Below, in pieces: positions 1-64,000 of a stretch of DNA of 64,000 nucleotides; positions within the stretch are counted from its first letter, which is position 1; the number at the start of each line of letters is the position of its first letter. This DNA comes from Candidatus Gastranaerophilales bacterium (GTDB lineage: Bacteria > Cyanobacteriota > Vampirovibrionia > Gastranaerophilales > Gastranaerophilaceae). The position numbers and the translations under genes were made by a program. The stretch covers positions 124,001 through 188,000 of the forward strand of contig CALUUK010000001.1 of assembly GCA_944323955.1 (NCBI GenBank), read 5' to 3'. The notes under the pieces were generated by a model. That model had not been told where the DNA came from and did no database searches. It saw nothing but the letters and a program-made list of their open reading frames with translations.

Positions 1-58
1 TTTTGTAAGTTAGAATTATTCTTCTTTTGTAATTGCATAAAATGATAGTTTTTTACAA

Positions 59-388
59 TTACTCAACCTCTTTATTAAACGGTCTGCCCGTACTTGCATA
101 AACCAAACCATCAGGAGTTTCTTTTATAGGTTCACCTATTGCATAATCACCGTTATAAAATTTATCAATATCCATATTAAGAGCTTTTAGAACCCTGTAT
201 GTTATTTGAAAAGAGGCTGTCATAATATTTCTTTCACCGCTTTCAAATCTTTGATACTGGCAATAACTTATCTTTGCTATATCTGCTACTTGTTGCTGTG
301 TTAAACCTAAAACCAATCTTTTTTCTCTTAAAATATTATGGTGTTTAATATGCCCTAAACAATAACCATCTAAACTTACATATTCCAT
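59..388 (-). CDS. XRE-family helix-turn-helix regulator
   Basis: This 109-residue protein has a helix-turn-helix DNA-binding domain at about residues 20-75. The segment GLTQQQVADIAKISYCQYQR followed by FESGERN is the recognition region typical of the XRE/Cro family. The C-terminal 35 residues have no recognisable domain. It is transcribed away from the MATE pump gene, with 331 bases between them, so it may control that gene or itself, which is inference. The 22-bp-spaced direct repeats at 526-560 could be a target. The family call is strong; the target is unknown. Confidence 0.8.
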   Translation of the reverse strand: MEYVSLDGYCLGHIKHHNILREKRLVLGLTQQQVADIAKISYCQYQRFESGERNIMTASFQITYRVLKALNMDIDKFYNGDYAIGEPIKETPDGLVYASTGRPFNKEVE

Positions 389-719
389 ACCTTAAACCTC
401 AATCAATAACTATAAATATTATCTATCCGATTGGATATATTGTGTCAAAATATTGTTTAAAACAGTATAGAAAATTTCAAGAAAAATCCTTGTATTAATT
501 TGCAATTTTTAAGGTTATGTCACCTAAAATAATCAAACTAAGCGTACAAAATAATCAAACCATGTGTTCATTTACAGGGTTTTTGTTTCTTACAACTGGT
601 CTAAATGTATAAAGCCGAAGATTAAGCGTTTTATGCGATGAAAAAAGGCGATGAATTTATAAAATTGGCGGAAAAATTTTATGACAATTTAAAGACATCT
701 TTTGATAAATATTTAAAAA
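389..719. other. Intergenic region with direct repeats and a small ORF
   Basis: This gap separates the XRE gene from the MATE gene. It holds a 13-bp direct repeat, AAAATAATCAAAC, at 526-538 and 548-560. The copies start 22 bp apart, about two helical turns, so they could be tandem half-sites for a regulator. An ORF of 34 codons (638-742) overlaps the MATE start. Its frame upstream is open back to ATG 605 except for one TAA at 623-625, so it may be the tail of a decayed gene or a small coupling ORF. No riboswitch was recognised. Confidence 0.4.
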
Positions 720-2051
720 ATGAAAATAGAAATATCAGATAATTTTACATATAAAAAGTTAATAATATTTACCTTGCCGACAATCGCCATGCTGATTTTC
801 ACATCTTTATACACAATTGTTGACGGATTTTTTGTGTCAAATTATGTCGGAAAAACAGAACTTGCAGGACTGAACTTAGCATTTCCGATATTAATGATTT
901 TAGGCGTAATCGGCTTTATGTTTGGTTCGGGCGGTAGCGCTCTTGTTGCAAAAACTCTCGGAGAAAACGAACCTGATAAGGCAAACAGATATTTTTCCAT
1001 GATTGTTTATAGTGCAATATTTTTCTCTATAGCAGCAGGATTTTGCGGTTGGTTTTTGTTAGAACCGCTTTTAATCAAATTTGGTGCTCAAGGGGCATTG
1101 CTTATGGATGCTGTTTTGTACGGAAAACTTTTATCTCTGGCTTTACCGGCATTTATTTCGCAATTTATGTTTCAAATACTGTTTATAACAGCAGGAAAAC
1201 CAGCTCTGGGATTTATGATAACCCTGATTGCAGGCTGCACAAATATGCTGCTTGATTATGTTTTTATAGCTAAAATGGGAATGGGATTAGCTGGTGCTGC
1301 TTATGCAACGATTCTCGGACAAGTTATCGGCGGATTTGTACCGCTATTATATTTCGCAAGAAAAAACTCCAGCTTATTGAGATTTACAAAAACAAATTTT
1401 GATTTAAAAGTTCTACTGCAGGTATGCTCAAACGGTTTGTCAGAAATGGTTACAAATATCTCAGCTTCGCTAATCAATATGCTTTATATGTGGCAATTGC
1501 TGAGAGATTCAGGAGAATCGGGAGTAGCAGCATTTGCAGTCATTATGTATCTGGAATTTGTTTTTTCTGCAATATACCTTGGTTATTCAACAGGAAGTTC
1601 GCCGATTGTTTCATACAATTACGGTGCTAAAAATACAACAGAATTGAAAAATCTATTCAAAAAAAGCCTTACAATAGTACTCGTGTGCAGTTTTATACTG
1701 ACATCACTGGCGGAGAGTTTTGCATATCCGTTATCAGGAATTTTTGTCAGTTATGATAATCTTTTGCTTGATATGACAGTACACGGATTCAGATTGTACG
1801 CACTGGCATTTTTGTTAATGGGCTTTAATATTTATGCCTCAGCATTTTATACAGCTCTAAATAACGGAATAATTTCTGCTGTTATATCTTTTTCAAGAAC
1901 CTGCGTTTTTCAAGTGTTAACTATTCTCTTTTTGCCTGTATTTTTCGGACTTCACGGAATCTGGTGTGCAATCGGTGTTGCTGAAGTTTTAACCATTGTT
2001 ATTTCAATCAGCTTTTTGATTAAAACCAGAAAAATATATAATTATATCTAG
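720..2051 (+). CDS. MATE-family multidrug/cation efflux transporter
   Basis: This 443-residue inner-membrane protein has about 12 hydrophobic segments in two similar halves. The first half has TSLYTIVDGFFVSNYVG, and the region near residue 80 has GSGGSALVAKTLGE, as in MATE exporters that expel drugs or metabolites by sodium or proton exchange. The length is normal for the family. There is no Shine-Dalgarno sequence just before ATG 720, but a short ORF (638-742) overlaps this start, so translation may be coupled. The substrate cannot be told from sequence. Confidence 0.88.
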   Translation: MKIEISDNFTYKKLIIFTLPTIAMLIFTSLYTIVDGFFVSNYVGKTELAGLNLAFPILMILGVIGFMFGSGGSALVAKTLGENEPDKANRYFSMIVYSAIFFSIAAGFCGWFLLEPLLIKFGAQGALLMDAVLYGKLLSLALPAFISQFMFQILFITAGKPALGFMITLIAGCTNMLLDYVFIAKMGMGLAGAAYATILGQVIGGFVPLLYFARKNSSLLRFTKTNFDLKVLLQVCSNGLSEMVTNISASLINMLYMWQLLRDSGESGVAAFAVIMYLEFVFSAIYLGYSTGSSPIVSYNYGAKNTTELKNLFKKSLTIVLVCSFILTSLAESFAYPLSGIFVSYDNLLLDMTVHGFRLYALAFLLMGFNIYASAFYTALNNGIISAVISFSRTCVFQVLTILFLPVFFGLHGIWCAIGVAEVLTIVISISFLIKTRKIYNYI

Positions 2052-2120
2052 TTATTTAAAACCTAAAAATAGTAAATTTGATGTTATAAAAAATTTTACT
2101 TTCAATTGTTATATTATAAA

Positions 2121-2447
2121 TCAGCGCATTTGTCTTAAATTTACAAGTGATTTATAAAAATATTCCATTTCTTTTTCGTTTAAGTCGTTTAAAAGTATAT
2201 TAATTAATTCAATAAGCTCTTGTTTTGTTTTTATATGAGCAAAATCAAACAGGTCTTTTTCTTCAACACCCAATTTTGATGCTATTTTCGATATATTTTC
2301 TTCTTTCGGAAACTGATAGCCGCTTTCTATTCTTGTTAAATTTGAAGGTTCCATATCAAGCATATCGGCAAGTTCAAATTGTTTAATGTTTAAACTTTCC
2401 CTTATTTCTTTGATTCTTTTTCCGACTTTTTTTCTGAGTTCGCCCAT
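2121..2447 (-). CDS. XRE-family helix-turn-helix regulator
   Basis: This 108-residue protein has an N-terminal XRE domain at residues 6-62, with LNIKQFELADMLDMEPSN as the helix-turn-helix and RIESGYQFPKEENI following. The C-terminal 40 residues look helical (ELIELINILLNDLNEKEMEY) and may mediate dimerisation. The start is supported by GGGAGAT eight bases upstream. It lies convergent to the MATE gene, with a weak AT-rich inverted repeat near 2070-2101 between them that could end both transcripts. The target is unknown. Confidence 0.82.
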   Translation of the reverse strand: MGELRKKVGKRIKEIRESLNIKQFELADMLDMEPSNLTRIESGYQFPKEENISKIASKLGVEEKDLFDFAHIKTKQELIELINILLNDLNEKEMEYFYKSLVNLRQMR

Positions 2448-2582
2448 AAGATCTCCCGTTTTTAGGATACCTTTTATATCAGAATATCAACACACTACAA
2501 CTCAGCAATTACGGGGTACGCTAAAAGAGAAATTAAAATCAAGAAAAATAATTCTTCTGAATTTACGAGAAAATTAAGAAGA

Positions 2583-2735
2583 ATGGAACGAATTAATGTA
2601 ATAAAAGACGAGCAAACCGGACGATGGATAATATATGACAAGTCCGGCGAGAAGGCGGGTTACATAGATGATGAAGATATTGTATTTGAGAATACGCCGG
2701 AATATTATGCTTTAAAAAAATCCGTCGGATTTTAA
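2583..2735 (+). CDS. Small hypothetical protein, 50 residues
   Basis: A 50-codon frame begins MERINVIKDEQTGRWIIYDK and ends at TAA 2733, overlapping by 3 bases the end of the oppositely transcribed exporter gene. The composition is acidic and globular (YIDDEDIVFE), unlike a shadow frame. The same frame stays open upstream to 2466 without a standard start codon. It may therefore be the 3' part of a longer, decayed gene. The Shine-Dalgarno sequence is weak. I do not recognise a family. Confidence 0.42.
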   Translation: MERINVIKDEQTGRWIIYDKSGEKAGYIDDEDIVFENTPEYYALKKSVGF

Positions 2736-3049
2736 TGTGTAAGTATTTTTAGCCCGGTTATACCGCTTATAATTAATGCTATACAAAGCAATCTCATTGC
2801 TGTAATAGGTTCTTTAAAGAGTATAATCCCGAATATAACCGTTCCTATTGTCCCTATTCCCGTCCAGATTGCATATGCCGTACCAAGCGGCAGATTTTTC
2901 AGTGCAAGTGCAAGAAAATAAAAACTTGCTATCATACATATAACAGTTATAACAGACGGAATAACTTGAGAGAATCCGTGTGTAAATTTTAATCCTACTG
3001 CCCAGCTTATTTCAAATAATCCGGCAACAAGTAAGTACATCCAATGCAT
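2732..3049 (-). CDS. gdx: SMR-family guanidinium exporter (Gdx/SugE type)
   Basis: This 105-residue protein has four membrane helices and the small multidrug resistance fold. Glu13 in LFEISWAVGLKFTHGF is the essential SMR glutamate, and the WAVGLK context plus GTAYAIWTGIGTIGT fit the Gdx (SugE) branch, which exports guanidinium in exchange for protons. It functions as a dual-topology dimer in the inner membrane. The start has AAGGAG six bases upstream. The guanidine-I riboswitch just upstream independently supports guanidinium as substrate. Assignment is therefore strong. Confidence 0.93.
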   Translation of the reverse strand: MHWMYLLVAGLFEISWAVGLKFTHGFSQVIPSVITVICMIASFYFLALALKNLPLGTAYAIWTGIGTIGTVIFGIILFKEPITAMRLLCIALIISGITGLKILTH

Positions 3050-3076
3050 ATTTTTCTCCTTTTTATCTTTTATGCT

Positions 3077-3112
3077 AAAAAACCTGAGAGATATATCATC
3101 TCCCAGGTTTTT
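3077..3112 (-). terminator. Riboswitch-controlled intrinsic terminator before gdx
   Basis: On the minus strand, CCTGGGAGAT pairs with ATCTCTCAGG (one G-U pair) and is followed by six T residues, about 30 bases before the gdx start. CCTGGGAGA is also the last conserved part of the aptamer, so the two structures compete, as in other guanidine-I switches. Confidence 0.88.
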
Positions 3113-3190
3113 ATCCTTCCGTGTTCACAATTTCGTGAGTTTTCTCTCGGACCTGACCAATTACTTAAATTGCGGAACCCTAGAAAACAT
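3077..3190 (-). promoter_or_regulatory. Guanidine-I (ykkC) riboswitch upstream of gdx
   Basis: Read on the minus strand, the leader contains CTAGGGTTCCG (about 3173-3183), then GGTCCGAGAGAAAA, then ACACGGAAGGATAAAA and CCTGGGAGA. These are the conserved blocks of the ykkC class 1 guanidine aptamer in the right order. The last block runs into a terminator hairpin, so ligand binding should prevent termination and switch on the exporter. The aptamer limits are approximate. Confidence 0.93.
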
Positions 3191-3351
3191 TTATATTAAA
3201 TTATTTAGGCTTCTGATACTAATCCTTTTTGTAGCATTATTTTTTATTATAGCACAATATTCGGAATATTTTATCATTAATTAACTTGTATAAAATCTGG
3301 AATTAATGCTATAAATAAAAATATTGAAATGGTAGTAAAGGAAGGTTTTTT

Positions 3352-3951
3352 ATGAACGTTAATGTACCTGAGAATATTCCTCAAAATGCAAAAAAAGAGT
3401 TAATTAAACTTTTGGAGGGAAACAGAAACTTTGTGAACGGAACACCTACGGCAAAGAATATGAGTCTTGAGACGCTCAGGAAATTTGCTTTTCATCAAGA
3501 ACCTTATGCTGTTGTATTAAGTTGTTCGGATTCAAGAGTTGTTCCCGAAATAATATTTGATTGCGGAATAGGAGAATTATTTGTTATCAGAGTTGCCGGT
3601 ATAACGGCGGGTGACAATATAATTGAGAGTATCGAATATGCGATAAAAAAACTAAAATTACCCCTTTTAATTTTACTCGGGCACGATGATTGCGGTGTGA
3701 TGAAATATGCAAAAGAGCATTACCCGAATCCGACAGGTGATTTTCGGTCTATTTTATCATGTGTTTATCCGGTTTTAAGTCTTAATGAGGATATAACATG
3801 CCACAACTTTTTTGCGCGGCAGCATACAATATGGGTTGAAGATAAGTTGTTAAAAACATCAAATATAATAAGGACGGCAGTAGATAACGGCGATTTATAT
3901 ATTGCAAAATGTCATTTTGACCATTCAACGGGTCTTGTTGATTTGATATAG
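3352..3951 (+). CDS. Beta-class carbonic anhydrase
   Basis: This 199-residue protein is a beta-carbonic anhydrase that interconverts carbon dioxide and bicarbonate. The zinc ligands are visible: Cys58 in SCSDSRV (with the Asp60/Arg62 dyad) and His111 and Cys114 in GHDDCGVM. The length fits the family. It has no signal peptide and should be cytoplasmic. GGAAGG lies six bases before the start. A promoter-like pair (TTGTAT, 18 bp, TATAAA) is present near 3287-3316. It stands alone, and the region around 3960-4010 separates it from the metal module downstream. Confidence 0.93.
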   Translation: MNVNVPENIPQNAKKELIKLLEGNRNFVNGTPTAKNMSLETLRKFAFHQEPYAVVLSCSDSRVVPEIIFDCGIGELFVIRVAGITAGDNIIESIEYAIKKLKLPLLILLGHDDCGVMKYAKEHYPNPTGDFRSILSCVYPVLSLNEDITCHNFFARQHTIWVEDKLLKTSNIIRTAVDNGDLYIAKCHFDHSTGLVDLI

Positions 3952-3979
3952 CATCAAATCACAATTAAATAAATACGGG

Positions 3980-4008
3980 TTGACAGCCGAACCTGACGGA
4001 GTTAATAT
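3980..4008 (+). promoter_or_regulatory. Sigma70 promoter of the cysteine-repeat gene
   Basis: TTGACA (3980-3985), a 17-bp spacer and TAATAT (4003-4008) form a near-consensus promoter. Transcription should start near 4015, inside the G/C operator just downstream, so a repressor bound there would block a strong promoter. Confidence 0.85.
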
Positions 4009-4014
4009 TTACAT

Positions 4015-4030
4015 ATACCCCCTGGGGGTG
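4015..4030. promoter_or_regulatory. CsoR-type operator
   Basis: ATACCCCCTGGGGGTG holds two perfect arms, ACCCCC and GGGGGT, around a central T. CsoR-family repressors bind G/C-tract palindromes flanked by A/T bases of this form. It is the only such tract in a very AT-rich stretch, overlaps the predicted start site, and lies about 520 bp from a csoR gene. Confidence 0.8.
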
Positions 4031-4056
4031 TCCCGAAAATTTAGAAGGAGCTATAT

Positions 4057-4467
4057 ATGAAAAAACTTTTTATGGGGCTGTTAGTTTTTACAGCAATGTT
4101 ATTTACTTTTAATGCTGCTATGGCTTGTGATAATTGTAACTGTGGATGTGATTGTGCAAAAAATGCAGCATGTGAATGTTCAAAAGATTGTGCATGCGGA
4201 TGTCAGGAGGGTGGAAAATGCACATGCAAAAAGGATTGTACATGCGGTTGTCATGAAAAATGTTCGAAAGATTGTGCATGCGGATGCCATGATGGTGAAA
4301 AATGTACATGTAAAAAGGATTGTACATACGGCTGCCATGAAAAATGTTCAAAAGATTGTACCTGTGGGTGTCAGGATGGCGAAAAATGCACATGCAAAAA
4401 AGACTGTAACTGTCATTCCAAAAAATTTAAATTATTTAAATCTAAAAAATGTAATTGTTCTAAATAA
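4057..4467 (+). CDS. Secreted cysteine-repeat (metallothionein-like) protein
   Basis: This 136-residue protein starts with a signal peptide (LLVFTAMLFTFNAAMA, then Cys24). After it come 33 cysteines in about 113 residues, arranged as CxC, CxCGC and CKKDC. A 28-residue unit of the form KCTCKKDCTCGCHEKCSKDC plus ACGCHDGE is repeated, with histidines in most units. No known domain is assigned; by composition it should bind soft metals such as Cu(I). AMAC is a poor lipobox, so lipid anchoring is possible but uncertain. GGAG precedes the start. Promoter, operator and the csoR gene downstream suggest copper-induced expression. It may act as a periplasmic metal sponge, which is inference. Confidence 0.8.
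   Translation: MKKLFMGLLVFTAMLFTFNAAMACDNCNCGCDCAKNAACECSKDCACGCQEGGKCTCKKDCTCGCHEKCSKDCACGCHDGEKCTCKKDCTYGCHEKCSKDCTCGCQDGEKCTCKKDCNCHSKKFKLFKSKKCNCSK
4219..4410 (+). repeat. 84-bp in-frame tandem repeat within the cysteine-rich gene
   Basis: Units start at 4219, 4303 and 4387, exactly 84 bp (28 codons) apart, and the third is partial. They differ by scattered, mostly silent changes, such as TGC to TGT. Such repeats can expand or contract in whole codons and so change metal-binding capacity. Confidence 0.8.
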
Positions 4468-4484
4468 CACTCTTATTGATAAGA

Positions 4485-4520
4485 ACCTCTTTTCTTCATA
4501 GAAAAGAGGTCCTTTTTATT
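4485..4520 (+). terminator. Intrinsic terminator after the cysteine-repeat gene
   Basis: ACCTCTTTTC (4485-4494) pairs perfectly with GAAAAGAGGT (4501-4510) around the loop TTCATA, followed by CCTTTTTATT. It separates the cysteine-repeat transcript from csoR and rules out the csoR start at 4476. Confidence 0.9.
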
Positions 4521-4547
4521 GATATATTTCATAACTTTATATATTAT
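4519..4547 (+). promoter_or_regulatory. Promoter of csoR, implying a leaderless transcript
   Basis: TTGATA (4519-4524), a 17-bp spacer and TATTAT (4542-4547) lie just after the terminator. The csoR ATG at 4554 is six bases beyond the -10 box, which is where transcription should begin. No Shine-Dalgarno sequence is present, so a leaderless message is likely. No G/C-tract operator is seen here. Confidence 0.65.
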
Positions 4548-4553
4548 AAAAAT

Positions 4554-4826
4554 ATGCAAGCTGATAAAAATAGAGTTATAAGATTATTAAAAACCGTTCG
4601 CGGACAGATTGACGGTCTTATTAAAATGGTTGAAGAAAACAGAGATTGTATTGATATAAGTACGCAAATACTTGCAAGTCAGTCAATATTAAAAAAAGTT
4701 AATCTGGATATTTTAAAAGGACATTTTAATCATTGCCTGAAAGAATCTTTCTACAGCGGAAAAAAAGAAGATTCAGAAGAAAAAATTTCAGAAATTATCG
4801 GTATATTAAATAAACTTTTAAAGTAG
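4554..4826 (+). CDS. csoR: CsoR-family metal-sensing repressor
   Basis: This all-helical 90-residue repressor has the CsoR/RcnR/FrmR core: RLLKTVRGQIDGLIKMVEEN, then Cys32 in RDCIDI, and His57 and Cys61 in GHFNHC. The Cys-His-x3-Cys set matches the Cu(I) site of copper-type CsoR proteins rather than the nickel or formaldehyde branches. Metal binding should release it from DNA. The ATG at 4554 is chosen because a longer reading from 4476 would start inside a terminator. The matching operator lies at 4015-4030. The last 9 bases overlap the convergent acyltransferase gene. The copper specificity is inference from the ligand pattern. Confidence 0.9.
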   Translation: MQADKNRVIRLLKTVRGQIDGLIKMVEENRDCIDISTQILASQSILKKVNLDILKGHFNHCLKESFYSGKKEDSEEKISEIIGILNKLLK

Positions 4827-6006
4827 TTTATATTGTTTAATTTTTATGTATATTTCCCGTAATAATAAAGGACATATTGTTCCAATGATTGTATAGGCAA
4901 GCCACCAGAAGTTGTTTGTGATATTTGCCGTAAATGATGCGAGCAGATAATCAGGCTGATTGTATATATGTATTTGTAAATATGTGATTATTTTAAAAAA
5001 GGTGACATGCAGGCATAATATAATCATTGTATGGCTTCCCAGATAGGAAAGCACTTTTTTTGAAACAGATATTTTGGAAAGCTGTACAGAAATATATAAA
5101 ACGAATAAAAATCCTGATACTGAAGCTGCAATCAACCAAAGAGGGTTATTATAATAATTTATTCCTATGAAAAAACGATTGATGTGGTTGTGATAATAAC
5201 AAAATAATAAAATTATAAAAGAGATTATAAATGTAATAAAATTCAAATTTATTTTGTTTTCAAATTTTTTGTATAAAACTCCGATATAAAATAATATTGC
5301 TGAAGAAAACATTGTCCCTATCTGGTAAAAGTTAAAATGTTTCAGACTTAAAAACCAGCCGAATAAAAGACATATGATACAAATTGCGGCTCTAAAATAC
5401 TCAAAATACTTTTTTGTTATTTTATTTATTAAATAACTGCCTATACAAAAGAATATACTTATAAAGAACAAAACTTTTAAAAACCATATCGCAGAGGGTA
5501 ACAGCTCTTCGGATGTTAACAATGAAGTATAAATTAACTTTTTTATAAGCACAATAGTGTCGTAATATTGCGAAAAACCGGCTTTATCACTATATAAAGG
5601 GTTATTTGTGTATAGATTAATATTAATGAAAAAATTATGGAGGAGGATAAAAATTGAGTTGCAAATTACATACGGAAGATATAAACTTTTTATTCTTCTT
5701 TTCAGAAAACTTTTTACATTTTCAATATTTTCATAATTTTTTTTACCGAAAAAATAACCGGAAATTATGAAAAACAGTGCCATATGAAAAAGGCATATAA
5801 ATTCTCTTTTAGGACAATATGCATGACCAAGTACCACCAAAAGAATGCCGATACCCTTTGCTATATCAAAAACACAATTCCTGATATCGGGTGTTGACGC
5901 GGTTTTTTGAAGGGGTTTATCATTAGATGTATGTATGTATGTATGTATGTATGTATGTATGTATGTATGTATGTATGTATGTATGTATGTATGTATGTAT
6001 GTACAC
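4818..6006 (-). CDS. Phase-variable membrane acyltransferase (acyltransferase 3 family), apparently OFF
   Basis: This multi-pass protein begins with the family hallmark FDIAKGIGILLVVLGHAY, whose His is catalytic, followed by HMALFFIISGYFFGKK. Such enzymes O-acetylate surface polysaccharides. The conserved frame is open from 4818 up to 6035, but has no ATG or GTG in it. A TTG at 5840 would remove half of the first helix. The frame runs through the (ACAT)n tract, and the plausible start is GTG 6006, 10 bases after AAAGGGG. With the 19 repeats present, that start reads 26 codons into TAA. With 18 repeats it would read the whole 394-residue protein. Hence the gene seems switched off here and reversibly so. 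Family and frame are strong; the start is inferred. Confidence 0.85.
5927..6003. repeat. (ATGT)19 tetranucleotide tract, phase-variation switch
   Basis: Nineteen perfect ATGT units (5927-6002) plus one A form a 77-bp simple repeat inside the 5' coding part of the acyltransferase. Each gain or loss of one unit shifts the frame by one. By direct reading, copy numbers divisible by three (15, 18, 21) join GTG 6006 to the conserved frame, while 17 and 19 give early stops. Assemblers can miscount such tracts, so the exact number needs long reads. Confidence 0.95.
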
Positions 6007-6041
6007 GGTTTATATTCCCCTTTCGAAATTAAATTTCATTT

Positions 6042-6083
6042 ATTGTATCATGGAATTAAATTATTTTCTTTTTTGTATATAAT
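6042..6083. promoter_or_regulatory. Divergent promoters between the acyltransferase and HAD genes
   Basis: On the minus strand, TGATACAAT (6051-6043) is an extended -10 element about 40 bases before GTG 6006. On the plus strand, TATAAT (6078-6083) lies 18 bases before the HAD gene ATG at 6102. Neither has a clear -35 box. The two promoters are back to back, so the polysaccharide genes share one control region. Confidence 0.55.
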
Positions 6084-6101
6084 ATACTGAAGCGGTCTAA
6101 A

Positions 6102-8099
6102 ATGAATGAGCATATGACAAAATTAATTTCTAAAGAAAAAGTGTTATATTCCTTTGATGTTTTTGATACTTTAATCGCAAGAACAACGGCATCTCCTTTC
6201 GGTATTTTTCTTATTACAATGAAAAAATTACAAACGGAAGAAAAATATTCCGATTTGCCTGTTTTTTTAAAAAACAATTTTGCTGTAATTAGAAAAGAAT
6301 GTGAATATTATGCTCAGGCTAATCAATTAACATTACATAATAAGTTTGATTGCACATTTGATGATATATATAGATTAATACAGCAAAATTACGCTTTATC
6401 AGAAACGCAGGTTTCTTTAATTAAAAATTTGGAAATTGAGTCAGAATTAAATAATTTGCTTCCGATAAAAACAAATATTGAAAGAGTAAAAAAACTGATA
6501 TCCGAAAATCAAGATGTTATTTTGATTTCAGATATGTATTACAGCGAAGACATAATAAGAAGATTTCTTATTCATCAAGATAAAGTTTTTGAAAACATAA
6601 AAATATATACGTCGGCAGATATCGGAAAAAGAAAATCGAACGGCAGTTTGTACAGGTATATAAAAAAAGAACTTGATGTCCAAAAACAAATTCACTTTGG
6701 TGATAATAAATTTTCGGATGTTTTGCAGGCAAAATGGAACAATATTGATTCTATTCAATATAATATCGAAGCATTAAAGCCTTATGAGAAAATGCTTCTT
6801 AATAAAGATCCGAATAATTTGTATTTTGAACTAAGTTCGGGCGTCAGCAGAATAATACGCCAAACAGCGGGCAGGGGGAAAGTTTTTGATTTTGGTGCTT
6901 CTTTCACGGCTCCGATTTTATTTTCATATGTTGATTGGATACTTGAACAGGCGCAGAACAGGAATATAAAAAATCTGTATTTTATATCCAGAGACGGCTG
7001 CATACCTAAACTTATTGCAGATATTCTGATAGCGAAAAGAAAACTCAATATAAAAACACATTATTTTTACAGCTCGCGAAGAGCTTCAAGATTCCCTGAT
7101 GAATCTAATATAGATACGTATATAAACTGGATTTTTTCCGAAATTACAAAATTTTTGTCCGTCAATCTTATTTCTTCCAGATTTAACATTTCTTCCGAAG
7201 AATTAAAATCTTTTATAAGCTGTAAAAATGATACCGAAATACTTTCGTCAGCGAAAGCATGTAAGATAAAAAATGAGCTGCTTCAAAATCAGGATTTTAA
7301 GAAATTGATTGTTGAAGTAAATAAACAAAGAAGAAACTTATTTATAAAATATTTAAAACAAGAAATAGATTTTTCAAAAGAAGATTTTGCTTTTGTTGAC
7401 ATTAACGGCTCAGGCCGTACTCAAGATAATCTTTCTCACATTATTTCGGATCTTTGTAATTTTCCTGTTTATACATTTTATATGCATCTTCAATCCGATA
7501 TGTGCCAAAGCGATAAATCAATTAAAATTGCATATATAAACACCGTAAATTACATAAGTGCGGCTACTGAATTGTTATGCAGAACAAACTTCGGACAAAC
7601 TGTTTCTTATAAAGAAGTTGACGGACATATCAAGCCCGAATTTGAATATGAAATTAATTCTAATATGGAAAAATGGGGATATAAGGATTATTTGGATGCA
7701 ATAGCTGAGTATGCGAATTTGTTTGAATCAGTAAAATTAAAAAATAATATAAAATTAAATGACATTAATTTATATATTAATTATTTTAATTATATGATGA
7801 AATCGCTTGATAAAGAAACAGCAGATGTTTTGGGCAGTATTCCGTTCGGAATGTACGGTGATGAAAAAAACATAGAAGAGTGTGCGCCAAAGTATAATTT
7901 ATTAAATATTTTTAATAATAAAACATCATTTGATTTTATATCTTTGCAAAGGACAGATATTATTTTAAAAACGATTTTAAAATTTTTAAAAAGAATACTA
8001 AGATTAAAAAACTACGGATATATTTCAAAAAAGCGTGATTTGGCATATATAAAAATTTTTAAACACAAGATAAATATAAGGAATCTTTTATGGAAATAA
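6102..8099 (+). CDS. HAD-superfamily hydrolase of polysaccharide loci (COG5610-like)
   Basis: This 665-residue protein has a HAD domain at its N terminus: VLYSFDVFDTLIART carries the DxxDT nucleophile motif, VILISDMYYSEDIIRR is motif II, and IHFGDNKFSDVLQA is the C-terminal acidic motif. The remaining 430 residues contain LYFISRDGCIPKLIADIL, a second conserved region seen in such proteins of capsule and O-antigen clusters. It is probably cytoplasmic and might act on sugar phosphates, though the substrate is unknown. Its end overlaps the next gene by 10 bases, so the two are co-translated. Confidence 0.75.
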   Translation: MNEHMTKLISKEKVLYSFDVFDTLIARTTASPFGIFLITMKKLQTEEKYSDLPVFLKNNFAVIRKECEYYAQANQLTLHNKFDCTFDDIYRLIQQNYALSETQVSLIKNLEIESELNNLLPIKTNIERVKKLISENQDVILISDMYYSEDIIRRFLIHQDKVFENIKIYTSADIGKRKSNGSLYRYIKKELDVQKQIHFGDNKFSDVLQAKWNNIDSIQYNIEALKPYEKMLLNKDPNNLYFELSSGVSRIIRQTAGRGKVFDFGASFTAPILFSYVDWILEQAQNRNIKNLYFISRDGCIPKLIADILIAKRKLNIKTHYFYSSRRASRFPDESNIDTYINWIFSEITKFLSVNLISSRFNISSEELKSFISCKNDTEILSSAKACKIKNELLQNQDFKKLIVEVNKQRRNLFIKYLKQEIDFSKEDFAFVDINGSGRTQDNLSHIISDLCNFPVYTFYMHLQSDMCQSDKSIKIAYINTVNYISAATELLCRTNFGQTVSYKEVDGHIKPEFEYEINSNMEKWGYKDYLDAIAEYANLFESVKLKNNIKLNDINLYINYFNYMMKSLDKETADVLGSIPFGMYGDEKNIEECAPKYNLLNIFNNKTSFDFISLQRTDIILKTILKFLKRILRLKNYGYISKKRDLAYIKIFKHKINIRNLLWK

Positions 8100-10402
8100 A
8101 AACAGCACAAACATATAACAAAGTTCTGTTGGCAGCGGAAAATCAATGTACGGGATGTGGTGCTTGTTTTAACAGTTGTGTTCATGGTGCAATTACAATG
8201 AAAGAAGACAAAGACGGATTTTTATTTCCTGAAATAAATGAAGAAAAGTGTATAAAATGCGGGTTGTGCAGTATATCATGCCCGGTTTTAAAGAAAGTGT
8301 ATACCGGAAAACTTAACCAAAAATGTTTTGCAGCAATGGCAGATGATGAAATACGTAAAGAAAGTGCATCAGGCGGTATATTCTTTATGCTCGCCGATTA
8401 TATACTTTCGCAAAAAAACGGTTATGTTTGCGGAGCTGTTTATGATTATGAGACGGATAGCGTAAAGCATATAATAACAAATAAGAAAGAGGAGCTTCCT
8501 CTGCTTCAGAATTCCAAATATATTCAAAGTGATATAAATACCTGTTTTAAAGAAATAAAAAACTTATTAGCTTCAAACGCATATGTATTGTTTTCAGGAA
8601 CTCCCTGCCAGGCGGCAGGACTGCTTTCTTATTTAAGAAATAAGAATACCGAAAAACTTATAACAATTGATTTAATTTGTAAAGGAGTTCCCTCGGCTAA
8701 AGTGCATAAAAAATACCTTGAAGAAAATCTTCTTGAAGGGGAAAAAATAGAAAAATTATCTTTTAAAAGCAAATTGTACGGATGGTCACCGGTCTCTCTT
8801 ACAGAAATAAAAACAGATTGCAGAAATTTTAAACAACTTTCAGACAGAGATTATTTTAAAAAATCCTTTCTGGAAGGATTAAGTGTAAGAAAAAGCTGCG
8901 GTAATTGTATTTATGCTTCAATAAAAAGACAATCCGATATAACAATCGGAGATTTTTTGCGGGTGGAAAAATACAACGGAAAACTTAATGATAATAAAGG
9001 AACATCGCTTGTTATAACTAATACTAAAAAAGGTATAAATCTTTATAAAAAAATAATCAAAAGTCTCAAATGTTCCAAAAGAGTTCCTCTCAGTATTGCG
9101 CTAAAATATAACGGATGGTTGAATAAATCAGAGCCGCTGCACAGAAACAGAACATTATTTTTCAATAATTTGGATAAAATGCCGTTAAAAAATAATTACA
9201 GAAAGTGTATAGAAGATAAATTTGATGTTGGGATAATAAATTACTGGTGGGCAACGACAAATTATGGTGCACTTTTGACGGGATATGCACTGCAACGGGT
9301 CTTATCCGATTTAGGATATTCTTCAAGACTTATTGACAATAAGTCTATGAATTTGAAAAGGAACACGGATTATATCGGAACGTTTAACCAAAAGTTTGCT
9401 GACAGGTACTTATCTGTGACACAACCTTGTATTGAAGATAAAGATTTTGAATCTCTTAATCAAAAAACTAAAATATTTATAACCGGCTCTGATCAGGTTT
9501 TTTCTCCAAAATGGATGGGAAAACACTTTGAAAAATATTTTTTGGAGTTTGCGGACATAGATGCCAAGAAAATAGCATTTTCTGCAAGTTTTGGCGTTGA
9601 TGATGATGAATTTTATCAGGATGATGTTATAAAAAATAAGATGGAAAAAGCACTTAAAACTTTTGATTATATTTCAACCAGAGAAAATTCCGGTGTTGAT
9701 ATATGCCGGGATTTCTTTAACTGTCATGCCGACTGGATAATAGATCCTGTTTTTATTTTAGATAAATCGAAATATGAAAATCTTATAGAAAATGCAACAG
9801 AGGATTATTCATCAAAGATAGTAAGCTATGTTCTTGATAATAATGCGGATTATGATAAAGCATATGCTTATTTGAGCAAAAAATACGGATGTGATGTGGT
9901 AAAAACATACGGTAAGAATATTTCGGCAGAGAATTGGCTTGCTTCAATAAAAAATTGTAAGTATTTTGTTACGGATTCTTTTCACGGAGTTTGTTTTGCC
10001 TTGATATTTAATAAACCTTTTGTTTGTGTAATAAACAGACACAGAGGTTTTGCCAGATTTTCTTCGTTATTTTCGTTATTTAATTTGCAAGGGGTCAGCG
10101 TAGAAAATATTAACGAGATTTTTGATAAGGAGGATATTTTTGTTCCTGTTGATTATGCAATGATTAATAATAAAATAAAAGAAGAAAGAGAACTCGCGCT
10201 CAAAAAACTTAATGAAGTACTTGAAAAACCAAAAGAAATTGATAATCAATCTGTTATTTCTTATGCAAATCTTTTAAAATCAAGAATTGCAGATTTGGAT
10301 AATAAGACAAGCAGTAAGAATGTAAAAAAGGAAATACTTAAAGAACTTTATTTTTGTTTGCCGGGTTTTATAAGAAAAATTATAAAAAGGTATTTTTTAT
10401 AA
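8090..10402 (+). CDS. Ferredoxin/FrhB-like domain fused to polysaccharide pyruvyltransferase
   Basis: This 770-residue protein joins two activities. Residues 15-65 hold two 4Fe-4S clusters (CTGCGACFNSC and CIKCGLCSISCP). Residues 75-350 resemble the coenzyme F420 hydrogenase beta family, with ESASGGIFFMLADYIL, FSGTPCQAAGLLSYLRN and RKSCGNCIYA. From residue 380, VGIINYWWATTNYGALLTGY begins a polysaccharide pyruvyltransferase (CsaB-like) domain ending near SFHGVCFALIF. Such genes often sit in exopolysaccharide clusters, where the second domain adds pyruvyl groups to sugars. Whether the redox half reduces a sugar or cofactor is not known. The acceptor polysaccharide is also unknown. Confidence 0.85.
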   Translation: MEIKTAQTYNKVLLAAENQCTGCGACFNSCVHGAITMKEDKDGFLFPEINEEKCIKCGLCSISCPVLKKVYTGKLNQKCFAAMADDEIRKESASGGIFFMLADYILSQKNGYVCGAVYDYETDSVKHIITNKKEELPLLQNSKYIQSDINTCFKEIKNLLASNAYVLFSGTPCQAAGLLSYLRNKNTEKLITIDLICKGVPSAKVHKKYLEENLLEGEKIEKLSFKSKLYGWSPVSLTEIKTDCRNFKQLSDRDYFKKSFLEGLSVRKSCGNCIYASIKRQSDITIGDFLRVEKYNGKLNDNKGTSLVITNTKKGINLYKKIIKSLKCSKRVPLSIALKYNGWLNKSEPLHRNRTLFFNNLDKMPLKNNYRKCIEDKFDVGIINYWWATTNYGALLTGYALQRVLSDLGYSSRLIDNKSMNLKRNTDYIGTFNQKFADRYLSVTQPCIEDKDFESLNQKTKIFITGSDQVFSPKWMGKHFEKYFLEFADIDAKKIAFSASFGVDDDEFYQDDVIKNKMEKALKTFDYISTRENSGVDICRDFFNCHADWIIDPVFILDKSKYENLIENATEDYSSKIVSYVLDNNADYDKAYAYLSKKYGCDVVKTYGKNISAENWLASIKNCKYFVTDSFHGVCFALIFNKPFVCVINRHRGFARFSSLFSLFNLQGVSVENINEIFDKEDIFVPVDYAMINNKIKEERELALKKLNEVLEKPKEIDNQSVISYANLLKSRIADLDNKTSSKNVKKEILKELYFCLPGFIRKIIKRYFL

Positions 10403-10410
10403 GATTAAAT

Positions 10411-10444
10411 AAAAAAACATTCAAAATTTTTGAATGTTTTTTTT
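10411..10444. terminator. Bidirectional intrinsic terminator
   Basis: AAAAAACATTCAAAA pairs with TTTTGAATGTTTTTT with T-runs on both sides, between the convergent pyruvyltransferase gene and glnA. It can stop transcription from either side. Confidence 0.85.
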
Positions 10445-10464
10445 CTTATATGTTTAAAAGTTTT

Positions 10465-11826
10465 TTAGTGTAAATCAAGATACATTTGTGATTCCAATGG
10501 AGAAATGTACGTTCTGAATATTTCACATTCTTTTCGTTTTGCACTTATAAATTCATTCAGAATGTGTTCTCCCAATGCATCTTTGATAATTTCATTCTTT
10601 TCGAGTAAATCAAGGGCTTCCTCAAGGCTGGAAGGTAAAGATTCTATTTTCGATCTTTTTAATTCTTTTGGAGTCATTCCGTAGATATTTTCTTCAATTT
10701 GCAACGGCGGTTCTATATGGGTTTCAACTCCGTTTATAATCGCACCCAGAATTGCAGCCAGAGCAAGATAAGGATTGCAGGAAGGATCAGGTGAACGAAG
10801 TTCTACTCTTGTTGCCTCACCTCTTTTTGCCGGTACTCTTATTAACGCTGAACGGTTAGCTAAACTCCAGGCAAGATAAACCGGTGCTTCGTATCCCGGA
10901 ACAAGCCTCTTATAGCTGTTAACAATCGGATTTGTAACGGCAGTAAATGATTTTACATGTTTGAGCAGTCCTCCTATACTGTATAGCGCATCTTTTGATA
11001 ATTGATAAGTTCTATCGGGAGCAAAAAAGGTATTTTTACCATCTTTGAATAAAGATATGTTACAGTGCATGCCCGAACCGTTTATTCCGAAAATAGGTTT
11101 AGGCATAAATGTCGCGAAACAGCCGTTTTCTTCGGCAATAGCTTTTACTACGTATCTGAAAGTCATAATGTTATCTGCAGTTGTAAGCGCATCAGCATAT
11201 TTAAAGTCTATTTCATGCTGGCCTCTTGCAACTTCGTGGTGGCTTGCTTCAATCTCAAATCCCATTTGTTTTAAGGCTTTTACCATTTTTCTTCTGAGAT
11301 TTTCACCTTTATCTTTAGGCGCAGCGTCATAATATCCCGCAACATCGGTTCCCTCAATAAGAGGATTGCCTTTTTCATCTTTTTTAAATATGAAAAATTC
11401 CGCTTCGGGCCCGACATTCATTTTGTATCCGAGTTTTTCCGCTTTCGCAATCATCCTTTTTAAGTTGCAGCGGGGGCAGCCCTCAAAAGGTGTTCCGTCT
11501 GCGTTATGAATATCACAAATAAAACGGGCTACTTTTAATTCGTCATCACTTCTCCAGGGTATAATTGAAAAAGTTTTAAGGTCGGGATAGAAGAACATAT
11601 CAGATGTTTCAATGCTTCTAAAACCTTTTATCGAGGAGCCGTCTAACATAATTTCATTATTTAAAACCTTGTCTATTTGTTCGTTTGGTACAGACAGGTT
11701 TTTCATTATTCCGTTGATATCGCAGAATTCAAGTTTTATAAATTCAATATTATTATCAACAATAATTTTTTTTATTTCTTCTTTTGTTAATTCTTTGCCG
11801 TGTGTCGGGACAAAACCTGTACTCAT
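10465..11826 (-). CDS. glnA: Glutamine synthetase type I
   Basis: This enzyme makes glutamine from glutamate, ammonia and ATP. Diagnostic regions are visible: FCDINGIMKNLSVP, MLDGSSIKGFRSIETSDMFF, GPEAEFFIF with metal-binding Glu, HHEVARGQHEIDF, NGSGMHCNISLF and RVELRSPDPSCNPYLALA. The length (453) and the lack of an obvious adenylylation Tyr loop fit the GSI-alpha type. The start is placed at 11826 because GGAG lies 10 bases upstream and inside the longer alternative from 11841. The C-terminal arginine region (HILNEFISAKRKECEIFR) fits dodecameric GS. It sits beside the glutamate synthase operon, forming the GS-GOGAT pathway. Confidence 0.96.
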   Translation of the reverse strand: MSTGFVPTHGKELTKEEIKKIIVDNNIEFIKLEFCDINGIMKNLSVPNEQIDKVLNNEIMLDGSSIKGFRSIETSDMFFYPDLKTFSIIPWRSDDELKVARFICDIHNADGTPFEGCPRCNLKRMIAKAEKLGYKMNVGPEAEFFIFKKDEKGNPLIEGTDVAGYYDAAPKDKGENLRRKMVKALKQMGFEIEASHHEVARGQHEIDFKYADALTTADNIMTFRYVVKAIAEENGCFATFMPKPIFGINGSGMHCNISLFKDGKNTFFAPDRTYQLSKDALYSIGGLLKHVKSFTAVTNPIVNSYKRLVPGYEAPVYLAWSLANRSALIRVPAKRGEATRVELRSPDPSCNPYLALAAILGAIINGVETHIEPPLQIEENIYGMTPKELKRSKIESLPSSLEEALDLLEKNEIIKDALGEHILNEFISAKRKECEIFRTYISPLESQMYLDLH

Positions 11827-11843
11827 CTTAATTTTCTCCATAT

Positions 11844-11889
11844 GTATATTTTACATACACATATTATTTCTTTGTCTTTTTCTTGTCAA
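11844..11889 (-). promoter_or_regulatory. glnA promoter with a TGTA/TACA inverted element at the start site
   Basis: On the minus strand TTGACA (11889-11884), a 17-bp spacer and TAATAT (11866-11861) are near consensus. The start should be near 11853. Over it lies TGTA-N9-TACA (11843-11859), which resembles the NtcA box but with a 9-bp spacer, so the match is imperfect. If bound, its position would repress rather than activate. Confidence 0.7.
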
Positions 11890-12085
11890 AATGCCGTTTT
11901 TATGAAGAAATTTAAACCACAAAAAAATAAAAAAATTTTTTTTATAAATTTATTCTTTTTTTATATTTTTTTGACGGCTTTTAAACTTTTTTTTGAAAAA
12001 TTTTAAAATTATATTTATTTTTTTTATTTTTTTATAAAAAATATTTAACTTTACATTTTTTAATAAAAAATATATCAAAAATATA
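11890..12085. other. Very AT-rich spacer between the glt operon and glnA
   Basis: This spacer is almost purely A and T, with long T- and A-runs, and no convincing ORF or structured RNA. A T-rich stretch after the end of the glt operon on the minus strand may terminate it, but no GC-containing hairpin is visible. Confidence 0.5.
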
Positions 12086-14383
12086 TTAAAAATTATTTTC
12101 CAGTTCCCATATGCCGCAAGGACAAAGTCCCGCACATATTCCGCATCCGATACATTTTTCGGGATTAGAAACGTATTCAAATTTTCCGTTTTCTTTTTCT
12201 ATTCTGGTTATAGCGTTTTGAGGACAGCTTTCTTTACATAATCCGCAGTCTCTGCAATAACCGCAGCTTAAACATCTGTTTTGTTCATTATCACAAGTCG
12301 GCTGATAACATTCATAGTATTCGGATTTTATTCTGTTTTCGGGAATAAGTTTCTTTTCATGGACAATAGTGAGTTCCTGTTTATTTAAAAACTTTATAAT
12401 ATTTTCCGCACATTGTTTTCCTGATGCAATTGCATTTGTAAAAAGGCCGGCATTAACGGTATCGCCTATGGCAAAAACCTTGCTGTTTGCTTCTGTTTGC
12501 ATGAATTCGTTTACTTTGATTTTTGATTTTTCATCTAAGTAGCTTCTGTCCAGAAAATCAAAGACAGGTCTGTCGCCGACGGAAATAATGACGCTGTCTG
12601 CTTCTAAAAATGTGCCGTCCTTTAAATAAACACCTTTATCTGTTACCTTCTGTGTAAAACACGGCCAAAGTATTTTGGCACCGAGGTCTTTCGCTGCTTT
12701 TATTTCTTTTTCAAAAGCGGACGGTTCTTGAATGTCAATTGCAGTAACCTGAGAAACCCCTTGTTTATATACTTCGGTTACAACATCCATTGCCGCATTT
12801 CCGGCGCCTATAATAACAACCTTTTCCCCAAGATTATATTTTTTACCGTTTTTACAACCTTTAAGGAAGTCAAGTCCTTTTATAAGATGTTCATATCCTT
12901 CAAACGGTATTACAACGGCACCATGGGCTCCGATTGCGATTACAACCGCATCAAACTTTCTTTCGAGCTCGGCAAATAATTCTTTTGTAACCTTTACGGA
13001 TGTATTTATTTTAACTCCCGTATTTTTAAATCTTTGAAGTTCTGTTTCTAAAATATCGGGATTAAGCCTTTCTGACGGAATCACCTGAGAAAGTTTTCCG
13101 CCTATTTTATTGTCTTGTTCAAAAATTTCTACATAATATCCTTTTTTTATTAACTGCCATGCAGCGGAAATTCCTGCGGCCCCCGAGCCTATAATTGCCG
13201 CTCTTTCTTTCTTATCGGGTTTTATTTGAGGCATTTTTATGTCCTTGGACAGTGTTCCGAGCATTTTAACATCCATCGGTTCGTCAACTTGCAATCTTGA
13301 ACAATTATTTAAACAAAGATTCGGGCAAACCTGTCCGCAGACACTTGCGGGGAATGGACTATAGTCTAATACCATATTGAGTGCTTCTTTTATTTTTCCG
13401 TTTCTCAATAGCGAAAATCTTTTTTGTGTAGGAATTTTTATGGGGCAATTATATTCGCAAGGCGCGCTGTATGCATAGTTCTTCCAATTGGGAACTCTGA
13501 GCCGCGCATCTCCGGTTTGAACAAGGTCACAGGCTTTAAAATCATCAGTAACAAAATTTCCGAAAATAGAGCCTTGAACTTCTTCGCTCCATTTATTTAA
13601 CCGAAAAGTTTTTGTTGAGATATGATTTGTTTTTTGTCTTTCTTCATATGTTTTTGCAACAATCTTGTGCCATTTTTCAAATTTTAATAATTCTTGCAGG
13701 TGTTCTGTTTTACCGGTTTCCCTTAAAAATGTGTTTAACCCTTTTGTTAAGAATTCGGTATCTTCTTCATCCAAATCAAGAATAAAAACATCTTCGGAAA
13801 TATTTTTGACGGCGCCTCTGAAATAAACTACACCGCCGACCATACCAATGCAAGCTCTGTCGCCGAGTACAGAGTTTTTGTTTTCGCATCCGATGCCGCA
13901 GACAACCGCAATACCGCCGCCCATAAACTCAAATGAAAAAGACCCTGTTGATTTTAGTACCCACAGTTCCGGTGCTTCAAATTTAGGGTCTTTTTTCATT
14001 AGTGCACCGGAGCGTGTACCTGTATTTCCCGCAACATAAATTTTGCCGCTTGCGGCACAGTGTGCTGTTGTATCGCCGCTGTCCCCTTTTATTACAATTT
14101 TTGCTCCCGAATTTAACCACCCTGCATCTGCGGGAACACTTCCTTTTACATAAATATTTGTGCCGTAGGTGCCCATTGCACCTATTCTTTGTCCCGGATT
14201 TGTTACATAAAAGTTCAAAGAACCGCCGTCTTTTGACCAGACGGAACCGCCGATATTATGTTGTCCGCAGGCGGAAATTTCAAAGTCATTGTATCCTTCG
14301 TTTATTGCACTTTGGATTTCCTGTATTAAATCCTGAGTGGACATTCTTTCATTATTTTTTAAAGTATCAATTATTTTTTTCAT
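12086..14383 (-). CDS. gltD: Glutamate synthase GXGXG domain fused to GltD-like NAD(P)H oxidoreductase
   Basis: The first 240 residues are the GXGXG beta-helix of the glutamate synthase alpha chain (CGQHNIGGSVWSKDGG, GAKIVIKGDSGD, GKIYVAGNTGTRSGALM). Residues 310-680 are a GltD-type flavoprotein: Cys motifs CEYNCPIKIP and CGQVCPNLCLNNC, the FAD fold AAIIGSGAAGISAAW, and the NAD(P) fold KVVIIGAGNAAMDVV. The last 70 residues add two 4Fe-4S clusters (CGYCRDCGLCKESCP and CIGCGICAGLCP). It should feed electrons to the FMN subunit encoded upstream. In classical bacteria these domains belong to separate large and small subunits. Third gene of the operon, 10 bases after the second. Confidence 0.92.
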   Translation of the reverse strand: MKKIIDTLKNNERMSTQDLIQEIQSAINEGYNDFEISACGQHNIGGSVWSKDGGSLNFYVTNPGQRIGAMGTYGTNIYVKGSVPADAGWLNSGAKIVIKGDSGDTTAHCAASGKIYVAGNTGTRSGALMKKDPKFEAPELWVLKSTGSFSFEFMGGGIAVVCGIGCENKNSVLGDRACIGMVGGVVYFRGAVKNISEDVFILDLDEEDTEFLTKGLNTFLRETGKTEHLQELLKFEKWHKIVAKTYEERQKTNHISTKTFRLNKWSEEVQGSIFGNFVTDDFKACDLVQTGDARLRVPNWKNYAYSAPCEYNCPIKIPTQKRFSLLRNGKIKEALNMVLDYSPFPASVCGQVCPNLCLNNCSRLQVDEPMDVKMLGTLSKDIKMPQIKPDKKERAAIIGSGAAGISAAWQLIKKGYYVEIFEQDNKIGGKLSQVIPSERLNPDILETELQRFKNTGVKINTSVKVTKELFAELERKFDAVVIAIGAHGAVVIPFEGYEHLIKGLDFLKGCKNGKKYNLGEKVVIIGAGNAAMDVVTEVYKQGVSQVTAIDIQEPSAFEKEIKAAKDLGAKILWPCFTQKVTDKGVYLKDGTFLEADSVIISVGDRPVFDFLDRSYLDEKSKIKVNEFMQTEANSKVFAIGDTVNAGLFTNAIASGKQCAENIIKFLNKQELTIVHEKKLIPENRIKSEYYECYQPTCDNEQNRCLSCGYCRDCGLCKESCPQNAITRIEKENGKFEYVSNPEKCIGCGICAGLCPCGIWELENNF

Positions 14384-14393
14384 AAAAATCTCT

Positions 14394-16034
14394 TTAACAT
14401 ACGTGCTGTATTTTTAATCGTTCTGCGACATTTTTATCTACACTGACAAGCGCATCACTTCTTCCTATCGGAAGGGAAGAATTCCCGACGGGTGCTAATA
14501 ATTTTTTCAACTCAACATCGGTTGCACAAATGTAGTTTGCAATGTTCTGTGCAACCGTATCAACATCCAGTCTTTTTATTAGTTTGGGATTTTGTGTAGT
14601 AATACCAATCGGACATTTTCCTGTGTTGCAGGCATTACATTTTCCGTAGTCATTACCTATACAGCCTGCAATTTGAAGAATTAACTTTCCTATAAACACG
14701 CCGTTAGCTCCCAAACAGAGCATTTTAAATGTGTCGGCAGCCAAATTACCGTTCATTCCGATACCGCCTCCTGCAAAAATCGGGATTTGTCCTTGCTTTC
14801 CCTGCTGAACGGCAGCCAGATAGCAATCTCTTAATTTTGATACAATGGGGTGTCCTGTATGGTTAAGCGAGATTTCATGTGCTGCACCGGTTCCTCCCTG
14901 AAGTCCGTCTATAAAGAATCCGCCGACAATATTGTAAGGGTCTCGGAGCAGGTTGTTATAAACGCTTACACTTGTTGACGAAGCAGCCACTTTAATTGCA
15001 ACGGGAACTTTGAAATTAAATGCACAATTCATTGAAAGAAACATTTTTTGAACGCTTTCTTCAATGGAATAAAGTCCCTGATGATTAGGCGGACTTAATA
15101 AATCAGCCTTTGGCACCCCTCTTATTTCCTGAATCAGACGGACATTTTTTTCTGCCATTAATAATCCGCCGTCGCCGGGTTTTGCACCTTGTCCTATTTT
15201 TATAAGAACTCCTGCGGGATTTTCTTTCATATCAGGCATGGCATTTATTATTCTGTTCCAGCCAAAATGACCTGAGGCTATCTGCAAAATCATATATTTT
15301 AAATATTTGGATTTTAAAAGCCTGTCGGGAATACCGCCTTCTCCCGTACACATTCTTATCGGTATTCCTTTTACTTCATTTAAATATGCAACGGCGATTG
15401 CTACAGCTTCCCACATTCTCGGTGACAAGGCGCCTATTGACATATCGCCGATTATGACCGGATAAATCGAAGAATTAACAGGAACTTTTTTGTTATTTTC
15501 TTTTAACTCTCCGTTAACAATATCGAAATTAAGTTCTTCGGGACTGACTATTCTTCCGAAGTTTGTTCTCATATCAAAGGTGTGGCGAAGTGCATCTAAC
15601 GACGGGTCTGTCATTTGGGAAATTCTGCCTACTTTTATTTTATCTAATGTGCGTCCTTCCGTATGCAGATTGCTTCTTCCCCCTCTCTTTACCGATTGTG
15701 CTGTTTTTGCTCTGTATCTTGTACCAAAAATTTCCGTCTTGTTTCTGACTGCTTTTATTGCTCCGTTAGGGCAGACTTTTGAGCACATTCCGCATCCGCG
15801 GCAAAAATCATTTTCGTCGACAACTTGTTTTATAACAGGAATTGCCTTTTGATCGGAGTCAATAGAAAATCCTTTGTCATTTGACAATGCTTTAACTTTT
15901 TTCCGTTTTTGTACATCTACTTTTATTGCTCCGAAAGAACAAACGGCAACACACCTTCCGCAAAGCATACATTTTTCGCTGTCATATTCCACAATCCAGG
16001 GTAAATCATCTTTTGAAATATTATTTACATTCAT
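14394..16034 (-). CDS. gltB: Glutamate synthase FMN-binding central subunit with ferredoxin domain
   Basis: This 546-residue subunit carries two 4Fe-4S motifs near the N terminus (CMLCGRCVAVC and CRGCGMCSKVCP), separated by an unusual 40-residue lysine-rich insert. The rest is the FMN-binding alpha/beta barrel that makes glutamate from 2-oxoglutarate and ammonia: MCTGEGGIPDRLLKSK, IGQGAKPGDGGLL, DGLQGGTGAA and FAGGGIGMNGNLAAD. CNACNTGKCPIGITTQ is the 3Fe-4S binding loop. This domain order, free of amidotransferase and GXGXG parts, is the archaeal-type split glutamate synthase. Its start overlaps the end of the amidotransferase gene by 4 bases. Confidence 0.94.
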   Translation of the reverse strand: MNVNNISKDDLPWIVEYDSEKCMLCGRCVAVCSFGAIKVDVQKRKKVKALSNDKGFSIDSDQKAIPVIKQVVDENDFCRGCGMCSKVCPNGAIKAVRNKTEIFGTRYRAKTAQSVKRGGRSNLHTEGRTLDKIKVGRISQMTDPSLDALRHTFDMRTNFGRIVSPEELNFDIVNGELKENNKKVPVNSSIYPVIIGDMSIGALSPRMWEAVAIAVAYLNEVKGIPIRMCTGEGGIPDRLLKSKYLKYMILQIASGHFGWNRIINAMPDMKENPAGVLIKIGQGAKPGDGGLLMAEKNVRLIQEIRGVPKADLLSPPNHQGLYSIEESVQKMFLSMNCAFNFKVPVAIKVAASSTSVSVYNNLLRDPYNIVGGFFIDGLQGGTGAAHEISLNHTGHPIVSKLRDCYLAAVQQGKQGQIPIFAGGGIGMNGNLAADTFKMLCLGANGVFIGKLILQIAGCIGNDYGKCNACNTGKCPIGITTQNPKLIKRLDVDTVAQNIANYICATDVELKKLLAPVGNSSLPIGRSDALVSVDKNVAERLKIQHVC

Positions 16035-17137
16035 TGCGGAATCCTCTGTATGTTTAAATTGTTGTCAATTATTACCGTTTCTCTCTCTGTGGTGTAAATA
16101 TCTTCTTCAATATTTCTTTCGGGCATTATTTCGTTTACACCGCAGATTTCAGAAGTTATTATTACCATATTGTCTTTTTTACATATAACAGTCGGACGCA
16201 ATTTTTTTGAGTCCGCAACATTCAGCATTGTTCCGTCGGGAAGCACTCCTATTGTTGTATTTGGACCGTTTATTTCCCAGTTTGAAAGAGATGTTTTTAT
16301 TTTTGAAAGTACATTCTTATCATTTCTTTTGTTTATTTCTTCAAAAGGCAACGGGGTGAGTACGTGTTTATAATATTTAATCGGCCATTTCAATATCTTG
16401 TGGATATAATGCAAAGTATATAAAAAGCATTGAGAGTCGCTTTCAAAACCTATATAGCCTTTGAATGTCTTTTCCTGTGCAAGTTTATTTTTTTCATAAA
16501 ACGTATTTTCACCGTTTGTCAGTGTTGTATATCCTTGCAGAAAAAACGGATGTGCCGCATAACGAACAATGTCATAATTTGTATTTTGTCTGCACTGAAC
16601 GGTTAAAATTTTTGCTTTTAAATTGGTTTCTTCACTCCAAAGATTAAAATATTTTCCGATATCATTCGGGTTTCCTATTTCCTTTAAAGATATAACATCT
16701 TCCCAAAATGAGTATACAAATCCTTCTTCATTTTCTTCAAGGTACTTTCTAAGTTCTAATCTTGTATCTAAAAGCAGATTTTCTTTTTCTTCTCTTGCTG
16801 CATCTTTATAGTTTTTTGGATATTGAAATACTTCAAAGACATAATGCGGCATCGGATTTATATCTAAATTTTCATCCGGAAAAACTTCCATATTATATTG
16901 AAAAGTTCGTGTAAATCCTTTTTTATGAAGTAAATCTTCAGCGTATTTCATTCCCGAATCACTGCACGCCATTGAAAGAATCGGTAAGTTTTTGTAGTTT
17001 TCAAAAATACCGCCCAAATCCTGCATTACGATAGCAAACCCCGAGTTATCATGTCCCTTTTGCTGCGAACGCATTAACTTTAAGGTTAAAGACGGATGTA
17101 TGTATTCTGTTGATTTAATCGCTCCGATTCTGCACAT
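16031..17137 (-). CDS. Glutamate synthase glutamine amidotransferase subunit
   Basis: This is a class II (Ntn) glutamine amidotransferase that releases ammonia from glutamine for the FMN subunit. The ATG at 17137 is preferred over a TTG at 17173 because it gives MCRIGAI, with the catalytic Cys at residue 2, freed when Met is removed. RSQQKGHDNSGFAIVM and GYIGFESDSQCF are further family regions. Neither start has a clear Shine-Dalgarno sequence. It is first in a three-gene operon (ATGA overlap with the next). An ORF of 23 codons in the leader ends on the TTG at 17173, but its reality is doubtful. Confidence 0.85.
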   Translation of the reverse strand: MCRIGAIKSTEYIHPSLTLKLMRSQQKGHDNSGFAIVMQDLGGIFENYKNLPILSMACSDSGMKYAEDLLHKKGFTRTFQYNMEVFPDENLDINPMPHYVFEVFQYPKNYKDAAREEKENLLLDTRLELRKYLEENEEGFVYSFWEDVISLKEIGNPNDIGKYFNLWSEETNLKAKILTVQCRQNTNYDIVRYAAHPFFLQGYTTLTNGENTFYEKNKLAQEKTFKGYIGFESDSQCFLYTLHYIHKILKWPIKYYKHVLTPLPFEEINKRNDKNVLSKIKTSLSNWEINGPNTTIGVLPDGTMLNVADSKKLRPTVICKKDNMVIITSEICGVNEIMPERNIEEDIYTTERETVIIDNNLNIQRIPQ

Positions 17138-17325
17138 ATTTTGTATTTTGATATCGTCGTTTTTTTGAGTCAAAAGAAATTTTTTATTAAGATTTCTAAC
17201 AATAATAAAAAATCATTGAATAAGTTAAAGTTTTTTATCAAAAATCTCCTTTTTTATATTTTTGATTGAAAAAAATAAAATTTTTTAAAAAAAATAATGT
17301 ATTTAAGGCCGTATTTTTTGAAAAT

Positions 17326-17368
17326 ATTATAATTTTTACATTTTTTTACAATGTATAATGTAAAAAAA
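17326..17368 (-). promoter_or_regulatory. glt operon promoter with overlapping perfect inverted repeat
   Basis: On the minus strand TATAAT (17331-17326) is a consensus -10, but the -35 position is poor (ACATTG). Over it lies a perfect inverted repeat of 10-bp arms, TTTTTTTACA (17341-17350) and TGTAAAAAAA (17359-17368), with an 8-bp spacer. Its centre is at about -36. The poor -35 suggests a regulator is needed or that it occludes polymerase. The leader to ATG 17137 is about 180 bases. Confidence 0.65.
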
Positions 17369-17404
17369 CAGGCAAAATTATTACTTGATTTATTTTAACT
17401 ATGG

Positions 17405-17448
17405 TGTAAAAATATTTACAAAAGAAAAATTGAAAGAACTTTTATGAT
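17405..17448 (+). promoter_or_regulatory. NtcA-like activator box and -10 element
   Basis: TGTA-N8-TACA (17405-17420) matches the full NtcA consensus of cyanobacteria. TATGAT (17443-17448) follows the GTAN8TAC core after 23 bp, the spacing of NtcA-activated promoters (TAN3T about 22 bp downstream). Transcription would start near 17455 and read the leader RNA and the gene at 17607. That an NtcA protein exists in this genome is inference. Confidence 0.7.
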
Positions 17449-17454
17449 AATTAC

Positions 17455-17578
17455 AAACTTAAATCAAAAACAATCTTGGTGGTACCTGTCTGAAAAGACA
17501 GGCGGTTTAAGTTGGCGTTAATTTGAATAACTTAAATTTATAAAACAGTCTGTCTTTTCAAAAGCGGGCTGTTTTTTT
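17455..17578 (+). ncRNA. Structured leader RNA or small RNA with competing hairpins
   Basis: From the predicted start, the RNA contains a perfect 7-bp hairpin with a GAAA loop (17485-17502), an 8-bp stem TTTAAGTT/AACTTAAA (17506-17536) and a terminator (17546-17578). TGAAAAGACAG (17491-17501), in the first hairpin, is an exact 11-base complement of CTGTCTTTTCA (17550-17560), the terminator's 5' arm. The two pairings exclude each other, as in attenuators and riboswitches. It matches no family I know. It could also be a free, NtcA-induced small RNA of about 120 nt. Confidence 0.65.
17546..17578 (+). terminator. Intrinsic terminator of the leader RNA
   Basis: CAGTCTG (17546-17552) pairs with CGGGCTG (17565-17571), with two G-U pairs, followed by seven T residues. 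The gene at 17607 starts 29 bases later, so termination here would block it. Confidence 0.75.
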
Positions 17579-17606
17579 GTATGTATTCAAATTAAAGGAT
17601 TAAATT

Positions 17607-18824
17607 ATGAAAGTTGATAATATAGGATTGGGATTGAAGGCGGCAAGCAAGTTTATAGGTTTGCAAGAAGGCGGAGCGGGGCTGTCTCATATTAAGTTTA
17701 TTCAAGACAGCGCAACAGGGCTTGTTCCTAAAGCACTTTTTTCACGTTCTAAAGCCGATTTATTGGAAAACAGTTTCCTTGAATTATCAGAGTCCGCACT
17801 TGTTTATTACGGCCCCGGGCTTTTAGGTGAAGGAATTTTCAGAAAGTTATATGCCGGTAAATTGGCCCCAGAAATAAGTAAAAAGATTTCAACGCCGGCA
17901 ACCGAACTTTTGAAAAATAATTCTGCGGCAAATAAAACATTAATGCCGATAAAAGCAGCAATTTCCTTAAGTTGTTTATTAATTCCGTTAACCGAGTTTA
18001 CATTGAATTATTTTAAAAATTTATTGACTCTCAAAATGTTTAAACAGGGTGATTTTACGGATATTGCCAAATTAGATAAGAAGAAAAAAGTTAATACAAA
18101 AGATAATGAGAAAGTAGAAAACAGCGCGAAGAAAAATATTGCAAGGGCCGCCGTTGCTTTTGCGGGATGTTTAGCCGCAAGTGCCTTGTTGTGCAAAAAA
18201 GGACAAAATTCAAAAGTTCTGCAAAATTTTTCGGAGCTTGTGTTGGCTCCGGGTACAAAACTTTTTAAAAATCCCAAATTAAAAGATTTTGCAAACAGAT
18301 ATTTTAGTCTTGATTTTGCAAATAATAACGGTAAACTGACAATGAGTAAAGGTCAATTAACTTCTTGCGTATTAATTGGTGCGGCAGGTTATTTTGGTGC
18401 GGCGAAAGACAGGGGTAAACAAAACTTTTTGGAAGTACTTTTCAGATTTCCTCTCGTCGGATTTTACACTATTTGCGGCAGTGAACTTTTAGAAAAAGGT
18501 TTTAAAAAGATTTTGATGAAAGCGGGAAAATGCAAAGAAACTCTCGGTAAAAATTTAGAAGTACCTTTGTTAAAGGATTTACCGGAACTGGCAAAAAAAT
18601 TACAAAAGGAAAAAGGCGGAAATTATAATGAAATTTATAAAAAATTGTTAAAACAAAAAACTTTAATTTCAGGAGTTCCGTTACTCTTCGGAATAGGTGT
18701 TATGGGATTTTTTGTGGCAGGTGTTTCAAGATTCTTTACACAATATCGTTATGATAAAGAAAATAAAGACGTAATGCAGTTAAGCCATGATATTCCCGCA
18801 GTATTTAAGTCTTTTGTTGAATAG
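17607..18824 (+). CDS. Hypothetical membrane-associated protein
   Basis: I do not recognise this 405-residue protein. It is Lys-, Ala- and Leu-rich with at least four hydrophobic stretches: IKAAISLSCLLIPLTEFTL, ARAAVAFAGCLAASALL, LTSCVLIGAAGYFGAA and SGVPLLFGIGVMGFFVAGV. A charged loop rich in Lys lies near residues 150-180. AAAGGAT is found 8 bases before the ATG. It lies behind the NtcA-like promoter and the leader RNA terminator, so it may respond to nitrogen. The glycogen synthase-like gene follows 100 bases later on the same strand. Its role is unknown. Confidence 0.7.
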   Translation: MKVDNIGLGLKAASKFIGLQEGGAGLSHIKFIQDSATGLVPKALFSRSKADLLENSFLELSESALVYYGPGLLGEGIFRKLYAGKLAPEISKKISTPATELLKNNSAANKTLMPIKAAISLSCLLIPLTEFTLNYFKNLLTLKMFKQGDFTDIAKLDKKKKVNTKDNEKVENSAKKNIARAAVAFAGCLAASALLCKKGQNSKVLQNFSELVLAPGTKLFKNPKLKDFANRYFSLDFANNNGKLTMSKGQLTSCVLIGAAGYFGAAKDRGKQNFLEVLFRFPLVGFYTICGSELLEKGFKKILMKAGKCKETLGKNLEVPLLKDLPELAKKLQKEKGGNYNEIYKKLLKQKTLISGVPLLFGIGVMGFFVAGVSRFFTQYRYDKENKDVMQLSHDIPAVFKSFVE

Positions 18825-18924
18825 AATATTCGTATTATTTTATGAAGAATTATTTTTATGTTGCACTAGCAAAAAAAATGTTTTACATGTTTTGTAGGTT
18901 TGTAATGGAGTTTATAGGTGTATC

Positions 18925-21873
18925 ATGAGAATTAATGCAGTTAGTAATGTGTCTGTTTATCCTAAAAACAGGGTTTTAAAAGCAGATTCGAACAATAGTC
19001 AAATGAATCAGGGATTAAAAGTAGTTTCTTTATCGGATTACATGGCATCTCCCGTTAGTTTCCGCGGCAGAAATAACGAACAGGCTATATTCTACGGAGC
19101 CGAGGTTGCCCCTTATTCTAAAGCCGGCGGGGTCGGTGTTGTTATGAAAGACTACGGTTTTCTTTTGGATCCGAAAGATGAGGTTGTTGTTTCTCCTTAT
19201 TACAGAGCTGATGTAGATAAGAAGACAGGTGTTGTTTCGCCGGCAAAGGATGCCGACGGGGATTATATCCTGCATACTAACGGCGGAGATTTAAAATTAG
19301 ATCTGGTTAAAGAAAAGAATATGCAATGGGGTAACAGAAAAGACAACAAAATAATGTTGTTTAATTTGAGAGATGAAAAAGATAAAGTCCATTATTTTGT
19401 TTTTGATGATGCGACAGCACACTATACAAAACCATATGAAGGCGGTACTGTATATGCTTCGGGCTCAAAAAGTGCTACAAATGCCTGGAATGGTGATCCT
19501 TATGCAAAAAATTCAAAAGCATTTGTTGAACTTCTGCCTGACCTGATAGCAAGCAAAAAAGATTTTAATCCTGCTACCGTGGTTTGTTCCGACTCTCAAA
19601 CTGCTTATACGCATGAATATGTAGCGCAAAAGGCATTGAAAGATAAAGATTATGATGAAATAAAAACTACGCATGTCGGTCATAATTTAGGACCCGGGTA
19701 TTGCGGTGAAACATCAATGCAGAACATGTTTGTTAATTTGGGTGCAACTCCCGAGCAAATCAGCAAAATTGAAAAAGATCCTATTTTTAGGGATAAAATA
19801 TTAGGTGATAAATATTTTGAGCCTTTTGTCAAAGAAACTCTGGATGAGACGGGTACTTCAAGCGCAACTCAGATAGCACTTCATTATGCCGATAAGAACA
19901 GAGCCGGCGGAGAAGGTTTTGTTAAATCATTCAGCGTGGTTGCCGAGGATTATGCAAAAAGTATTGCCGAAAATCCGCAAACTGCATACAATATCCATAA
20001 TACGGCTAAAAAATTATATGATCAGGGAGTCTTTAACGGGATTTTAAATCCGCTTGAGGATGCTTCTATTGATGCCGCAAAACTGCTGCCAAATCCGAGA
20101 TATAATGAAGACTGTATTGATACGGACGGAACCGTATATCCGGCTTTTGAACTTTATCCTGAAAATGCTTCTTATAGTGAAATGCGTGAAATTAAAACAC
20201 GTAATAAAATTAAATTTCTTGAAAGATTAAGTGCTCAGGATAACACTATAATTACAGGAGACAAATCGAGAAAAGCCAGTGTTAATCCCGAAGCAAAAGG
20301 TGTTTATGACGGTCCTGCAATAAGACCTGATTTGATTGAAAAATTAAAAAACGGCGAAGATGTTCCGATGTTTGTCAGCTGGGGAAGAATTGATACTCAA
20401 AAAGGACACGATATTTCTCTTGGAGCATTTGAAAAGTTTGCAAAGACTCCCGAAGGTAAAAATGCAGTATTTGTTTTGGGTGCAGGTCTGGATAAAAGCG
20501 ATGAATCAAAGCGCGTTGAAAAGAAAATAACGGAAATGCTTAAAGACCCTGATCTTCAAGGCAGAATTATTCACATTGACGGATGGGCTCCTGCTTATGC
20601 AATGGCAAGCGCAGCAGATGCCGCCGTATTTACATCAAGATTTGAACCTTGCGGTTTGACTGATATTGAAGCGATGAAATATTTCTGTACTCCTATTGTA
20701 ACTAATACACAAGGGTTTAAACAGAAGAATTTTGACCCGCGAATTGAATCGGAAGCTGAAAAAGCAACATCATATAAAACCGAGCATGAATTTGACCTTT
20801 TAAAAGAACAGGTTGATTTAATTATTAAAGCCTATGTTGATTGCGATGAGTCGGCACTTGCAAAAGTTAAAGCCGAATTCCCGATTTTTGCTTCTGTTGA
20901 TGAAAACGGCAACGAGGTATATGATGATACTGCTTTCCAAACTTTTGCTCAAGAATATTCCGAATTTATAGATGCCAGAAAAAAAGATTTGGAACTTTCT
21001 TCTCCCGGCGGTAATCTTCCTGAAAAATGGAATGACTGGGATGAACTTTCAAAAGAATATTCATTTAAATATACTGGTTTTGCCCGGGATTTAAAAGATG
21101 CAATTCTAAAAGCAGAAACCGCAAAAGCTATTTCTGCCTGTGTGAGTGAAGACGAACAAACAAAAGCAATGATGTTTGATAATTTGAAAGCTCTAAATAC
21201 AGGGTGGAAAGGAAATGCAAGTTTACATCCGTCTAATGAGTCAAGCTATGATATGTACAAAAGATTGCATATGTCGGCTCCTTATTCGGCTCCTGTAAAA
21301 GAAGATATTATTTCTAAAGATGATGATTTTATTGATGATCAAATAGAAAAAAGGCAAAAGACCGATATTGAAAAACGTGTGGGAACCTATACACTCGGTG
21401 CTTTAACAGGTTTAAGTGCAGTTTTGCTTAATGTATTTAAGAAAAACGGAATTAAAACAACGGAAGCTGATTTAAAAGCAAAGGTGGAAGAACTTACCAA
21501 ACAATTGGCCTCTCAGGAAGAACTTCAAAATGAGGTTAAGGCCTTAACGGAAAAACTCTCTAAATTAACTTCTGCAGGCAGAAGAAATGTGATAATTGCA
21601 GGTGTTCTGGGGGCTGCCGGCGCAGCTGTTGCAACATTACTGGCGGTTAAATTCTATAAAAAGAATAATGATAAAAAAGATGTTAAAACAGAAAAACCTG
21701 CTCAGACTTCTGATATAGCGCAGTCAAAAGAGAATACGGAAGCTGATTCTCAAAAAGCGGCAGCACAAACTCCTGTTTCTTCGGAAAATGTTTCGACTCC
21801 TTTAAAAGAAAAATCATTGGCAAGTGCGCCCGAAGAAAACGGTTTGTTCTCTAATTTCGCTAAATACGTGTAA
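18925..21873 (+). CDS. Glycogen/starch synthase-like GT5 enzyme with hydrophobic C terminus
   Basis: This 982-residue protein contains a GT5 glycogen synthase. FYGAEVAPYSKAGGVGVVMK is the nucleotide-sugar KxGG region, FVSWGRIDTQKGHDISLGAF opens the second lobe, and TSRFEPCGLTDIEAM is the catalytic E-x7-E region. Classical GlgA has about 480 residues; this one has long insertions and a 250-residue tail. The tail holds hydrophobic segments at about 822-838 and 888-908, separated by a coiled coil (about 846-882), and ends in a polar stretch. The N terminus carries SPVSFRG near residue 45. Membrane attachment is inferred. It should elongate alpha-1,4-glucan. Confidence 0.85.
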   Translation: MRINAVSNVSVYPKNRVLKADSNNSQMNQGLKVVSLSDYMASPVSFRGRNNEQAIFYGAEVAPYSKAGGVGVVMKDYGFLLDPKDEVVVSPYYRADVDKKTGVVSPAKDADGDYILHTNGGDLKLDLVKEKNMQWGNRKDNKIMLFNLRDEKDKVHYFVFDDATAHYTKPYEGGTVYASGSKSATNAWNGDPYAKNSKAFVELLPDLIASKKDFNPATVVCSDSQTAYTHEYVAQKALKDKDYDEIKTTHVGHNLGPGYCGETSMQNMFVNLGATPEQISKIEKDPIFRDKILGDKYFEPFVKETLDETGTSSATQIALHYADKNRAGGEGFVKSFSVVAEDYAKSIAENPQTAYNIHNTAKKLYDQGVFNGILNPLEDASIDAAKLLPNPRYNEDCIDTDGTVYPAFELYPENASYSEMREIKTRNKIKFLERLSAQDNTIITGDKSRKASVNPEAKGVYDGPAIRPDLIEKLKNGEDVPMFVSWGRIDTQKGHDISLGAFEKFAKTPEGKNAVFVLGAGLDKSDESKRVEKKITEMLKDPDLQGRIIHIDGWAPAYAMASAADAAVFTSRFEPCGLTDIEAMKYFCTPIVTNTQGFKQKNFDPRIESEAEKATSYKTEHEFDLLKEQVDLIIKAYVDCDESALAKVKAEFPIFASVDENGNEVYDDTAFQTFAQEYSEFIDARKKDLELSSPGGNLPEKWNDWDELSKEYSFKYTGFARDLKDAILKAETAKAISACVSEDEQTKAMMFDNLKALNTGWKGNASLHPSNESSYDMYKRLHMSAPYSAPVKEDIISKDDDFIDDQIEKRQKTDIEKRVGTYTLGALTGLSAVLLNVFKKNGIKTTEADLKAKVEELTKQLASQEELQNEVKALTEKLSKLTSAGRRNVIIAGVLGAAGAAVATLLAVKFYKKNNDKKDVKTEKPAQTSDIAQSKENTEADSQKAAAQTPVSSENVSTPLKEKSLASAPEENGLFSNFAKYV

Positions 21874-21887
21874 AAATAATCATTTAA

Positions 21888-21921
21888 AAAAAAGAACCCG
21901 ATTGTTTCGGGTTCTTTTTTT
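21888..21921. terminator. Bidirectional intrinsic terminator
   Basis: AAAAAGAACCCGA pairs with TCGGGTTCTTTTT around a 5-base loop, between the convergent glycogen synthase-like and antiporter genes. T-runs flank both sides. Confidence 0.92.
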
Positions 21922-23509
21922 AATCATATATTGCGAGTAAATCATCTTCCTGCAGCATTATATCCCCGTTAGGAATCAATGTTTGACCGTTTCGTTTAAT
22001 CATTACTATTAAATAATTTGCAGGAAGTATTAAATCTTTAATTTTTTTGTTACACCATTTGTGTTTTTTATCAATGGTAATTTCTTTTAAAGTTATATCG
22101 TCTCCTACATTTGTATTCGGTAAACTCAGAACAACGCTGTCTCCGACATTAATTACACTGTTTCCTTTCGGTACAATTTTCTCATTGCCGCGTTTTATTG
22201 TAAGCACAAGAGAACCGGGCGGGAAATTTATATCTTTAATTTCGTTTCCGGCCCATTCTGATTTTTCAGTTACGTCTACATTTAAAAGTTTAATTGAAAA
22301 ATCTTCCTGATAATCATTAAAGGTTTTGTGAACATCGGAGAATTCATCTATCATATTGACTTTTTCTGCAATATAAGGAAGAAATGTACCTTGAAAAGAT
22401 ACTGACAAAATAGAAATCAAAAATACAAGATGAAATAAGTCATAATTTAAATTGCATCCCGAATCTATAGCCACAATGGCAAATACAATAGATGCAACAC
22501 CTCTTAAGCCTGCCCAGGAAACCAAAATGTTTTGTCCTTTGCTTGCCTTGAACGGCAGCATTAATAAAAATATAGTTAAAGGTCTTGCAATAAACGTCAG
22601 GAATAAAAATATTAAAGTTCCCGTTGTTAAAAGTTCCGGTATTTTGCTGGGAAATGCCAATAATCCCAGTATGAAAAAAATACCTATTTGCCCCAAACTT
22701 GTTATTCCGTCAAAAAAGTTTATGAGTGCAGGTTTATTTCTTATTTTTGAATTACCTAAAATAAATCCTAGAAAATAAACTGAAAGGAACGGGTTTCCGC
22801 TGTAGAGTTCGGGTAAAGCATAAGCTGCAAGTACTAAACCTATGACAAATAATGTGTCATTACCTTCATTTATAAATTTTGTTTTAGAGAAAATGAAACC
22901 TGCAAATTTTGCTATTATAATACCTGTTAGTATTCCGAAGAGCATTTGTTTTAAGAATAAAACAAGAACAAAATCAACACTTTGACCCTGTAAAAGAGTA
23001 ATAGCCAGAATGACTAATATATATGACATCGGATCATTACTTCCGCTTTCAACCTCTAATAAAGGAGCGGTTGAATCTTTAAGATTTAAATTTTTTGATT
23101 TTAATATTGAAAATACGGATGCTGCGTCAGTTGAGCTTATAACTGCACCTATCAGAAAACTTTCCAGAAATTCAACATTTAATATAAAATGGCAGAAAAT
23201 ACAGGTGAAAGTTGCAGTTAAAAGAACGCCGAATGTGGATAAGACAGAGGCTTTACATATAATCGGTTTGGCTGTCTCCCATTTTGTACAGAAGCCGCCG
23301 TAAAATATTATAAACCCCAACGCAATGGAGCACATTTCTTTTGTAATATGGTAATTACCATAGTCAATTTTCAAAAGTCCGTCGCTTCCGAAAATCATCC
23401 CAAGCGCCATAAAGAAAATTAAAGACGGAATTCCGAGTCCTTTAAGAAATCTGTTTGTAAAAATTGCAAAGAATATAACTATGGTACATAAAATAAGAAC
23501 AAATAACAT
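21920..23509 (-). CDS. CPA1-type potassium or sodium/proton antiporter with TrkA_C domains
   Basis: This 529-residue protein has about 12 membrane segments of the CPA1 (NhaP/CvrA) type. Signature residues are visible in LIGAVISSTDAASVFSIL and LEVESGSNDPMSYILVILA, which supply the ion-binding Asp/Asn, and in SWAGLRGVASIVFAIVA. The C terminus from about residue 395 holds two TrkA_C-like segments (GNEIKDINFPPGSLVLTIKR and NKKIKDLILPANYLIVMIKR), a trait of the K+/H+ antiporter NhaP2/CvrA group. It may control ion and pH balance. The ion is not certain. It is a single gene next to the CotH cluster. Confidence 0.88.
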   Translation of the reverse strand: MLFVLILCTIVIFFAIFTNRFLKGLGIPSLIFFMALGMIFGSDGLLKIDYGNYHITKEMCSIALGFIIFYGGFCTKWETAKPIICKASVLSTFGVLLTATFTCIFCHFILNVEFLESFLIGAVISSTDAASVFSILKSKNLNLKDSTAPLLEVESGSNDPMSYILVILAITLLQGQSVDFVLVLFLKQMLFGILTGIIIAKFAGFIFSKTKFINEGNDTLFVIGLVLAAYALPELYSGNPFLSVYFLGFILGNSKIRNKPALINFFDGITSLGQIGIFFILGLLAFPSKIPELLTTGTLIFLFLTFIARPLTIFLLMLPFKASKGQNILVSWAGLRGVASIVFAIVAIDSGCNLNYDLFHLVFLISILSVSFQGTFLPYIAEKVNMIDEFSDVHKTFNDYQEDFSIKLLNVDVTEKSEWAGNEIKDINFPPGSLVLTIKRGNEKIVPKGNSVINVGDSVVLSLPNTNVGDDITLKEITIDKKHKWCNKKIKDLILPANYLIVMIKRNGQTLIPNGDIMLQEDDLLAIYD

Positions 23510-23605
23510 TAAATCATTCTCCTTATAATATCAAATAAAGTAATTATACATAAAAAGATATTCTTTTGAAAAGTGTATAAGCATTATGTTTCAGAGCAAT
23601 TTTGT

Positions 23606-25240
23606 TTAATCCGGCATATGTTTATCAATATATCTATTGATATATTCCGGTCTTCGTTCAAAAAAGATTCTTATGCCTCTTATCTCTTCATTGATGAATT
23701 GGCGGGATTTATTTTCCTGAAAACGGTCTTTACTTTTTATAATTGGTTCTTGCATCAGGACAAGCCATTTATCAATAAGTTTATTCATTTTTTTTGGCGT
23801 ATATACCTTTGTTTCTAAATAGTAAATACGTTGTTTGAATTTTTCTCTGAAAGTTTTATTCCTAATAAGTGATTTAAATATCGGACTGAGTTTTATTGCT
23901 CTTTCAATAGTGTCATTATAGTATGCATATAATGTTGCATGTGAGTTCACATCAAAAAGCATCCAACGCCATTTCATATCTGCATATTTATTATTTTTGT
24001 CTTTATATTTTGTTCTCCACATTATATTGTTGTTATCAGGCCAATCAGAATTTGCAATGTAAATCTCTGTTGCAAAATAATTAATAAAACTTTCCATATC
24101 AATTATTTCACAAGCTCTTTTATAATTTTTCTCATCGGACATATCAGTTTGCGTAAAAAAGGTTGAGAGGTTGCTCATTTTCGCACCTAAAAAATCCCAT
24201 ATTTCATATATATATGACGGATAATTCGGCTTTTCCTGAATTAATATATTTTGTTTTTGAATGTTGTAAACAGTACTGATATATTGTTCATTATAATTTT
24301 CGGTAATATAGTATACTCCCCAGTATTCCCCGTTTAAGAATACACAGCAGGGTATCATTTTCATTGTTGCAACATTCTTGATTGTTTTTGATTCCACTGT
24401 TTGTATAAGAAATTCCCGCAGTTTTGTTTTGATATCATCTCCTCCGTTGAACAGAACAAAATTATGAATTTTGGTGTTTTTTCTCAGGATATTTTTATTA
24501 AAATAATTTGAATTTGCATATTCCTTTCTTGCAAATAAAGACATACTTTTTTGTATCCATAATCTGCTTTTTTTCCCTTTTATTCTTATACCTGCTTTTT
24601 GAGATAATAAAATTTTTCTGTGATTTTGATCAAAAATATCTATTATTGCTTGTCTTTCCCAGCTTCTTCCCATTGCGCAAAAGTTTATTCTGGAGACAGG
24701 ATCTTCCCAACAGTCTTCTTCTTTTGGATTTTCTTTTTTGCCAAGAATTAAAAGCCCGTTTTCTTCTCCGATAATATCTTCGGGATTCATAATGACCGAA
24801 ACAATCGGGAGATTTTTATATCCCTTTTTGTTTTTAAAACCTACAAAGAAAATCCTATAATCTTGTTTTATTAAATTATTATTTTCATCAAAGACACAAA
24901 CTCGTAAAATAGTTGCTTTGTCAACAGGGGATTTGGGAGTATTTTTATTATTAAATGTCATATCGGAACGTGCAGAAAATACATTTGGATTTGAAGATGC
25001 ATCTTTAATAAGAATGGGTTTTGAATAAGTCAGAGAATTAACGGTAGGCTCTGACGAATCAAGCGTATAGAATATTTTTGTGTTTTTTGGTGATTTTATT
25101 GAAAAATAAAATTCGTTATCATAAAATCCTGATTTATGCGAAAAATGAATTTGTTTTGTAGAATAAGCGAATATAAAACAAACAAAGAACATTATACTAA
25201 AAATTATATATAATATTCTTTGTTTTGCTTTTGTGTCCAT
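23606..25240 (-). CDS. CotH-family protein, paralogue 1
   Basis: This 544-residue protein has an N-terminal membrane helix (IFSIMFFVCFIFAYS), then a chitobiase C-terminal-like beta domain (HKSGFYDNEFYFSIK, IFYTLDSSEPTVNS), then a CotH kinase-like domain (residues 200-530) with GIRIKGKKSRLWIQKSMSLF, CVFLNGEYWGVYYITENYNE and KWRWMLFDVNS. CotH proteins phosphorylate spore-coat proteins in Bacillus, and relatives are widespread. The usual DLD triplet here reads DVN. It probably faces outside, held by its N-terminal anchor. The DUF4956 gene begins 4 bases upstream, so they form one operon. Confidence 0.85.
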   Translation of the reverse strand: MDTKAKQRILYIIFSIMFFVCFIFAYSTKQIHFSHKSGFYDNEFYFSIKSPKNTKIFYTLDSSEPTVNSLTYSKPILIKDASSNPNVFSARSDMTFNNKNTPKSPVDKATILRVCVFDENNNLIKQDYRIFFVGFKNKKGYKNLPIVSVIMNPEDIIGEENGLLILGKKENPKEEDCWEDPVSRINFCAMGRSWERQAIIDIFDQNHRKILLSQKAGIRIKGKKSRLWIQKSMSLFARKEYANSNYFNKNILRKNTKIHNFVLFNGGDDIKTKLREFLIQTVESKTIKNVATMKMIPCCVFLNGEYWGVYYITENYNEQYISTVYNIQKQNILIQEKPNYPSYIYEIWDFLGAKMSNLSTFFTQTDMSDEKNYKRACEIIDMESFINYFATEIYIANSDWPDNNNIMWRTKYKDKNNKYADMKWRWMLFDVNSHATLYAYYNDTIERAIKLSPIFKSLIRNKTFREKFKQRIYYLETKVYTPKKMNKLIDKWLVLMQEPIIKSKDRFQENKSRQFINEEIRGIRIFFERRPEYINRYIDKHMPD

Positions 25241-25244
25241 ATGA

Positions 25245-25922
25245 TTATACTATTTCTCCGTCATGAGTCATTAAAGATACATTATATATGGTTTCATTTT
25301 CTGTAATCTTTTTTAAAAACTCTTGTTCTTTGTCTTTTTTTATTTTTATCTCAACTATAAAGTCAACACTTTCTTTGTTGTAGTTTCTGGAACGAATTGA
25401 GTAACTTTCTGTATATTGTTTTAATAATTCAATAATGCCGTCTTCATTAATTGCATTATTTGCATTAACTACCAATAATAAAGAATTATGGATGTTTGGC
25501 ACAAAATGCAAAGATAATAAAATAATTGTTATCATAATGGAGCCCATAATTGCAACTTCATATAAATTTGCTCCGCATATTATTCCAATTGCTATTGCCC
25601 AAAATATAAATACTAAATCTATGGGTTCTTTTACCGGCGTTCTGAATCTTACAATCGAAAGAGCACCGACCATACCCAGAGAAATAACAATACTTTGTTT
25701 TATTGCCAGAATTATTATTGATGTTATTATTGCAACAGCAACAAGAGAAATTGCAAAACTTTTGGAATAAAATGTTTTTTTGCAAACTAAACGATAAATA
25801 AAGAAAATATAAATTCCTAATATTGTTGCAACTAACAGCATTGACATAATATCAGGAAATGTTACCTGTGTTGATGACAATTGATCTGAAAAAGATTCTT
25901 GTAATAAATTTTCTAAACTCAT
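25245..25922 (-). CDS. DUF4956 membrane protein
   Basis: This 225-residue protein has four hydrophobic helices (MLLVATILGIYIFFIYRLV, AISLVAVAIITSIIILAI, GMVGALSIVRFRTPVKEP and the AIGIICGANLYEVAIMG region) and a cytoplasmic C-terminal ferredoxin-like domain. SLGMVGALSIVRFRTPVKEP is the conserved DUF4956 core. Genes of this family usually lie next to VTC-domain and CotH genes, as here, so the three may form one membrane system. The biochemical role is not known. Confidence 0.87.
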   Translation of the reverse strand: MSLENLLQESFSDQLSSTQVTFPDIMSMLLVATILGIYIFFIYRLVCKKTFYSKSFAISLVAVAIITSIIILAIKQSIVISLGMVGALSIVRFRTPVKEPIDLVFIFWAIAIGIICGANLYEVAIMGSIMITIILLSLHFVPNIHNSLLLVVNANNAINEDGIIELLKQYTESYSIRSRNYNKESVDFIVEIKIKKDKEQEFLKKITENETIYNVSLMTHDGEIV

Positions 25923-25940
25923 TTTTTCCCCTTTTTATGT

Positions 25941-26642
25941 TTATATCATGGCTTTTCTGCAATTATAGTATTTTGAATAATTTATTCTTTTTAAATCATA
26001 CATGTTTATTATCTCACACAAATAATCCGGTATTATTTGTGAATATTTTATTTCCAAAATACTTTTACCGTTATTTAAAACGGGTTTTGTAGGACATTGA
26101 TTATTATAAAATAAATTTGTATTTGCAGATGCCTTTATGTTTGAATCTATTGTAATCCTAATGTTGTAAGATGGCAAATTATAGGCTTTTCTTTCGTAAT
26201 CAACAATAACCTTAGGAGAGAAGATGTTATTTCTGAATTTTGCATATATTGCATAAAGAAGTTCTTTTTCATTTTTAATGTCATTAAAACTATAATTGCC
26301 TGTAATAAGTTTATCTGCATTAATTTTGGAAATTATGAACCTGTTTTTTTCAGAAATTGCAAATTCTTTTCTCTTCCATTCCAGAAAGATATTTTCAGTG
26401 GTTAAATTATATATTCTTAACCTGAATTTTTCTCTGTGAGGTAATCCTTCTCTGCTGTCGTAAAAACAACTGTTATATATGTCATCAAAATACAAACTTC
26501 TTACAGAATAACAGTTATTATTCCTGCAGTGAGTATCAGGAGTACAAAATTTCTTTAATTTTTCTTCAATCTGCAGTGCCTGTTTGCTGTCAATTAAGTA
26601 TTTCTTTTCTGTTCTGATATTTTTTTTGTTTGTTCCTTGCAT
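25941..26642 (-). CDS. VTC-domain protein (polyphosphate polymerase-like fold)
   Basis: This 233-residue protein has the VTC/triphosphate tunnel fold. The N terminus has RTEKKYLID, with the ExK motif, followed by YSVRSLYFDD, KFRLRIYN, LEWKRKE and a basic residue on each strand, as in the tunnel of VTC4, which makes polyphosphate. The terminal KRINYSKYYNC also fits the family. In bacterial CotH/DUF4956 clusters the substrate is unproven. Its start overlaps the end of the next gene upstream by one base, so it belongs to the CotH operon. Confidence 0.85.
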   Translation of the reverse strand: MQGTNKKNIRTEKKYLIDSKQALQIEEKLKKFCTPDTHCRNNNCYSVRSLYFDDIYNSCFYDSREGLPHREKFRLRIYNLTTENIFLEWKRKEFAISEKNRFIISKINADKLITGNYSFNDIKNEKELLYAIYAKFRNNIFSPKVIVDYERKAYNLPSYNIRITIDSNIKASANTNLFYNNQCPTKPVLNNGKSILEIKYSQIIPDYLCEIINMYDLKRINYSKYYNCRKAMI

Positions 26643-28243
26643 TATTCTTTTCCCAAATGTTTATCAATATATAAATTTATGTATTGAGGTCTGAGCTCGA
26701 AAAATTTGCGAATATTATTTATTTCTTTATCGAAAATGAAATTGGCGTTTTCATGTAAAAATCTTTCATTGCTTTTAAAAACAGGATCTTTCATAATACT
26801 GAGCCAATCATCAATAAGGAGATTCATATTTTCGGGTGTATATACCTGAGATTCGAGAAAACGAATGCGTTGAATAAATTTTTCTTTAAAAGATTTATTT
26901 TTAATAAGCGCATTAAAAATCGGACAAGTCTCGATGGCATTTTTTATAGAATCATAATCATATGCAGATAATGCATTATTAGAAGTTAAATCAGACAAAA
27001 CAAATCTCCACTTTTTATCTGCATATTTATTTGTCTCATCTTTATATATTGTTCTCCATCTTTCATTAAGATGCTCTGCCCAGTCAGAGTTTGCAATATA
27101 TATTTGCATAGCACAGTAATCTACAAAACTTTCAATGTCAACCGTCTCTGCTATTTTTTCATATTCCAAATTATCTGTCAAATTTATGTTTTCAACAATC
27201 TGATAATCTCTTAATCCTTCGGCTTTTATTATATTCATTATATCAAGATTGTAGTGTGTTTTTATATAATATTCATCATAATTTTCCGAAAGATAATAAA
27301 CTCCCCAGTATTCTCCGTTCAAAAAAACAGAACAGGGAATCATTTTCAGAGTCGAAAAATGTGAATTTATTTTAGATTCCGTTGTTTGAACAATATAATC
27401 TTTTATTTTTGTGTATAAATCTTTTCCTCCGCTAAAAAGAGTGAAACTATATAATTTTAAATCTTTATTGAAAACATTTTTGCCGAAATGAGTTGCAGCA
27501 GTATATTCTTCTTGGGCATATAAAGACATACTTTTTTGAATTAATTCTCTGTTTTGAGAACCTTTAATTTTAATTCCGGTCTTATGTGAAAATATTATTT
27601 CTTTGTTTTGCTCATTAAATATATCAACAATGGCATTTCTTTCCATGTTTTTGTCATCTTTACAAAAATTTATTGAATATTCTCTTTTGGGGAAACAAGA
27701 AGTAATATCGGATTGTTTCTTATTTCCCAGAACAAAAATACCGTGTTTACCGTCAATAATGTCGTCGGGGTTCATAATAACAGAAACAACGGGTAGATTT
27801 TTATAGCCGTTTTTTTTGTTAAAACCAACAAAGAAAACTCTGTAGTCTTGATTTAAAAGGTTGTTATTTTGGTCAAAGAGGGCAGCACGAACAATTACAG
27901 CTTTGTCGACAGGAGAGTTTGGGATTTTCTGGACTTTATTGTCAAAATAATGCTGAAAAGTCATGTCAGAGCGGGCGGAAAGTACATTTGGATTTGAAGA
28001 TGCATCTTTAATGAGGATTGGTTTTGAATAAGGGATTGAATTAACAGTTGGAACAGAAGAGTCAAGCGTGTAAAATATTTTATAGTTTTTTCCTGTTTTA
28101 ATCTTAAGAAAAAACTGATTATCGTAAAAACCTGATTTATGGGAGAAATAAAAGTCTTCTGTTTGTGAGCGTTGCTGCAATATAAGAAGAAATATTAAGC
28201 TGAAAACTATAAAAAATATTATGATATTTATTGTACGCATCAA
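26642..28243 (-). CDS. CotH-family protein, paralogue 2
   Basis: This 533-residue protein has the same architecture as paralogue 1: anchor helix (IIIFFIVFSLIFLLIL), beta domain (FYFSHKSGFYDNQFFLK) and CotH domain (KGSQNRELIQKSMSLYAQ, SVFLNGEYWGVYYLSENYDE). Its motif region reads KWRFVLSDLTS, further from the DLD consensus than in the other three. It lacks a stretch of roughly 30 residues in the middle that paralogues 1 and 4 have. Three stretches of its DNA are identical to paralogue 4, indicating recent conversion or duplication. It is followed directly by the VTC gene. Confidence 0.83.
   Translation of the reverse strand: MMRTINIIIFFIVFSLIFLLILQQRSQTEDFYFSHKSGFYDNQFFLKIKTGKNYKIFYTLDSSVPTVNSIPYSKPILIKDASSNPNVLSARSDMTFQHYFDNKVQKIPNSPVDKAVIVRAALFDQNNNLLNQDYRVFFVGFNKKNGYKNLPVVSVIMNPDDIIDGKHGIFVLGNKKQSDITSCFPKREYSINFCKDDKNMERNAIVDIFNEQNKEIIFSHKTGIKIKGSQNRELIQKSMSLYAQEEYTAATHFGKNVFNKDLKLYSFTLFSGGKDLYTKIKDYIVQTTESKINSHFSTLKMIPCSVFLNGEYWGVYYLSENYDEYYIKTHYNLDIMNIIKAEGLRDYQIVENINLTDNLEYEKIAETVDIESFVDYCAMQIYIANSDWAEHLNERWRTIYKDETNKYADKKWRFVLSDLTSNNALSAYDYDSIKNAIETCPIFNALIKNKSFKEKFIQRIRFLESQVYTPENMNLLIDDWLSIMKDPVFKSNERFLHENANFIFDKEINNIRKFFELRPQYINLYIDKHLGKE
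26651..28132. repeat. Blocks identical to paralogue 4 (first copy)
   Basis: Three blocks match the second copy base for base by eye: 26651-26932 (282 bp) with 29892-30173, 27281-27411 (131 bp) with 30609-30739, and 27745-28132 (388 bp) with 31073-31460. The DNA between the blocks differs widely. The contrast points to gene conversion or selection on variable middle segments. Confidence 0.88.
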
Positions 28244-28286
28244 TTCAATTCTATCATAAAATATACTGTTTGAAATTATGCCGAAT

Positions 28287-29867
28287 TTAATTTAACAGGT
28301 GTTTCTTATAATATTTATCTATATATTCGGGTCTTTTTTCAATAAAAATACGTATTTTTTCTATTTCTTCCTCAAATATATATTGCTTATTTTCTCCCAA
28401 AAATCGGTTATTACTCTTCTTGAGAGGTTCATTCATAAGTATATACCATTCATCTATAAACTTGTTTACGTTTTCGATTGTGTAAACTTGTGTTTGTAAG
28501 TATATAAGTCTTTGTTTAAATTTTTCTTTAAAAGTTTTATTTTTAATAAGAGACTTGAAAATAGGACTGAATTTTATTGCATTTTTAAAAGAGTCATAAT
28601 TATAAGCTGTTAGTGTATCGTCGGCATTTACATCAAAAAGCATCCAGCGCCATTTTGTATCGGCATATTTTTTGTATTTATTAGAAGATTTTGTTCTCCA
28701 CATTGTGCAGTTATTATCGGGCCAATCAGAGTTTGCAATGTAAATCTCGGTCGCAAAATAATCAATAAAACTTTCAATATCAATTAACCTGCAGGCTTGC
28801 TTATAATTTTCGTCTTTTGACATATCGGTGTTTTCAAAAAAATCCGTAAGAATAGTTTTGTCTTTCATCAATATATTGGATTTTTTAATATTGTATATCG
28901 TATGAATATAATGTTTGTTGTAATTTTCGGAAAGATAGTATAATCCCCAATACTCTCCGTTTAAAAAAACAACACACGGAATCATTCTTAAAGTTGCAAA
29001 TTTTGAATTCGTTTTTTCTTCAAATGTTTGAATAAGATAATCTTTAATTTTTGTATGAATTTGGTCGCCGCCATTGAATAGTACAAGATTATACAGTTTT
29101 ATATTTTTTCTGAATATATTTTTTTCAAAATATGTTGTTTTTTTATTTTTTCCTTCGGGGCGAAACGACATACTCTTTTGATTCCATTTTCTGCTTATCC
29201 CTCCTTTAATTCTGATTCGTGCATTTTGAGATAAGATAGTATTTTTATGACCTTTATCGAAAATATCAATGATGGCTTTTCTTTCCCAGTAATCGCCTCT
29301 TTGCCAAAAATTTATTTGTTTATTTGGCTCGGGAGGGCAGCAAAATGCATCTTTTTCTTTACCTAAAACAAAAATTCCTTTTTCTTCATCCAAAATATCA
29401 TTAGGATTCATAATTACTGATACTATATGTAAATTATCATATCCTTTTTTATCTTTAAATCCAACGAAAAAGATTTTATGGTCTTCTTTTATTAAATTAT
29501 TATTTTTATCGTATTTCGCAACTCTTATAATATTTGCTTTATCTACAAGTTCAGTTGGAATTTTGATAGTATTTTTGTCATATAATGACTGAAAAGACAT
29601 ATCTTTTCTTGCTGAATAAAAATTCGGATTTTTTGAGACATCTTTGATTAAAATTGGTTCTGTATAAGGAATAGAGTTTATTGTCGGTTCAGATGAATCA
29701 GTTGTGTAAAATATTTTTGAATTTTTATCGGTTTTAATTGAAAGATAAAACTCGTTATCATAAAATCCTGATTTATGTGAGAAACTGATTTTCGAGGACG
29801 CAAGATATATTTGTATAATTAATAATATTATCAAGATTGAAGACAACAAAAGTATTTTTATTTTCAT
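28287..29867 (-). CDS. CotH-family protein, paralogue 3
   Basis: This 526-residue protein has an N-terminal anchor (ILLLSSILIILLIIQIYL), the beta domain (ISFSHKSGFYDNEFYLSIK) and the CotH domain (RIRIKGGISRKWNQKSMSF, VVFLNGEYWGLYYLSENYNK, TKWRWMLFDVNADD). It is more divergent from paralogues 2 and 4 than they are from each other and does not share the identical blocks. A 43-bp gap separates it from paralogue 2, and 15 bp from paralogue 4, so all are likely in one operon. Confidence 0.83.
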   Translation of the reverse strand: MKIKILLLSSILIILLIIQIYLASSKISFSHKSGFYDNEFYLSIKTDKNSKIFYTTDSSEPTINSIPYTEPILIKDVSKNPNFYSARKDMSFQSLYDKNTIKIPTELVDKANIIRVAKYDKNNNLIKEDHKIFFVGFKDKKGYDNLHIVSVIMNPNDILDEEKGIFVLGKEKDAFCCPPEPNKQINFWQRGDYWERKAIIDIFDKGHKNTILSQNARIRIKGGISRKWNQKSMSFRPEGKNKKTTYFEKNIFRKNIKLYNLVLFNGGDQIHTKIKDYLIQTFEEKTNSKFATLRMIPCVVFLNGEYWGLYYLSENYNKHYIHTIYNIKKSNILMKDKTILTDFFENTDMSKDENYKQACRLIDIESFIDYFATEIYIANSDWPDNNCTMWRTKSSNKYKKYADTKWRWMLFDVNADDTLTAYNYDSFKNAIKFSPIFKSLIKNKTFKEKFKQRLIYLQTQVYTIENVNKFIDEWYILMNEPLKKSNNRFLGENKQYIFEEEIEKIRIFIEKRPEYIDKYYKKHLLN

Positions 29868-29882
29868 ATATCAACTTTTCCT

Positions 29883-31568
29883 TTATTCCCGTCCCAAATG
29901 TTTATCAATATATAAATTTATGTATTGAGGTCTGAGCTCGAAAAATTTGCGAATATTATTTATTTCTTTATCGAAAATGAAATTGGCGTTTTCATGTAAA
30001 AATCTTTCATTGCTTTTAAAAACAGGATCTTTCATAATACTGAGCCAATCATCAATAAGGAGATTCATATTTTCGGGTGTATATACCTGAGATTCGAGAA
30101 AACGAATGCGTTGAATAAATTTTTCTTTAAAAGATTTATTTTTAATAAGCGCATTAAAAATCGGACAAGTCTCAATGGTTTTTCCTATAGAATCATATTT
30201 ATAGTCAATTAGTGCTTCCGGCGAGTTTACATCAAAAAGTATCCATCTCCATTTTGTATCTGCCATGTTATTGTTTTTGTCTTTATATGTTGTCTTCCAT
30301 CTTGCATTATTGTGTTTAGGCCAATCAGAATTTGCAATATATATTTCTGTTGCATAATAATCAATGAAACTATCTATATCAATTAGCTTACAGGCTTTTT
30401 GATAATTCTTGTCATTTGACATATCCAAATTGTTAAAAAACACATATATCGGAACCTCTGCACTAACATTCATTTGCTTGTCATAAAAAGCAAACAACTC
30501 ATATATTCCCGGCGGATAATCTTTTGTAATGGATGTATTGTTTTTTCTTGTAATTAACAATTCGTCTTTGTCTATGTTGTATTTTGTATGAAAGTATTGT
30601 ATGTTATGATTTTCCGAAAGATAATAAACTCCCCAGTATTCTCCGTTCAAAAAAACAGAACAGGGAATCATTTTCAGAGTCGAAAAATGTGAATTTATTT
30701 TAGATTCCGTTGTTTGAACAATATAATCTTTTATTTTTGCATGTATGTCATTTCCGCCGTTAAAAAGAATAATATTATGAAGTTTAATTTTGTTATCAAA
30801 TATATTTTTACTAAAATATGGAGAGTTATCGTATTGTTCTCTTGCATATAAAGACATACTTTTTTGAATTAATTCTCTGCTTTCTGCTCCTTTAATTTTA
30901 ATTCCTGCTTTATGTGAAAAATACAAAGTTCTGTTATTGCTGCTAAAAATATCAATTAATGCTTTTTTCTCCAAATTAGTACTTTTTTTACAAAAGTTTA
31001 TTGTTTCATCTGTATCCTGAGAACATGATTCTATTTTTTGTGATTTCTTATTTCCCAGAACAAAAATGCCGCGTTTACCGTCAATAATGTCGTCGGGGTT
31101 CATAATAACAGAAACAACGGGTAGATTTTTATAGCCGTTTTTTTTGTTAAAACCAACAAAGAAAACTCTGTAGTCTTGATTTAAAAGGTTGTTATTTTGG
31201 TCAAAGAGGGCAGCACGAACAATTACAGCTTTGTCGACAGGAGAGTTTGGGATTTTCTGGACTTTATTGTCAAAATAATGCTGAAAAGTCATGTCAGAGC
31301 GGGCGGAAAGTACATTTGGATTTGAAGATGCATCTTTAATGAGGATTGGTTTTGAATAAGGGATTGAATTAACAGTTGGAACAGAAGAGTCAAGCGTGTA
31401 AAATATTTTATAGTTTTTTCCTGTTTTAATCTTAAGAAAAAACTGATTATCGTAAAAACCCGATTTATGTGAGAAGTAAATTTGTTTGGAATTATAATAT
31501 GCCTGAAATAAAACAAGCAGTATTAAACTCAAAAAAATAACAAAAATCTTTAGCTTTGATGTTATCAT
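29883..31568 (-). CDS. CotH-family protein, paralogue 4
   Basis: This 561-residue protein is the first and longest of the array. The start at 31568 is preferred over 31643 because it gives an anchor helix (MITSKLKIFVIFLSL onward) the same distance from FSHKSGFYDN as in the paralogues, and avoids overlap with the small gene at 31627. The CotH part contains GIKIKGAESRELIQKSMSLY, SVFLNGEYWGVYYLSENHNI and TKWRWILFDVNSPEAL. A middle segment (ITKDYPPGIYELFAFYDKQM) is shared with paralogue 1 rather than paralogue 2. Both ends are identical in DNA to paralogue 2. Confidence 0.83.
   Translation of the reverse strand: MITSKLKIFVIFLSLILLVLFQAYYNSKQIYFSHKSGFYDNQFFLKIKTGKNYKIFYTLDSSVPTVNSIPYSKPILIKDASSNPNVLSARSDMTFQHYFDNKVQKIPNSPVDKAVIVRAALFDQNNNLLNQDYRVFFVGFNKKNGYKNLPVVSVIMNPDDIIDGKRGIFVLGNKKSQKIESCSQDTDETINFCKKSTNLEKKALIDIFSSNNRTLYFSHKAGIKIKGAESRELIQKSMSLYAREQYDNSPYFSKNIFDNKIKLHNIILFNGGNDIHAKIKDYIVQTTESKINSHFSTLKMIPCSVFLNGEYWGVYYLSENHNIQYFHTKYNIDKDELLITRKNNTSITKDYPPGIYELFAFYDKQMNVSAEVPIYVFFNNLDMSNDKNYQKACKLIDIDSFIDYYATEIYIANSDWPKHNNARWKTTYKDKNNNMADTKWRWILFDVNSPEALIDYKYDSIGKTIETCPIFNALIKNKSFKEKFIQRIRFLESQVYTPENMNLLIDDWLSIMKDPVFKSNERFLHENANFIFDKEINNIRKFFELRPQYINLYIDKHLGRE
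29892..31460. repeat. Blocks identical to paralogue 2 (second copy)
   Basis: This is the partner of 26651-28132. It holds the identical blocks at its start, middle and end, about 3.2-3.3 kb away in the same orientation. Recombination between the blocks would delete or duplicate the VTC-proximal paralogues. Confidence 0.88.
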
Positions 31569-31626
31569 ACAGTCTCTTTTCTTTAATTTTACCATAAACG
31601 AATTTTCAATGAGAACAGAGTATGAT

Positions 31627-31953
31627 TTAAGATTTTTGCTCAATTATTTTTTTTTGTAATCTGAATTTTGATATTAAAAGATAAATAATTCCGACAAAGC
31701 CGATTGTTTTTACAAAGGAAAAAAGACTTTGTTTTCTTTCAGAGCTTTTTTGTTTCTTATAGTTTTCTTTGTATATACTTTTTGCGAATTCATCATGCTG
31801 TTTTAAAGCCGAAGCAAGGGAGTACCTTGGATAAAATTCAGGCGCACGAATTTCGCCGATTGTTTCTCTCTTCCCGGTACTTTTATCAGAGAGCGTTTTT
31901 GCGGCAATAATGTTATTATTTAAAGGTATTTGGGAATTTAATAAATTAGACAT
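31627..31953 (-). CDS. Small hypothetical protein with C-terminal membrane helix
   Basis: This 108-residue protein has a polar N-terminal part (residues 1-78, rich in Lys, Ser and Asn) and a hydrophobic helix near the C terminus (VGIIYLLIS preceded by FVKTIGF), then a basic tail. It resembles a tail-anchored protein. It is the first gene of the CotH block, 58 bases before paralogue 4. I do not recognise a family. Confidence 0.55.
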   Translation of the reverse strand: MSNLLNSQIPLNNNIIAAKTLSDKSTGKRETIGEIRAPEFYPRYSLASALKQHDEFAKSIYKENYKKQKSSERKQSLFSFVKTIGFVGIIYLLISKFRLQKKIIEQKS

Positions 31954-32023
31954 ATTTTATCTTTACTGATTTTAATGTATAAATATGATTAGTTTTGTTA
32001 AAATAGGAAAATTGACTTAGTTT

Positions 32024-32055
32024 TTTTTACATTTTTTTACAAATTCGGATGTAAA
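32024..32055. promoter_or_regulatory. TTTACA-N8-TGTAAA inverted repeat, shared with the glt promoter
   Basis: TTTACA (32036-32041) and TGTAAA (32050-32055) are separated by 8 bp, about 90 bp before the GH13-like gene. The 19 bases TTTTTACATTTTTTTACAA (32024-32042) are identical to 17333-17351 in front of the glt operon. The shared arrangement suggests a common regulator. Partner promoter boxes are unclear. Confidence 0.5.
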
Positions 32056-32144
32056 TTTTTGTTAAAGGCATGTCTAAAACCAAGCAATAAATATCATTTA
32101 TAGGAATTAAAAGATTATGATTTCTGCGAAAAAAGGAGAAGACA

Positions 32145-35100
32145 GTGAATATTCCAAAAAACGGCATTAACTTAAGTAATGTATCATTTTCAGGCCATAA
32201 TAAAAAGCTGGATAAATTAGGTTTTGAATCTCATAAGTTCTACTATATGTATGATCCGAGCCGTTATGATTGCGAGCTTGAAATATATAATATTTCAAAA
32301 GATGATAAAAATAATGTTGTTTTGAATGAAAAAGCGGCAGAGTTTCCTATGAAAGGTGTTCCTTTTGTAGAGCCGGATTTGTCCGAAGTTAACGAATTAA
32401 ATTCGGATTTGGGTTTTGCATACAGATTTAAACTTACGGATAAAAATTCCGGTGAGGTTTCGTATGCTTTTGATAACGGACAGGTTATAGGTATTTTTGA
32501 TAAAACGGCGGGAAATCAGTATAACGTTGTTTTAAATAACAGAGCGGTAATAAATAATAACGGTCCGATGCAGCTGATTATGCCTGATGAATACTATCCC
32601 GGAGTAACAAGAGGAGTTGACGGAAGTCTTAATGTTGCAAAAGAATTGAGAGCTCAGCAAAGAAAAGCCGTCAGAACCCACGCAAATAAATTGGGCGGAC
32701 AATTTGTTGGTATAACAAAAAGACTTCAAAACGGCGACTTCCGAAATGAGGGAATTAAAAGAATAGTCGGTACTCCCTTTACAAAAGATACCATTTCTTC
32801 ACACTTATACTGGACGGAAAATGCATATCAGGTTTCTCCGAACCTCGGAAATGAAAATGATTTCAGAGAAATGCAGGAAGAATTATTTAAAAACGGTATA
32901 AACTGGATTGCTGATGCTGCACTTGTAAATGAAGGTTTTGGCGGTATACACATGTCTGAACTTCTGAGAAAAGGCGACGATTCTGTTTCAAAGAATATGT
33001 TCAGACTTGAAGGTGAAAAAATCTCTCTTGGTATATTACCGAATGATTTTGCAAAGAAAGGTCATACAAGACTTAAAATAATAAATGCTCCTTTCTCTCT
33101 GTCACAGGACGGAAAATCATACAGTGATTCCAATCCGGACTATGAACCTGATAAACCCACTTATATTCAGTTCTATGATGACAGATTGGCAAGTGAAGAA
33201 CAAAAGAAATCAAAATCACCGTCAAGACTTACTACATACGATAAAAAGAATGTAGACGGCAATATGTATGCAATTACAAAACATGATGATGCTGTTTATC
33301 CTTTCCCGATAGAAGTAAGTCCTGATGAGTTGAGAAGAAATGTAAAAAATGTCCTTTCTTCATCGGGTGAGGTTAATCTTGCGGATGCAGATACTATTTT
33401 ACAATTGTCTGACTTTTCCACATTTAAAGTCGGAGATAAATCTTCCGCAGGCGGCTTGGAATTTTGGGACGGTAATGTTGATATAGCAAAATTAAACTTT
33501 TTCAGATCCGTAAAAGATGATACAAGATTTTATAAACTTGAGCCGGAACAAAGAAGAAAAGCGATAGAAAATTTTGAAAGAGGCACTTATGCCGTAAGAG
33601 AATATGCGGTAAATTCGGGAAAATATTGGACTCAGCTGACAGCTGATACACAGTTTGAATATGCATCAAGATATTTATCCGGTAAAGGAGCTCAGAGCGC
33701 TGAAGATTATTTGAAAATAATTCAAGAAGGTGCAAAAGTGAGAACGGTTGGCGGAAAGAAAACTTCCGACCTGCCTCCGGTTGCGGCAGATAAAGACTTG
33801 ATTGATGAAGAAGTTATTCAAAATGCACTTGACGGCGATTATAATTTGAGAAGAATATATGAAGCTGATATGCGTGCCGATATTAATCCTGAGCTTGACG
33901 GAGCAGAGTATTCTTTGCCTGATTACATTTTAAGAAAAGCTATGGATGTTCCTCTTGAAACGCTTCCCGTTGCAACAAATTTGCTTGGAATAATTACATC
34001 TCCTTATATTGCAAAAAAACCGAACAGCGAAGATGAAATAGGCGTTTCAAGATACGATCTTCATAAGGCTAATAATCCTAATCTGCCTTATGAATATGCT
34101 CATGTATATAATCAAACCGAAAAGATGTATGCGGAAAAAATAGTTCCGGCTATTCAGGAAATAGTATCCGGTATTGACGGAATAACAAATGAAGACGGAA
34201 CCGTTTCCGATTACGGAAGATATGTAATTTCGGAAGTTGTTCCTGACCTTGTAAAATATATTTTTGTAAGGGCTTTGGATAAAGATGTTCAAATACCATC
34301 TGACAAAAAAGGTGTGATGGATTTTTCAAAAGTTCCTTCCGAAGATATTACAATGCAGTCTTTGGGTATTCGCTATAACGGTATGACATCTGAACAAGAA
34401 GCTCAAATTGTTATTGATTCTTTAAATAAAGGAATTGATGAGCTTAAAGAAGACGGCGTTTATTCTTCTTTAAAAGATGTTGTAAATAAAAGAATCGACG
34501 GCAGAACACTGAATGATTATAAAGTTGCCGAAATGTTAACTGATCGTACGGAATCCGGTCTCGGATGGAGAATAGATGCGGCAAAAGACGTTGCTTCTAT
34601 AGATGCGGTGCGCTCTGAATATGATGATATGGAAACGGCCTGGGATAATGTAATAAATGTATGGAAATTATTTAATCAATCAGTGTTAAATATTAATCCG
34701 CATGCTTATACTACGGCAGAGCTTACTGACCTTGCAGATTTATTCCCTCCGAATCCTAACGGGAAATATCAAAAAGACGGTGATGCGGAAAGAAAATTTA
34801 TTCAGGAAACAGGTATAACATCCGTTGCAAATTATAACTATTTCTTCTCGCTGCTTCCCCAGTTATTTTCAACTGCAAACTTTGAAGACGGCATGCCTAA
34901 TTGGCCTGCCATAAACGGTCAAAACGGCGAATTGCTTCAGAAATTTGATACGGGATGGGATTACGGTGATATTCCTAATAATCCTGGGTTCTTATTCCAA
35001 AGCCCTGAAGACGGTGTTGTAAATTCTTATACGTTCGTAGGAAATCATGATAAACCACGTGCTCTCCACTGTCTTTCTTTGGATATGAACTTATTCCATT

Positions 35101-36218
35101 TTGGTTATTTAACAGACACGCAAGAACGTAATTTAAAAAGAAAACTTGCAGTTGAAACAGACGGCGGTAAAAAATACAATATGGAGCAAAAGTTAAATTT
35201 TAATGCTTTGAATAAAGTAAAAACTGCGGAATTTTTCGGAAAAAATGCTGAGAATTTTGATTTTACCGATTGTTCTTCGCAAGCTGTTGCAATGGGTATT
35301 AAAATTAAAGAAGCGATTGATTCGGTTGATGCGGATGCTTCCGTAAAGGATGCTCTGACTGATGCGGTTCGTGATCTTGCACGCGGAAGATATAAAAATC
35401 ATATTTTTGACGCAAGCGAATTCGGAACCAGAAGTTTTGAACATGCAATACAAAGTGTATTTGATCAGGCAGAGTTTAAAAATGCGAAAATTGAAGACCG
35501 TGAAAAATTAGAAGCTGATATGCTTAAAACTATGTTAGAGCCTGCTTTTGAAAAATATCTTTCAATATATAAAACGCTGATGTTATTGCCGGGCAGTCCG
35601 ACCGATTTTGCCGGTGACAGAGTCGGTGCAACCGGTTATGAAACAAAAGCAAAGAATTATCATCAACAAAACAGAAACATAATTCAATGGGAAAATCTTG
35701 AAAATCCTTTATACGGATTTATTAAAGAATACTACGATAAATTAAATTCTATAGCAGACTTAAGAAGCAGACCTGAATTAAGTGCGCTGAACAATGGTGC
35801 AACAGTTACAATGAATGTTTCAACCGGTGATTTGTCGCAAAAAGTTCAAAGCATATTAAGATATAATGATAATTCTGCAGTATTGTGTTTCTTTAACAAT
35901 GACTGTTATGCTCCGGCACGCGAAAATGATTCGGATCCGCTTGTTCTTCACGGCAAAATGCAAAGAAAAGAAACGGTTATTTCAGATGATAATAACAAAT
36001 TATACTTTTCAGAAGGCAAAGATATGTTAAAACGCGGATTAAAACACGGTATATCCGAAGGTACAAGATTTAAAAATCCGCTTGATACCGGAGATGAAGT
36101 TTATACTGTAAAAAGAGATAATGAAGGTTATTATCTCGAAAAATCAGTAAACGGTGTCGTTAAACCGATTTCTATTGATGCAAAAGATTTGAATGCATTA
36201 GTGTTATATAAAGAATAA
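32145..36218 (+). CDS. GH13 alpha-amylase-family-like giant protein
   Basis: This 1357-residue protein starts at GTG, with AAAGGAG six bases upstream. Residues 806-816 (WRIDAAKDVAS) match GH13 region II with the catalytic Asp; FVGNHDKPR near residue 966 matches region IV; LLPGSPTDFAGDRVG near 1146 matches the C-terminal PGTP/GDE region. A candidate acid Glu lies in FEDGMPNWP near 911. Typical family members have 400-700 residues, so half of this protein is unexplained, especially the N-terminal 400. It starts with SNVSFSGHNKK. It should act on alpha-glucan such as glycogen, and may hydrolyse, debranch or transfer. Confidence 0.75.
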   Translation: MNIPKNGINLSNVSFSGHNKKLDKLGFESHKFYYMYDPSRYDCELEIYNISKDDKNNVVLNEKAAEFPMKGVPFVEPDLSEVNELNSDLGFAYRFKLTDKNSGEVSYAFDNGQVIGIFDKTAGNQYNVVLNNRAVINNNGPMQLIMPDEYYPGVTRGVDGSLNVAKELRAQQRKAVRTHANKLGGQFVGITKRLQNGDFRNEGIKRIVGTPFTKDTISSHLYWTENAYQVSPNLGNENDFREMQEELFKNGINWIADAALVNEGFGGIHMSELLRKGDDSVSKNMFRLEGEKISLGILPNDFAKKGHTRLKIINAPFSLSQDGKSYSDSNPDYEPDKPTYIQFYDDRLASEEQKKSKSPSRLTTYDKKNVDGNMYAITKHDDAVYPFPIEVSPDELRRNVKNVLSSSGEVNLADADTILQLSDFSTFKVGDKSSAGGLEFWDGNVDIAKLNFFRSVKDDTRFYKLEPEQRRKAIENFERGTYAVREYAVNSGKYWTQLTADTQFEYASRYLSGKGAQSAEDYLKIIQEGAKVRTVGGKKTSDLPPVAADKDLIDEEVIQNALDGDYNLRRIYEADMRADINPELDGAEYSLPDYILRKAMDVPLETLPVATNLLGIITSPYIAKKPNSEDEIGVSRYDLHKANNPNLPYEYAHVYNQTEKMYAEKIVPAIQEIVSGIDGITNEDGTVSDYGRYVISEVVPDLVKYIFVRALDKDVQIPSDKKGVMDFSKVPSEDITMQSLGIRYNGMTSEQEAQIVIDSLNKGIDELKEDGVYSSLKDVVNKRIDGRTLNDYKVAEMLTDRTESGLGWRIDAAKDVASIDAVRSEYDDMETAWDNVINVWKLFNQSVLNINPHAYTTAELTDLADLFPPNPNGKYQKDGDAERKFIQETGITSVANYNYFFSLLPQLFSTANFEDGMPNWPAINGQNGELLQKFDTGWDYGDIPNNPGFLFQSPEDGVVNSYTFVGNHDKPRALHCLSLDMNLFHFGYLTDTQERNLKRKLAVETDGGKKYNMEQKLNFNALNKVKTAEFFGKNAENFDFTDCSSQAVAMGIKIKEAIDSVDADASVKDALTDAVRDLARGRYKNHIFDASEFGTRSFEHAIQSVFDQAEFKNAKIEDREKLEADMLKTMLEPAFEKYLSIYKTLMLLPGSPTDFAGDRVGATGYETKAKNYHQQNRNIIQWENLENPLYGFIKEYYDKLNSIADLRSRPELSALNNGATVTMNVSTGDLSQKVQSILRYNDNSAVLCFFNNDCYAPARENDSDPLVLHGKMQRKETVISDDNNKLYFSEGKDMLKRGLKHGISEGTRFKNPLDTGDEVYTVKRDNEGYYLEKSVNGVVKPISIDAKDLNALVLYKE

Positions 36219-36231
36219 CAGTTTTTGAGCG

Positions 36232-36287
36232 AAAATCCTTTTTTCTTAAAGTTACTTTGTAGTAATATAAAGAAAAGAGGATTTTTT
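36232..36287 (+). terminator. Terminator-like hairpin that includes the cysS ribosome-binding site
   Basis: AAAATCCTTTTTTCTT (36232-36247) pairs with AAGAAAAGAGGATTTT (36270-36285): 15 Watson-Crick pairs and one G-U, then T residues. It ends the GH13 transcript. GAGG at 36277-36280, the only Shine-Dalgarno for cysS, lies within the 3' arm, so the hairpin would also hide it in read-through RNA. Confidence 0.75.
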
Positions 36288-36288
36288 T

Positions 36289-37728
36289 ATGAAAATTTAT
36301 AATACTTATTCTAACTCGGTTGAAGAATTTAAAACCATTGAACCCGGAAAAGTAACCATGTATGTTTGCGGTCCTACAGTTTATGATTATCCGCATCTCG
36401 GGCATGCAAGATGTTATATTACCTGGGATATGGTATACAGATATTTAAAATATAAGGGTTATGATGTTAAGTATTGCCGCAATATCACGGATGTTGATGA
36501 TAAAATCCTGAAAAAAGCAAGAGAAGAAAATTCCACGGCGGAAATAATTTCAAGAAGATATTATGATATTTTTGCCGATTCAATGAAAAAATTAAATGTT
36601 TTAAAACCCGATATTGAACCGTTTGCTACGAAAACGCTGGGTGAAATGATTTCAATAATAAAAGATTTAATTAAAAACGGATATGCATATGAAATTGACG
36701 GTGATGTATATTTCAGAGTTAAAAAATTTAGTGATTACGGAATGTTGAGTAAACAATCCATAGATGATTTAATGTCAGGTGCCAGAGTTGAAACTTCCGA
36801 TAAAAAAGAAGATTTGTTGGATTTTGCATTATGGAAAAAAGATGAAGAGTTCGGATATCCTTCGCCGTGGAGCAAAGGACGTCCGGGATGGCATATTGAA
36901 TGCAGTGCAATGAGCCGCAAACATCTGGGTAGAACTATTGATATTCACGCAGGCGGTGCTGATTTGATTTTTCCGCATCATGAAAATGAAATTGCGCAGT
37001 CAGAGTGTGCAAATGGCTGTAAATTTGTCAATTACTGGCTTCATAACGGGTTTGTAACCATAAATAAAGAAAAAATGTCAAAGTCACTTAAAAACTTTGT
37101 AACAATTGGTGATTTGCTGGCTGATTATGATGCAAATACAATAAGGTTATTTATACTGACAAATCACTATAGAATGCCGGTTGAATTTTCTCCCGAAGCA
37201 TTGGAAGGTGCACGTTCAGGGTGGAAAAGAATTCAAAACGCCGTAAATGAAGCGGTGAAATATTTAAGAGGTGCCGAATTGCCCGATGTCTCGGATTCGG
37301 ATGAGATTAAACGTTTTAAAGAAGCTATGGACAATGATTTTAACACTGCCAGAGCTCTTGCGGTTATTTTTGATGCGGCAACAAAAGTAAACAAGGCAAA
37401 AGCCGATAATGATATGAAAACGGCAGCTGAATATACCGCAATTCTTTTAGAGTTAACAAATGTAATGGGATTTAACATTGAAAAAGAGAAAATGTCCGAA
37501 GAAGAACTTCAATTAAAACTTGAAACAATTATACGTGATATGGATTTTCTTTCTGCGGAAGATAAATTGTTAAAAGGTAATGCATTGGCGGAGAAAATTA
37601 TTGAATATCGAAACATTGCAAGAAAAGAAAAAAACTGGGCAATTGCTGATAAAGTCAGAACGCTTTTTGACAGTATAGGTATTGTATTAAAAGATTCAAA
37701 AGAAAATACTTACTGGGAAGAGAAATAA
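36289..37728 (+). CDS. cysS: Cysteinyl-tRNA synthetase
   Basis: This 479-residue class I enzyme charges tRNA-Cys. HLGHARCY is the HIGH motif, EKMSKSLKNF is KMSKS, and the zinc-binding residues lie in CGPTVYDYP, CSAMSRKHL and FPHHENEIAQSE. The length is typical for the family, and the C-terminal domain is complete. GAGG is followed by seven T residues and then the ATG. The binding site is inside a hairpin, so expression may depend on a promoter within or after it. Confidence 0.97.
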   Translation: MKIYNTYSNSVEEFKTIEPGKVTMYVCGPTVYDYPHLGHARCYITWDMVYRYLKYKGYDVKYCRNITDVDDKILKKAREENSTAEIISRRYYDIFADSMKKLNVLKPDIEPFATKTLGEMISIIKDLIKNGYAYEIDGDVYFRVKKFSDYGMLSKQSIDDLMSGARVETSDKKEDLLDFALWKKDEEFGYPSPWSKGRPGWHIECSAMSRKHLGRTIDIHAGGADLIFPHHENEIAQSECANGCKFVNYWLHNGFVTINKEKMSKSLKNFVTIGDLLADYDANTIRLFILTNHYRMPVEFSPEALEGARSGWKRIQNAVNEAVKYLRGAELPDVSDSDEIKRFKEAMDNDFNTARALAVIFDAATKVNKAKADNDMKTAAEYTAILLELTNVMGFNIEKEKMSEEELQLKLETIIRDMDFLSAEDKLLKGNALAEKIIEYRNIARKEKNWAIADKVRTLFDSIGIVLKDSKENTYWEEK

Positions 37729-37786
37729 GGAACAAAAAATAATTCCGGCAGTCTTAGTTAATAGAGTTAGGATTATTGGAAGGATG

Positions 37787-37820
37787 AAAAACAAAAAACA
37801 CGACTTTTATGGGTCGTGTT
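37787..37820 (-). terminator. Intrinsic terminator after the 31-residue membrane protein gene
   Basis: On the minus strand, AACACGAC pairs with GTCGTGTT around an 8-base loop and is followed by TTTTGTTTTT. It may also serve cysS in the other direction, where the T-run is weaker. Confidence 0.85.
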
Positions 37821-37845
37821 CTTTGTTAAAAACTTAAAAGGTTCA

Positions 37846-37941
37846 TTAGTGAGCAGCACCGCGTTTTTCCAACATTGACGGAAGCGCAATTAGCAGAAAA
37901 TACATTAATGCACCGAATAACAATAAGTAGAGACCGTCCAT
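37846..37941 (-). CDS. Small membrane protein, 31 residues
   Basis: This short ORF encodes MDGLYLLLFGALMYFLLIAL followed by PSMLEKRGAAH. The first 20 residues form one hydrophobic helix and the tail is basic. GGAAG lies 5 bases before the ATG, and a clear terminator follows 25 bases after the stop, so the gene has its own transcription unit. I do not recognise it; it could be a subunit or regulator of a membrane complex. Confidence 0.7.
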   Translation of the reverse strand: MDGLYLLLFGALMYFLLIALPSMLEKRGAAH

Positions 37942-38030
37942 AACAACTTCCTTTTTTTTTACAACTACACACTTATATAATTCCACGGTTAACTATTTTT
38001 TAAACATTAAGCTATAATGAAAGAGGTAAT

Positions 38031-38354
38031 ATGGATAAGGAAAAAATAAAAAGGTTATTCTCCGGATTGTGCTGCAGTGTATGCAAACATGATTTTGATG
38101 AGGATTCAATATTTATAAAAAGAGAAGAAAAAAATTTACTTGTTATTCAGGTTGTTTGCAGTGAATGCGGTAAGAATTTCGGACTGGCATTATTGGGAGA
38201 GGATCCTTTTTCGCTTAAAGAGCAAGAAGATGACGAACTTGTAATACAAGATTGTCCTCTTCCGATAAATTATGATGACGTTCTTGATGCTCATAATTTT
38301 ATTGACAAATTGGAAAAAGATTGGAATAAATATATTCCCGATGAACTAAAATAA
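38031..38354 (+). CDS. Small zinc-ribbon-like hypothetical protein
   Basis: This 107-residue acidic protein has a CCSVCKHDF and a VCSECGKNF pair, 28 residues apart, so it probably binds one zinc ion through four cysteines. The C-terminal half is acidic and helical (DDVLDAHNFIDKLEKDWNKY). GAGG lies 7 bases before the ATG. It may be a small regulator. It ends directly next to the convergent SpoIID-like gene. No function is known to me. Confidence 0.68.
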   Translation: MDKEKIKRLFSGLCCSVCKHDFDEDSIFIKREEKNLLVIQVVCSECGKNFGLALLGEDPFSLKEQEDDELVIQDCPLPINYDDVLDAHNFIDKLEKDWNKYIPDELK

Positions 38355-39224
38355 CTATAAATCCCAATTATCACTGAGTTTGGCGAATTGAAAATCTTTA
38401 TAAAAATAATTTAAGATTTGATATGCATTGTAACCCATATCTGCAAGATTATTTGCCCCATGCTGGCTCATGCCTACACCGTGGCCGTTTTTCTTAGTAC
38501 CTTCATCAAAAGAAGGTACTGATTGTAAGAAAGAACTTCCTGATTCCCATACTTTTGTTTGCCCGCCGGAACTTGCATGGTAATAAGCGGGTAAAACTTT
38601 TTTGTTTTGAACAAGGACAATTCCTTTTGTATCATCAACAGCTTTTGATGTGGATGCTTTTTCTGCACTTGCTCCGCCATATGCCTGATCTGCCGTGGTA
38701 TCAACCAAATCAAATCCTTTGGAAGCATGTTTTCCTGCAGCAGTTGTTGCAACGGCATAACTTCTTGCTGCAATAGCTTGTGCTTTGAGTGCTTCAGGAT
38801 TCCACCTTGACGGCATTTCAGCGGGTACAACACCTTTTAAATAATCCTCAAGCGACACATTGTTAATGAGCGTAAGTTTATTGTTCCAATTGATTATTGT
38901 GAATTCACCGCGATACCATGCTCTTTTGGAGCATAAAAAACCCGCTTCTTTTGTTCTTATTATTATTTGATTTGTATTTAAGTCTATTGCTTTTCTGTTA
39001 ACAATAACAGAAAGCTCGTTTCCGTTTGATTTAAATTCATAAACTTTCATTGGACGAATTTCATATAAAAGTTTATTGTGCAGAGAATCATATATTTCCG
39101 CAGATACGGAAGATGCAATTTTAACGGCTTTTGTATCATTAACCAGTCCGATTTTAATAGCCTCGGCTTTTAATGAAAACGATGATAATATAAAAAATAA
39201 TAATATGATTCTTTTTAAAAACAT
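38355..39224 (-). CDS. SpoIID/LytB-domain peptidoglycan hydrolase-like protein
   Basis: This 289-residue protein has a signal peptide (IILLFFILSSFSLKAEA). The SpoIID domain is clear from NVSLEDYLKGVVPAEMPSRW (with the catalytic-type Glu), ALKAQAIAARSYAVATT, TADQAYGGASAEKASTSKAV and HGVGMSQHGANNLA. SpoIID-family enzymes are lytic transglycosylases that cut glycan strands lacking stem peptides; non-sporulating cyanobacteria-related bacteria carry them too. It should act in the periplasm. Upstream is a palindrome TTTTTACGTAAAAA (39273-39286) that may control it. Confidence 0.88.
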   Translation of the reverse strand: MFLKRIILLFFILSSFSLKAEAIKIGLVNDTKAVKIASSVSAEIYDSLHNKLLYEIRPMKVYEFKSNGNELSVIVNRKAIDLNTNQIIIRTKEAGFLCSKRAWYRGEFTIINWNNKLTLINNVSLEDYLKGVVPAEMPSRWNPEALKAQAIAARSYAVATTAAGKHASKGFDLVDTTADQAYGGASAEKASTSKAVDDTKGIVLVQNKKVLPAYYHASSGGQTKVWESGSSFLQSVPSFDEGTKKNGHGVGMSQHGANNLADMGYNAYQILNYFYKDFQFAKLSDNWDL

Positions 39225-39432
39225 GGCTAAATTGTTGTGCTGTGGAACTTACAACATAATATCATATAAAAATTTTTACGTAAAAAATTTCATATGAATA
39301 TATCAGAAATCAAAACAATGATACAAATATATACATCATTAATATGACTACTTTTGACTTTTAATGGTTTATCATTAAATAAAGTATTGCAGAGTATTTT
39401 ATTAACCTGTAAAAGCATAAAGGGTAAGTTGT

Positions 39433-40128
39433 ATGACTATAATCGGCGGTATAAATTACGATGAAAGAGGAATAGTTCAAAACATCCGGGCCATGAGGAT
39501 GCAAACTATGCTTATGTCTATTACAAATGACAATGTCACGGGTTTTGACAAGGTGGGTTATCAGAGAAAAATTCCTGTTGTGTCTTCCTTTGCGGAGTTT
39601 ATCGGAGAAGGTGCCATTTCTACAACGACGGATGATACTGTAGGAAGATTAGGTTTAACACAGAATCCTTTGGATTTTGCTCTTGCTGATAAAGGTTATT
39701 TTCAAATACTTACAAAAGACGGTGTAAAACTAACAAGAGACGGAAGATTTAAACTGCTTGGCGGCGGCGAACTCGTTAATCTTGAAGGTGATAAAGTTTT
39801 ATCCAATATGGGTGTTCCGATTGTTCTTCCTTTTGTGCCCGAAAAAATCGATGACGTATCTGTTGATTTAAACGGAACGATTAGAGTTCTTGATAATAAA
39901 TCCAGAAAATTTGTGACAGCAGGTGTTATGTCTGTCGTAACTCCCGATGGAGCTGCCGTTTTAAATCCGAATGTAAGACAGGGTTATCAGGAATATTCAA
40001 ATGTAAATCTTCAGTCTGAATTTATGCAGGCTATGCAATATCCGAAAACATTTGAAGCAAACAGACAGCTTTATATGATACAAAATTCAAATTTGCAAAG
40101 AGCAATATCATCGCTTGGAAGTAATTAG
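39433..40128 (+). CDS. Flagellar hook-basal body protein, FlgF/FlgG family (1)
   Basis: This 231-residue rod protein has the N-terminal FlgF/FlgG arrangement. ITNDNVTGFDKVGYQRKIP is the rod-family ANxxTxGFK region, and NPLDFALADKGYFQILTKDG and LTRDGRFKL are the middle domain. FEANRQLYMIQNSNLQRAIS is the C-terminal region. It is first in the flagellar operon; 208 bases upstream hold a possible promoter (TTGACT at 39354) and no clear sigma28 box. Whether it is FlgF or FlgG is not resolved, since the next gene is related. Confidence 0.87.
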   Translation: MTIIGGINYDERGIVQNIRAMRMQTMLMSITNDNVTGFDKVGYQRKIPVVSSFAEFIGEGAISTTTDDTVGRLGLTQNPLDFALADKGYFQILTKDGVKLTRDGRFKLLGGGELVNLEGDKVLSNMGVPIVLPFVPEKIDDVSVDLNGTIRVLDNKSRKFVTAGVMSVVTPDGAAVLNPNVRQGYQEYSNVNLQSEFMQAMQYPKTFEANRQLYMIQNSNLQRAISSLGSN

Positions 40129-40139
40129 AAAGGTAATAA

Positions 40140-40853
40140 ATGACAACAATACAAGGTATTATTAATAAAGGTGTTGTTAATGCGGAACTCCAATTTGAGA
40201 AAATGGGTTACGTTTCTTCCAATGCTGCTAATTACAATACAAACGGATATAAAGCCGTAAGATTTGAACAAATGCTTGATGAAAACGGTTATTTAAGAGG
40301 TTATGAAAGAACCGACTTTTCGCCCGGGGCAATTCAGCTTACAAACAGAGATTTTGATATTGCAATCGACGGTGTCGGTTTTATTCCTGTAACATCTCCG
40401 AACGGTGATGTTACATATACCAGAGACGGCTCTTTCAGGCTTGATAAAGACGGATATTTAATTACAAACGACGGATATCTTGTCGGCGACGGCATTCAAA
40501 TTCCGGTTAATTATGAAAATCTGGCAATAAGATCAAACGGTGATGTTGAAGTCTTTTCAAATGACGGTGTAAAAAGAGAAATTCTCGGAACAATTCCTCT
40601 TGTTAATTTTAAAAATCCCGAAGGTCTGAAAAAAGCTGATAATAACAAATTTTATTTAACGGCGGAATCAGGTGAGCCTATTTTAATAAAACAACATGAG
40701 CGTTTGAAACAGGGCAATATTGAAGTAACAAATATCGATATGATGAATGAAGTTAATACGATATTAAGACTGAATGCTTCAATGCTGGCAAGTTTTAAAA
40801 TTATGCAAACAATAAATGATATGTACTCAAAAACACTTCAATTAAATCAATAG
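40140..40853 (+). CDS. Flagellar hook-basal body protein, FlgF/FlgG family (2)
   Basis: This 237-residue rod protein is a paralogue of the previous one. It has VSSNAANYNTNGYKAVRFEQ near the N terminus, RDFDIAIDGVGFIPVTSPNG and YTRDGSFRLDKDGYLITNDG in the middle and IDMMNEVNTILRLNASMLAS at the end. The second gene of the pair, 11 bases from the first, forms the rod with it. One is probably FlgF and the other FlgG. Confidence 0.88.
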   Translation: MTTIQGIINKGVVNAELQFEKMGYVSSNAANYNTNGYKAVRFEQMLDENGYLRGYERTDFSPGAIQLTNRDFDIAIDGVGFIPVTSPNGDVTYTRDGSFRLDKDGYLITNDGYLVGDGIQIPVNYENLAIRSNGDVEVFSNDGVKREILGTIPLVNFKNPEGLKKADNNKFYLTAESGEPILIKQHERLKQGNIEVTNIDMMNEVNTILRLNASMLASFKIMQTINDMYSKTLQLNQ

Positions 40854-40863
40854 GAGTAAGTAA

Positions 40864-41208
40864 ATGATAAACACACATAATTCTATAAATACGACATTGA
40901 ACGCTTTGGATTTGATTGCCGAAAGACATAAGGCTTTATCTTCAAACCTTGCCAATATGGATACTCCGAATTATAAAAGAAAAGATATATCTTTTTCGCA
41001 ATATCTGGGAGGAGCAAATCCTCTGGAAACGAAACTGGCTTCGGTAATGGGGCCTTCTCCCGTTATGATTGATACATTAAACGAACGGGTGGATCCCGCA
41101 AATGAACTTTCCGAAATGCAAAAAAATTCAATCTTATACACGATTGCATCAAGGAGAATGTCTAATATAATAACAGAAATGAAAACAGTTATAAACGTAG
41201 GTAGCTAA
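40864..41208 (+). CDS. flgB: Flagellar basal-body rod protein FlgB
   Basis: This 114-residue protein has the FlgB features: LSSNLANMDTPNYKRKDISF near residue 30 and helical C-terminal ILYTIASRRMSNIITEMKTV. The length is a little short for FlgB but in range. It overlaps the flgC start by one base, so the two are co-translated. It forms the proximal rod with FlgC. Confidence 0.92.
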   Translation: MINTHNSINTTLNALDLIAERHKALSSNLANMDTPNYKRKDISFSQYLGGANPLETKLASVMGPSPVMIDTLNERVDPANELSEMQKNSILYTIASRRMSNIITEMKTVINVGS

Positions 41209-41651
41209 TGGGTATATTCAGTGCAATGAACATAGGCTGTGACGGCCTCAGAGTACATGGTTTAAGGTTGGATATCAATTCAAAAAACATAGCAAACATT
41301 GATACCCCGAATTATGTCAGGAAAATTCCTCTTGTTGTGGCAACAGACAGGAGTTCATTTATCAGTGTAATGAATCAGATGAAAGAATCCACCTTCGGTG
41401 CGGGAACTTTACCTTATTCTACCGGAAGTGTTTCAATGGCAGGAGTTGTAGAAGATCCGACATTGGGAGAAAAAATCTATAAACCCGGTCATCCGGATGC
41501 AGATGAAAACGGTTTTATAAGAGCATCAAATGTTGACCCGCTTGTAGAAATGACGGATGCAATAATGGCTCAAAGAGCTTATGAAGCAAGCCTTTCAATA
41601 ATAACAATATCAAAAACACTGGCAGACAGGGCTGCTTCAATAGGTACTTAA
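41208..41651 (+). CDS. flgC: Flagellar basal-body rod protein FlgC
   Basis: This 147-residue protein shows FlgC signatures: LDINSKNIANIDTPNYVRK at the N terminus, YKPGHPDADENGFIRASNVD in the middle, and DPLVEMTDAIMAQRAYEASL at the C terminus. It is the second proximal rod component, and its order after flgB is the common one. Confidence 0.96.
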   Translation: MGIFSAMNIGCDGLRVHGLRLDINSKNIANIDTPNYVRKIPLVVATDRSSFISVMNQMKESTFGAGTLPYSTGSVSMAGVVEDPTLGEKIYKPGHPDADENGFIRASNVDPLVEMTDAIMAQRAYEASLSIITISKTLADRAASIGT

Positions 41652-41679
41652 AACTAATTAAATTAATGTGCAGGGTAGA

Positions 41680-42384
41680 ATGTTTACAGGGATGATACAA
41701 AATTTATTAAATACTTCAGGGCAGCAAGCAGCTGTTCAAAGGGCTCAGCAATTAAGTAATTATGTCCAAACAAAAACAATGACTCAAGGTCTTAATGAAG
41801 GTGTTGAGTTAAATACTTTTGAAGATGTTATGAAATCTTCTTTAAATGTTCATACCCGCTTTAATGTAAATAAACCTCAATCTTCTTTTAAATTCGGTGA
41901 TATTACGGCAAAAAAAATGTCAGTAAATCTTTACGAAACTCCATCAATCCAAGAAACAGAAACGGAAGCATTGTCTTATTTGCCTGCTCCGATTTCTCAA
42001 ACTTCCGAAAAATCACATATTAAAGATCTGGTTTCAAAAATTTCAAAAAAACACGGTGTTGATGAAAAACTTGTACATGCGGTTATAAAGCAGGAGTCGG
42101 GATATAATTCAAAAGCAAAGTCGTCAGCGGGTGCGCAGGGGCTCATGCAGTTAATGCCAGCAACAGCAAAAGCATTAGGTGTAACAGATCCTTATAATGC
42201 AGCTCAAAATGTAGACGGCGGAGTAAGATATTTAAAGAGCATGCTTAACAGGTATGACGGCAATATTGTACTTGCTCTTGCTGCTTATAATGCAGGTCCG
42301 GGCAATGTAGATAAATATGACGGTGTTCCTCCTTTCAGAGAAACACAAAATTATGTTAAAAATATACTCGCTAATTACCTATAG
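41680..42384 (+). CDS. Lytic transglycosylase (SLT family) of the flagellar operon
   Basis: The C-terminal 120 residues are a family 1 SLT domain: [20 protein letters not shown] has the catalytic Glu, then [16 protein letters not shown] and [18 protein letters not shown]. It cuts peptidoglycan glycan strands. The N-terminal 110 residues are low in complexity and have no signal peptide, so it may leave through the flagellar export gate, doing the job of FlgJ, which is inference. The start at ATG 41680 has AGGG 5 bases upstream; GTG 41668 would add four residues. Confidence 0.87.
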
Positions 42385-42399
42385 AAAGAAAGGCATATT

Positions 42400-42735
42400 A
42401 TGATAGAAAACAGAATAGTTCCGAATATTAACATTTTTTCAGATTTATCTTCATCTATGCCGATAGACGAATTTTCGCAAAAAGGTTTCGGTATAAGTAA
42501 TGTCTCTGAAGGCGGAGATTTTAAAACAATTCTTTCGGGTCTTGTAAGCAATATAAATAATGATATGGAAAAACCCGATCAATTACTTTCGGCACAGATG
42601 TCAGGTAATCCGAATGTTGATATACATGACGTTACAACGGCTATGGCAAAGGCTGAAATAGGAGTTACACTTGCAACACAAATGACTTCAAAAGTTATTG
42701 CCGCATATAATGCCGTCATGAATATTTCTATCTGA
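42400..42735 (+). CDS. fliE: Flagellar hook-basal body complex protein FliE
   Basis: This 111-residue protein ends with DVTTAMAKAEIGVTLATQMT and SKVIAAYNAVMNISI, the FliE signature, which joins the rod to the MS ring. Its N terminus is poorly conserved. It lies 15 bases from the transglycosylase and 90 bases from fliF, so order and family agree. Confidence 0.92.
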   Translation: MIENRIVPNINIFSDLSSSMPIDEFSQKGFGISNVSEGGDFKTILSGLVSNINNDMEKPDQLLSAQMSGNPNVDIHDVTTAMAKAEIGVTLATQMTSKVIAAYNAVMNISI

Positions 42736-42825
42736 TTATTATTTGATAAATAGTGTTAAGATGTTACCTGCTATTAAAAAAAATAGTATAATATCAGTAT
42801 GTGATAGTATATAGATTAGGGTTCT

Positions 42826-44490
42826 ATGAATTTTCAGGAATTATTAAAAAATAAAAATGTTTTATATGCATTAATCGGTGTTGCCGCTTTTGTACTAATA
42901 TTGGTGGTTACGATAATTATTCTTGCCGTCAGCGGAAACTCTTCATCAACTGGAGTGCCCAAAGAAAAAAAACTTACGGAAGATTTTGTTATTATTACAA
43001 CTGATAACCCCGGAAAAGCGCTTGAAATTCAAACCTTGCTTGCAAGAAGCAACATAGAAGCAAAAAGCTCAATTGACGGTTCAAAAACGAGAGTATATCT
43101 GCCAAAAAATGCCGCAACAACTACCGACAGAGACAGAGCTTTGATTGAAGTTGTTAAATCGGGGCTTGTTGATCAGAATGTCGGGCTTGAAATATTTGAT
43201 AAAAACGACTTTACTTCTACAAGAGAAGATAAAAGAATTAAACTGGTAAGGGCCGTAAACGGTGAACTTTCAAGATTAATACGCAGAATGCCCAGGATTG
43301 AAAATGCTTCTGTTCTGGTGAGTATTCCCGAAAATTCCATGTTTAAAGCGGATAAAAAACCTATAAGTGCTACAGTAGTTTTAACGGTTCAACAAAACGA
43401 TAAATATCCCGATCGTATTGATGATTCTACAATAAGAGCAATAAAAAGTTTGCTGCTTGGCAGTGTCTCCGGGCTTGAAGGTGAAAATATTTCTATCACT
43501 GATACTAACGGAAACGTTTATAACAGCTTGATAAAATCAATTGACGACCAAATTTCCAAGGTACAGGAATTTGATGAATATATGAAGAATAAGGTTTCTG
43601 CTCAGTTGGACAGACTTGTCGGGCAGGGTAATTATGTTGTTACCGTGAGCACTTTTCTTAATCAGATTCCTTCTGAAGAAACCAGTATTACATATGACCC
43701 TTCGGAAAAAACTTCAATAACTGAGCAGACATTTAAAGAAGGACTCGGTGATGAGTCGGTGGATTCCAGCAAGGGGTCTGATGCCGTCAGTGTTTATCTG
43801 CCTAACGGGCTTCAAAACACTGCTTCGTCATCTTCACAAAATAAAAATTATGAAAGAACCGCTACCGAGGTTACTTACGGTGTAGGTAAAACACACAGAA
43901 CGAAACTTATGAAAGCGGGTACTATCCAAAAAATATCAATTGCCGCGACAATTGATGCTAATGCCATGCCCGCAAATATGACGGAGAAAGAAGTTAAAAC
44001 ATTAATAGCCCATGCCGCTTCTCCGAATCTTACGGCAGATGATGTTTCAATTGCTTATGTGGAAACAATTGACCCTTATCTTGCCGCAGACAGACCTGTT
44101 AACCTGCCTGTTCCTGCAGCATCGGGTAATCCCTGGTGGCTTGCACTTGTTCTTATAATCGGCGGTTTGGTTATCGGTTTTGTTTTTGTTCACAAAAAAT
44201 TAAAAGATTCTTCTTCCGACCAGGCTGATGAACTTAAACAATTAAAAGAAAAAGCAAAAGAACAGGAAAAACAAATAGCTGATGTTAATCTTAAAGCTGC
44301 CGAGTTAATCGAAAAACAAACAATATTAACTCAAGAACTTTTGGAACAGCAAAAACAGATGCAGATTGAAAATAAACCCGAGAACGATGTATCATTGGAT
44401 GAAACTATTGATGATATATCATCGGATATTGTGTATGCTGACAGTGATAAGACGCTGAAGGAATTAAAAAGTTGGATTGAAAAGTCGTAA
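42826..44490 (+). CDS. fliF: Flagellar MS-ring protein FliF
   Basis: This 554-residue protein has a membrane helix near the N terminus (LYALIGVAAFVLILVVTIII), ring-building domains (VRAVNGELSRLIRRMPRIEN, SATVVLTVQQ, DRIDDSTIRAIKSLLLGSV and ISITDTNGNVYN), and a second membrane helix (WWLALVLIIGGLVIGFVFVH). The C-terminal coiled tail (about 485-554) should bind the switch protein FliG. A gap of about 90 bases before it may hold a promoter (TATAGA near 42806), not well supported. Confidence 0.93.
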   Translation: MNFQELLKNKNVLYALIGVAAFVLILVVTIIILAVSGNSSSTGVPKEKKLTEDFVIITTDNPGKALEIQTLLARSNIEAKSSIDGSKTRVYLPKNAATTTDRDRALIEVVKSGLVDQNVGLEIFDKNDFTSTREDKRIKLVRAVNGELSRLIRRMPRIENASVLVSIPENSMFKADKKPISATVVLTVQQNDKYPDRIDDSTIRAIKSLLLGSVSGLEGENISITDTNGNVYNSLIKSIDDQISKVQEFDEYMKNKVSAQLDRLVGQGNYVVTVSTFLNQIPSEETSITYDPSEKTSITEQTFKEGLGDESVDSSKGSDAVSVYLPNGLQNTASSSSQNKNYERTATEVTYGVGKTHRTKLMKAGTIQKISIAATIDANAMPANMTEKEVKTLIAHAASPNLTADDVSIAYVETIDPYLAADRPVNLPVPAASGNPWWLALVLIIGGLVIGFVFVHKKLKDSSSDQADELKQLKEKAKEQEKQIADVNLKAAELIEKQTILTQELLEQQKQMQIENKPENDVSLDETIDDISSDIVYADSDKTLKELKSWIEKS

Positions 44491-44502
44491 CGGAGAATTT
44501 AA

Positions 44503-45498
44503 ATGCCCATTGAAGGATTTAATTATAAAGAATTTGCTGCAGATATGGCAAAACAAGCTGTCACTATACTTCAACAACAAAGTGATAATGCTGTGCCTGA
44601 AGCAGTTTCGCCTCAAAATATAAAAATTATTTCAGAGTCTATAAAAAGACTTTGTATTATGGCCGGCGAGGCATTAAATAACGATGCAAATATTAAATTT
44701 ACAGCAAATCAAGCCGCGTGGATTGTACAGCTTATAGCGGAACAGACATTCCATAAACATATTGATATGATAAACGGTAAAATCCCCGAACAGGCCAGAA
44801 GTTCTGTTATAAATCCGATTGTAAGCAATGTTTTTTCCACCGCAAAACTTGCAATTATAAAAAAAATGCCTACTGAACAGGTAGTTGATGTCATTGAGAA
44901 AAAGGTTAAAAATATATATGCCGAAGAACTTCAAAAACTTATTAAAAAAGGTATTTTGACTCAAGACCAGTATGAATATGCCGTTAATATGTCAAATGCC
45001 GAAAATATGGTAAATATGAATGAGGAACAGGAAAAGTTAGAAAATATTCAAAAAAATCCCGCGGCCGCTCCTGCACCGAATGACAAAAAAGTTTTGAAGC
45101 TGGCAGCTATGGCTATATTATTGAAAAAACTTCCTAAAGAAAAAGCAGAAGCTATATTAAATTCATTTTCAAAAGAAGATGTTATACATATAACAAACTA
45201 TATGAAAATGAGAGATATAGAAAATAAAATAGATCATAAGCTGATAATTAAATCTTTAAATGAAATCAAGCAGCTTATTCCGGAGCCTGAAACAGTTAAT
45301 GTTGAAAAAATATTAAAGCATTACAGAAAAACAATAAAAACAGCCCGCCTGGATACATTAAGCCGGCTTGCCATGTATGAAAGGGATAATGTTAAAGATT
45401 TTATTCTTGATTCGAGATTTCCCGCCGCAAATGTCTTTTCACCAATGGTAATACAATCACTTGTAAATACAATAGAAAATAAGTTAAATGATAATTAA
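44503..45498 (+). CDS. Divergent FliG-like flagellar switch protein (position-based)
   Basis: This 331-residue, almost entirely helical protein lies between fliF and fliH, the place of fliG. A short stretch (LAAMAILLKKLPKEKAEAIL, then NSFSKEDVIHITNYM) resembles the FliG middle domain. The classical EHPQ motif and the charged C-terminal torque helix are not visible. The N-terminal 150 residues are helical, with a Pro/Ala linker near residues 190-195. It could be a diverged FliG or a lineage-specific ring component. It overlaps the next gene by 11 bases. Confidence 0.6.
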   Translation: MPIEGFNYKEFAADMAKQAVTILQQQSDNAVPEAVSPQNIKIISESIKRLCIMAGEALNNDANIKFTANQAAWIVQLIAEQTFHKHIDMINGKIPEQARSSVINPIVSNVFSTAKLAIIKKMPTEQVVDVIEKKVKNIYAEELQKLIKKGILTQDQYEYAVNMSNAENMVNMNEEQEKLENIQKNPAAAPAPNDKKVLKLAAMAILLKKLPKEKAEAILNSFSKEDVIHITNYMKMRDIENKIDHKLIIKSLNEIKQLIPEPETVNVEKILKHYRKTIKTARLDTLSRLAMYERDNVKDFILDSRFPAANVFSPMVIQSLVNTIENKLNDN

Positions 45499-46309
45499 AA
45501 AGAAATATGCAAATATAAATATTAAATCAGACGAAGCTGAAAAGAATGTTTTACCTGAAATTGAGAATGTTCAGGCGGATGTTTTGCTTAATGAAACGGT
45601 TTCGCCTGCTGAAAATATTGATAATGCTGATGTTTCTGAAGATACGAATGAAAATAAAGATGAAGTTACGGAAGAACCCGAACGCTTTAGTCTGGATTTA
45701 TCAATAGATGATATTAAATTTGAGCAAAGACCCGAAAGAAGAGAAGGTTCAAGGCGGCGCGGTTATCGCAGAACACAGGACAGAAATATTGTTTCAAGGG
45801 CCCAGCAAGATGCTCAAACAATAAAAGAAACTGCAAAACAAGACGGATATAAAGAGGGAATTAACCTTGCGGAAAAAGATATAGAAAATTTAAGAACGGC
45901 GCTGGGTGAGTTTTATAATTATAAAGAGGAGGTTTTTCAAAAAGTTTCGGAGTGTATACTTGATATTTCCGTTGAAATCGCAAAAAAAATAATTATAAAT
46001 GAAATAAATAAGGATGCTTCGGTGCTTATTCCCCTGATTAAAGCAGCTGTTAGTGAGGTAAATAAAACCGAAGAAAAAATAATACTGAGAGTAATGCCAA
46101 AAGATGTGGAACTTGTACGCGATAAGATGCCTGAAATATTCTCTGACGGTGCTTTTCAGGCAAAATTACTTGTCGTTCCCGATTCAAATATAAAAGAAGG
46201 CGGGGTTATAATAGAAACATCAAACGGTATTATAGATGCAACATTGGAAACTCAGCTTGCAATTATTGAAAAAGCATTAAAAACGCAAACTGACGAAAGA
46301 AGTACATAG
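45488..46309 (+). CDS. fliH: Flagellar export apparatus protein FliH
   Basis: This 273-residue protein regulates the export ATPase FliI. The N-terminal 90 residues are acidic and disordered. RAQQDAQTIKETAKQDGYKE and GINLAEKDIE form the coiled stalk like FliH/F-ATPase b subunits. SVEIAKKIIINEINKDASVL and LVVPDSNIKEGGVIIETSNG plus GIIDATLETQLA are the C-terminal domain. It overlaps the FliG-like gene by 11 bases and leads directly into flhA. Confidence 0.88.
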   Translation: MIIKKKYANINIKSDEAEKNVLPEIENVQADVLLNETVSPAENIDNADVSEDTNENKDEVTEEPERFSLDLSIDDIKFEQRPERREGSRRRGYRRTQDRNIVSRAQQDAQTIKETAKQDGYKEGINLAEKDIENLRTALGEFYNYKEEVFQKVSECILDISVEIAKKIIINEINKDASVLIPLIKAAVSEVNKTEEKIILRVMPKDVELVRDKMPEIFSDGAFQAKLLVVPDSNIKEGGVIIETSNGIIDATLETQLAIIEKALKTQTDERST

Positions 46310-46324
46310 AAAAAGGAAAGATAA

Positions 46325-48430
46325 TTGGCACAACCGCAACAACAAGGCAACAGATCAATAACAAGCGAAATCTTTCTTGCGATATTCGTGATACTTCTTA
46401 TTGTCTTGTTAATATGCGAACTTCCTCCGATTGTTGTAAACTTTGCGATAAGTTTTAATATTACGCTCGGTATTTTGCTTTTGATGATTGCTTTATATAT
46501 TCAAAGACCGCTGGAACTTGCAGCATTTCCTTCAATAATATTGATAGGTACAATGTTTCGTCTTGTATTGTCTATTGCATCAACAAGACTTATTCTTGCA
46601 AAAGGAGAAGCCGGTGAAGTAATTGATGCTTTCGGAAACTTTGTTACCGGCGGAAATCTTGTTGTAGGTTTTGTCATATTCCTTATTATTACAATTGTTC
46701 AATTTATGGTTATTACAAAAGGTTCCGAGCGTATCGCGGAAGTTGCCGCAAGGTTTGCATTAGATGCTATGCCGGGTAAACAGATGACAATTGACGCGGA
46801 TTTTAATGCCGGTTTGATTTCACCTGAAGAAGCCGTAAAAAGAAGAGAAGACTTACAGCGTGAGTCTAACTTATACGGTTCAATGGACGGTGCGATGAAG
46901 TTCGTTAAAGGTGATACTATGGCAGGTATCATCATCGTTATTATAAATATTGTGGGCGGTTTGGCTATCGGTATATTGCAAAACGGGCTGCAGCCGGCGG
47001 AAGCAGTTCAAAAATATACGGTATTAACCGTAGGTGACGGTTTGGCAGCCCAGTTGCCGTCATTGTTAATGGCAATTGCAGCCGGTATAGTAATGACCCG
47101 TTCGACAGCTGCAGGCGGATCTCTGGGGGGAGATCTTGCCGGACAAATTTTAAATAAGCCCTCCAGCTTAATATTTACGATTGTATTCCTCCTTCTTATT
47201 GCAGTTACTTCAGCCTGGACTCATTTGCCGTGGTATACTTTCTTAATATATGCGGCTGTAATTTTTGCAGCGTATTTAATTGTTTCTGTTAATAAAGATG
47301 TTCAATCACAGTTTGCACAGTTGGATGCCGTTAAAAAGAGTATGTCTGACTTAACAAACCCTAACAGGATGTATGAGCGCCTCGGTGTTGATGTATTGCA
47401 GCTTCAGGTTGGTACGGGTCTTCTTGTTATTGCCGATCCGGATCAAGACGGTATGCTGCTTCCTAAAATTTCGGCATTAAGACAAAGAGTTACCGATGAA
47501 CTGGGTTACATTATTCCGAATATTCGTATTATGGACTCTTCTGCAATAGGTGCAAATGAATATATGATTTCAGTTCGCGGAAATAAAGTTGCGATGGGAA
47601 CGGTATATCCTAAAAAGAGCATGGTAATTGCCGATCAGTGGGATGCTACCGGAAGAGAAGTACCCAAAGATGCGATAATCGGACTTGATCCGACATATCA
47701 AACTCAGGCATATTGGATGGACAGTGAATTTTTAAAGACAGTCAGAGGGGTTACTGCCGTTGATTGTGTTGATGTAATTATTACACACCTTCAAGATTGC
47801 GTAAGAAAGTATGTTGATGAAATTATGACTAAAACGGATGTACTTAAACTTATGGAACTTGTTAAGAGTCAAGACCCGACTCTTGTTAATGATTTGGTAC
47901 CGACAATTATTTCAACAAGTGATCTTAGAAAGATATTTGTAAATCTTATCCGTGAAAAAGTTTCAATCAGAGATATTATTTATATATTTGAAAGATTGTG
48001 TGACTATGCAAGATTTTCAAAAGAACCGGATATCTTATCGGAACGTTTAAGAGCTGCTCTCGGCAGGCAGATTTGTCTTGCAAATTGTACAGGAGATAAA
48101 ATTTTATACGCATTAACCCTTTCTCCTGAATGGGAAAAGACTCTTGATGACAGCTGTCAAAGAACGGAACTTGGTACAATGTTCCTTTTAAATCCGCTGC
48201 AGGTACAAGAACTTATTGAGTCTGCCGCTTCAACATTAATAAGAGCGCATCAGAATATTAATGTACAGCCTGTTATTCTTTGTTCTCCGAGAATAAGGCT
48301 GCCTCTTTATCAGCTTTTGGAAAGACATATTCCGACAATAGTTGTAATTTCTTATTCCGAACTTATTACGGATATCAGAGTCGAAGCTGTAGATACAATA
48401 GGCGAGTCGGTTAATTATAATTTCGAGTAG
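46325..48430 (+). CDS. flhA: Flagellar export gate protein FlhA
   Basis: This 701-residue protein is the central export gate. The first 330 residues hold about eight membrane segments; SIILIGTMFRLVLSIASTRL and MPGKQMTIDADFNAGLI are the conserved FlhA (FHIPEP-region) signatures. The C-terminal half is the cytosolic ring (GVDVLQLQVGTGLLVIADPD onward, IVVISYSELITDIRVE at the end). TTG is used as the start, with AAAGGA ten bases upstream. The preceding gene lies 15 bases away. Confidence 0.97.
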   Translation: MAQPQQQGNRSITSEIFLAIFVILLIVLLICELPPIVVNFAISFNITLGILLLMIALYIQRPLELAAFPSIILIGTMFRLVLSIASTRLILAKGEAGEVIDAFGNFVTGGNLVVGFVIFLIITIVQFMVITKGSERIAEVAARFALDAMPGKQMTIDADFNAGLISPEEAVKRREDLQRESNLYGSMDGAMKFVKGDTMAGIIIVIINIVGGLAIGILQNGLQPAEAVQKYTVLTVGDGLAAQLPSLLMAIAAGIVMTRSTAAGGSLGGDLAGQILNKPSSLIFTIVFLLLIAVTSAWTHLPWYTFLIYAAVIFAAYLIVSVNKDVQSQFAQLDAVKKSMSDLTNPNRMYERLGVDVLQLQVGTGLLVIADPDQDGMLLPKISALRQRVTDELGYIIPNIRIMDSSAIGANEYMISVRGNKVAMGTVYPKKSMVIADQWDATGREVPKDAIIGLDPTYQTQAYWMDSEFLKTVRGVTAVDCVDVIITHLQDCVRKYVDEIMTKTDVLKLMELVKSQDPTLVNDLVPTIISTSDLRKIFVNLIREKVSIRDIIYIFERLCDYARFSKEPDILSERLRAALGRQICLANCTGDKILYALTLSPEWEKTLDDSCQRTELGTMFLLNPLQVQELIESAASTLIRAHQNINVQPVILCSPRIRLPLYQLLERHIPTIVVISYSELITDIRVEAVDTIGESVNYNFE

Positions 48431-48434
48431 GTAA

Positions 48435-49787
48435 ATGTTAAATCAATCAAGAGAAAAATCAATAGAATATGTAAAAAAACACGCAATAGACGTAATTAAT
48501 GCCGCTAAGCTATATTCGTATAAAGGAAGTGTGTCAAAACTTTTGGGCTTGACTGTCGAAGTAAAATTGCCGGGTTTAAAAATAGGTGACCTTTGTTATA
48601 TTGAAACTTATGAAGGAGAAAAAAAGCCCGCAGAAGTTGTGGCTTTTAAAGGTGAAAATGCCCAGCTGCTATTGTTGTATGACGGTGCGGGAATAGGGCA
48701 GGGAAGCCTTGTTGAAACTACAGGCAAGGCAATAAGTATTCCTGTCGGTGATTTTCTTCTGGGACGTTTAATTAGTCCTTTGGGTGAACCTATTGACGGT
48801 AAACCGATGGATACAAGAGGTGCGCAGTGGGTTAATATAGACGGACCTCCGCCTGGAGCTTTTGACAGACCCATTATTTCTCAGATGTTTTCAACCGGGG
48901 TAAGGGCGATTGACTCTTTGCTTACTTTAGGGGCAGGACAGCGTATGGGGTTATTTGCAGGATCCGGTGTAGGTAAAAGTACTATGCTTGGTATGATTGC
49001 AAGAAACTCTGATGCTGATGTAAACGTAGTTGCATTAATTGGTGAACGCGGCAGAGAAGTTAAAGAATTTGTTGAAGATGCACTTGGTGAAGAAGGTATG
49101 AAAAAATCTGTTCTTGTTTGTTCGACAGGTGATCAGCCGCCTTTAATCAGGCAAAAGTGTCTTCATTCCGCAACAGCTGTATGTGAATATTTCAGAGATC
49201 AGGGTAAAAAAGTATTTTTAATGACAGATACAGTAACGCGTTGTGCTATGGCAGGCAGGGAAGTTGGCTTGTCTGTCGGAGAACCGCCGACAATTAAAGG
49301 GTATCCTCCGTCTATATTTTCTTGGCTTCAAAAAGTATTGGAAAGAAGCGGCAATAGTCCAAGAGGTTCAATTACCGCTTTGTATACCGTTTTGATGGAG
49401 GGTGATGATATTAATGACCCTGTAGTTGATACTGTTAGAGGTATTGTAGACGGACATATTTTCTTATCCAGAAAAATTGCGGAAATGAATCATTATCCGG
49501 CAATTGATGTTTTAGGAAGTATAAGCCGTCTGTTTACGACGGTTACAACAAGAGAACATCAGGCTGCTGCTCATAAAATGCGTCAGTTAATGGCTATGTA
49601 CCGTGAAAATAAAGACCTTATTGATGTCGGAATGTATAATGCCGGTTCTAACCCAAAACTGGATATAGCAATTGAATTAATGCCGCAGATAAATGCCTTT
49701 TTACAGCAAAGAACATCTGATAGTGTTTCAATGGAATCAACAATATCTACTTTAATTTCAATGATGAAAGATGTTGACCTTCAGTAA
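48435..49787 (+). CDS. fliI: Flagellum-specific export ATPase FliI
   Basis: This 450-residue ATPase powers flagellar protein export. GLFAGSGVGKSTMLGMIARN has the Walker A motif near residue 175; VALIGERGREVKEFVEDALG, FLMTDTVTRCAMAGREVGLS and LEGDDINDPVVDTVRGIVDG-type regions (VLMEGDDINDPVVDT here) follow. The length fits. It starts 5 bases after flhA and is the last gene of the operon. The convergent aroE gene ends only 10 bases later. Confidence 0.97.
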   Translation: MLNQSREKSIEYVKKHAIDVINAAKLYSYKGSVSKLLGLTVEVKLPGLKIGDLCYIETYEGEKKPAEVVAFKGENAQLLLLYDGAGIGQGSLVETTGKAISIPVGDFLLGRLISPLGEPIDGKPMDTRGAQWVNIDGPPPGAFDRPIISQMFSTGVRAIDSLLTLGAGQRMGLFAGSGVGKSTMLGMIARNSDADVNVVALIGERGREVKEFVEDALGEEGMKKSVLVCSTGDQPPLIRQKCLHSATAVCEYFRDQGKKVFLMTDTVTRCAMAGREVGLSVGEPPTIKGYPPSIFSWLQKVLERSGNSPRGSITALYTVLMEGDDINDPVVDTVRGIVDGHIFLSRKIAEMNHYPAIDVLGSISRLFTTVTTREHQAAAHKMRQLMAMYRENKDLIDVGMYNAGSNPKLDIAIELMPQINAFLQQRTSDSVSMESTISTLISMMKDVDLQ

Positions 49788-49796
49788 CAATTATTG

Positions 49797-50648
49797 TTAT
49801 TCTGCCATTGCTTCAAGTGCCGCTATTTTCATTTGAAGAATATCGGGTTTTTTACCCGTCCAGATTTCAAATGCTTTTGCCCCTTGATATATCAGCATGT
49901 CAAGTCCTTGTATCGTCATTTTATTATGTTTTTTTGCAAGTTGTATTAGTTCCGTTTTTAAAGGATTATAAACAATATCATAAACGGCAGCATCATCGTC
50001 CAATGTTTTTATAATATCTTCTTCTACGGGTGATATTCCCATTGCTTTACTGCGCATACCTATAGGTGTTGTGTTCACAAGTATTTTATAATCGGCAAGA
50101 CTGTTTAAACTTTCTGTTTGTTTGCAGTTCATCTCAACTTCAGGAAAATTTCTTCTTAGTGCTTCAACCATTTCAGCTGCATTTACTATATTTCTGACAT
50201 AGAAATCAATTTTTTTAACTTTCAAGATTGAAAGTCCGACCCCGATTGCTCTTGCAGCTCCGCCATTACCAAGCACTGCTGCATTTTGCCCCGCTAAAGA
50301 TTGTCTGAAATCCCAAGGGATTGCTTCAACAAATCCGTATACATCGGTGTTATAGCCGTACATTGAAGAATCGTCAAGAATTTTAATCGTATTTGCACTG
50401 CCTGCTACATTTGCAACATTATCAACTCCTGACAAAAACAAAGTTATCGGAACTTTTAGCGGAATAGTTACGTTAAAACCCTGAAATCCGTTTGAACGAA
50501 GGTATTTTAATCTTGTAATTAAGTCTTCCTGTTCTGTTTCAAGCACTTCATAAATGCCTTCAACCCCAATAGATTTAAAAGCAGCTTCATGAATGACTTT
50601 TGACATTGAATGTGACAGAGGATATCCTATTAGTCCGAATTTAAACAT
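49797..50648 (-). CDS. aroE: Shikimate dehydrogenase
   Basis: This 283-residue enzyme reduces dehydroshikimate with NADPH. FGLIGYPLSHSMSKVIHEAA has the shikimate-binding serines, NVTIPLKVPI has the catalytic Lys, AAVLGNGGAARAIGVGL is the nucleotide-binding loop, and GLDMLIYQGAKAFEIWTG is the C-terminal region. The length fits AroE. It follows topA by 2 bases, so the two are co-transcribed. Confidence 0.96.
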   Translation of the reverse strand: MFKFGLIGYPLSHSMSKVIHEAAFKSIGVEGIYEVLETEQEDLITRLKYLRSNGFQGFNVTIPLKVPITLFLSGVDNVANVAGSANTIKILDDSSMYGYNTDVYGFVEAIPWDFRQSLAGQNAAVLGNGGAARAIGVGLSILKVKKIDFYVRNIVNAAEMVEALRRNFPEVEMNCKQTESLNSLADYKILVNTTPIGMRSKAMGISPVEEDIIKTLDDDAAVYDIVYNPLKTELIQLAKKHNKMTIQGLDMLIYQGAKAFEIWTGKKPDILQMKIAALEAMAE

Positions 50649-50650
50649 GA

Positions 50651-52891
50651 TTATTCTTCTTCCATATCTTTAGAAAATGAGCAGTTTTTATTGCTGCATT
50701 CCAGTTTTTTTGCTTTTTTTGTAATTTTTTTAACAAGTATGCTTCCGCATTCGGGGCATTTTTCATTAACCGGTTCATACCAGGAAACAAAGTCGCAGTC
50801 CGGATATTTATTGCAGGCAAAGAATACTTTACCGTATTTTGATTTTTTAAATACAATTTCGCCTTCACCGCATTTCGGGCATTTTACTCCGGTTGATTTT
50901 ATAATTCGTTTTCTGTTTTTGCACTGTTCATTAGTACATTCCAGATAAGGACCATACGGCCCTGTTTTTTGTACCATTGCAGAACCGCATTTTTCGCATT
51001 TTTCTTCCGTTTCTTTCTGCATTTCAGCTGCCGTTCCGTCTTTGTTCAAAGGCAGCATTGTTTTGCATTCCGGATAGTTTGAACAACCAAGAAATTGTGT
51101 TCCGTATCTGCTTGTTCTTATAACCATTTTACTTCCGCAATTGGGGCAGAGTGTATCTGATTCAATCTGCACTTTTTGCATATTTTGTTTTGCATTTGTA
51201 ACTGTTTCTATAAAAGGTGTATAGAAATCCTTAATGACTTCATTCCATACAAGTTTATTCTCGGCAATATCATCAAGTTTGGTTTCCATATTTGCCGTAA
51301 ATTTATAGTTCATTATGTCTTTAAAATGTTCATTGAGCTGTTTGCAAAGAGTCGTGCCTAATATTGTCGGAGCAAGTGCTTTATCGATTTTCTCGACATA
51401 ATTTTTTTGTTGTATTTTGGATATAATCGGAGCATATGTACTCGGACGGCCTATACCGTGTTCTTCCAGTGCTTTAACGAGTGATGCTTCCGTATATCTC
51501 GGAGGAGGACTTGTAAAATGCTGTTTGGGAAGAACTTCTTTTAATTTTAGTTCGTCACCCTCTTTTAAATCCGGTAATTTTGAAATTTCTTCTTTTTCTT
51601 CATCTTCGTCATTATAAACTTTCAAATAACCGTCAAAAACAACTTTACTTATTCCTGTTTTAAACAAACAATCACCGGCTTCTATGTCTATAGTGGTATT
51701 TTTTACCGTTGCATTTTCCATTTGTGAAGCCATAAACTTACTCCAGATGAGTTTATACAGCCTGTATTGTTCACTTGTAAGGTATTGTTTTATACTTTCC
51801 GGTGTTTTGTCTATATAAGACGGGCGGATTGCTTCGTGGGCATCTTGTACATTTTTTGATTTTTTAACATAGTTATTAGGTGTTTTCGGATAATATTCCT
51901 GCCCGTATTGTGACAATATAAAATCTTTTGCCGCTGTTTGAGCATCATCGGATATTCTTACCGAGTCGGTTCTCATATATGTAATTAAACCGACAGAACC
52001 TTCTGTCCCTATATCAATACCTTCGTATAGCTTTTGCGCTATTTGCATTGTCTTTGATACGCCGTATCCGAGTTTTGTACTTGCTTCTCTTTGCAAAGTG
52101 GATGTTATAAAAGGCGCTGTAGGCTTTCTTTGAGAATTTCTTGTAGTTACTTTTGAAACATTAAATGTTCTGTCTTTTTCTTTCAGGTACTCAACGATCT
52201 TATTTGCTTCATCTTCATTTTTAATATCGATTTTTTCGTTTTTGTACTTGCTGAGTTCCGCATTAAACTTAGACTTACCTTTTAGTAAGTCTATGGATAT
52301 GCTCCAATATTCAACGGGAGTAAAGGCTTTTATTTCGTCTTCTCTTTCGCATATCATTTTCAAAGCAACACTTTGAACTCTGCCTGCGGAAAGATGGTAG
52401 TTTCTCATTTTCTCCCATAGAACGGGGCTTATTTTATAACCTACAAGTCTGTCTAAAATCTGTCTTGTTTGCTGGGCTTTTACTCTTTGCATGTCAATTT
52501 GTCTTGAATGTTCGACCGCATAAGTAACTGCTTTTGGTGTAATTTCGTTAAATTCTATTCTGAAAACTTTATCATCAGGCACATTTATAACCTGTCTTAC
52601 ATGCCAGGCAATAGCTTCTCCTTCACGGTCAGGGTCTGAGGCAAGCAAAACTTTGTCGGCTTTTTGTGCCAAATCATTCAATTTTTTTACTACAGCTTTT
52701 TTCTCCGGAATAACCTCAAAGCTGGGCGTAAAATCATGTTGTACATCAAAACCTAACACTTTCGGCGGAAAATCTCTTATATGTCCATAGCTTGCTTCAA
52801 TTTCATATGAGCTGCCGAGTATTTTTTTTATTGTTTTTGATTTTGCCGGTGACTCAACTATTATTAGTATATGTTCTTTTTTCTTAGCCAT
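50651..52891 (-). CDS. topA: DNA topoisomerase I
   Basis: This 746-residue type IA topoisomerase relaxes negative supercoils. It has the Toprim domain (LIIVESPAKSKTIKKIL, LLASDPDREGEAIAWHVRQV), the active-site Tyr in GLITYMRTDSVRIS and four zinc ribbons at the C terminus (CPNCGSKMV, CEKCGSAMV, CPKCGEGEIV, CPECGSILV). Some bacterial TopA have three or fewer ribbons. It starts 5 bases after dprA. The dprA-topA pairing is common in many bacteria. Confidence 0.97.
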   Translation of the reverse strand: MAKKKEHILIIVESPAKSKTIKKILGSSYEIEASYGHIRDFPPKVLGFDVQHDFTPSFEVIPEKKAVVKKLNDLAQKADKVLLASDPDREGEAIAWHVRQVINVPDDKVFRIEFNEITPKAVTYAVEHSRQIDMQRVKAQQTRQILDRLVGYKISPVLWEKMRNYHLSAGRVQSVALKMICEREDEIKAFTPVEYWSISIDLLKGKSKFNAELSKYKNEKIDIKNEDEANKIVEYLKEKDRTFNVSKVTTRNSQRKPTAPFITSTLQREASTKLGYGVSKTMQIAQKLYEGIDIGTEGSVGLITYMRTDSVRISDDAQTAAKDFILSQYGQEYYPKTPNNYVKKSKNVQDAHEAIRPSYIDKTPESIKQYLTSEQYRLYKLIWSKFMASQMENATVKNTTIDIEAGDCLFKTGISKVVFDGYLKVYNDEDEEKEEISKLPDLKEGDELKLKEVLPKQHFTSPPPRYTEASLVKALEEHGIGRPSTYAPIISKIQQKNYVEKIDKALAPTILGTTLCKQLNEHFKDIMNYKFTANMETKLDDIAENKLVWNEVIKDFYTPFIETVTNAKQNMQKVQIESDTLCPNCGSKMVIRTSRYGTQFLGCSNYPECKTMLPLNKDGTAAEMQKETEEKCEKCGSAMVQKTGPYGPYLECTNEQCKNRKRIIKSTGVKCPKCGEGEIVFKKSKYGKVFFACNKYPDCDFVSWYEPVNEKCPECGSILVKKITKKAKKLECSNKNCSFSKDMEEE

Positions 52892-52896
52892 TTGAC

Positions 52897-54003
52897 CTAT
52901 ACTGCTGCTGTGTATCTTTCTGTGTTTGTTTTGGAAATTATTCCTTGAAGCTCTAACTTAGTTAATATTACCATTAAATCATTAATATTCAAATTTGTTT
53001 TTATTGTTAATTCGTCAAGTGTCAAAGAGTCAATTTTAATGCATTCTACTATAAACTCTTCCTGTTGCGTAAGATTTAGATATTTTTTTTCTTTTTTTAA
53101 TCCGGATTTTTTCATTTCCCAGCCCATTGTATCCAGTATATCCTGGGATGAAGTTATCATTGATGCACCTGTTTTTAAAAGTTTATATATCCCTTGTGTA
53201 TTTGGATTTGAGATTAATCCGGGCATGCACATAAGTTCTCTGCCTTGCTCAAGTGCAAGATTTGCTGTTATCATTGCACCTGATTTTAGTGCTGCTTCCG
53301 CAACCAGAACTCCTTTTGAAAGACCCGATACAATTCTGTTCCTTACAGGGAAATGCCAGCTTAAAGCATCTGAATCCATCCAGTATTCGCTTAATATTGC
53401 CCCATGTCCTTCGTTGATAATTTTATTAAATAACCCGATATTTGATTTCGGATAAATTTTATCAAACCCTCCGCCTATAACGGCTATTGTTTTAATGTTA
53501 TTTTCCACTGCCGTTTTGTGTGCAACTGTATCAATACCTTCTGCAAGTCCCGATACGATACATATGTCGCTGTTTGCAAAATCTGAAAGTATATTTTTTA
53601 AAGTAGTTCTTGAATTTTCACTGGCACGTCTCGACCCGACAACAGCAATGGTTCTTTCTAAATTGCAAAGACTTAAATCGCCAAGAACAAAAAGTCCTGC
53701 TGGCGGATTATCAATTTGTTTTAAAAGATATGGATATCTTTCATCTTCGGGATGTATAAAACCAATGTTTCTTTCTTTTATATAATTAAGGCATTCTTCC
53801 GGATTTATTTTATCTCTTTCTTTCAAGAAAGACTCAATGGAGTTTTTTAAAAGCCCGTCTATTTTCCATAAATCATACGCCCGGGCATTCCATGCCAGTT
53901 CAATGGAACCGAAATATTTATAAACAGTATTAACAAATGATGAACTTACCTTTGTTAATCTGGCAAAAGCACACCAAAATTTTTCGTTGTCTTCTTTATA
54001 CAA
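52897..54003 (-). CDS. dprA: DNA-processing protein DprA
   Basis: This 368-residue protein loads RecA onto incoming single-stranded DNA. The Rossmann-like domain has TIAVVGSRRASENSRTTL, CIVSGLAEGIDTVAHKTAVE, TIAVIGGGFDKIYPKSN and RNRIVSGLSKGVLVAEAALK plus SGAMITANLALEQGRELMCM. The C-terminal 70 residues form a winged helix. It suggests at least latent competence for DNA uptake. Its start overlaps the small gene at 53996 by 8 bases. Confidence 0.96.
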   Translation of the reverse strand: MYKEDNEKFWCAFARLTKVSSSFVNTVYKYFGSIELAWNARAYDLWKIDGLLKNSIESFLKERDKINPEECLNYIKERNIGFIHPEDERYPYLLKQIDNPPAGLFVLGDLSLCNLERTIAVVGSRRASENSRTTLKNILSDFANSDICIVSGLAEGIDTVAHKTAVENNIKTIAVIGGGFDKIYPKSNIGLFNKIINEGHGAILSEYWMDSDALSWHFPVRNRIVSGLSKGVLVAEAALKSGAMITANLALEQGRELMCMPGLISNPNTQGIYKLLKTGASMITSSQDILDTMGWEMKKSGLKKEKKYLNLTQQEEFIVECIKIDSLTLDELTIKTNLNINDLMVILTKLELQGIISKTNTERYTAAV

Positions 54004-54226
54004 CTACGCCGCCATGTTTAAGTAACTGTTCATATTGAGTTTTATAATATGCTGCCAGACGGCATGCAAAATCAAACTTTTGCTCTAATACCTGAGGGGA
54101 CGAAGGATCATAAGTATCATTTAAATCTGCTGATTTTGCCGCGCTGAAACTCTGCTTTGAAGATTCCGGTTTAATCGGTTGACATGCCGATACTGACATT
54201 GCTGAACCAATTGCGTTTATTTTCAT
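53996..54226 (-). CDS. Small hypothetical protein, 76 residues
   Basis: This protein starts with MKINAIGSAMSVSACQPI, like the start of the glycogen synthase-like protein (MRINAVSNVSV). A Ser-rich stretch with KQSFSAAKS follows, and the C-terminal half is helical (QKFDFACRLAAYYKTQYEQ). It overlaps dprA by 8 bases, so it is translated with it. It is likely genuine, but its role is not known. Confidence 0.6.
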   Translation of the reverse strand: MKINAIGSAMSVSACQPIKPESSKQSFSAAKSADLNDTYDPSSPQVLEQKFDFACRLAAYYKTQYEQLLKHGGVVV

Positions 54227-54307
54227 GCAGCTTCCCCCTTAACATACTATTTCACAGCACAATACTAGCATAACCATATAATAATTTCAACTGTTTAATC
54301 GGGCAAT

Positions 54308-56041
54308 TTAATTTTTTAATAAATAGTCCGCAAGCGGAGTTATAATCATACCGTTTAAAGATTTATCGATTTCTCTTAGCTTTTGCGAAACGGCTTCAAT
54401 ATCTTGTGTCCAGTTGAAATAATCATTTATAAATTTTTCACCCCTGTTAAAGTCTTGTGAAAGCTGAACTTCAATAATTTCAGTTAACATTTTATATGCG
54501 GCAGGTATCATTTTTTCAATGTCAACATTAATAATTCCGTCGGGGCTGATATTTATTGCATGTTCTTTTATAAAGAAAAATGCCTGCATAACCGTTCTTA
54601 CTCTGTGTGCTTGAGAAAGTTCGGGTTTTGCTTTCAGAAAGCAATTTGCCGCAAAAGTTACAATTATTTGTTTCTTTTCTTCTTCTGTATAAACGCCTGC
54701 TTTCGTAAGGCAGTCAAGAAGAGCAATTGCACCCATATCAGCTTTATTTTCTTCTATTATGTTTTTATATTTGCCGAGTGCTTCCGTTCCGCTTTTTGGA
54801 CCTAAAGAATGCACATTTTCATGCCCGATTGTAAACCAGTGGTCAGCTTCGGGATTATAGTATTTATGAAGATTTTTATCTAAAGTTGCATCAAGCCGCT
54901 TTTGTCTTCTTTGAAGTGCATCGGGAGAATTATTTGTTCTTACCTGCCTGTGGTAGACATTTCTTCTTCCGCCTCCTATTGTAAGTGATAATTTATCATT
55001 GTTCGGCAGATTTTGTGCGATAGTAATTCCTCCTCTGTAAGAGCCTTCATCTCCTCTTAAAGAGACAATATCTGCGTCAACCATTGTTTGAAGATTATCG
55101 GCTTCGGATGAAATATTTTGTTCATATTTGTCTTTTAGCGGCATGTTATCTGCCATTAAGGGAAGATATTTCTTTACCTTTAAAAGATCTTTTGTTCCCT
55201 TCTTATTTACGATACCGACTCTTATTCCTATTGAATCTTTTGATGTAACTGTTATTGCATTTTGTTCAAGAAGATTTTTTAATTCTTCGTCTTCAATGAC
55301 CGTGCCCGTTAATAAATCGGCGTATTGTTCTCTTGATATGGTAAACTCCAAGGGCGTATTCTGCAGCGATGCCCATTTTTTATCGGCCTGTGCATCAAGC
55401 ATGGGATTATTTTCCCGAAGTGCTTTTGCCTGAAGCAGAAGATATTCATTAAAATCTTTATTTGTTGATGTTTGTGCCGCTTTTTCAAGTTCATCCGCAA
55501 TTTTATTAAATTCTTCCTTAAATTCTTCTGTGTAGTCAATGCCTTTTAGTTTATTGTCAATACGTTTTACAATGCTTCTTTGATTAAGAATTTTTTGTAC
55601 TTCTTCTCTCTCTCCGTTTTTCAGCATCAATTTTAATATGCATTGCAGTTCTTCTTTTGTTAAATCCGAAGGATAGAATGCTTTTCCGTCTTTTTCGTTT
55701 GCATTTTTTTGTAAAACAACTTTCTTTGATTCAGAATCTATACCAATTATGCCAAGTTGTGCATCAAATAAAATTTTTGTAAGTTCTGCTTTTTTATTGC
55801 CCTTTTTAATTTCATCTTCCAGAAAATTTTTAAATTTAATATTATCTTCGTTATCTTGTTTCATATAAATTATATTTGCATACTCTGCTGCTTTAACAAG
55901 ATGTTTTAATGCTTCTTTGTCGCCTTGCTCAAGTTCGTTATATTCCGGTGCATTAACGTCAAGCATGGGTTTTCTTATTAAGTATTCTTTGTTTGTTCTT
56001 TTTTCCAGTTCTTCAAGTGATAAATTTAATTCGTATTTCAT
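54308..56041 (-). CDS. Gluzincin-type metallopeptidase, possibly M49 (DPP III)-like
   Basis: This 577-residue protein without signal peptide has TIGHENVHSLGP: a HEXXH zinc motif with His407, Glu408 and His411. The third ligand may be Glu431 in EENKADMGAI, which resembles the EECRAE motif of dipeptidyl peptidase III, and GGITIAQNLPNNDKLSLTIG fits the middle of that family. The family normally has the longer HEXXGH motif, but pentapeptide forms are known in some bacteria. It could remove dipeptides from peptides in the cytoplasm. Peptidase class is well supported; the family is tentative. Confidence 0.68.
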   Translation of the reverse strand: MKYELNLSLEELEKRTNKEYLIRKPMLDVNAPEYNELEQGDKEALKHLVKAAEYANIIYMKQDNEDNIKFKNFLEDEIKKGNKKAELTKILFDAQLGIIGIDSESKKVVLQKNANEKDGKAFYPSDLTKEELQCILKLMLKNGEREEVQKILNQRSIVKRIDNKLKGIDYTEEFKEEFNKIADELEKAAQTSTNKDFNEYLLLQAKALRENNPMLDAQADKKWASLQNTPLEFTISREQYADLLTGTVIEDEELKNLLEQNAITVTSKDSIGIRVGIVNKKGTKDLLKVKKYLPLMADNMPLKDKYEQNISSEADNLQTMVDADIVSLRGDEGSYRGGITIAQNLPNNDKLSLTIGGGRRNVYHRQVRTNNSPDALQRRQKRLDATLDKNLHKYYNPEADHWFTIGHENVHSLGPKSGTEALGKYKNIIEENKADMGAIALLDCLTKAGVYTEEEKKQIIVTFAANCFLKAKPELSQAHRVRTVMQAFFFIKEHAINISPDGIINVDIEKMIPAAYKMLTEIIEVQLSQDFNRGEKFINDYFNWTQDIEAVSQKLREIDKSLNGMIITPLADYLLKN

Positions 56042-56055
56042 ATTAAGTCCTTGTT

Positions 56056-57906
56056 TTAATTTCTTCTCAATATGGTATCCGGAACTTCATGGTATTTACA
56101 ATCCGGACATATTGCATTTGCATAATTTTTCCCGTCTGTATTCTTAAATCTTGATTTATAGTTTGTTATAAGTTTTGAGGGAGATTGTGAATTTTTTATA
56201 CAATATGTATAAGCTCTTTCTCCTGAATCTGCTAAATTCGGAACCATAAATCTTGAATCTTTGTAATATACTGAAATTGGCATTTCAACTCCGCTTGCGG
56301 AATGTTTTACTTTTGTATTTGTCCAGTATTTTATACCTGTTTTTTCATTTTTTATAGTCTTTAGGATTCCTGCTAATTCGGGTATATTTGGCAAACGCCC
56401 TCCCGTTGACGAACAAAATGAATCTTTTTCGTATATTGATGTTAATTGCGGATAGTATTGAACAAGTTCAAATGACGGTGAACAAAAACTTTGTTTCCAT
56501 ATCTGAAATTCTTCATCCATTGTTATTTTGCTGTAATCAATAAACGGATAGTAACAAAATCTGATAAGTTTTTTATTGGAAGAAGGAATTATTCTTGAAG
56601 ATATTTCTTCTTTATTTACTTTATATTTCGGATTTATTGTCATATTCGAATTATATGTATATCCTTTCTGCAATAAAGATTTCATTATTGCGGGGCTGAC
56701 TTCTTTTATACTGAAACCGACAAATTTTTTATCCTGGTCTGCAGAATTATCAAATGTATCGGGTGCCGTTGGTACGGAAGAATTATTCAGTTTTGAAAGA
56801 AGCATAAGTTCTTCCATCGATTCTTTATCTTGCATTGTATTATAATTTATCGTTGAACCTTTTATTTGATTTGTTTGTTTTCTGATGAAATATTTTCTTT
56901 GAAGTTTGGGCATAGTCTTTTCCATTTCCGTCATATCGGAAACGCAATAAACAAGAGGATTGATGTTTTCATTATAAGGCTCAATCGTATAAGACATATT
57001 TTTAAAGCGGATTAATAACGGTTCTCTTTCCTCATTAGTGCTTGTCCAATAATAGTTTTCTCCGAAAGTATTGAATTTATTAAATGCAATACTGTACATT
57101 TCAAGATAGTTTGGAAGTCTTGAATCCATTGAATAACAGAACATTTTTGCATCATTATAATCTTTATAGTAAAAGCCCTGAACCGTATATAAAAAAGGAA
57201 TGTTAAGTTTTGTGTTTCTTATTGCTCTTTTTTCATCTTCATTTAAATTTTCGCTTTCTTTTAAAAATCTTGTTGAATATTCAACGGCTATTTTATCGAC
57301 TTTATATTTGATTTGCGTCAGGAAATTATTGTCGTACAAATATGCAATTGCATATTTTAAAATTGCCAGTATTGAAAACAATATGAAAATAATAGTTAAT
57401 ATGCTTATTGAATTTGCCTGATGATATTTTTTTAATGTCAAACTCGGTACGACCAGAGCCGGAACCGCAAAGAATAAATATGCCAATAGAACGATTGACG
57501 GCAGCAGCATTGTAAGAATGCTCACAAAGAATAGTGCTATTAAAGTTATATTAAGCGATTCTTTTTCAACAAACAAAAGAAGTCCCGAACTCATTAAAAC
57601 TATAACGGTAATGCAAAGTACAAACGAGATAATATTGGAAGCGTAATTTGTATAAGAGGCTTCTTTTTTTATATCGTTTAAACAATATCTCATGATTTTT
57701 GTTAAGATAAAGCAATGCAAAAAGAAAATATATATGTTTGCAATTATTGATGTTGTTATCAATAAAGATTTATTTTTTCCTAAGAATTGGAATAAAAGAA
57801 TATTCAAAATCATTACAAATGCTGTAATTGATATGTTTATATTCCTCAGAATATGTTTATGTTTCATTTTATTCTTTTGCGTTTTCATGGTTTTCATATT
57901 ATACAA
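56056..57906 (-). CDS. Membrane protein with two DUF1566-like domains
   Basis: The N-terminal 190 residues hold four or five membrane helices. The rest, probably outside the cytoplasm, carries two copies of a DUF1566/C-type-lectin-like sequence. The first has DAKMFCYSMDSRLPNYLEMY, then YYWTSTNEEREPL and LVYCVSD. The second has DSFCSSTGGRLPNIPELAG, then KYWTNTKVKHSAS and AYTYCIKN. Each has two cysteines likely to form a disulfide. The function is unknown. It starts 60 bases from the divergent kdsD gene. Confidence 0.65.
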   Translation of the reverse strand: MYNMKTMKTQKNKMKHKHILRNINISITAFVMILNILLFQFLGKNKSLLITTSIIANIYIFFLHCFILTKIMRYCLNDIKKEASYTNYASNIISFVLCITVIVLMSSGLLLFVEKESLNITLIALFFVSILTMLLPSIVLLAYLFFAVPALVVPSLTLKKYHQANSISILTIIFILFSILAILKYAIAYLYDNNFLTQIKYKVDKIAVEYSTRFLKESENLNEDEKRAIRNTKLNIPFLYTVQGFYYKDYNDAKMFCYSMDSRLPNYLEMYSIAFNKFNTFGENYYWTSTNEEREPLLIRFKNMSYTIEPYNENINPLVYCVSDMTEMEKTMPKLQRKYFIRKQTNQIKGSTINYNTMQDKESMEELMLLSKLNNSSVPTAPDTFDNSADQDKKFVGFSIKEVSPAIMKSLLQKGYTYNSNMTINPKYKVNKEEISSRIIPSSNKKLIRFCYYPFIDYSKITMDEEFQIWKQSFCSPSFELVQYYPQLTSIYEKDSFCSSTGGRLPNIPELAGILKTIKNEKTGIKYWTNTKVKHSASGVEMPISVYYKDSRFMVPNLADSGERAYTYCIKNSQSPSKLITNYKSRFKNTDGKNYANAICPDCKYHEVPDTILRRN

Positions 57907-57967
57907 TATTTTTATTTCTATATAAAATTTGTTAGTATATAATTATAGTACACGAGGAAATGATAAA

Positions 57968-58951
57968 GTGGAAACTGTTAAACAAAATTTAATGATTGAG
58001 CTTGCAAAAGAAGTTTTTCAAATAGAGTCTGATTCAATTTTAAAATTGAAAGAAAGAATAGGCGATAATCTTGATAAAGCATTGGATATAATAATTGCTT
58101 CAAAAGGCAGGGTTATTGTAACAGGAATGGGAAAATCAGGGCTGATAGCAAGAAAAATTGCCGCAACAATGTCTTCAACGGGCACTCCTGCATATTTTCT
58201 CCATCCTGCAGAAAGCACCCATGGCGATTCCGGGATTATTACCCGTGATGATGTTGTTATTGCTATATCAAACAGCGGAGAAACTCTTGAGTTATTAAAT
58301 TTGCTTCCGCTTATTAAGCGATTTGAGGTTCCGCTTATCGTTTTTGCCGGTAATGCATCTTCTACTTTGGGCAAAATGGCAGATATATATTTTGATATTT
58401 CTGTAGAAAAAGAAGCATGCCCTTTGGGAAAGGCTCCTACGGCAAGTACCACGGCAACACTTGCTATGGGTGATGCACTTGCTGTTTGTTTGCTTAAAAA
58501 ACGCGGTTTTTCTACGGAGGATTTTCTTCTTTACCATCCGTCGGGTACTTTGGGTAAAGGTATTTTATATCTGGTAAAAGATTTAATGCTCAAAGATAAG
58601 AATCTCCTTCCTGTTTCGCATGAAGATGATACTTTCCTTGAAACGGTTGATTTGATTACTAAAAAAAGACTCGGTTGTGCTTTAATTGTAAATTCTGACA
58701 ATAAATTGACGGGACTTTTAACAGACGGTGATATCAGACGTATTTTGTTAAGATATCCCGATATATCTGTTCTCAAAACAAAAGAAGTAATGACAAAGAA
58801 TCCAAAAACGGTTTCACAAGATTCCATGGCTGCAAAAGCGCTTGCATTAATGGAAAAATATTCAATTACTTCTCTTGCGGTTTGTGATGAAGATAATCAT
58901 CCTCTGGGTATTATTCATATACATGATTTGTTGAAAGCAGGTGTTGCATAA
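57968..58951 (+). CDS. kdsD: Arabinose-5-phosphate isomerase
   Basis: This enzyme (KdsD/KpsF) makes arabinose 5-phosphate for KDO, the inner core sugar of lipopolysaccharide. It has a SIS domain (GRVIVTGMGKSGLIARKIAA, STGTPAYFLHPAESTHGDSG, ISNSGETLELLNLLPLIKR) and two CBS repeats (from about residue 205). The start at GTG 57968 has GAGG 12 bases upstream. A consensus -10 (TATAAT, 57938-57943) makes any start before 57950 impossible. kdsC follows with a TAATG overlap. Confidence 0.95.
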   Translation: METVKQNLMIELAKEVFQIESDSILKLKERIGDNLDKALDIIIASKGRVIVTGMGKSGLIARKIAATMSSTGTPAYFLHPAESTHGDSGIITRDDVVIAISNSGETLELLNLLPLIKRFEVPLIVFAGNASSTLGKMADIYFDISVEKEACPLGKAPTASTTATLAMGDALAVCLLKKRGFSTEDFLLYHPSGTLGKGILYLVKDLMLKDKNLLPVSHEDDTFLETVDLITKKRLGCALIVNSDNKLTGLLTDGDIRRILLRYPDISVLKTKEVMTKNPKTVSQDSMAAKALALMEKYSITSLAVCDEDNHPLGIIHIHDLLKAGVA

Positions 58952-59457
58952 TGTTTAATTTGGATTTAAGAAGCAGGGCTTCAAAAATAAAACTTGTTGC
59001 ATTTGATGTTGACGGTGTAATGACTGACGGCGGAATGATATACGGCGAAGACGGTATTCAATATAAAATATTTAACGCAAAAGACGGTCAGGGTATTGCA
59101 ATGCTTGTTAAATCAGGGGTGAAAACTGCTGTTATAACCGCAAAAGAATCACGCGCGGTAACCCAGCGTTTCCTTGATCTGGGCATGACAAAACTTTACC
59201 AGGGGCAAAAAAACAAACTCGTTGCTTTAAAAGAAATGCTTGCGGAATATAAAATAGACCCTTGTGAAGTTGCATATATGGGAGATGATCTTCCCGATTT
59301 GGCCGTTCTTAAAGAAGTCGGACTGGCATGCTGCCCTGCAGATGCGGTTAAAGAAGTGAAGGAAGTTTGTCATTTTATTTCCGCAAAAAGAGGCGGCAGA
59401 GGCGCTGTAAGAGAACTTACCGATTTGATATACAATGTACAGAAGTTATTTGTTTAA
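58951..59457 (+). CDS. kdsC: KDO 8-phosphate phosphatase
   Basis: This 168-residue HAD phosphatase has the DxDxV nucleophile motif in VAFDVDGVMTDGGMIYGEDG, VKTAVITAKESRAVTQR as motif II and VAYMGDDLPDLAVLKEVGLA as motif IV. The lack of a cap domain is normal in KdsC, a tetramer. The partner kdsD overlaps by one base, so the two-step KDO pathway is carried in one operon. Its last 12 bases overlap the convergent coaX gene. Confidence 0.96.
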   Translation: MFNLDLRSRASKIKLVAFDVDGVMTDGGMIYGEDGIQYKIFNAKDGQGIAMLVKSGVKTAVITAKESRAVTQRFLDLGMTKLYQGQKNKLVALKEMLAEYKIDPCEVAYMGDDLPDLAVLKEVGLACCPADAVKEVKEVCHFISAKRGGRGAVRELTDLIYNVQKLFV

Positions 59458-60210
59458 ATCGTAAATAATTTTTTCACCGATTAGTGTTAAATCAGGGTTT
59501 ATATCATCAAAACTTCTTTTTAAATATTTTCCTATAACGGAAGAGTATCCGCCTGTTGCAACTATTGTCGCTTTCATTTGGAGTTCTTTTTCACATTCTG
59601 CTATCAATCCGTCTATCATTGCGGCATGCCCTCTTACTATACCTGAGAGCATTGCCTCTATTGTGCTTTTGCCTATAACGTAATCACATTCTTCAATGTT
59701 CAAATTTGGCAGTTTGGATGTTTTGGAGCTTAGTGCGTCAGCCTGTATTTTCATGCCTGCCGTGATAATTCCGCCTATAAATTCATTTTTATTATTGACA
59801 ATATCAAAAGAGGTTGCCGTTCCAAAGTCTACGACAATTACCGGTGTCTTATATAATTTTGTTGCGGCTGCGGCATTTGCTATTCTGTCTGCGCCTACCT
59901 GTGAAGGATTATTTGTTTTCAGCGTAATGCCTGTTTTTACTTTATGCGACACAATCAAAGAATTTATATTCAGATATTTTTCTATTGCAGTTTTTATTTT
60001 TTCGGTCAGTTGAACCACAACACTTGAAATAACCGCTTCATTTACCGGTTTGGAAAGGTCGGTTGCGGATAATAAATTCTTTATAAAAATTCCGTATTCA
60101 TCTTCCGTTCTTGTCATGTTTGTTGAAAGCCGCCATGATTTGACAATTTTATCACCGTCAAAAACCCCGAGTGTAATATTTGTATTTCCTATATCTATTG
60201 CTAAAAGCAT
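59446..60210 (-). CDS. coaX: Type III pantothenate kinase
   Basis: This 254-residue enzyme starts coenzyme A synthesis. LLAIDIGNTNITLGVFDGDK is the N-terminal ATPase motif; GADRIANAAAATKLY, VIVVDFGTATSFDIVN and GGIITAGMKIQADALS are further CoaX signatures, and VATGGYSSVI ends the domain. Typical length. It overlaps kdsC by 12 bases, tail to tail. Confidence 0.96.
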   Translation of the reverse strand: MLLAIDIGNTNITLGVFDGDKIVKSWRLSTNMTRTEDEYGIFIKNLLSATDLSKPVNEAVISSVVVQLTEKIKTAIEKYLNINSLIVSHKVKTGITLKTNNPSQVGADRIANAAAATKLYKTPVIVVDFGTATSFDIVNNKNEFIGGIITAGMKIQADALSSKTSKLPNLNIEECDYVIGKSTIEAMLSGIVRGHAAMIDGLIAECEKELQMKATIVATGGYSSVIGKYLKRSFDDINPDLTLIGEKIIYDLNK

Positions 60211-60289
60211 ATTTATTACTCCGATTTATATTTTAACAGAAACATTTTATGCTACAATTCTTTTAGTTAGTTTTAAGGGGAGTAAACCT

Positions 60290-60592
60290 GTGTTGGATTT
60301 TCTTATTCAAAGTTTTCAAATTAGGTCTATGAGCTTTTTTGAAGCGGGTATGTTGATTTGTTTCGGTGCAAGCTGGCCTTTTGCCGTAATGAAAACCTAT
60401 AAATCAAAATCCGTAAAAGGAAAAAGCAGACTTTTTCTTTCGTTGATTATTTTAGGCTATATATTCGGAATGATAAATAAAATACTCAATTCCGTGGATA
60501 TCGTTTTTTGGTTATATGTTGTAAACTTATTATTAGTGGGTACTGATTTCTATTTTTGTATAAGATACAGAAACTTAGAGCAAAACGGGTAG
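60290..60592 (+). CDS. Small PQ-loop-like membrane protein
   Basis: This 100-residue protein has three hydrophobic segments: FFEAGMLICFGASWPFAVMK, FLSLIILGYIFGMINKIL and FWLYVVNLLLVGTDFYFCIR. The region GASWPFAVMKTYKSKSVKGK resembles the PQ-loop/SemiSWEET repeat with WPF in place of PQ. The start at GTG 60290 has AAGGGGAG 7 bases upstream; a TACAAT -10 box is at 60253-60258. A longer frame upstream lies opposite coaX and is not used. Solute and role are unknown. Confidence 0.72.
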   Translation: MLDFLIQSFQIRSMSFFEAGMLICFGASWPFAVMKTYKSKSVKGKSRLFLSLIILGYIFGMINKILNSVDIVFWLYVVNLLLVGTDFYFCIRYRNLEQNG

Positions 60593-60598
60593 GATATT

Positions 60599-61573
60599 AT
60601 GAAAAATTGTGTATTAAAAACTTTATTGATTTTATCAATCATTTTGTCTTTTAGTGTTAAAGCGGCTGGTGCCATTCCTGCTTCGGCGGAACAAACTGCA
60701 AGAGAAACCGGGTCTGTCAGTACGACTGATATAAAAGAGAGTGAAGCTGATATAATTAAAAGATTCAGCCTTAAAAATAAATTTCAAAGATCTCCCGAAG
60801 CTCAAATAAGAACTTTTTACAAAAACTATGTTAAATATTCCGAACAAAATAATGAAGAGAAATTAAAATCTTTATATTCTGATGTTTTTATTAACAATGA
60901 CGGTTTTAACAAAAATACTGTTTTTAAAATGATGGAACAATCCATAGATGCATATAAAGATATTACCTATAACAGTAATATTGAAAATATATTTGCGGAA
61001 GATAATTATGCAATGGTTGATGTTCATGAATTTGCGATGGGTTCGACCACTAAAAAAAATAATGAAATCGATGATTACGGTCTTATTACTTCAGATATAT
61101 ATTACACCGATTATTTGAGGAAAGAAGGCAATAAGTGGAAAATTATTGCTACTGTCATTAAATCAGAGAAGGTTTCTTTAAAATACGGTGAAGCAAAAAG
61201 TATGCCCGTTGATATAACGGCTCCCAAGCTGGTTCCGGAAAATTGTGAATATGATGTCAAGGTGAAAATTGATTCGCCTGACGGTGTACTTGTTATTGGC
61301 TCTATAGTAAATGACAGGATTGTATTTCCGCATTCGCAAAAAAAAGATGTCTTTAAATCGGTAAAATCAGATGTTTTGGAGCGTGTTGTAAGAGCAAATA
61401 ACAACGGCAACAATGAATATGTTTCGGCTACAATCGGAATTACAAGAGCCTCAATAGAACCGCCGAAAGTTATGTTTAAAATGACTGGTATGGCTTTTGT
61501 TATGTCAAGAGTTAATATTATTAACGAGAATAAAAATACAGATATAAAGGAGCTTGTAAATGAGACGAAATAA
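60599..61573 (+). CDS. Secreted hypothetical protein with NTF2-like domain
   Basis: This 324-residue protein has a signal peptide (LLILSIILSFSVKAAGA). Residues 60-200 (SPEAQIRTFYKNYVKYSEQ, ALYSD-like KSLYSDVFIN, DYLRKEGNKWKIIATVI) look like an NTF2/SnoaL-like fold. The C-terminal half resembles a beta-rich domain. It has no cysteine after the signal, so it is not a lipoprotein. It lies 6 bases after the PQ-loop-like gene, and its last codons overlap lspA by 14 bases. The function is not known. Confidence 0.6.
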   Translation: MKNCVLKTLLILSIILSFSVKAAGAIPASAEQTARETGSVSTTDIKESEADIIKRFSLKNKFQRSPEAQIRTFYKNYVKYSEQNNEEKLKSLYSDVFINNDGFNKNTVFKMMEQSIDAYKDITYNSNIENIFAEDNYAMVDVHEFAMGSTTKKNNEIDDYGLITSDIYYTDYLRKEGNKWKIIATVIKSEKVSLKYGEAKSMPVDITAPKLVPENCEYDVKVKIDSPDGVLVIGSIVNDRIVFPHSQKKDVFKSVKSDVLERVVRANNNGNNEYVSATIGITRASIEPPKVMFKMTGMAFVMSRVNIINENKNTDIKELVNETK

Positions 61574-62084
61574 TTTTTCTGATGATGACAGCATTGGAAT
61601 AAGGCAAAAATCCTTTGATATTGCCGTTATTATGAATTTTTTATTTCTGAATATCATATATGCGGGTGCTGCATTTTTTGTCAGAAATATTATCTTTACT
61701 CAAATTGTAAATTCTCCCACCCGTAAACTCGGAAACGAAATTATTGCGTTGTACAGACATAATGATGCGGGCGTTTTATGGAATATGTTCCAAAGTAATC
61801 ATGATGCTCTTGAAGCAATGAGTTTCCTTGCTGTTGCGGTTGTTGCTTTTATTGTTATAATGAATTCCGCTAAGATGCATCAAAGCCTGATTTCAGCTTT
61901 GGCATTTTTTACTTCGGGGATTATTCTTCACATAATTGACAGAACGATGTACGGCTATGTTATTGATTATATTAAACTTGGTATTTTCCCTTCACTTCCA
62001 ATGTTTAATATAGCTGATATTATGATAATCGCCGGTATTTTAGGTGTTATAAACTCTGCAATGTCAAGAAAATGGGCACAATAA
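61560..62084 (+). CDS. lspA: Lipoprotein signal peptidase
   Basis: This 174-residue, four-helix protein cleaves signal peptides of lipoproteins. Signature regions are RHNDAGVLWNMFQSNHDALE, near the NxGAAFG loop, IIDRTMYGYVIDYI with the first catalytic Asp, and FPSLPMFNIADIMIIAGILG with the second Asp. The N-terminal extension is longer than usual. It overlaps the preceding gene by 14 bases and is joined to the pseudouridine synthase gene with no gap (TAAATG). Confidence 0.88.
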   Translation: MRRNNFSDDDSIGIRQKSFDIAVIMNFLFLNIIYAGAAFFVRNIIFTQIVNSPTRKLGNEIIALYRHNDAGVLWNMFQSNHDALEAMSFLAVAVVAFIVIMNSAKMHQSLISALAFFTSGIILHIIDRTMYGYVIDYIKLGIFPSLPMFNIADIMIIAGILGVINSAMSRKWAQ

Positions 62085-63011
62085 ATGACAAAACAATATA
62101 TTTTTACCGTCCAATCTTTAAGTGAACCTTTAAGGTTGGACACTTATTTGTCCTCTTTGGATTTATTTTCTTCCCGTGCCCAAATACAAACTCTTATAAA
62201 AAAATCGCAGATATATGTAAACGGAGAAATTAAAAAATCTTCGTTTCCCGTTAAAAATGATGATGAAATAACTGCAGTATTAAGTGATGATTTTTCTGTT
62301 ATTATTAAACCTGAAAATCTGTCTCTTGATGTCGTATATGAAGATGACGATATAATAGTTGTGAACAAGCCGAAAAATATGCTTACTCATCCGACTCAAA
62401 AAGAGACGACAGGAACACTTGTTAATGCACTTTTATACAGGTATGGTTATAGCGGGCTTTCTGATATAAACGGAGTTTTGAGACCAGGAATAGTTCACAG
62501 GCTGGACAGAAACACACCGGGTCTTTTAATGGCTGCAAAAAATAATCCGGCACATGTTTTTCTGGCGAATCAAATTAAAAACAAAACTGCTGTTCGAAAA
62601 TACCACGCCGTGGTTTTCGGAAATTTTGACGATGAATCCGGAGTAATTGATTTACCGATAGCCAGAAATCCGAATAAGCCTGAAAAAATGGCGGTTATTG
62701 AAGGGGGAAAACCTTCTGTCACGGAATATAAAGTAATTGAACAATTTGACGGGTATTCTTATATAGAATTAAACTTAAAAACAGGCAGAACCCACCAAAT
62801 CAGAGTTCATATGTCTCATATAAATCATCCTGTTGTCAATGATTCTTTATATACTAAAAAAACTTTCAAAGTAAAAACAACTGAGCAGGTGCTTCAATCT
62901 TACAGTTTGAAATTTACCGCTATGAAAAATAATGATATAATAAACTGCGAAATACCTGAAGACAGAGATTTAGAAAGAGTACTTAAATTTTTAAGGAGTA
63001 AAAACAGATAA
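62085..63011 (+). CDS. rluD: RluD-type 23S rRNA pseudouridine synthase
   Basis: This 308-residue enzyme isomerises uridines in rRNA. The N-terminal 70 residues are an S4 RNA-binding domain (SRAQIQTLIKKSQIYVNGEI). GIVHRLDRNTPGLLMAAKNN has the catalytic Asp, and LKTGRTHQIRVHMSHINHPV is the family's conserved C-terminal region. RluD usually has about 320 residues. The target uridines cannot be predicted from sequence alone. Confidence 0.92.
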   Translation: MTKQYIFTVQSLSEPLRLDTYLSSLDLFSSRAQIQTLIKKSQIYVNGEIKKSSFPVKNDDEITAVLSDDFSVIIKPENLSLDVVYEDDDIIVVNKPKNMLTHPTQKETTGTLVNALLYRYGYSGLSDINGVLRPGIVHRLDRNTPGLLMAAKNNPAHVFLANQIKNKTAVRKYHAVVFGNFDDESGVIDLPIARNPNKPEKMAVIEGGKPSVTEYKVIEQFDGYSYIELNLKTGRTHQIRVHMSHINHPVVNDSLYTKKTFKVKTTEQVLQSYSLKFTAMKNNDIINCEIPEDRDLERVLKFLRSKNR

Positions 63012-63017
63012 AAAATT

Positions 63018-63521
63018 ATGAAATTTGAGTCGAAATTCAACAAAAATAATATTATACTATTTTTTTTGTCATGTCTGTGCCTTTATCTGGCGTCTTCGGG
63101 AGTGATAAATATAATTACTTCAAAACTTCATTCCGGTGATTATTTGAAGTATAATAACTTTTTCTTTTATTTGTCTGAAGTTCACAACAGGGGTATTTGT
63201 ATTAATAATATTTTTGAAAACCTTGTTATACCTGACTCAGTTATAATCGGAGCATCGATTTTTGCGATTTTTGTTATTATTTTTCTTGTTTTTTATAAAT
63301 CAATGGTGTGGAATAAATTTGATATTCTTTCTTTATCATCGCTCTGTACGGGCGTAACAATAAATATGCTCGAGAGAATACATTTTGGCTATGTTATTGA
63401 TTATTTTAATTTCAGCTTTTTCAGAATGTTCCCTACTTTTAATGTTGCGGATATACTTATATGTATGGGAGCTTTTTCCTTTATTGTGTCTTTGCTTGCG
63501 AAAAAATCCGATGAAATATAA
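63018..63521 (+). CDS. LspA-like paralogue with Asp-to-Glu change in catalytic motif
   Basis: This 167-residue, four-helix protein is related to the neighbouring lspA. It has EVHNRGICINNIFENLVIP (the NxG loop), then NMLERIHFGYVIDYF and FPTFNVADILICMGAFS. In LspA the first motif is NxxDR; here the catalytic Asp is Glu, while the second Asp (FNVAD) stays. It may be a peptidase with altered activity or a dead paralogue. It lies 6 bases after rluD. Sequencing error is unlikely, because GAG to GAT or GAC needs a base change. Confidence 0.75.
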   Translation: MKFESKFNKNNIILFFLSCLCLYLASSGVINIITSKLHSGDYLKYNNFFFYLSEVHNRGICINNIFENLVIPDSVIIGASIFAIFVIIFLVFYKSMVWNKFDILSLSSLCTGVTINMLERIHFGYVIDYFNFSFFRMFPTFNVADILICMGAFSFIVSLLAKKSDEI

Positions 63522-63595
63522 GCGGAATAATTTTGCTGCTAAAAAAAATGATGGTATAATCTATGATATTATACGGGACTTTTAAAGGAGTTTTT

Positions 63596-63961
63596 ATGAA
63601 AGGAAAAGTTTTTATATTAGGTTTGATTGAAAGTATCTTCTTTGTAATAATGTTGTATTTATTTATTGCAAATTATAAAATCAACGCTGCGTGCCATTTT
63701 GCGGCATCTTTTTCGGGTGATTATGTTGTAGTTAATACTTCAACCGTAATTCTATTGATGTATTTAATAGGTTCGGTTTCTGGGTTCTTATATTCTGTTG
63801 TTCTTTCAAACAGATATCGTGATCAGATAGAATTTTATGCAAGAAAAACAGAAAAACTTTCCCAGCAGAATGAAATTGACTCTGATGATAAAGAAGCATT
63901 GCAGAGAAAAATTGCATCTCTTGAAATAGCACTTGATAATGCACTTAAAAATAAACAGTAA
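63596..63961 (+). CDS. Small membrane protein with C-terminal coiled coil
   Basis: This 121-residue protein has two membrane helices (FILGLIESIFFVIMLYLFIA and VILLMYLIGSVSGFLYSVVL) and a C-terminal coiled-coil tail (EKLSQQNEIDSDDKEALQRK onward). It resembles the LapA-type layout in other bacteria, where the tail faces the cytoplasm. The ATG at 63596 has AAAGGAG 6 bases upstream. An extended -10 (TGGTATAAT, 63552-63560) is 36 bases before it, so the earlier start at 63563 is not used. Function unknown. Confidence 0.65.
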   Translation: MKGKVFILGLIESIFFVIMLYLFIANYKINAACHFAASFSGDYVVVNTSTVILLMYLIGSVSGFLYSVVLSNRYRDQIEFYARKTEKLSQQNEIDSDDKEALQRKIASLEIALDNALKNKQ

Positions 63962-64000
63962 GAATAAAGATTGAACTGTTAAAAAAATATACCCGAAATA

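Follow-up and report, generated by a model that had tools for sequence, protein, structure and literature searches.

A putative ACAT-repeat phase switch in a membrane acyltransferase gene of Gastranaerophilales, within a family rich in simple-repeat tracts

The window analyzed here is a 64-kb stretch of a Candidatus Gastranaerophilales genome, in which a predicted acyltransferase gene on the minus strand and a set of surface-polysaccharide genes on the plus strand are divergently arranged around a long tetranucleotide tract. The locus comprises the following features.

4818-6006, minus strand: acyltransferase-3 gene with the predicted start codon GTG 6006-6004 (frame analysis; PF01757 match)
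4818-5924, minus strand: open frame 3' of the tract, 368 aa, with an intact acyltransferase-3 membrane domain (NDKPLQK...FDIAKGIG...; ORF and profile match, six-sequence alignment)
5927-6003, minus strand: ACAT tract, encoding (YIHT)n, best taken as at least 19 units (repeat finding, frame analysis, k=77 limit)
6017-6023, minus strand: AAAGGGG, a possible ribosome-binding site 10 nt before GTG 6006 (sequence and its interpretation)
6042-6050, minus strand: TG-A-TACAAT, a possible extended -10 element, weak (sequence; missed by the consensus scan)
6102-8099, plus strand: divergent gene, 665 aa, with a HAD-like hydrolase region, the first of the surface-polysaccharide genes (weak TIGR01549 match, E 2.2e-5)
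8090-10402, plus strand: fusion of ferredoxin/FrhB-like and polysaccharide pyruvyl transferase parts, 770 aa, in the same surface-sugar neighbourhood (PF04230, E 6.1e-33; PF04432, E 1.8e-22)

The assignment of the minus-strand gene to the acyltransferase-3 family, made in an initial annotation of this DNA, was confirmed by a match to the PF01757 (Acyl_transf_3) profile with an E-value of 6.5e-32 (111.3 bits against a gathering cut-off of 31). The match spans profile positions 4-324 of 326, nearly the whole domain; an NCBIfam search with the same protein returned no family matches. An R-X10-H motif in the first helix has been called absolutely conserved in acyltransferase-3 proteins (PMC9833829). 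In the window's protein the motif reads K23-X10-H34, with the His kept and a Lys where the family has Arg. This Lys is invariant in the six relatives of a six-sequence alignment, and K-X10-H may be the form of a subgroup that keeps a basic residue here, with R-X10-H altered and not lost. The membrane enzyme most likely O-acetylates a cell-surface polysaccharide, and the neighbouring pyruvyl transferase gene hints at such a polysaccharide as the target of the predicted acyltransferase. Elsewhere in the window, positions 4057-4467 and 4476-4826 hold a metallothionein-like, cysteine-rich protein that is exported and contains internal repeats of 84 bp, next to a metal-sensitive repressor of the CsoR/FrmR type (PF02583).

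The repeat census in this genome covered the window, 100 kb of contig C1 and chosen stretches. In the 64-kb window, Tandem Repeats Finder reported ATGT x19.2 with 100% matches at 5927-6003, in agreement with the 19 copies noted initially and the sole above-threshold repeat with units of 2-9 bases. On the coding (minus) strand it forms a 77-nt maximal run with 19 perfect ACAT units, which starts directly after GTG 6006 and is followed by the 368-codon open frame. Frame analysis found no in-frame ATG, GTG or TTG between the tract and the domain, which supports the earlier argument that the start lies upstream of the tract; the first such codon 3' of the tract is TTG 5840, within the first helix. 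The codons of an ACAT-sense tract are limited to ACA, ATA, CAT and TAC, with neither start nor stop in any frame, and thus nothing within the tract can rescue or end translation. The opposite sense (ATGT) would place an ATG in every frame.

Read from GTG 6006, the domain is reached with 15, 18 or 21 units and the frame is closed with 16, 17, 19, 20 or 22. At the 19 units of the assembly the frame runs into TAA just past the tract, at 18 (likewise 15 and 21) it enters SNDKPLQK...FDIAKGIG, and at 17 and 20 it ends early, exactly the logic for 17, 18 and 19 units that had been worked out by hand. This is the anatomy of a contingency locus, namely a long perfect tract with a unit that is not a multiple of three, placed between the start codon and a conserved domain, and a full-length frame that opens only at every third copy number. 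As a further candidate, reinitiation at the TAATG just past the tract was rejected, its ATG being in a different frame that meets a stop after 20 codons.

GTG 6006 is the predicted start codon, and the promoter would be 5' of it. The AAAGGGG reported upstream of this codon is indeed present, at 6023-6017, although its ribosome-binding match is weak and counts against the preferred explanation. The extended -10 element proposed at 6051-6043 can be seen as TG-A-TACAAT, but one base away (6050-6042), and the scan did not recover it: a search with the sigma-70 consensus gave no minus-strand promoter over threshold and left the proposed promoter unsupported. Promoter-like matches were no more numerous than in shuffles.

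The assembly consists of 28 contigs, and each of the three non-masked overlaps identified between contig ends is exactly 77 nt long. This is the signature of an assembler run with k=77, and the ACAT run has the very same length, 77 nt. When a de Bruijn graph was simulated from the flanks of the locus at k=77, the shortest path contained 19 units whenever the true copy number was 19 or higher. Since any tract of at least 19 units is thus shortened to 19, the assembled value means "at least 19", the ON/OFF state is not readable from it, and the original statement that the gene is OFF at 19 copies had to be withdrawn; a true count of exactly 19 can also be the case. A 16S search of the genome gave no match, which fits a short-read metagenome assembly. 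Repeat counts in such assemblies can therefore be set by the assembler, 19 units being what k=77 imposes on longer tracts. Among the short contigs C18, C22-C26 and C28, several look much G+C-richer at their ends than the window, and contigs C16, C17, C21 and C27 are masked; the odd short contigs and the masked ones are possibly contamination of the assembly.

We compared the gene with its homologues in a set of one genome per species. Homologues in the family of bacteria, among them a paralogue that the window's genome carries on contig C11, are 36-46% identical and have ordinary starts just before the same FDI motif with no tract there. Hence nothing essential need lie in or before the tract. 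A repeat-free orthologue with an ordinary start had been named beforehand as evidence against a switch. The homologues, including the same-genome paralogue, fit that description in part, but they are not same-species orthologues, and some Haemophilus influenzae strains have repeat-free alleles of the phase-variable gene oafA (PMC3938747), so that tract-free homologues do not refute switching. No relative of the locus was found by the orthologue search in genome contigs (two scans) and viral contigs; exact flank patterns gave nothing in viral contigs, and no second copy of the locus was read. Altogether, five acyltransferase-3 genes of the family carry a simple-repeat tract: the window gene and those of genomes G136, G058, G062 and G016. 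In the G136 homologue, a G12 tract breaks the C-terminus, and the frame reads through at 11 or 14. The other three, all from the genus, have G9-G10 tracts that are in frame in G058 and G016, and that in G062 leave the frame broken near its end.

ACAT tracts of at least four units were identified in 4 of the 241 family genomes. The three loci besides that of the window all have ACAT in the sense orientation and all lie inside coding frames. In G150, which belongs to another genus, a hexapeptide acetyltransferase gene has ACAT6 close to its 5' end; it encodes a NeuO/OatWY-like O-acetyltransferase that resembles polysialic acid O-acetyltransferases in the PDB (E 4.5e-28 and 2.1e-22). Its frame from ATG is broken at 6 units and open at 5 and 8, and this count is the more trustworthy because the run of 29 nt is far under any k-mer limit. 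Genomes G287 and G322 share the same methyltransferase-like gene (86% identical in the 2.36 kb next to the tract) with 12 and at least 19 ACAT units, respectively. This tract (L128/L127) is near the 3' end of the gene and is followed by an aminotransferase-like frame, and as judged from the frames it would decide which C-terminus is made. The G322 tract (19 units in an 80-nt run) stands at a contig end and, given its flanks, has the number of units expected at k=77. As read from the two assemblies, the pair provides direct evidence that the length of ACAT tracts can change at one orthologous site, the change here being from one related species to another.

We consider it likely that the window carries a phase-variable membrane acyltransferase gene, probably for surface-polysaccharide O-acetylation, controlled by an ACAT slippage switch. 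This reading is based on the frame logic, the domain, the surface-sugar neighbourhood, the ACAT tract in another acetyltransferase and the length difference between G287 and G322; slippage at the window's own locus is suggested by its anatomy and by the lineage. Translation would begin at GTG 6006 and run through the tract, and read-through would add an N-terminal (YIHT)n tail to the protein. Slipped-strand mispairing at replication would gain or lose 4-bp units and shift the frame, so that one third of copy numbers would keep the acyltransferase in frame, and the others would meet a stop no more than about 25 codons from the tract. The outcome would be a mixed population of cells with and without one surface-sugar modification.

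Were the tract truly 19 units long, the gene might instead be fixed OFF, a decaying or unused allele with no live switch. This would agree with the frame from GTG being broken as assembled and with the existence of tract-free homologues, including the paralogue in the same genome, but we find it unlikely: a decayed gene would not be expected to keep, as here, an intact domain of 368 codons that matches its family strongly and has the conserved residues, a tract that is long and perfect is in its most mutable state and not in a fixed one, and k=77 yields 77 nt for any tract of at least 19 units. Another role for repeats of this kind is known from Neisseria, where a TAAA tract upstream of nadA tunes transcription by spacing. 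The ACAT tract sits 99-175 bp upstream of the divergent ATG 6102, and might in the same way mainly tune transcription of the surface-polysaccharide genes at 6102-10402 through the spacing upstream of their promoter. Such tuning as the main role is quite unlikely, given that the tract is inside the only frame able to give the acyltransferase a start, that the three other ACAT loci are inside coding frames and that the promoter-like matches do not exceed those in shuffles.

Hardly probable at all is a tract that is harmless in a gene ON as assembled, with translation from a rare start in frame at 19 units (e.g., ATT 6029) or from TTG 5840. The domain frame at 19 units is open back to TGA 6038, with ATT at 6029; ATT starts, however, are very rare, and this one is upstream of AAAGGGG. 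A start at TTG 5840 would delete the FDIAKGIG stretch together with the Lys of K-X10-H, the residue shared by all six relatives.

The proposed phase-variable acyltransferase gene is very probably a slipped-strand translational switch of a known kind, for which we found no published report in this lineage. In H. influenzae, oafA encodes an acyltransferase-3 LOS O-acetylase that is phase-variable by a 5'-GCAA tract (PMC3938747; PMC9558356), and the analogy with Haemophilus tetranucleotide switches drawn in the initial annotation is apt: both loci combine an acyltransferase-3 protein with a tetranucleotide tract, and surface-glycan O-acetylation, the function of OafA, is predicted here. The present locus differs in its ACAT unit, its distant lineage (non-photosynthetic Cyanobacteriota) and a tract length limited by the assembly. 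NeuO, the phase-variable polysialic acid O-acetyltransferase with heptanucleotide repeats, has a solved structure (PMC3046976). The neuO gene of Escherichia coli K1 likewise has a coding repeat on a surface-sugar O-acetyltransferase, and the G150 gene with ACAT shows sequence similarity to polysialic acid O-acetyltransferases. In contrast to the acyltransferase-3 membrane protein, NeuO is a soluble left-handed beta-helix, and neuO has a 7-bp rather than a 4-bp unit and is prophage-borne. Our literature search, with most subscription journals outside its reach, returned no relevant report of phase variation in Gastranaerophilales, Melainabacteria or Vampirovibrio. This agrees with the initial remark that no such switch was known in the lineage, which is nonetheless rich in simple-repeat tracts.

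Photosystem I (PF00223) was detected in 51 of the 116 sampled genomes of the phylum, and neither in the window's own genome nor in the listed family members; thus the phylum is Cyanobacteriota and the class is non-photosynthetic. Together with genome size and G+C, the non-photosynthetic state points to Gastranaerophilales (Melainabacteria) and hence to a gut habitat. Poly-G tracts of at least nine were present in 36 of the 41 genomes of the genus, and those of at least ten in 178 of the 231 family genomes and in 34 of 36 genera, some of the runs being at contig ends and possibly artefacts. The frames with poly-G include glycosyltransferases, a sugar dehydratase, methyltransferases and hexapeptide acetyltransferases, as well as an MmeI-like restriction-modification protein and acyltransferase-3 frames. 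Three tracts of at least nine G occur in the window's genome (G9, G12 and G13). The G12 (G000:C10:38803-38814; L063, L132) breaks a frame of 249+124 aa that is joined at 11; this frame matched no Pfam family and looks glycosyltransferase-like by eye. The G9 (G000:C5:32973-32981; L061) is in frame near the C-terminus of a hexapeptide acetyltransferase, and the G13 (G000:C11:72504-72516; L068) is intergenic, between repeated CTTCC/GGAAG motifs.

G025, a genome of the same genus (loci L074-L102), has 58 distinct poly-G tracts (33 G9, 20 G10 and 5 G11), against an expectation of about one run of at least nine under a first-order model. In 140 kb chosen near its tracts, there was one G8 versus 19 longer runs. 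Similar G025 paralogues differ in their tracts, with G10/G9 at L101 and G9/G10 at L095/L096, and the set has the appearance of a large phasome. It resembles the Campylobacter phasome in the many G9-G11 tracts per genome; for C. jejuni, a PhasomeIt survey found that 52% of poly-G tracts were 9G and 30% were 10G, with a median of 20 per genome (PMC6321876). G025 differs in having more tracts, in its lineage of non-photosynthetic Cyanobacteriota, and in that MutS1 is present in 39 of the 41 genomes of the genus; we therefore rejected its loss as an explanation for the abundance of poly-G. The window locus, for its part, is tetranucleotide rather than poly-G.

The lineage-wide abundance of tracts is a more novel observation than the ACAT locus and deserves a survey of its own. 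Nearly all descriptions of multi-gene simple-repeat phase variation concern pathogens and their close commensals, a pattern that may reflect database bias according to a review of 2025 (PMC11868660). With confidence only a little above even, we propose that this family of gut non-photosynthetic Cyanobacteriota has kept MutS1 and has simple-repeat phasomes that are among the largest known, together with a rare ACAT switch that has arisen in unrelated surface-sugar genes (acyltransferase-3, NeuO-like acetyltransferase and methyltransferase), and that large-scale phase variation is a family-wide commensal trait. If this is true, a Cyanobacteriota family rich in tracts and with a tetranucleotide switch on surface-sugar acyltransferases would make the question of database bias testable, and it would suggest surface diversification in the family, perhaps against phage or host immunity.

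The highest poly-G count was that of G290, at least partly because some of its runs are very long, including one of 48 nt with which a contig begins; there are thus fewer tracts than the raw counts suggest. Runs of poly-G/C with lengths of about 30-48 nt stand at contig starts in both G290 and G013 (L221; G013:C108:1-32), and are either long real tracts that broke the assembly or a sequencing artefact. In addition, two tracts lie in frame in genes for DNA modification, a G13 in an MmeI-like restriction-modification protein (L053, G026) and a G11 in a DNA-methyltransferase-like frame (L031, G011); these are possible phase-variable modification systems.
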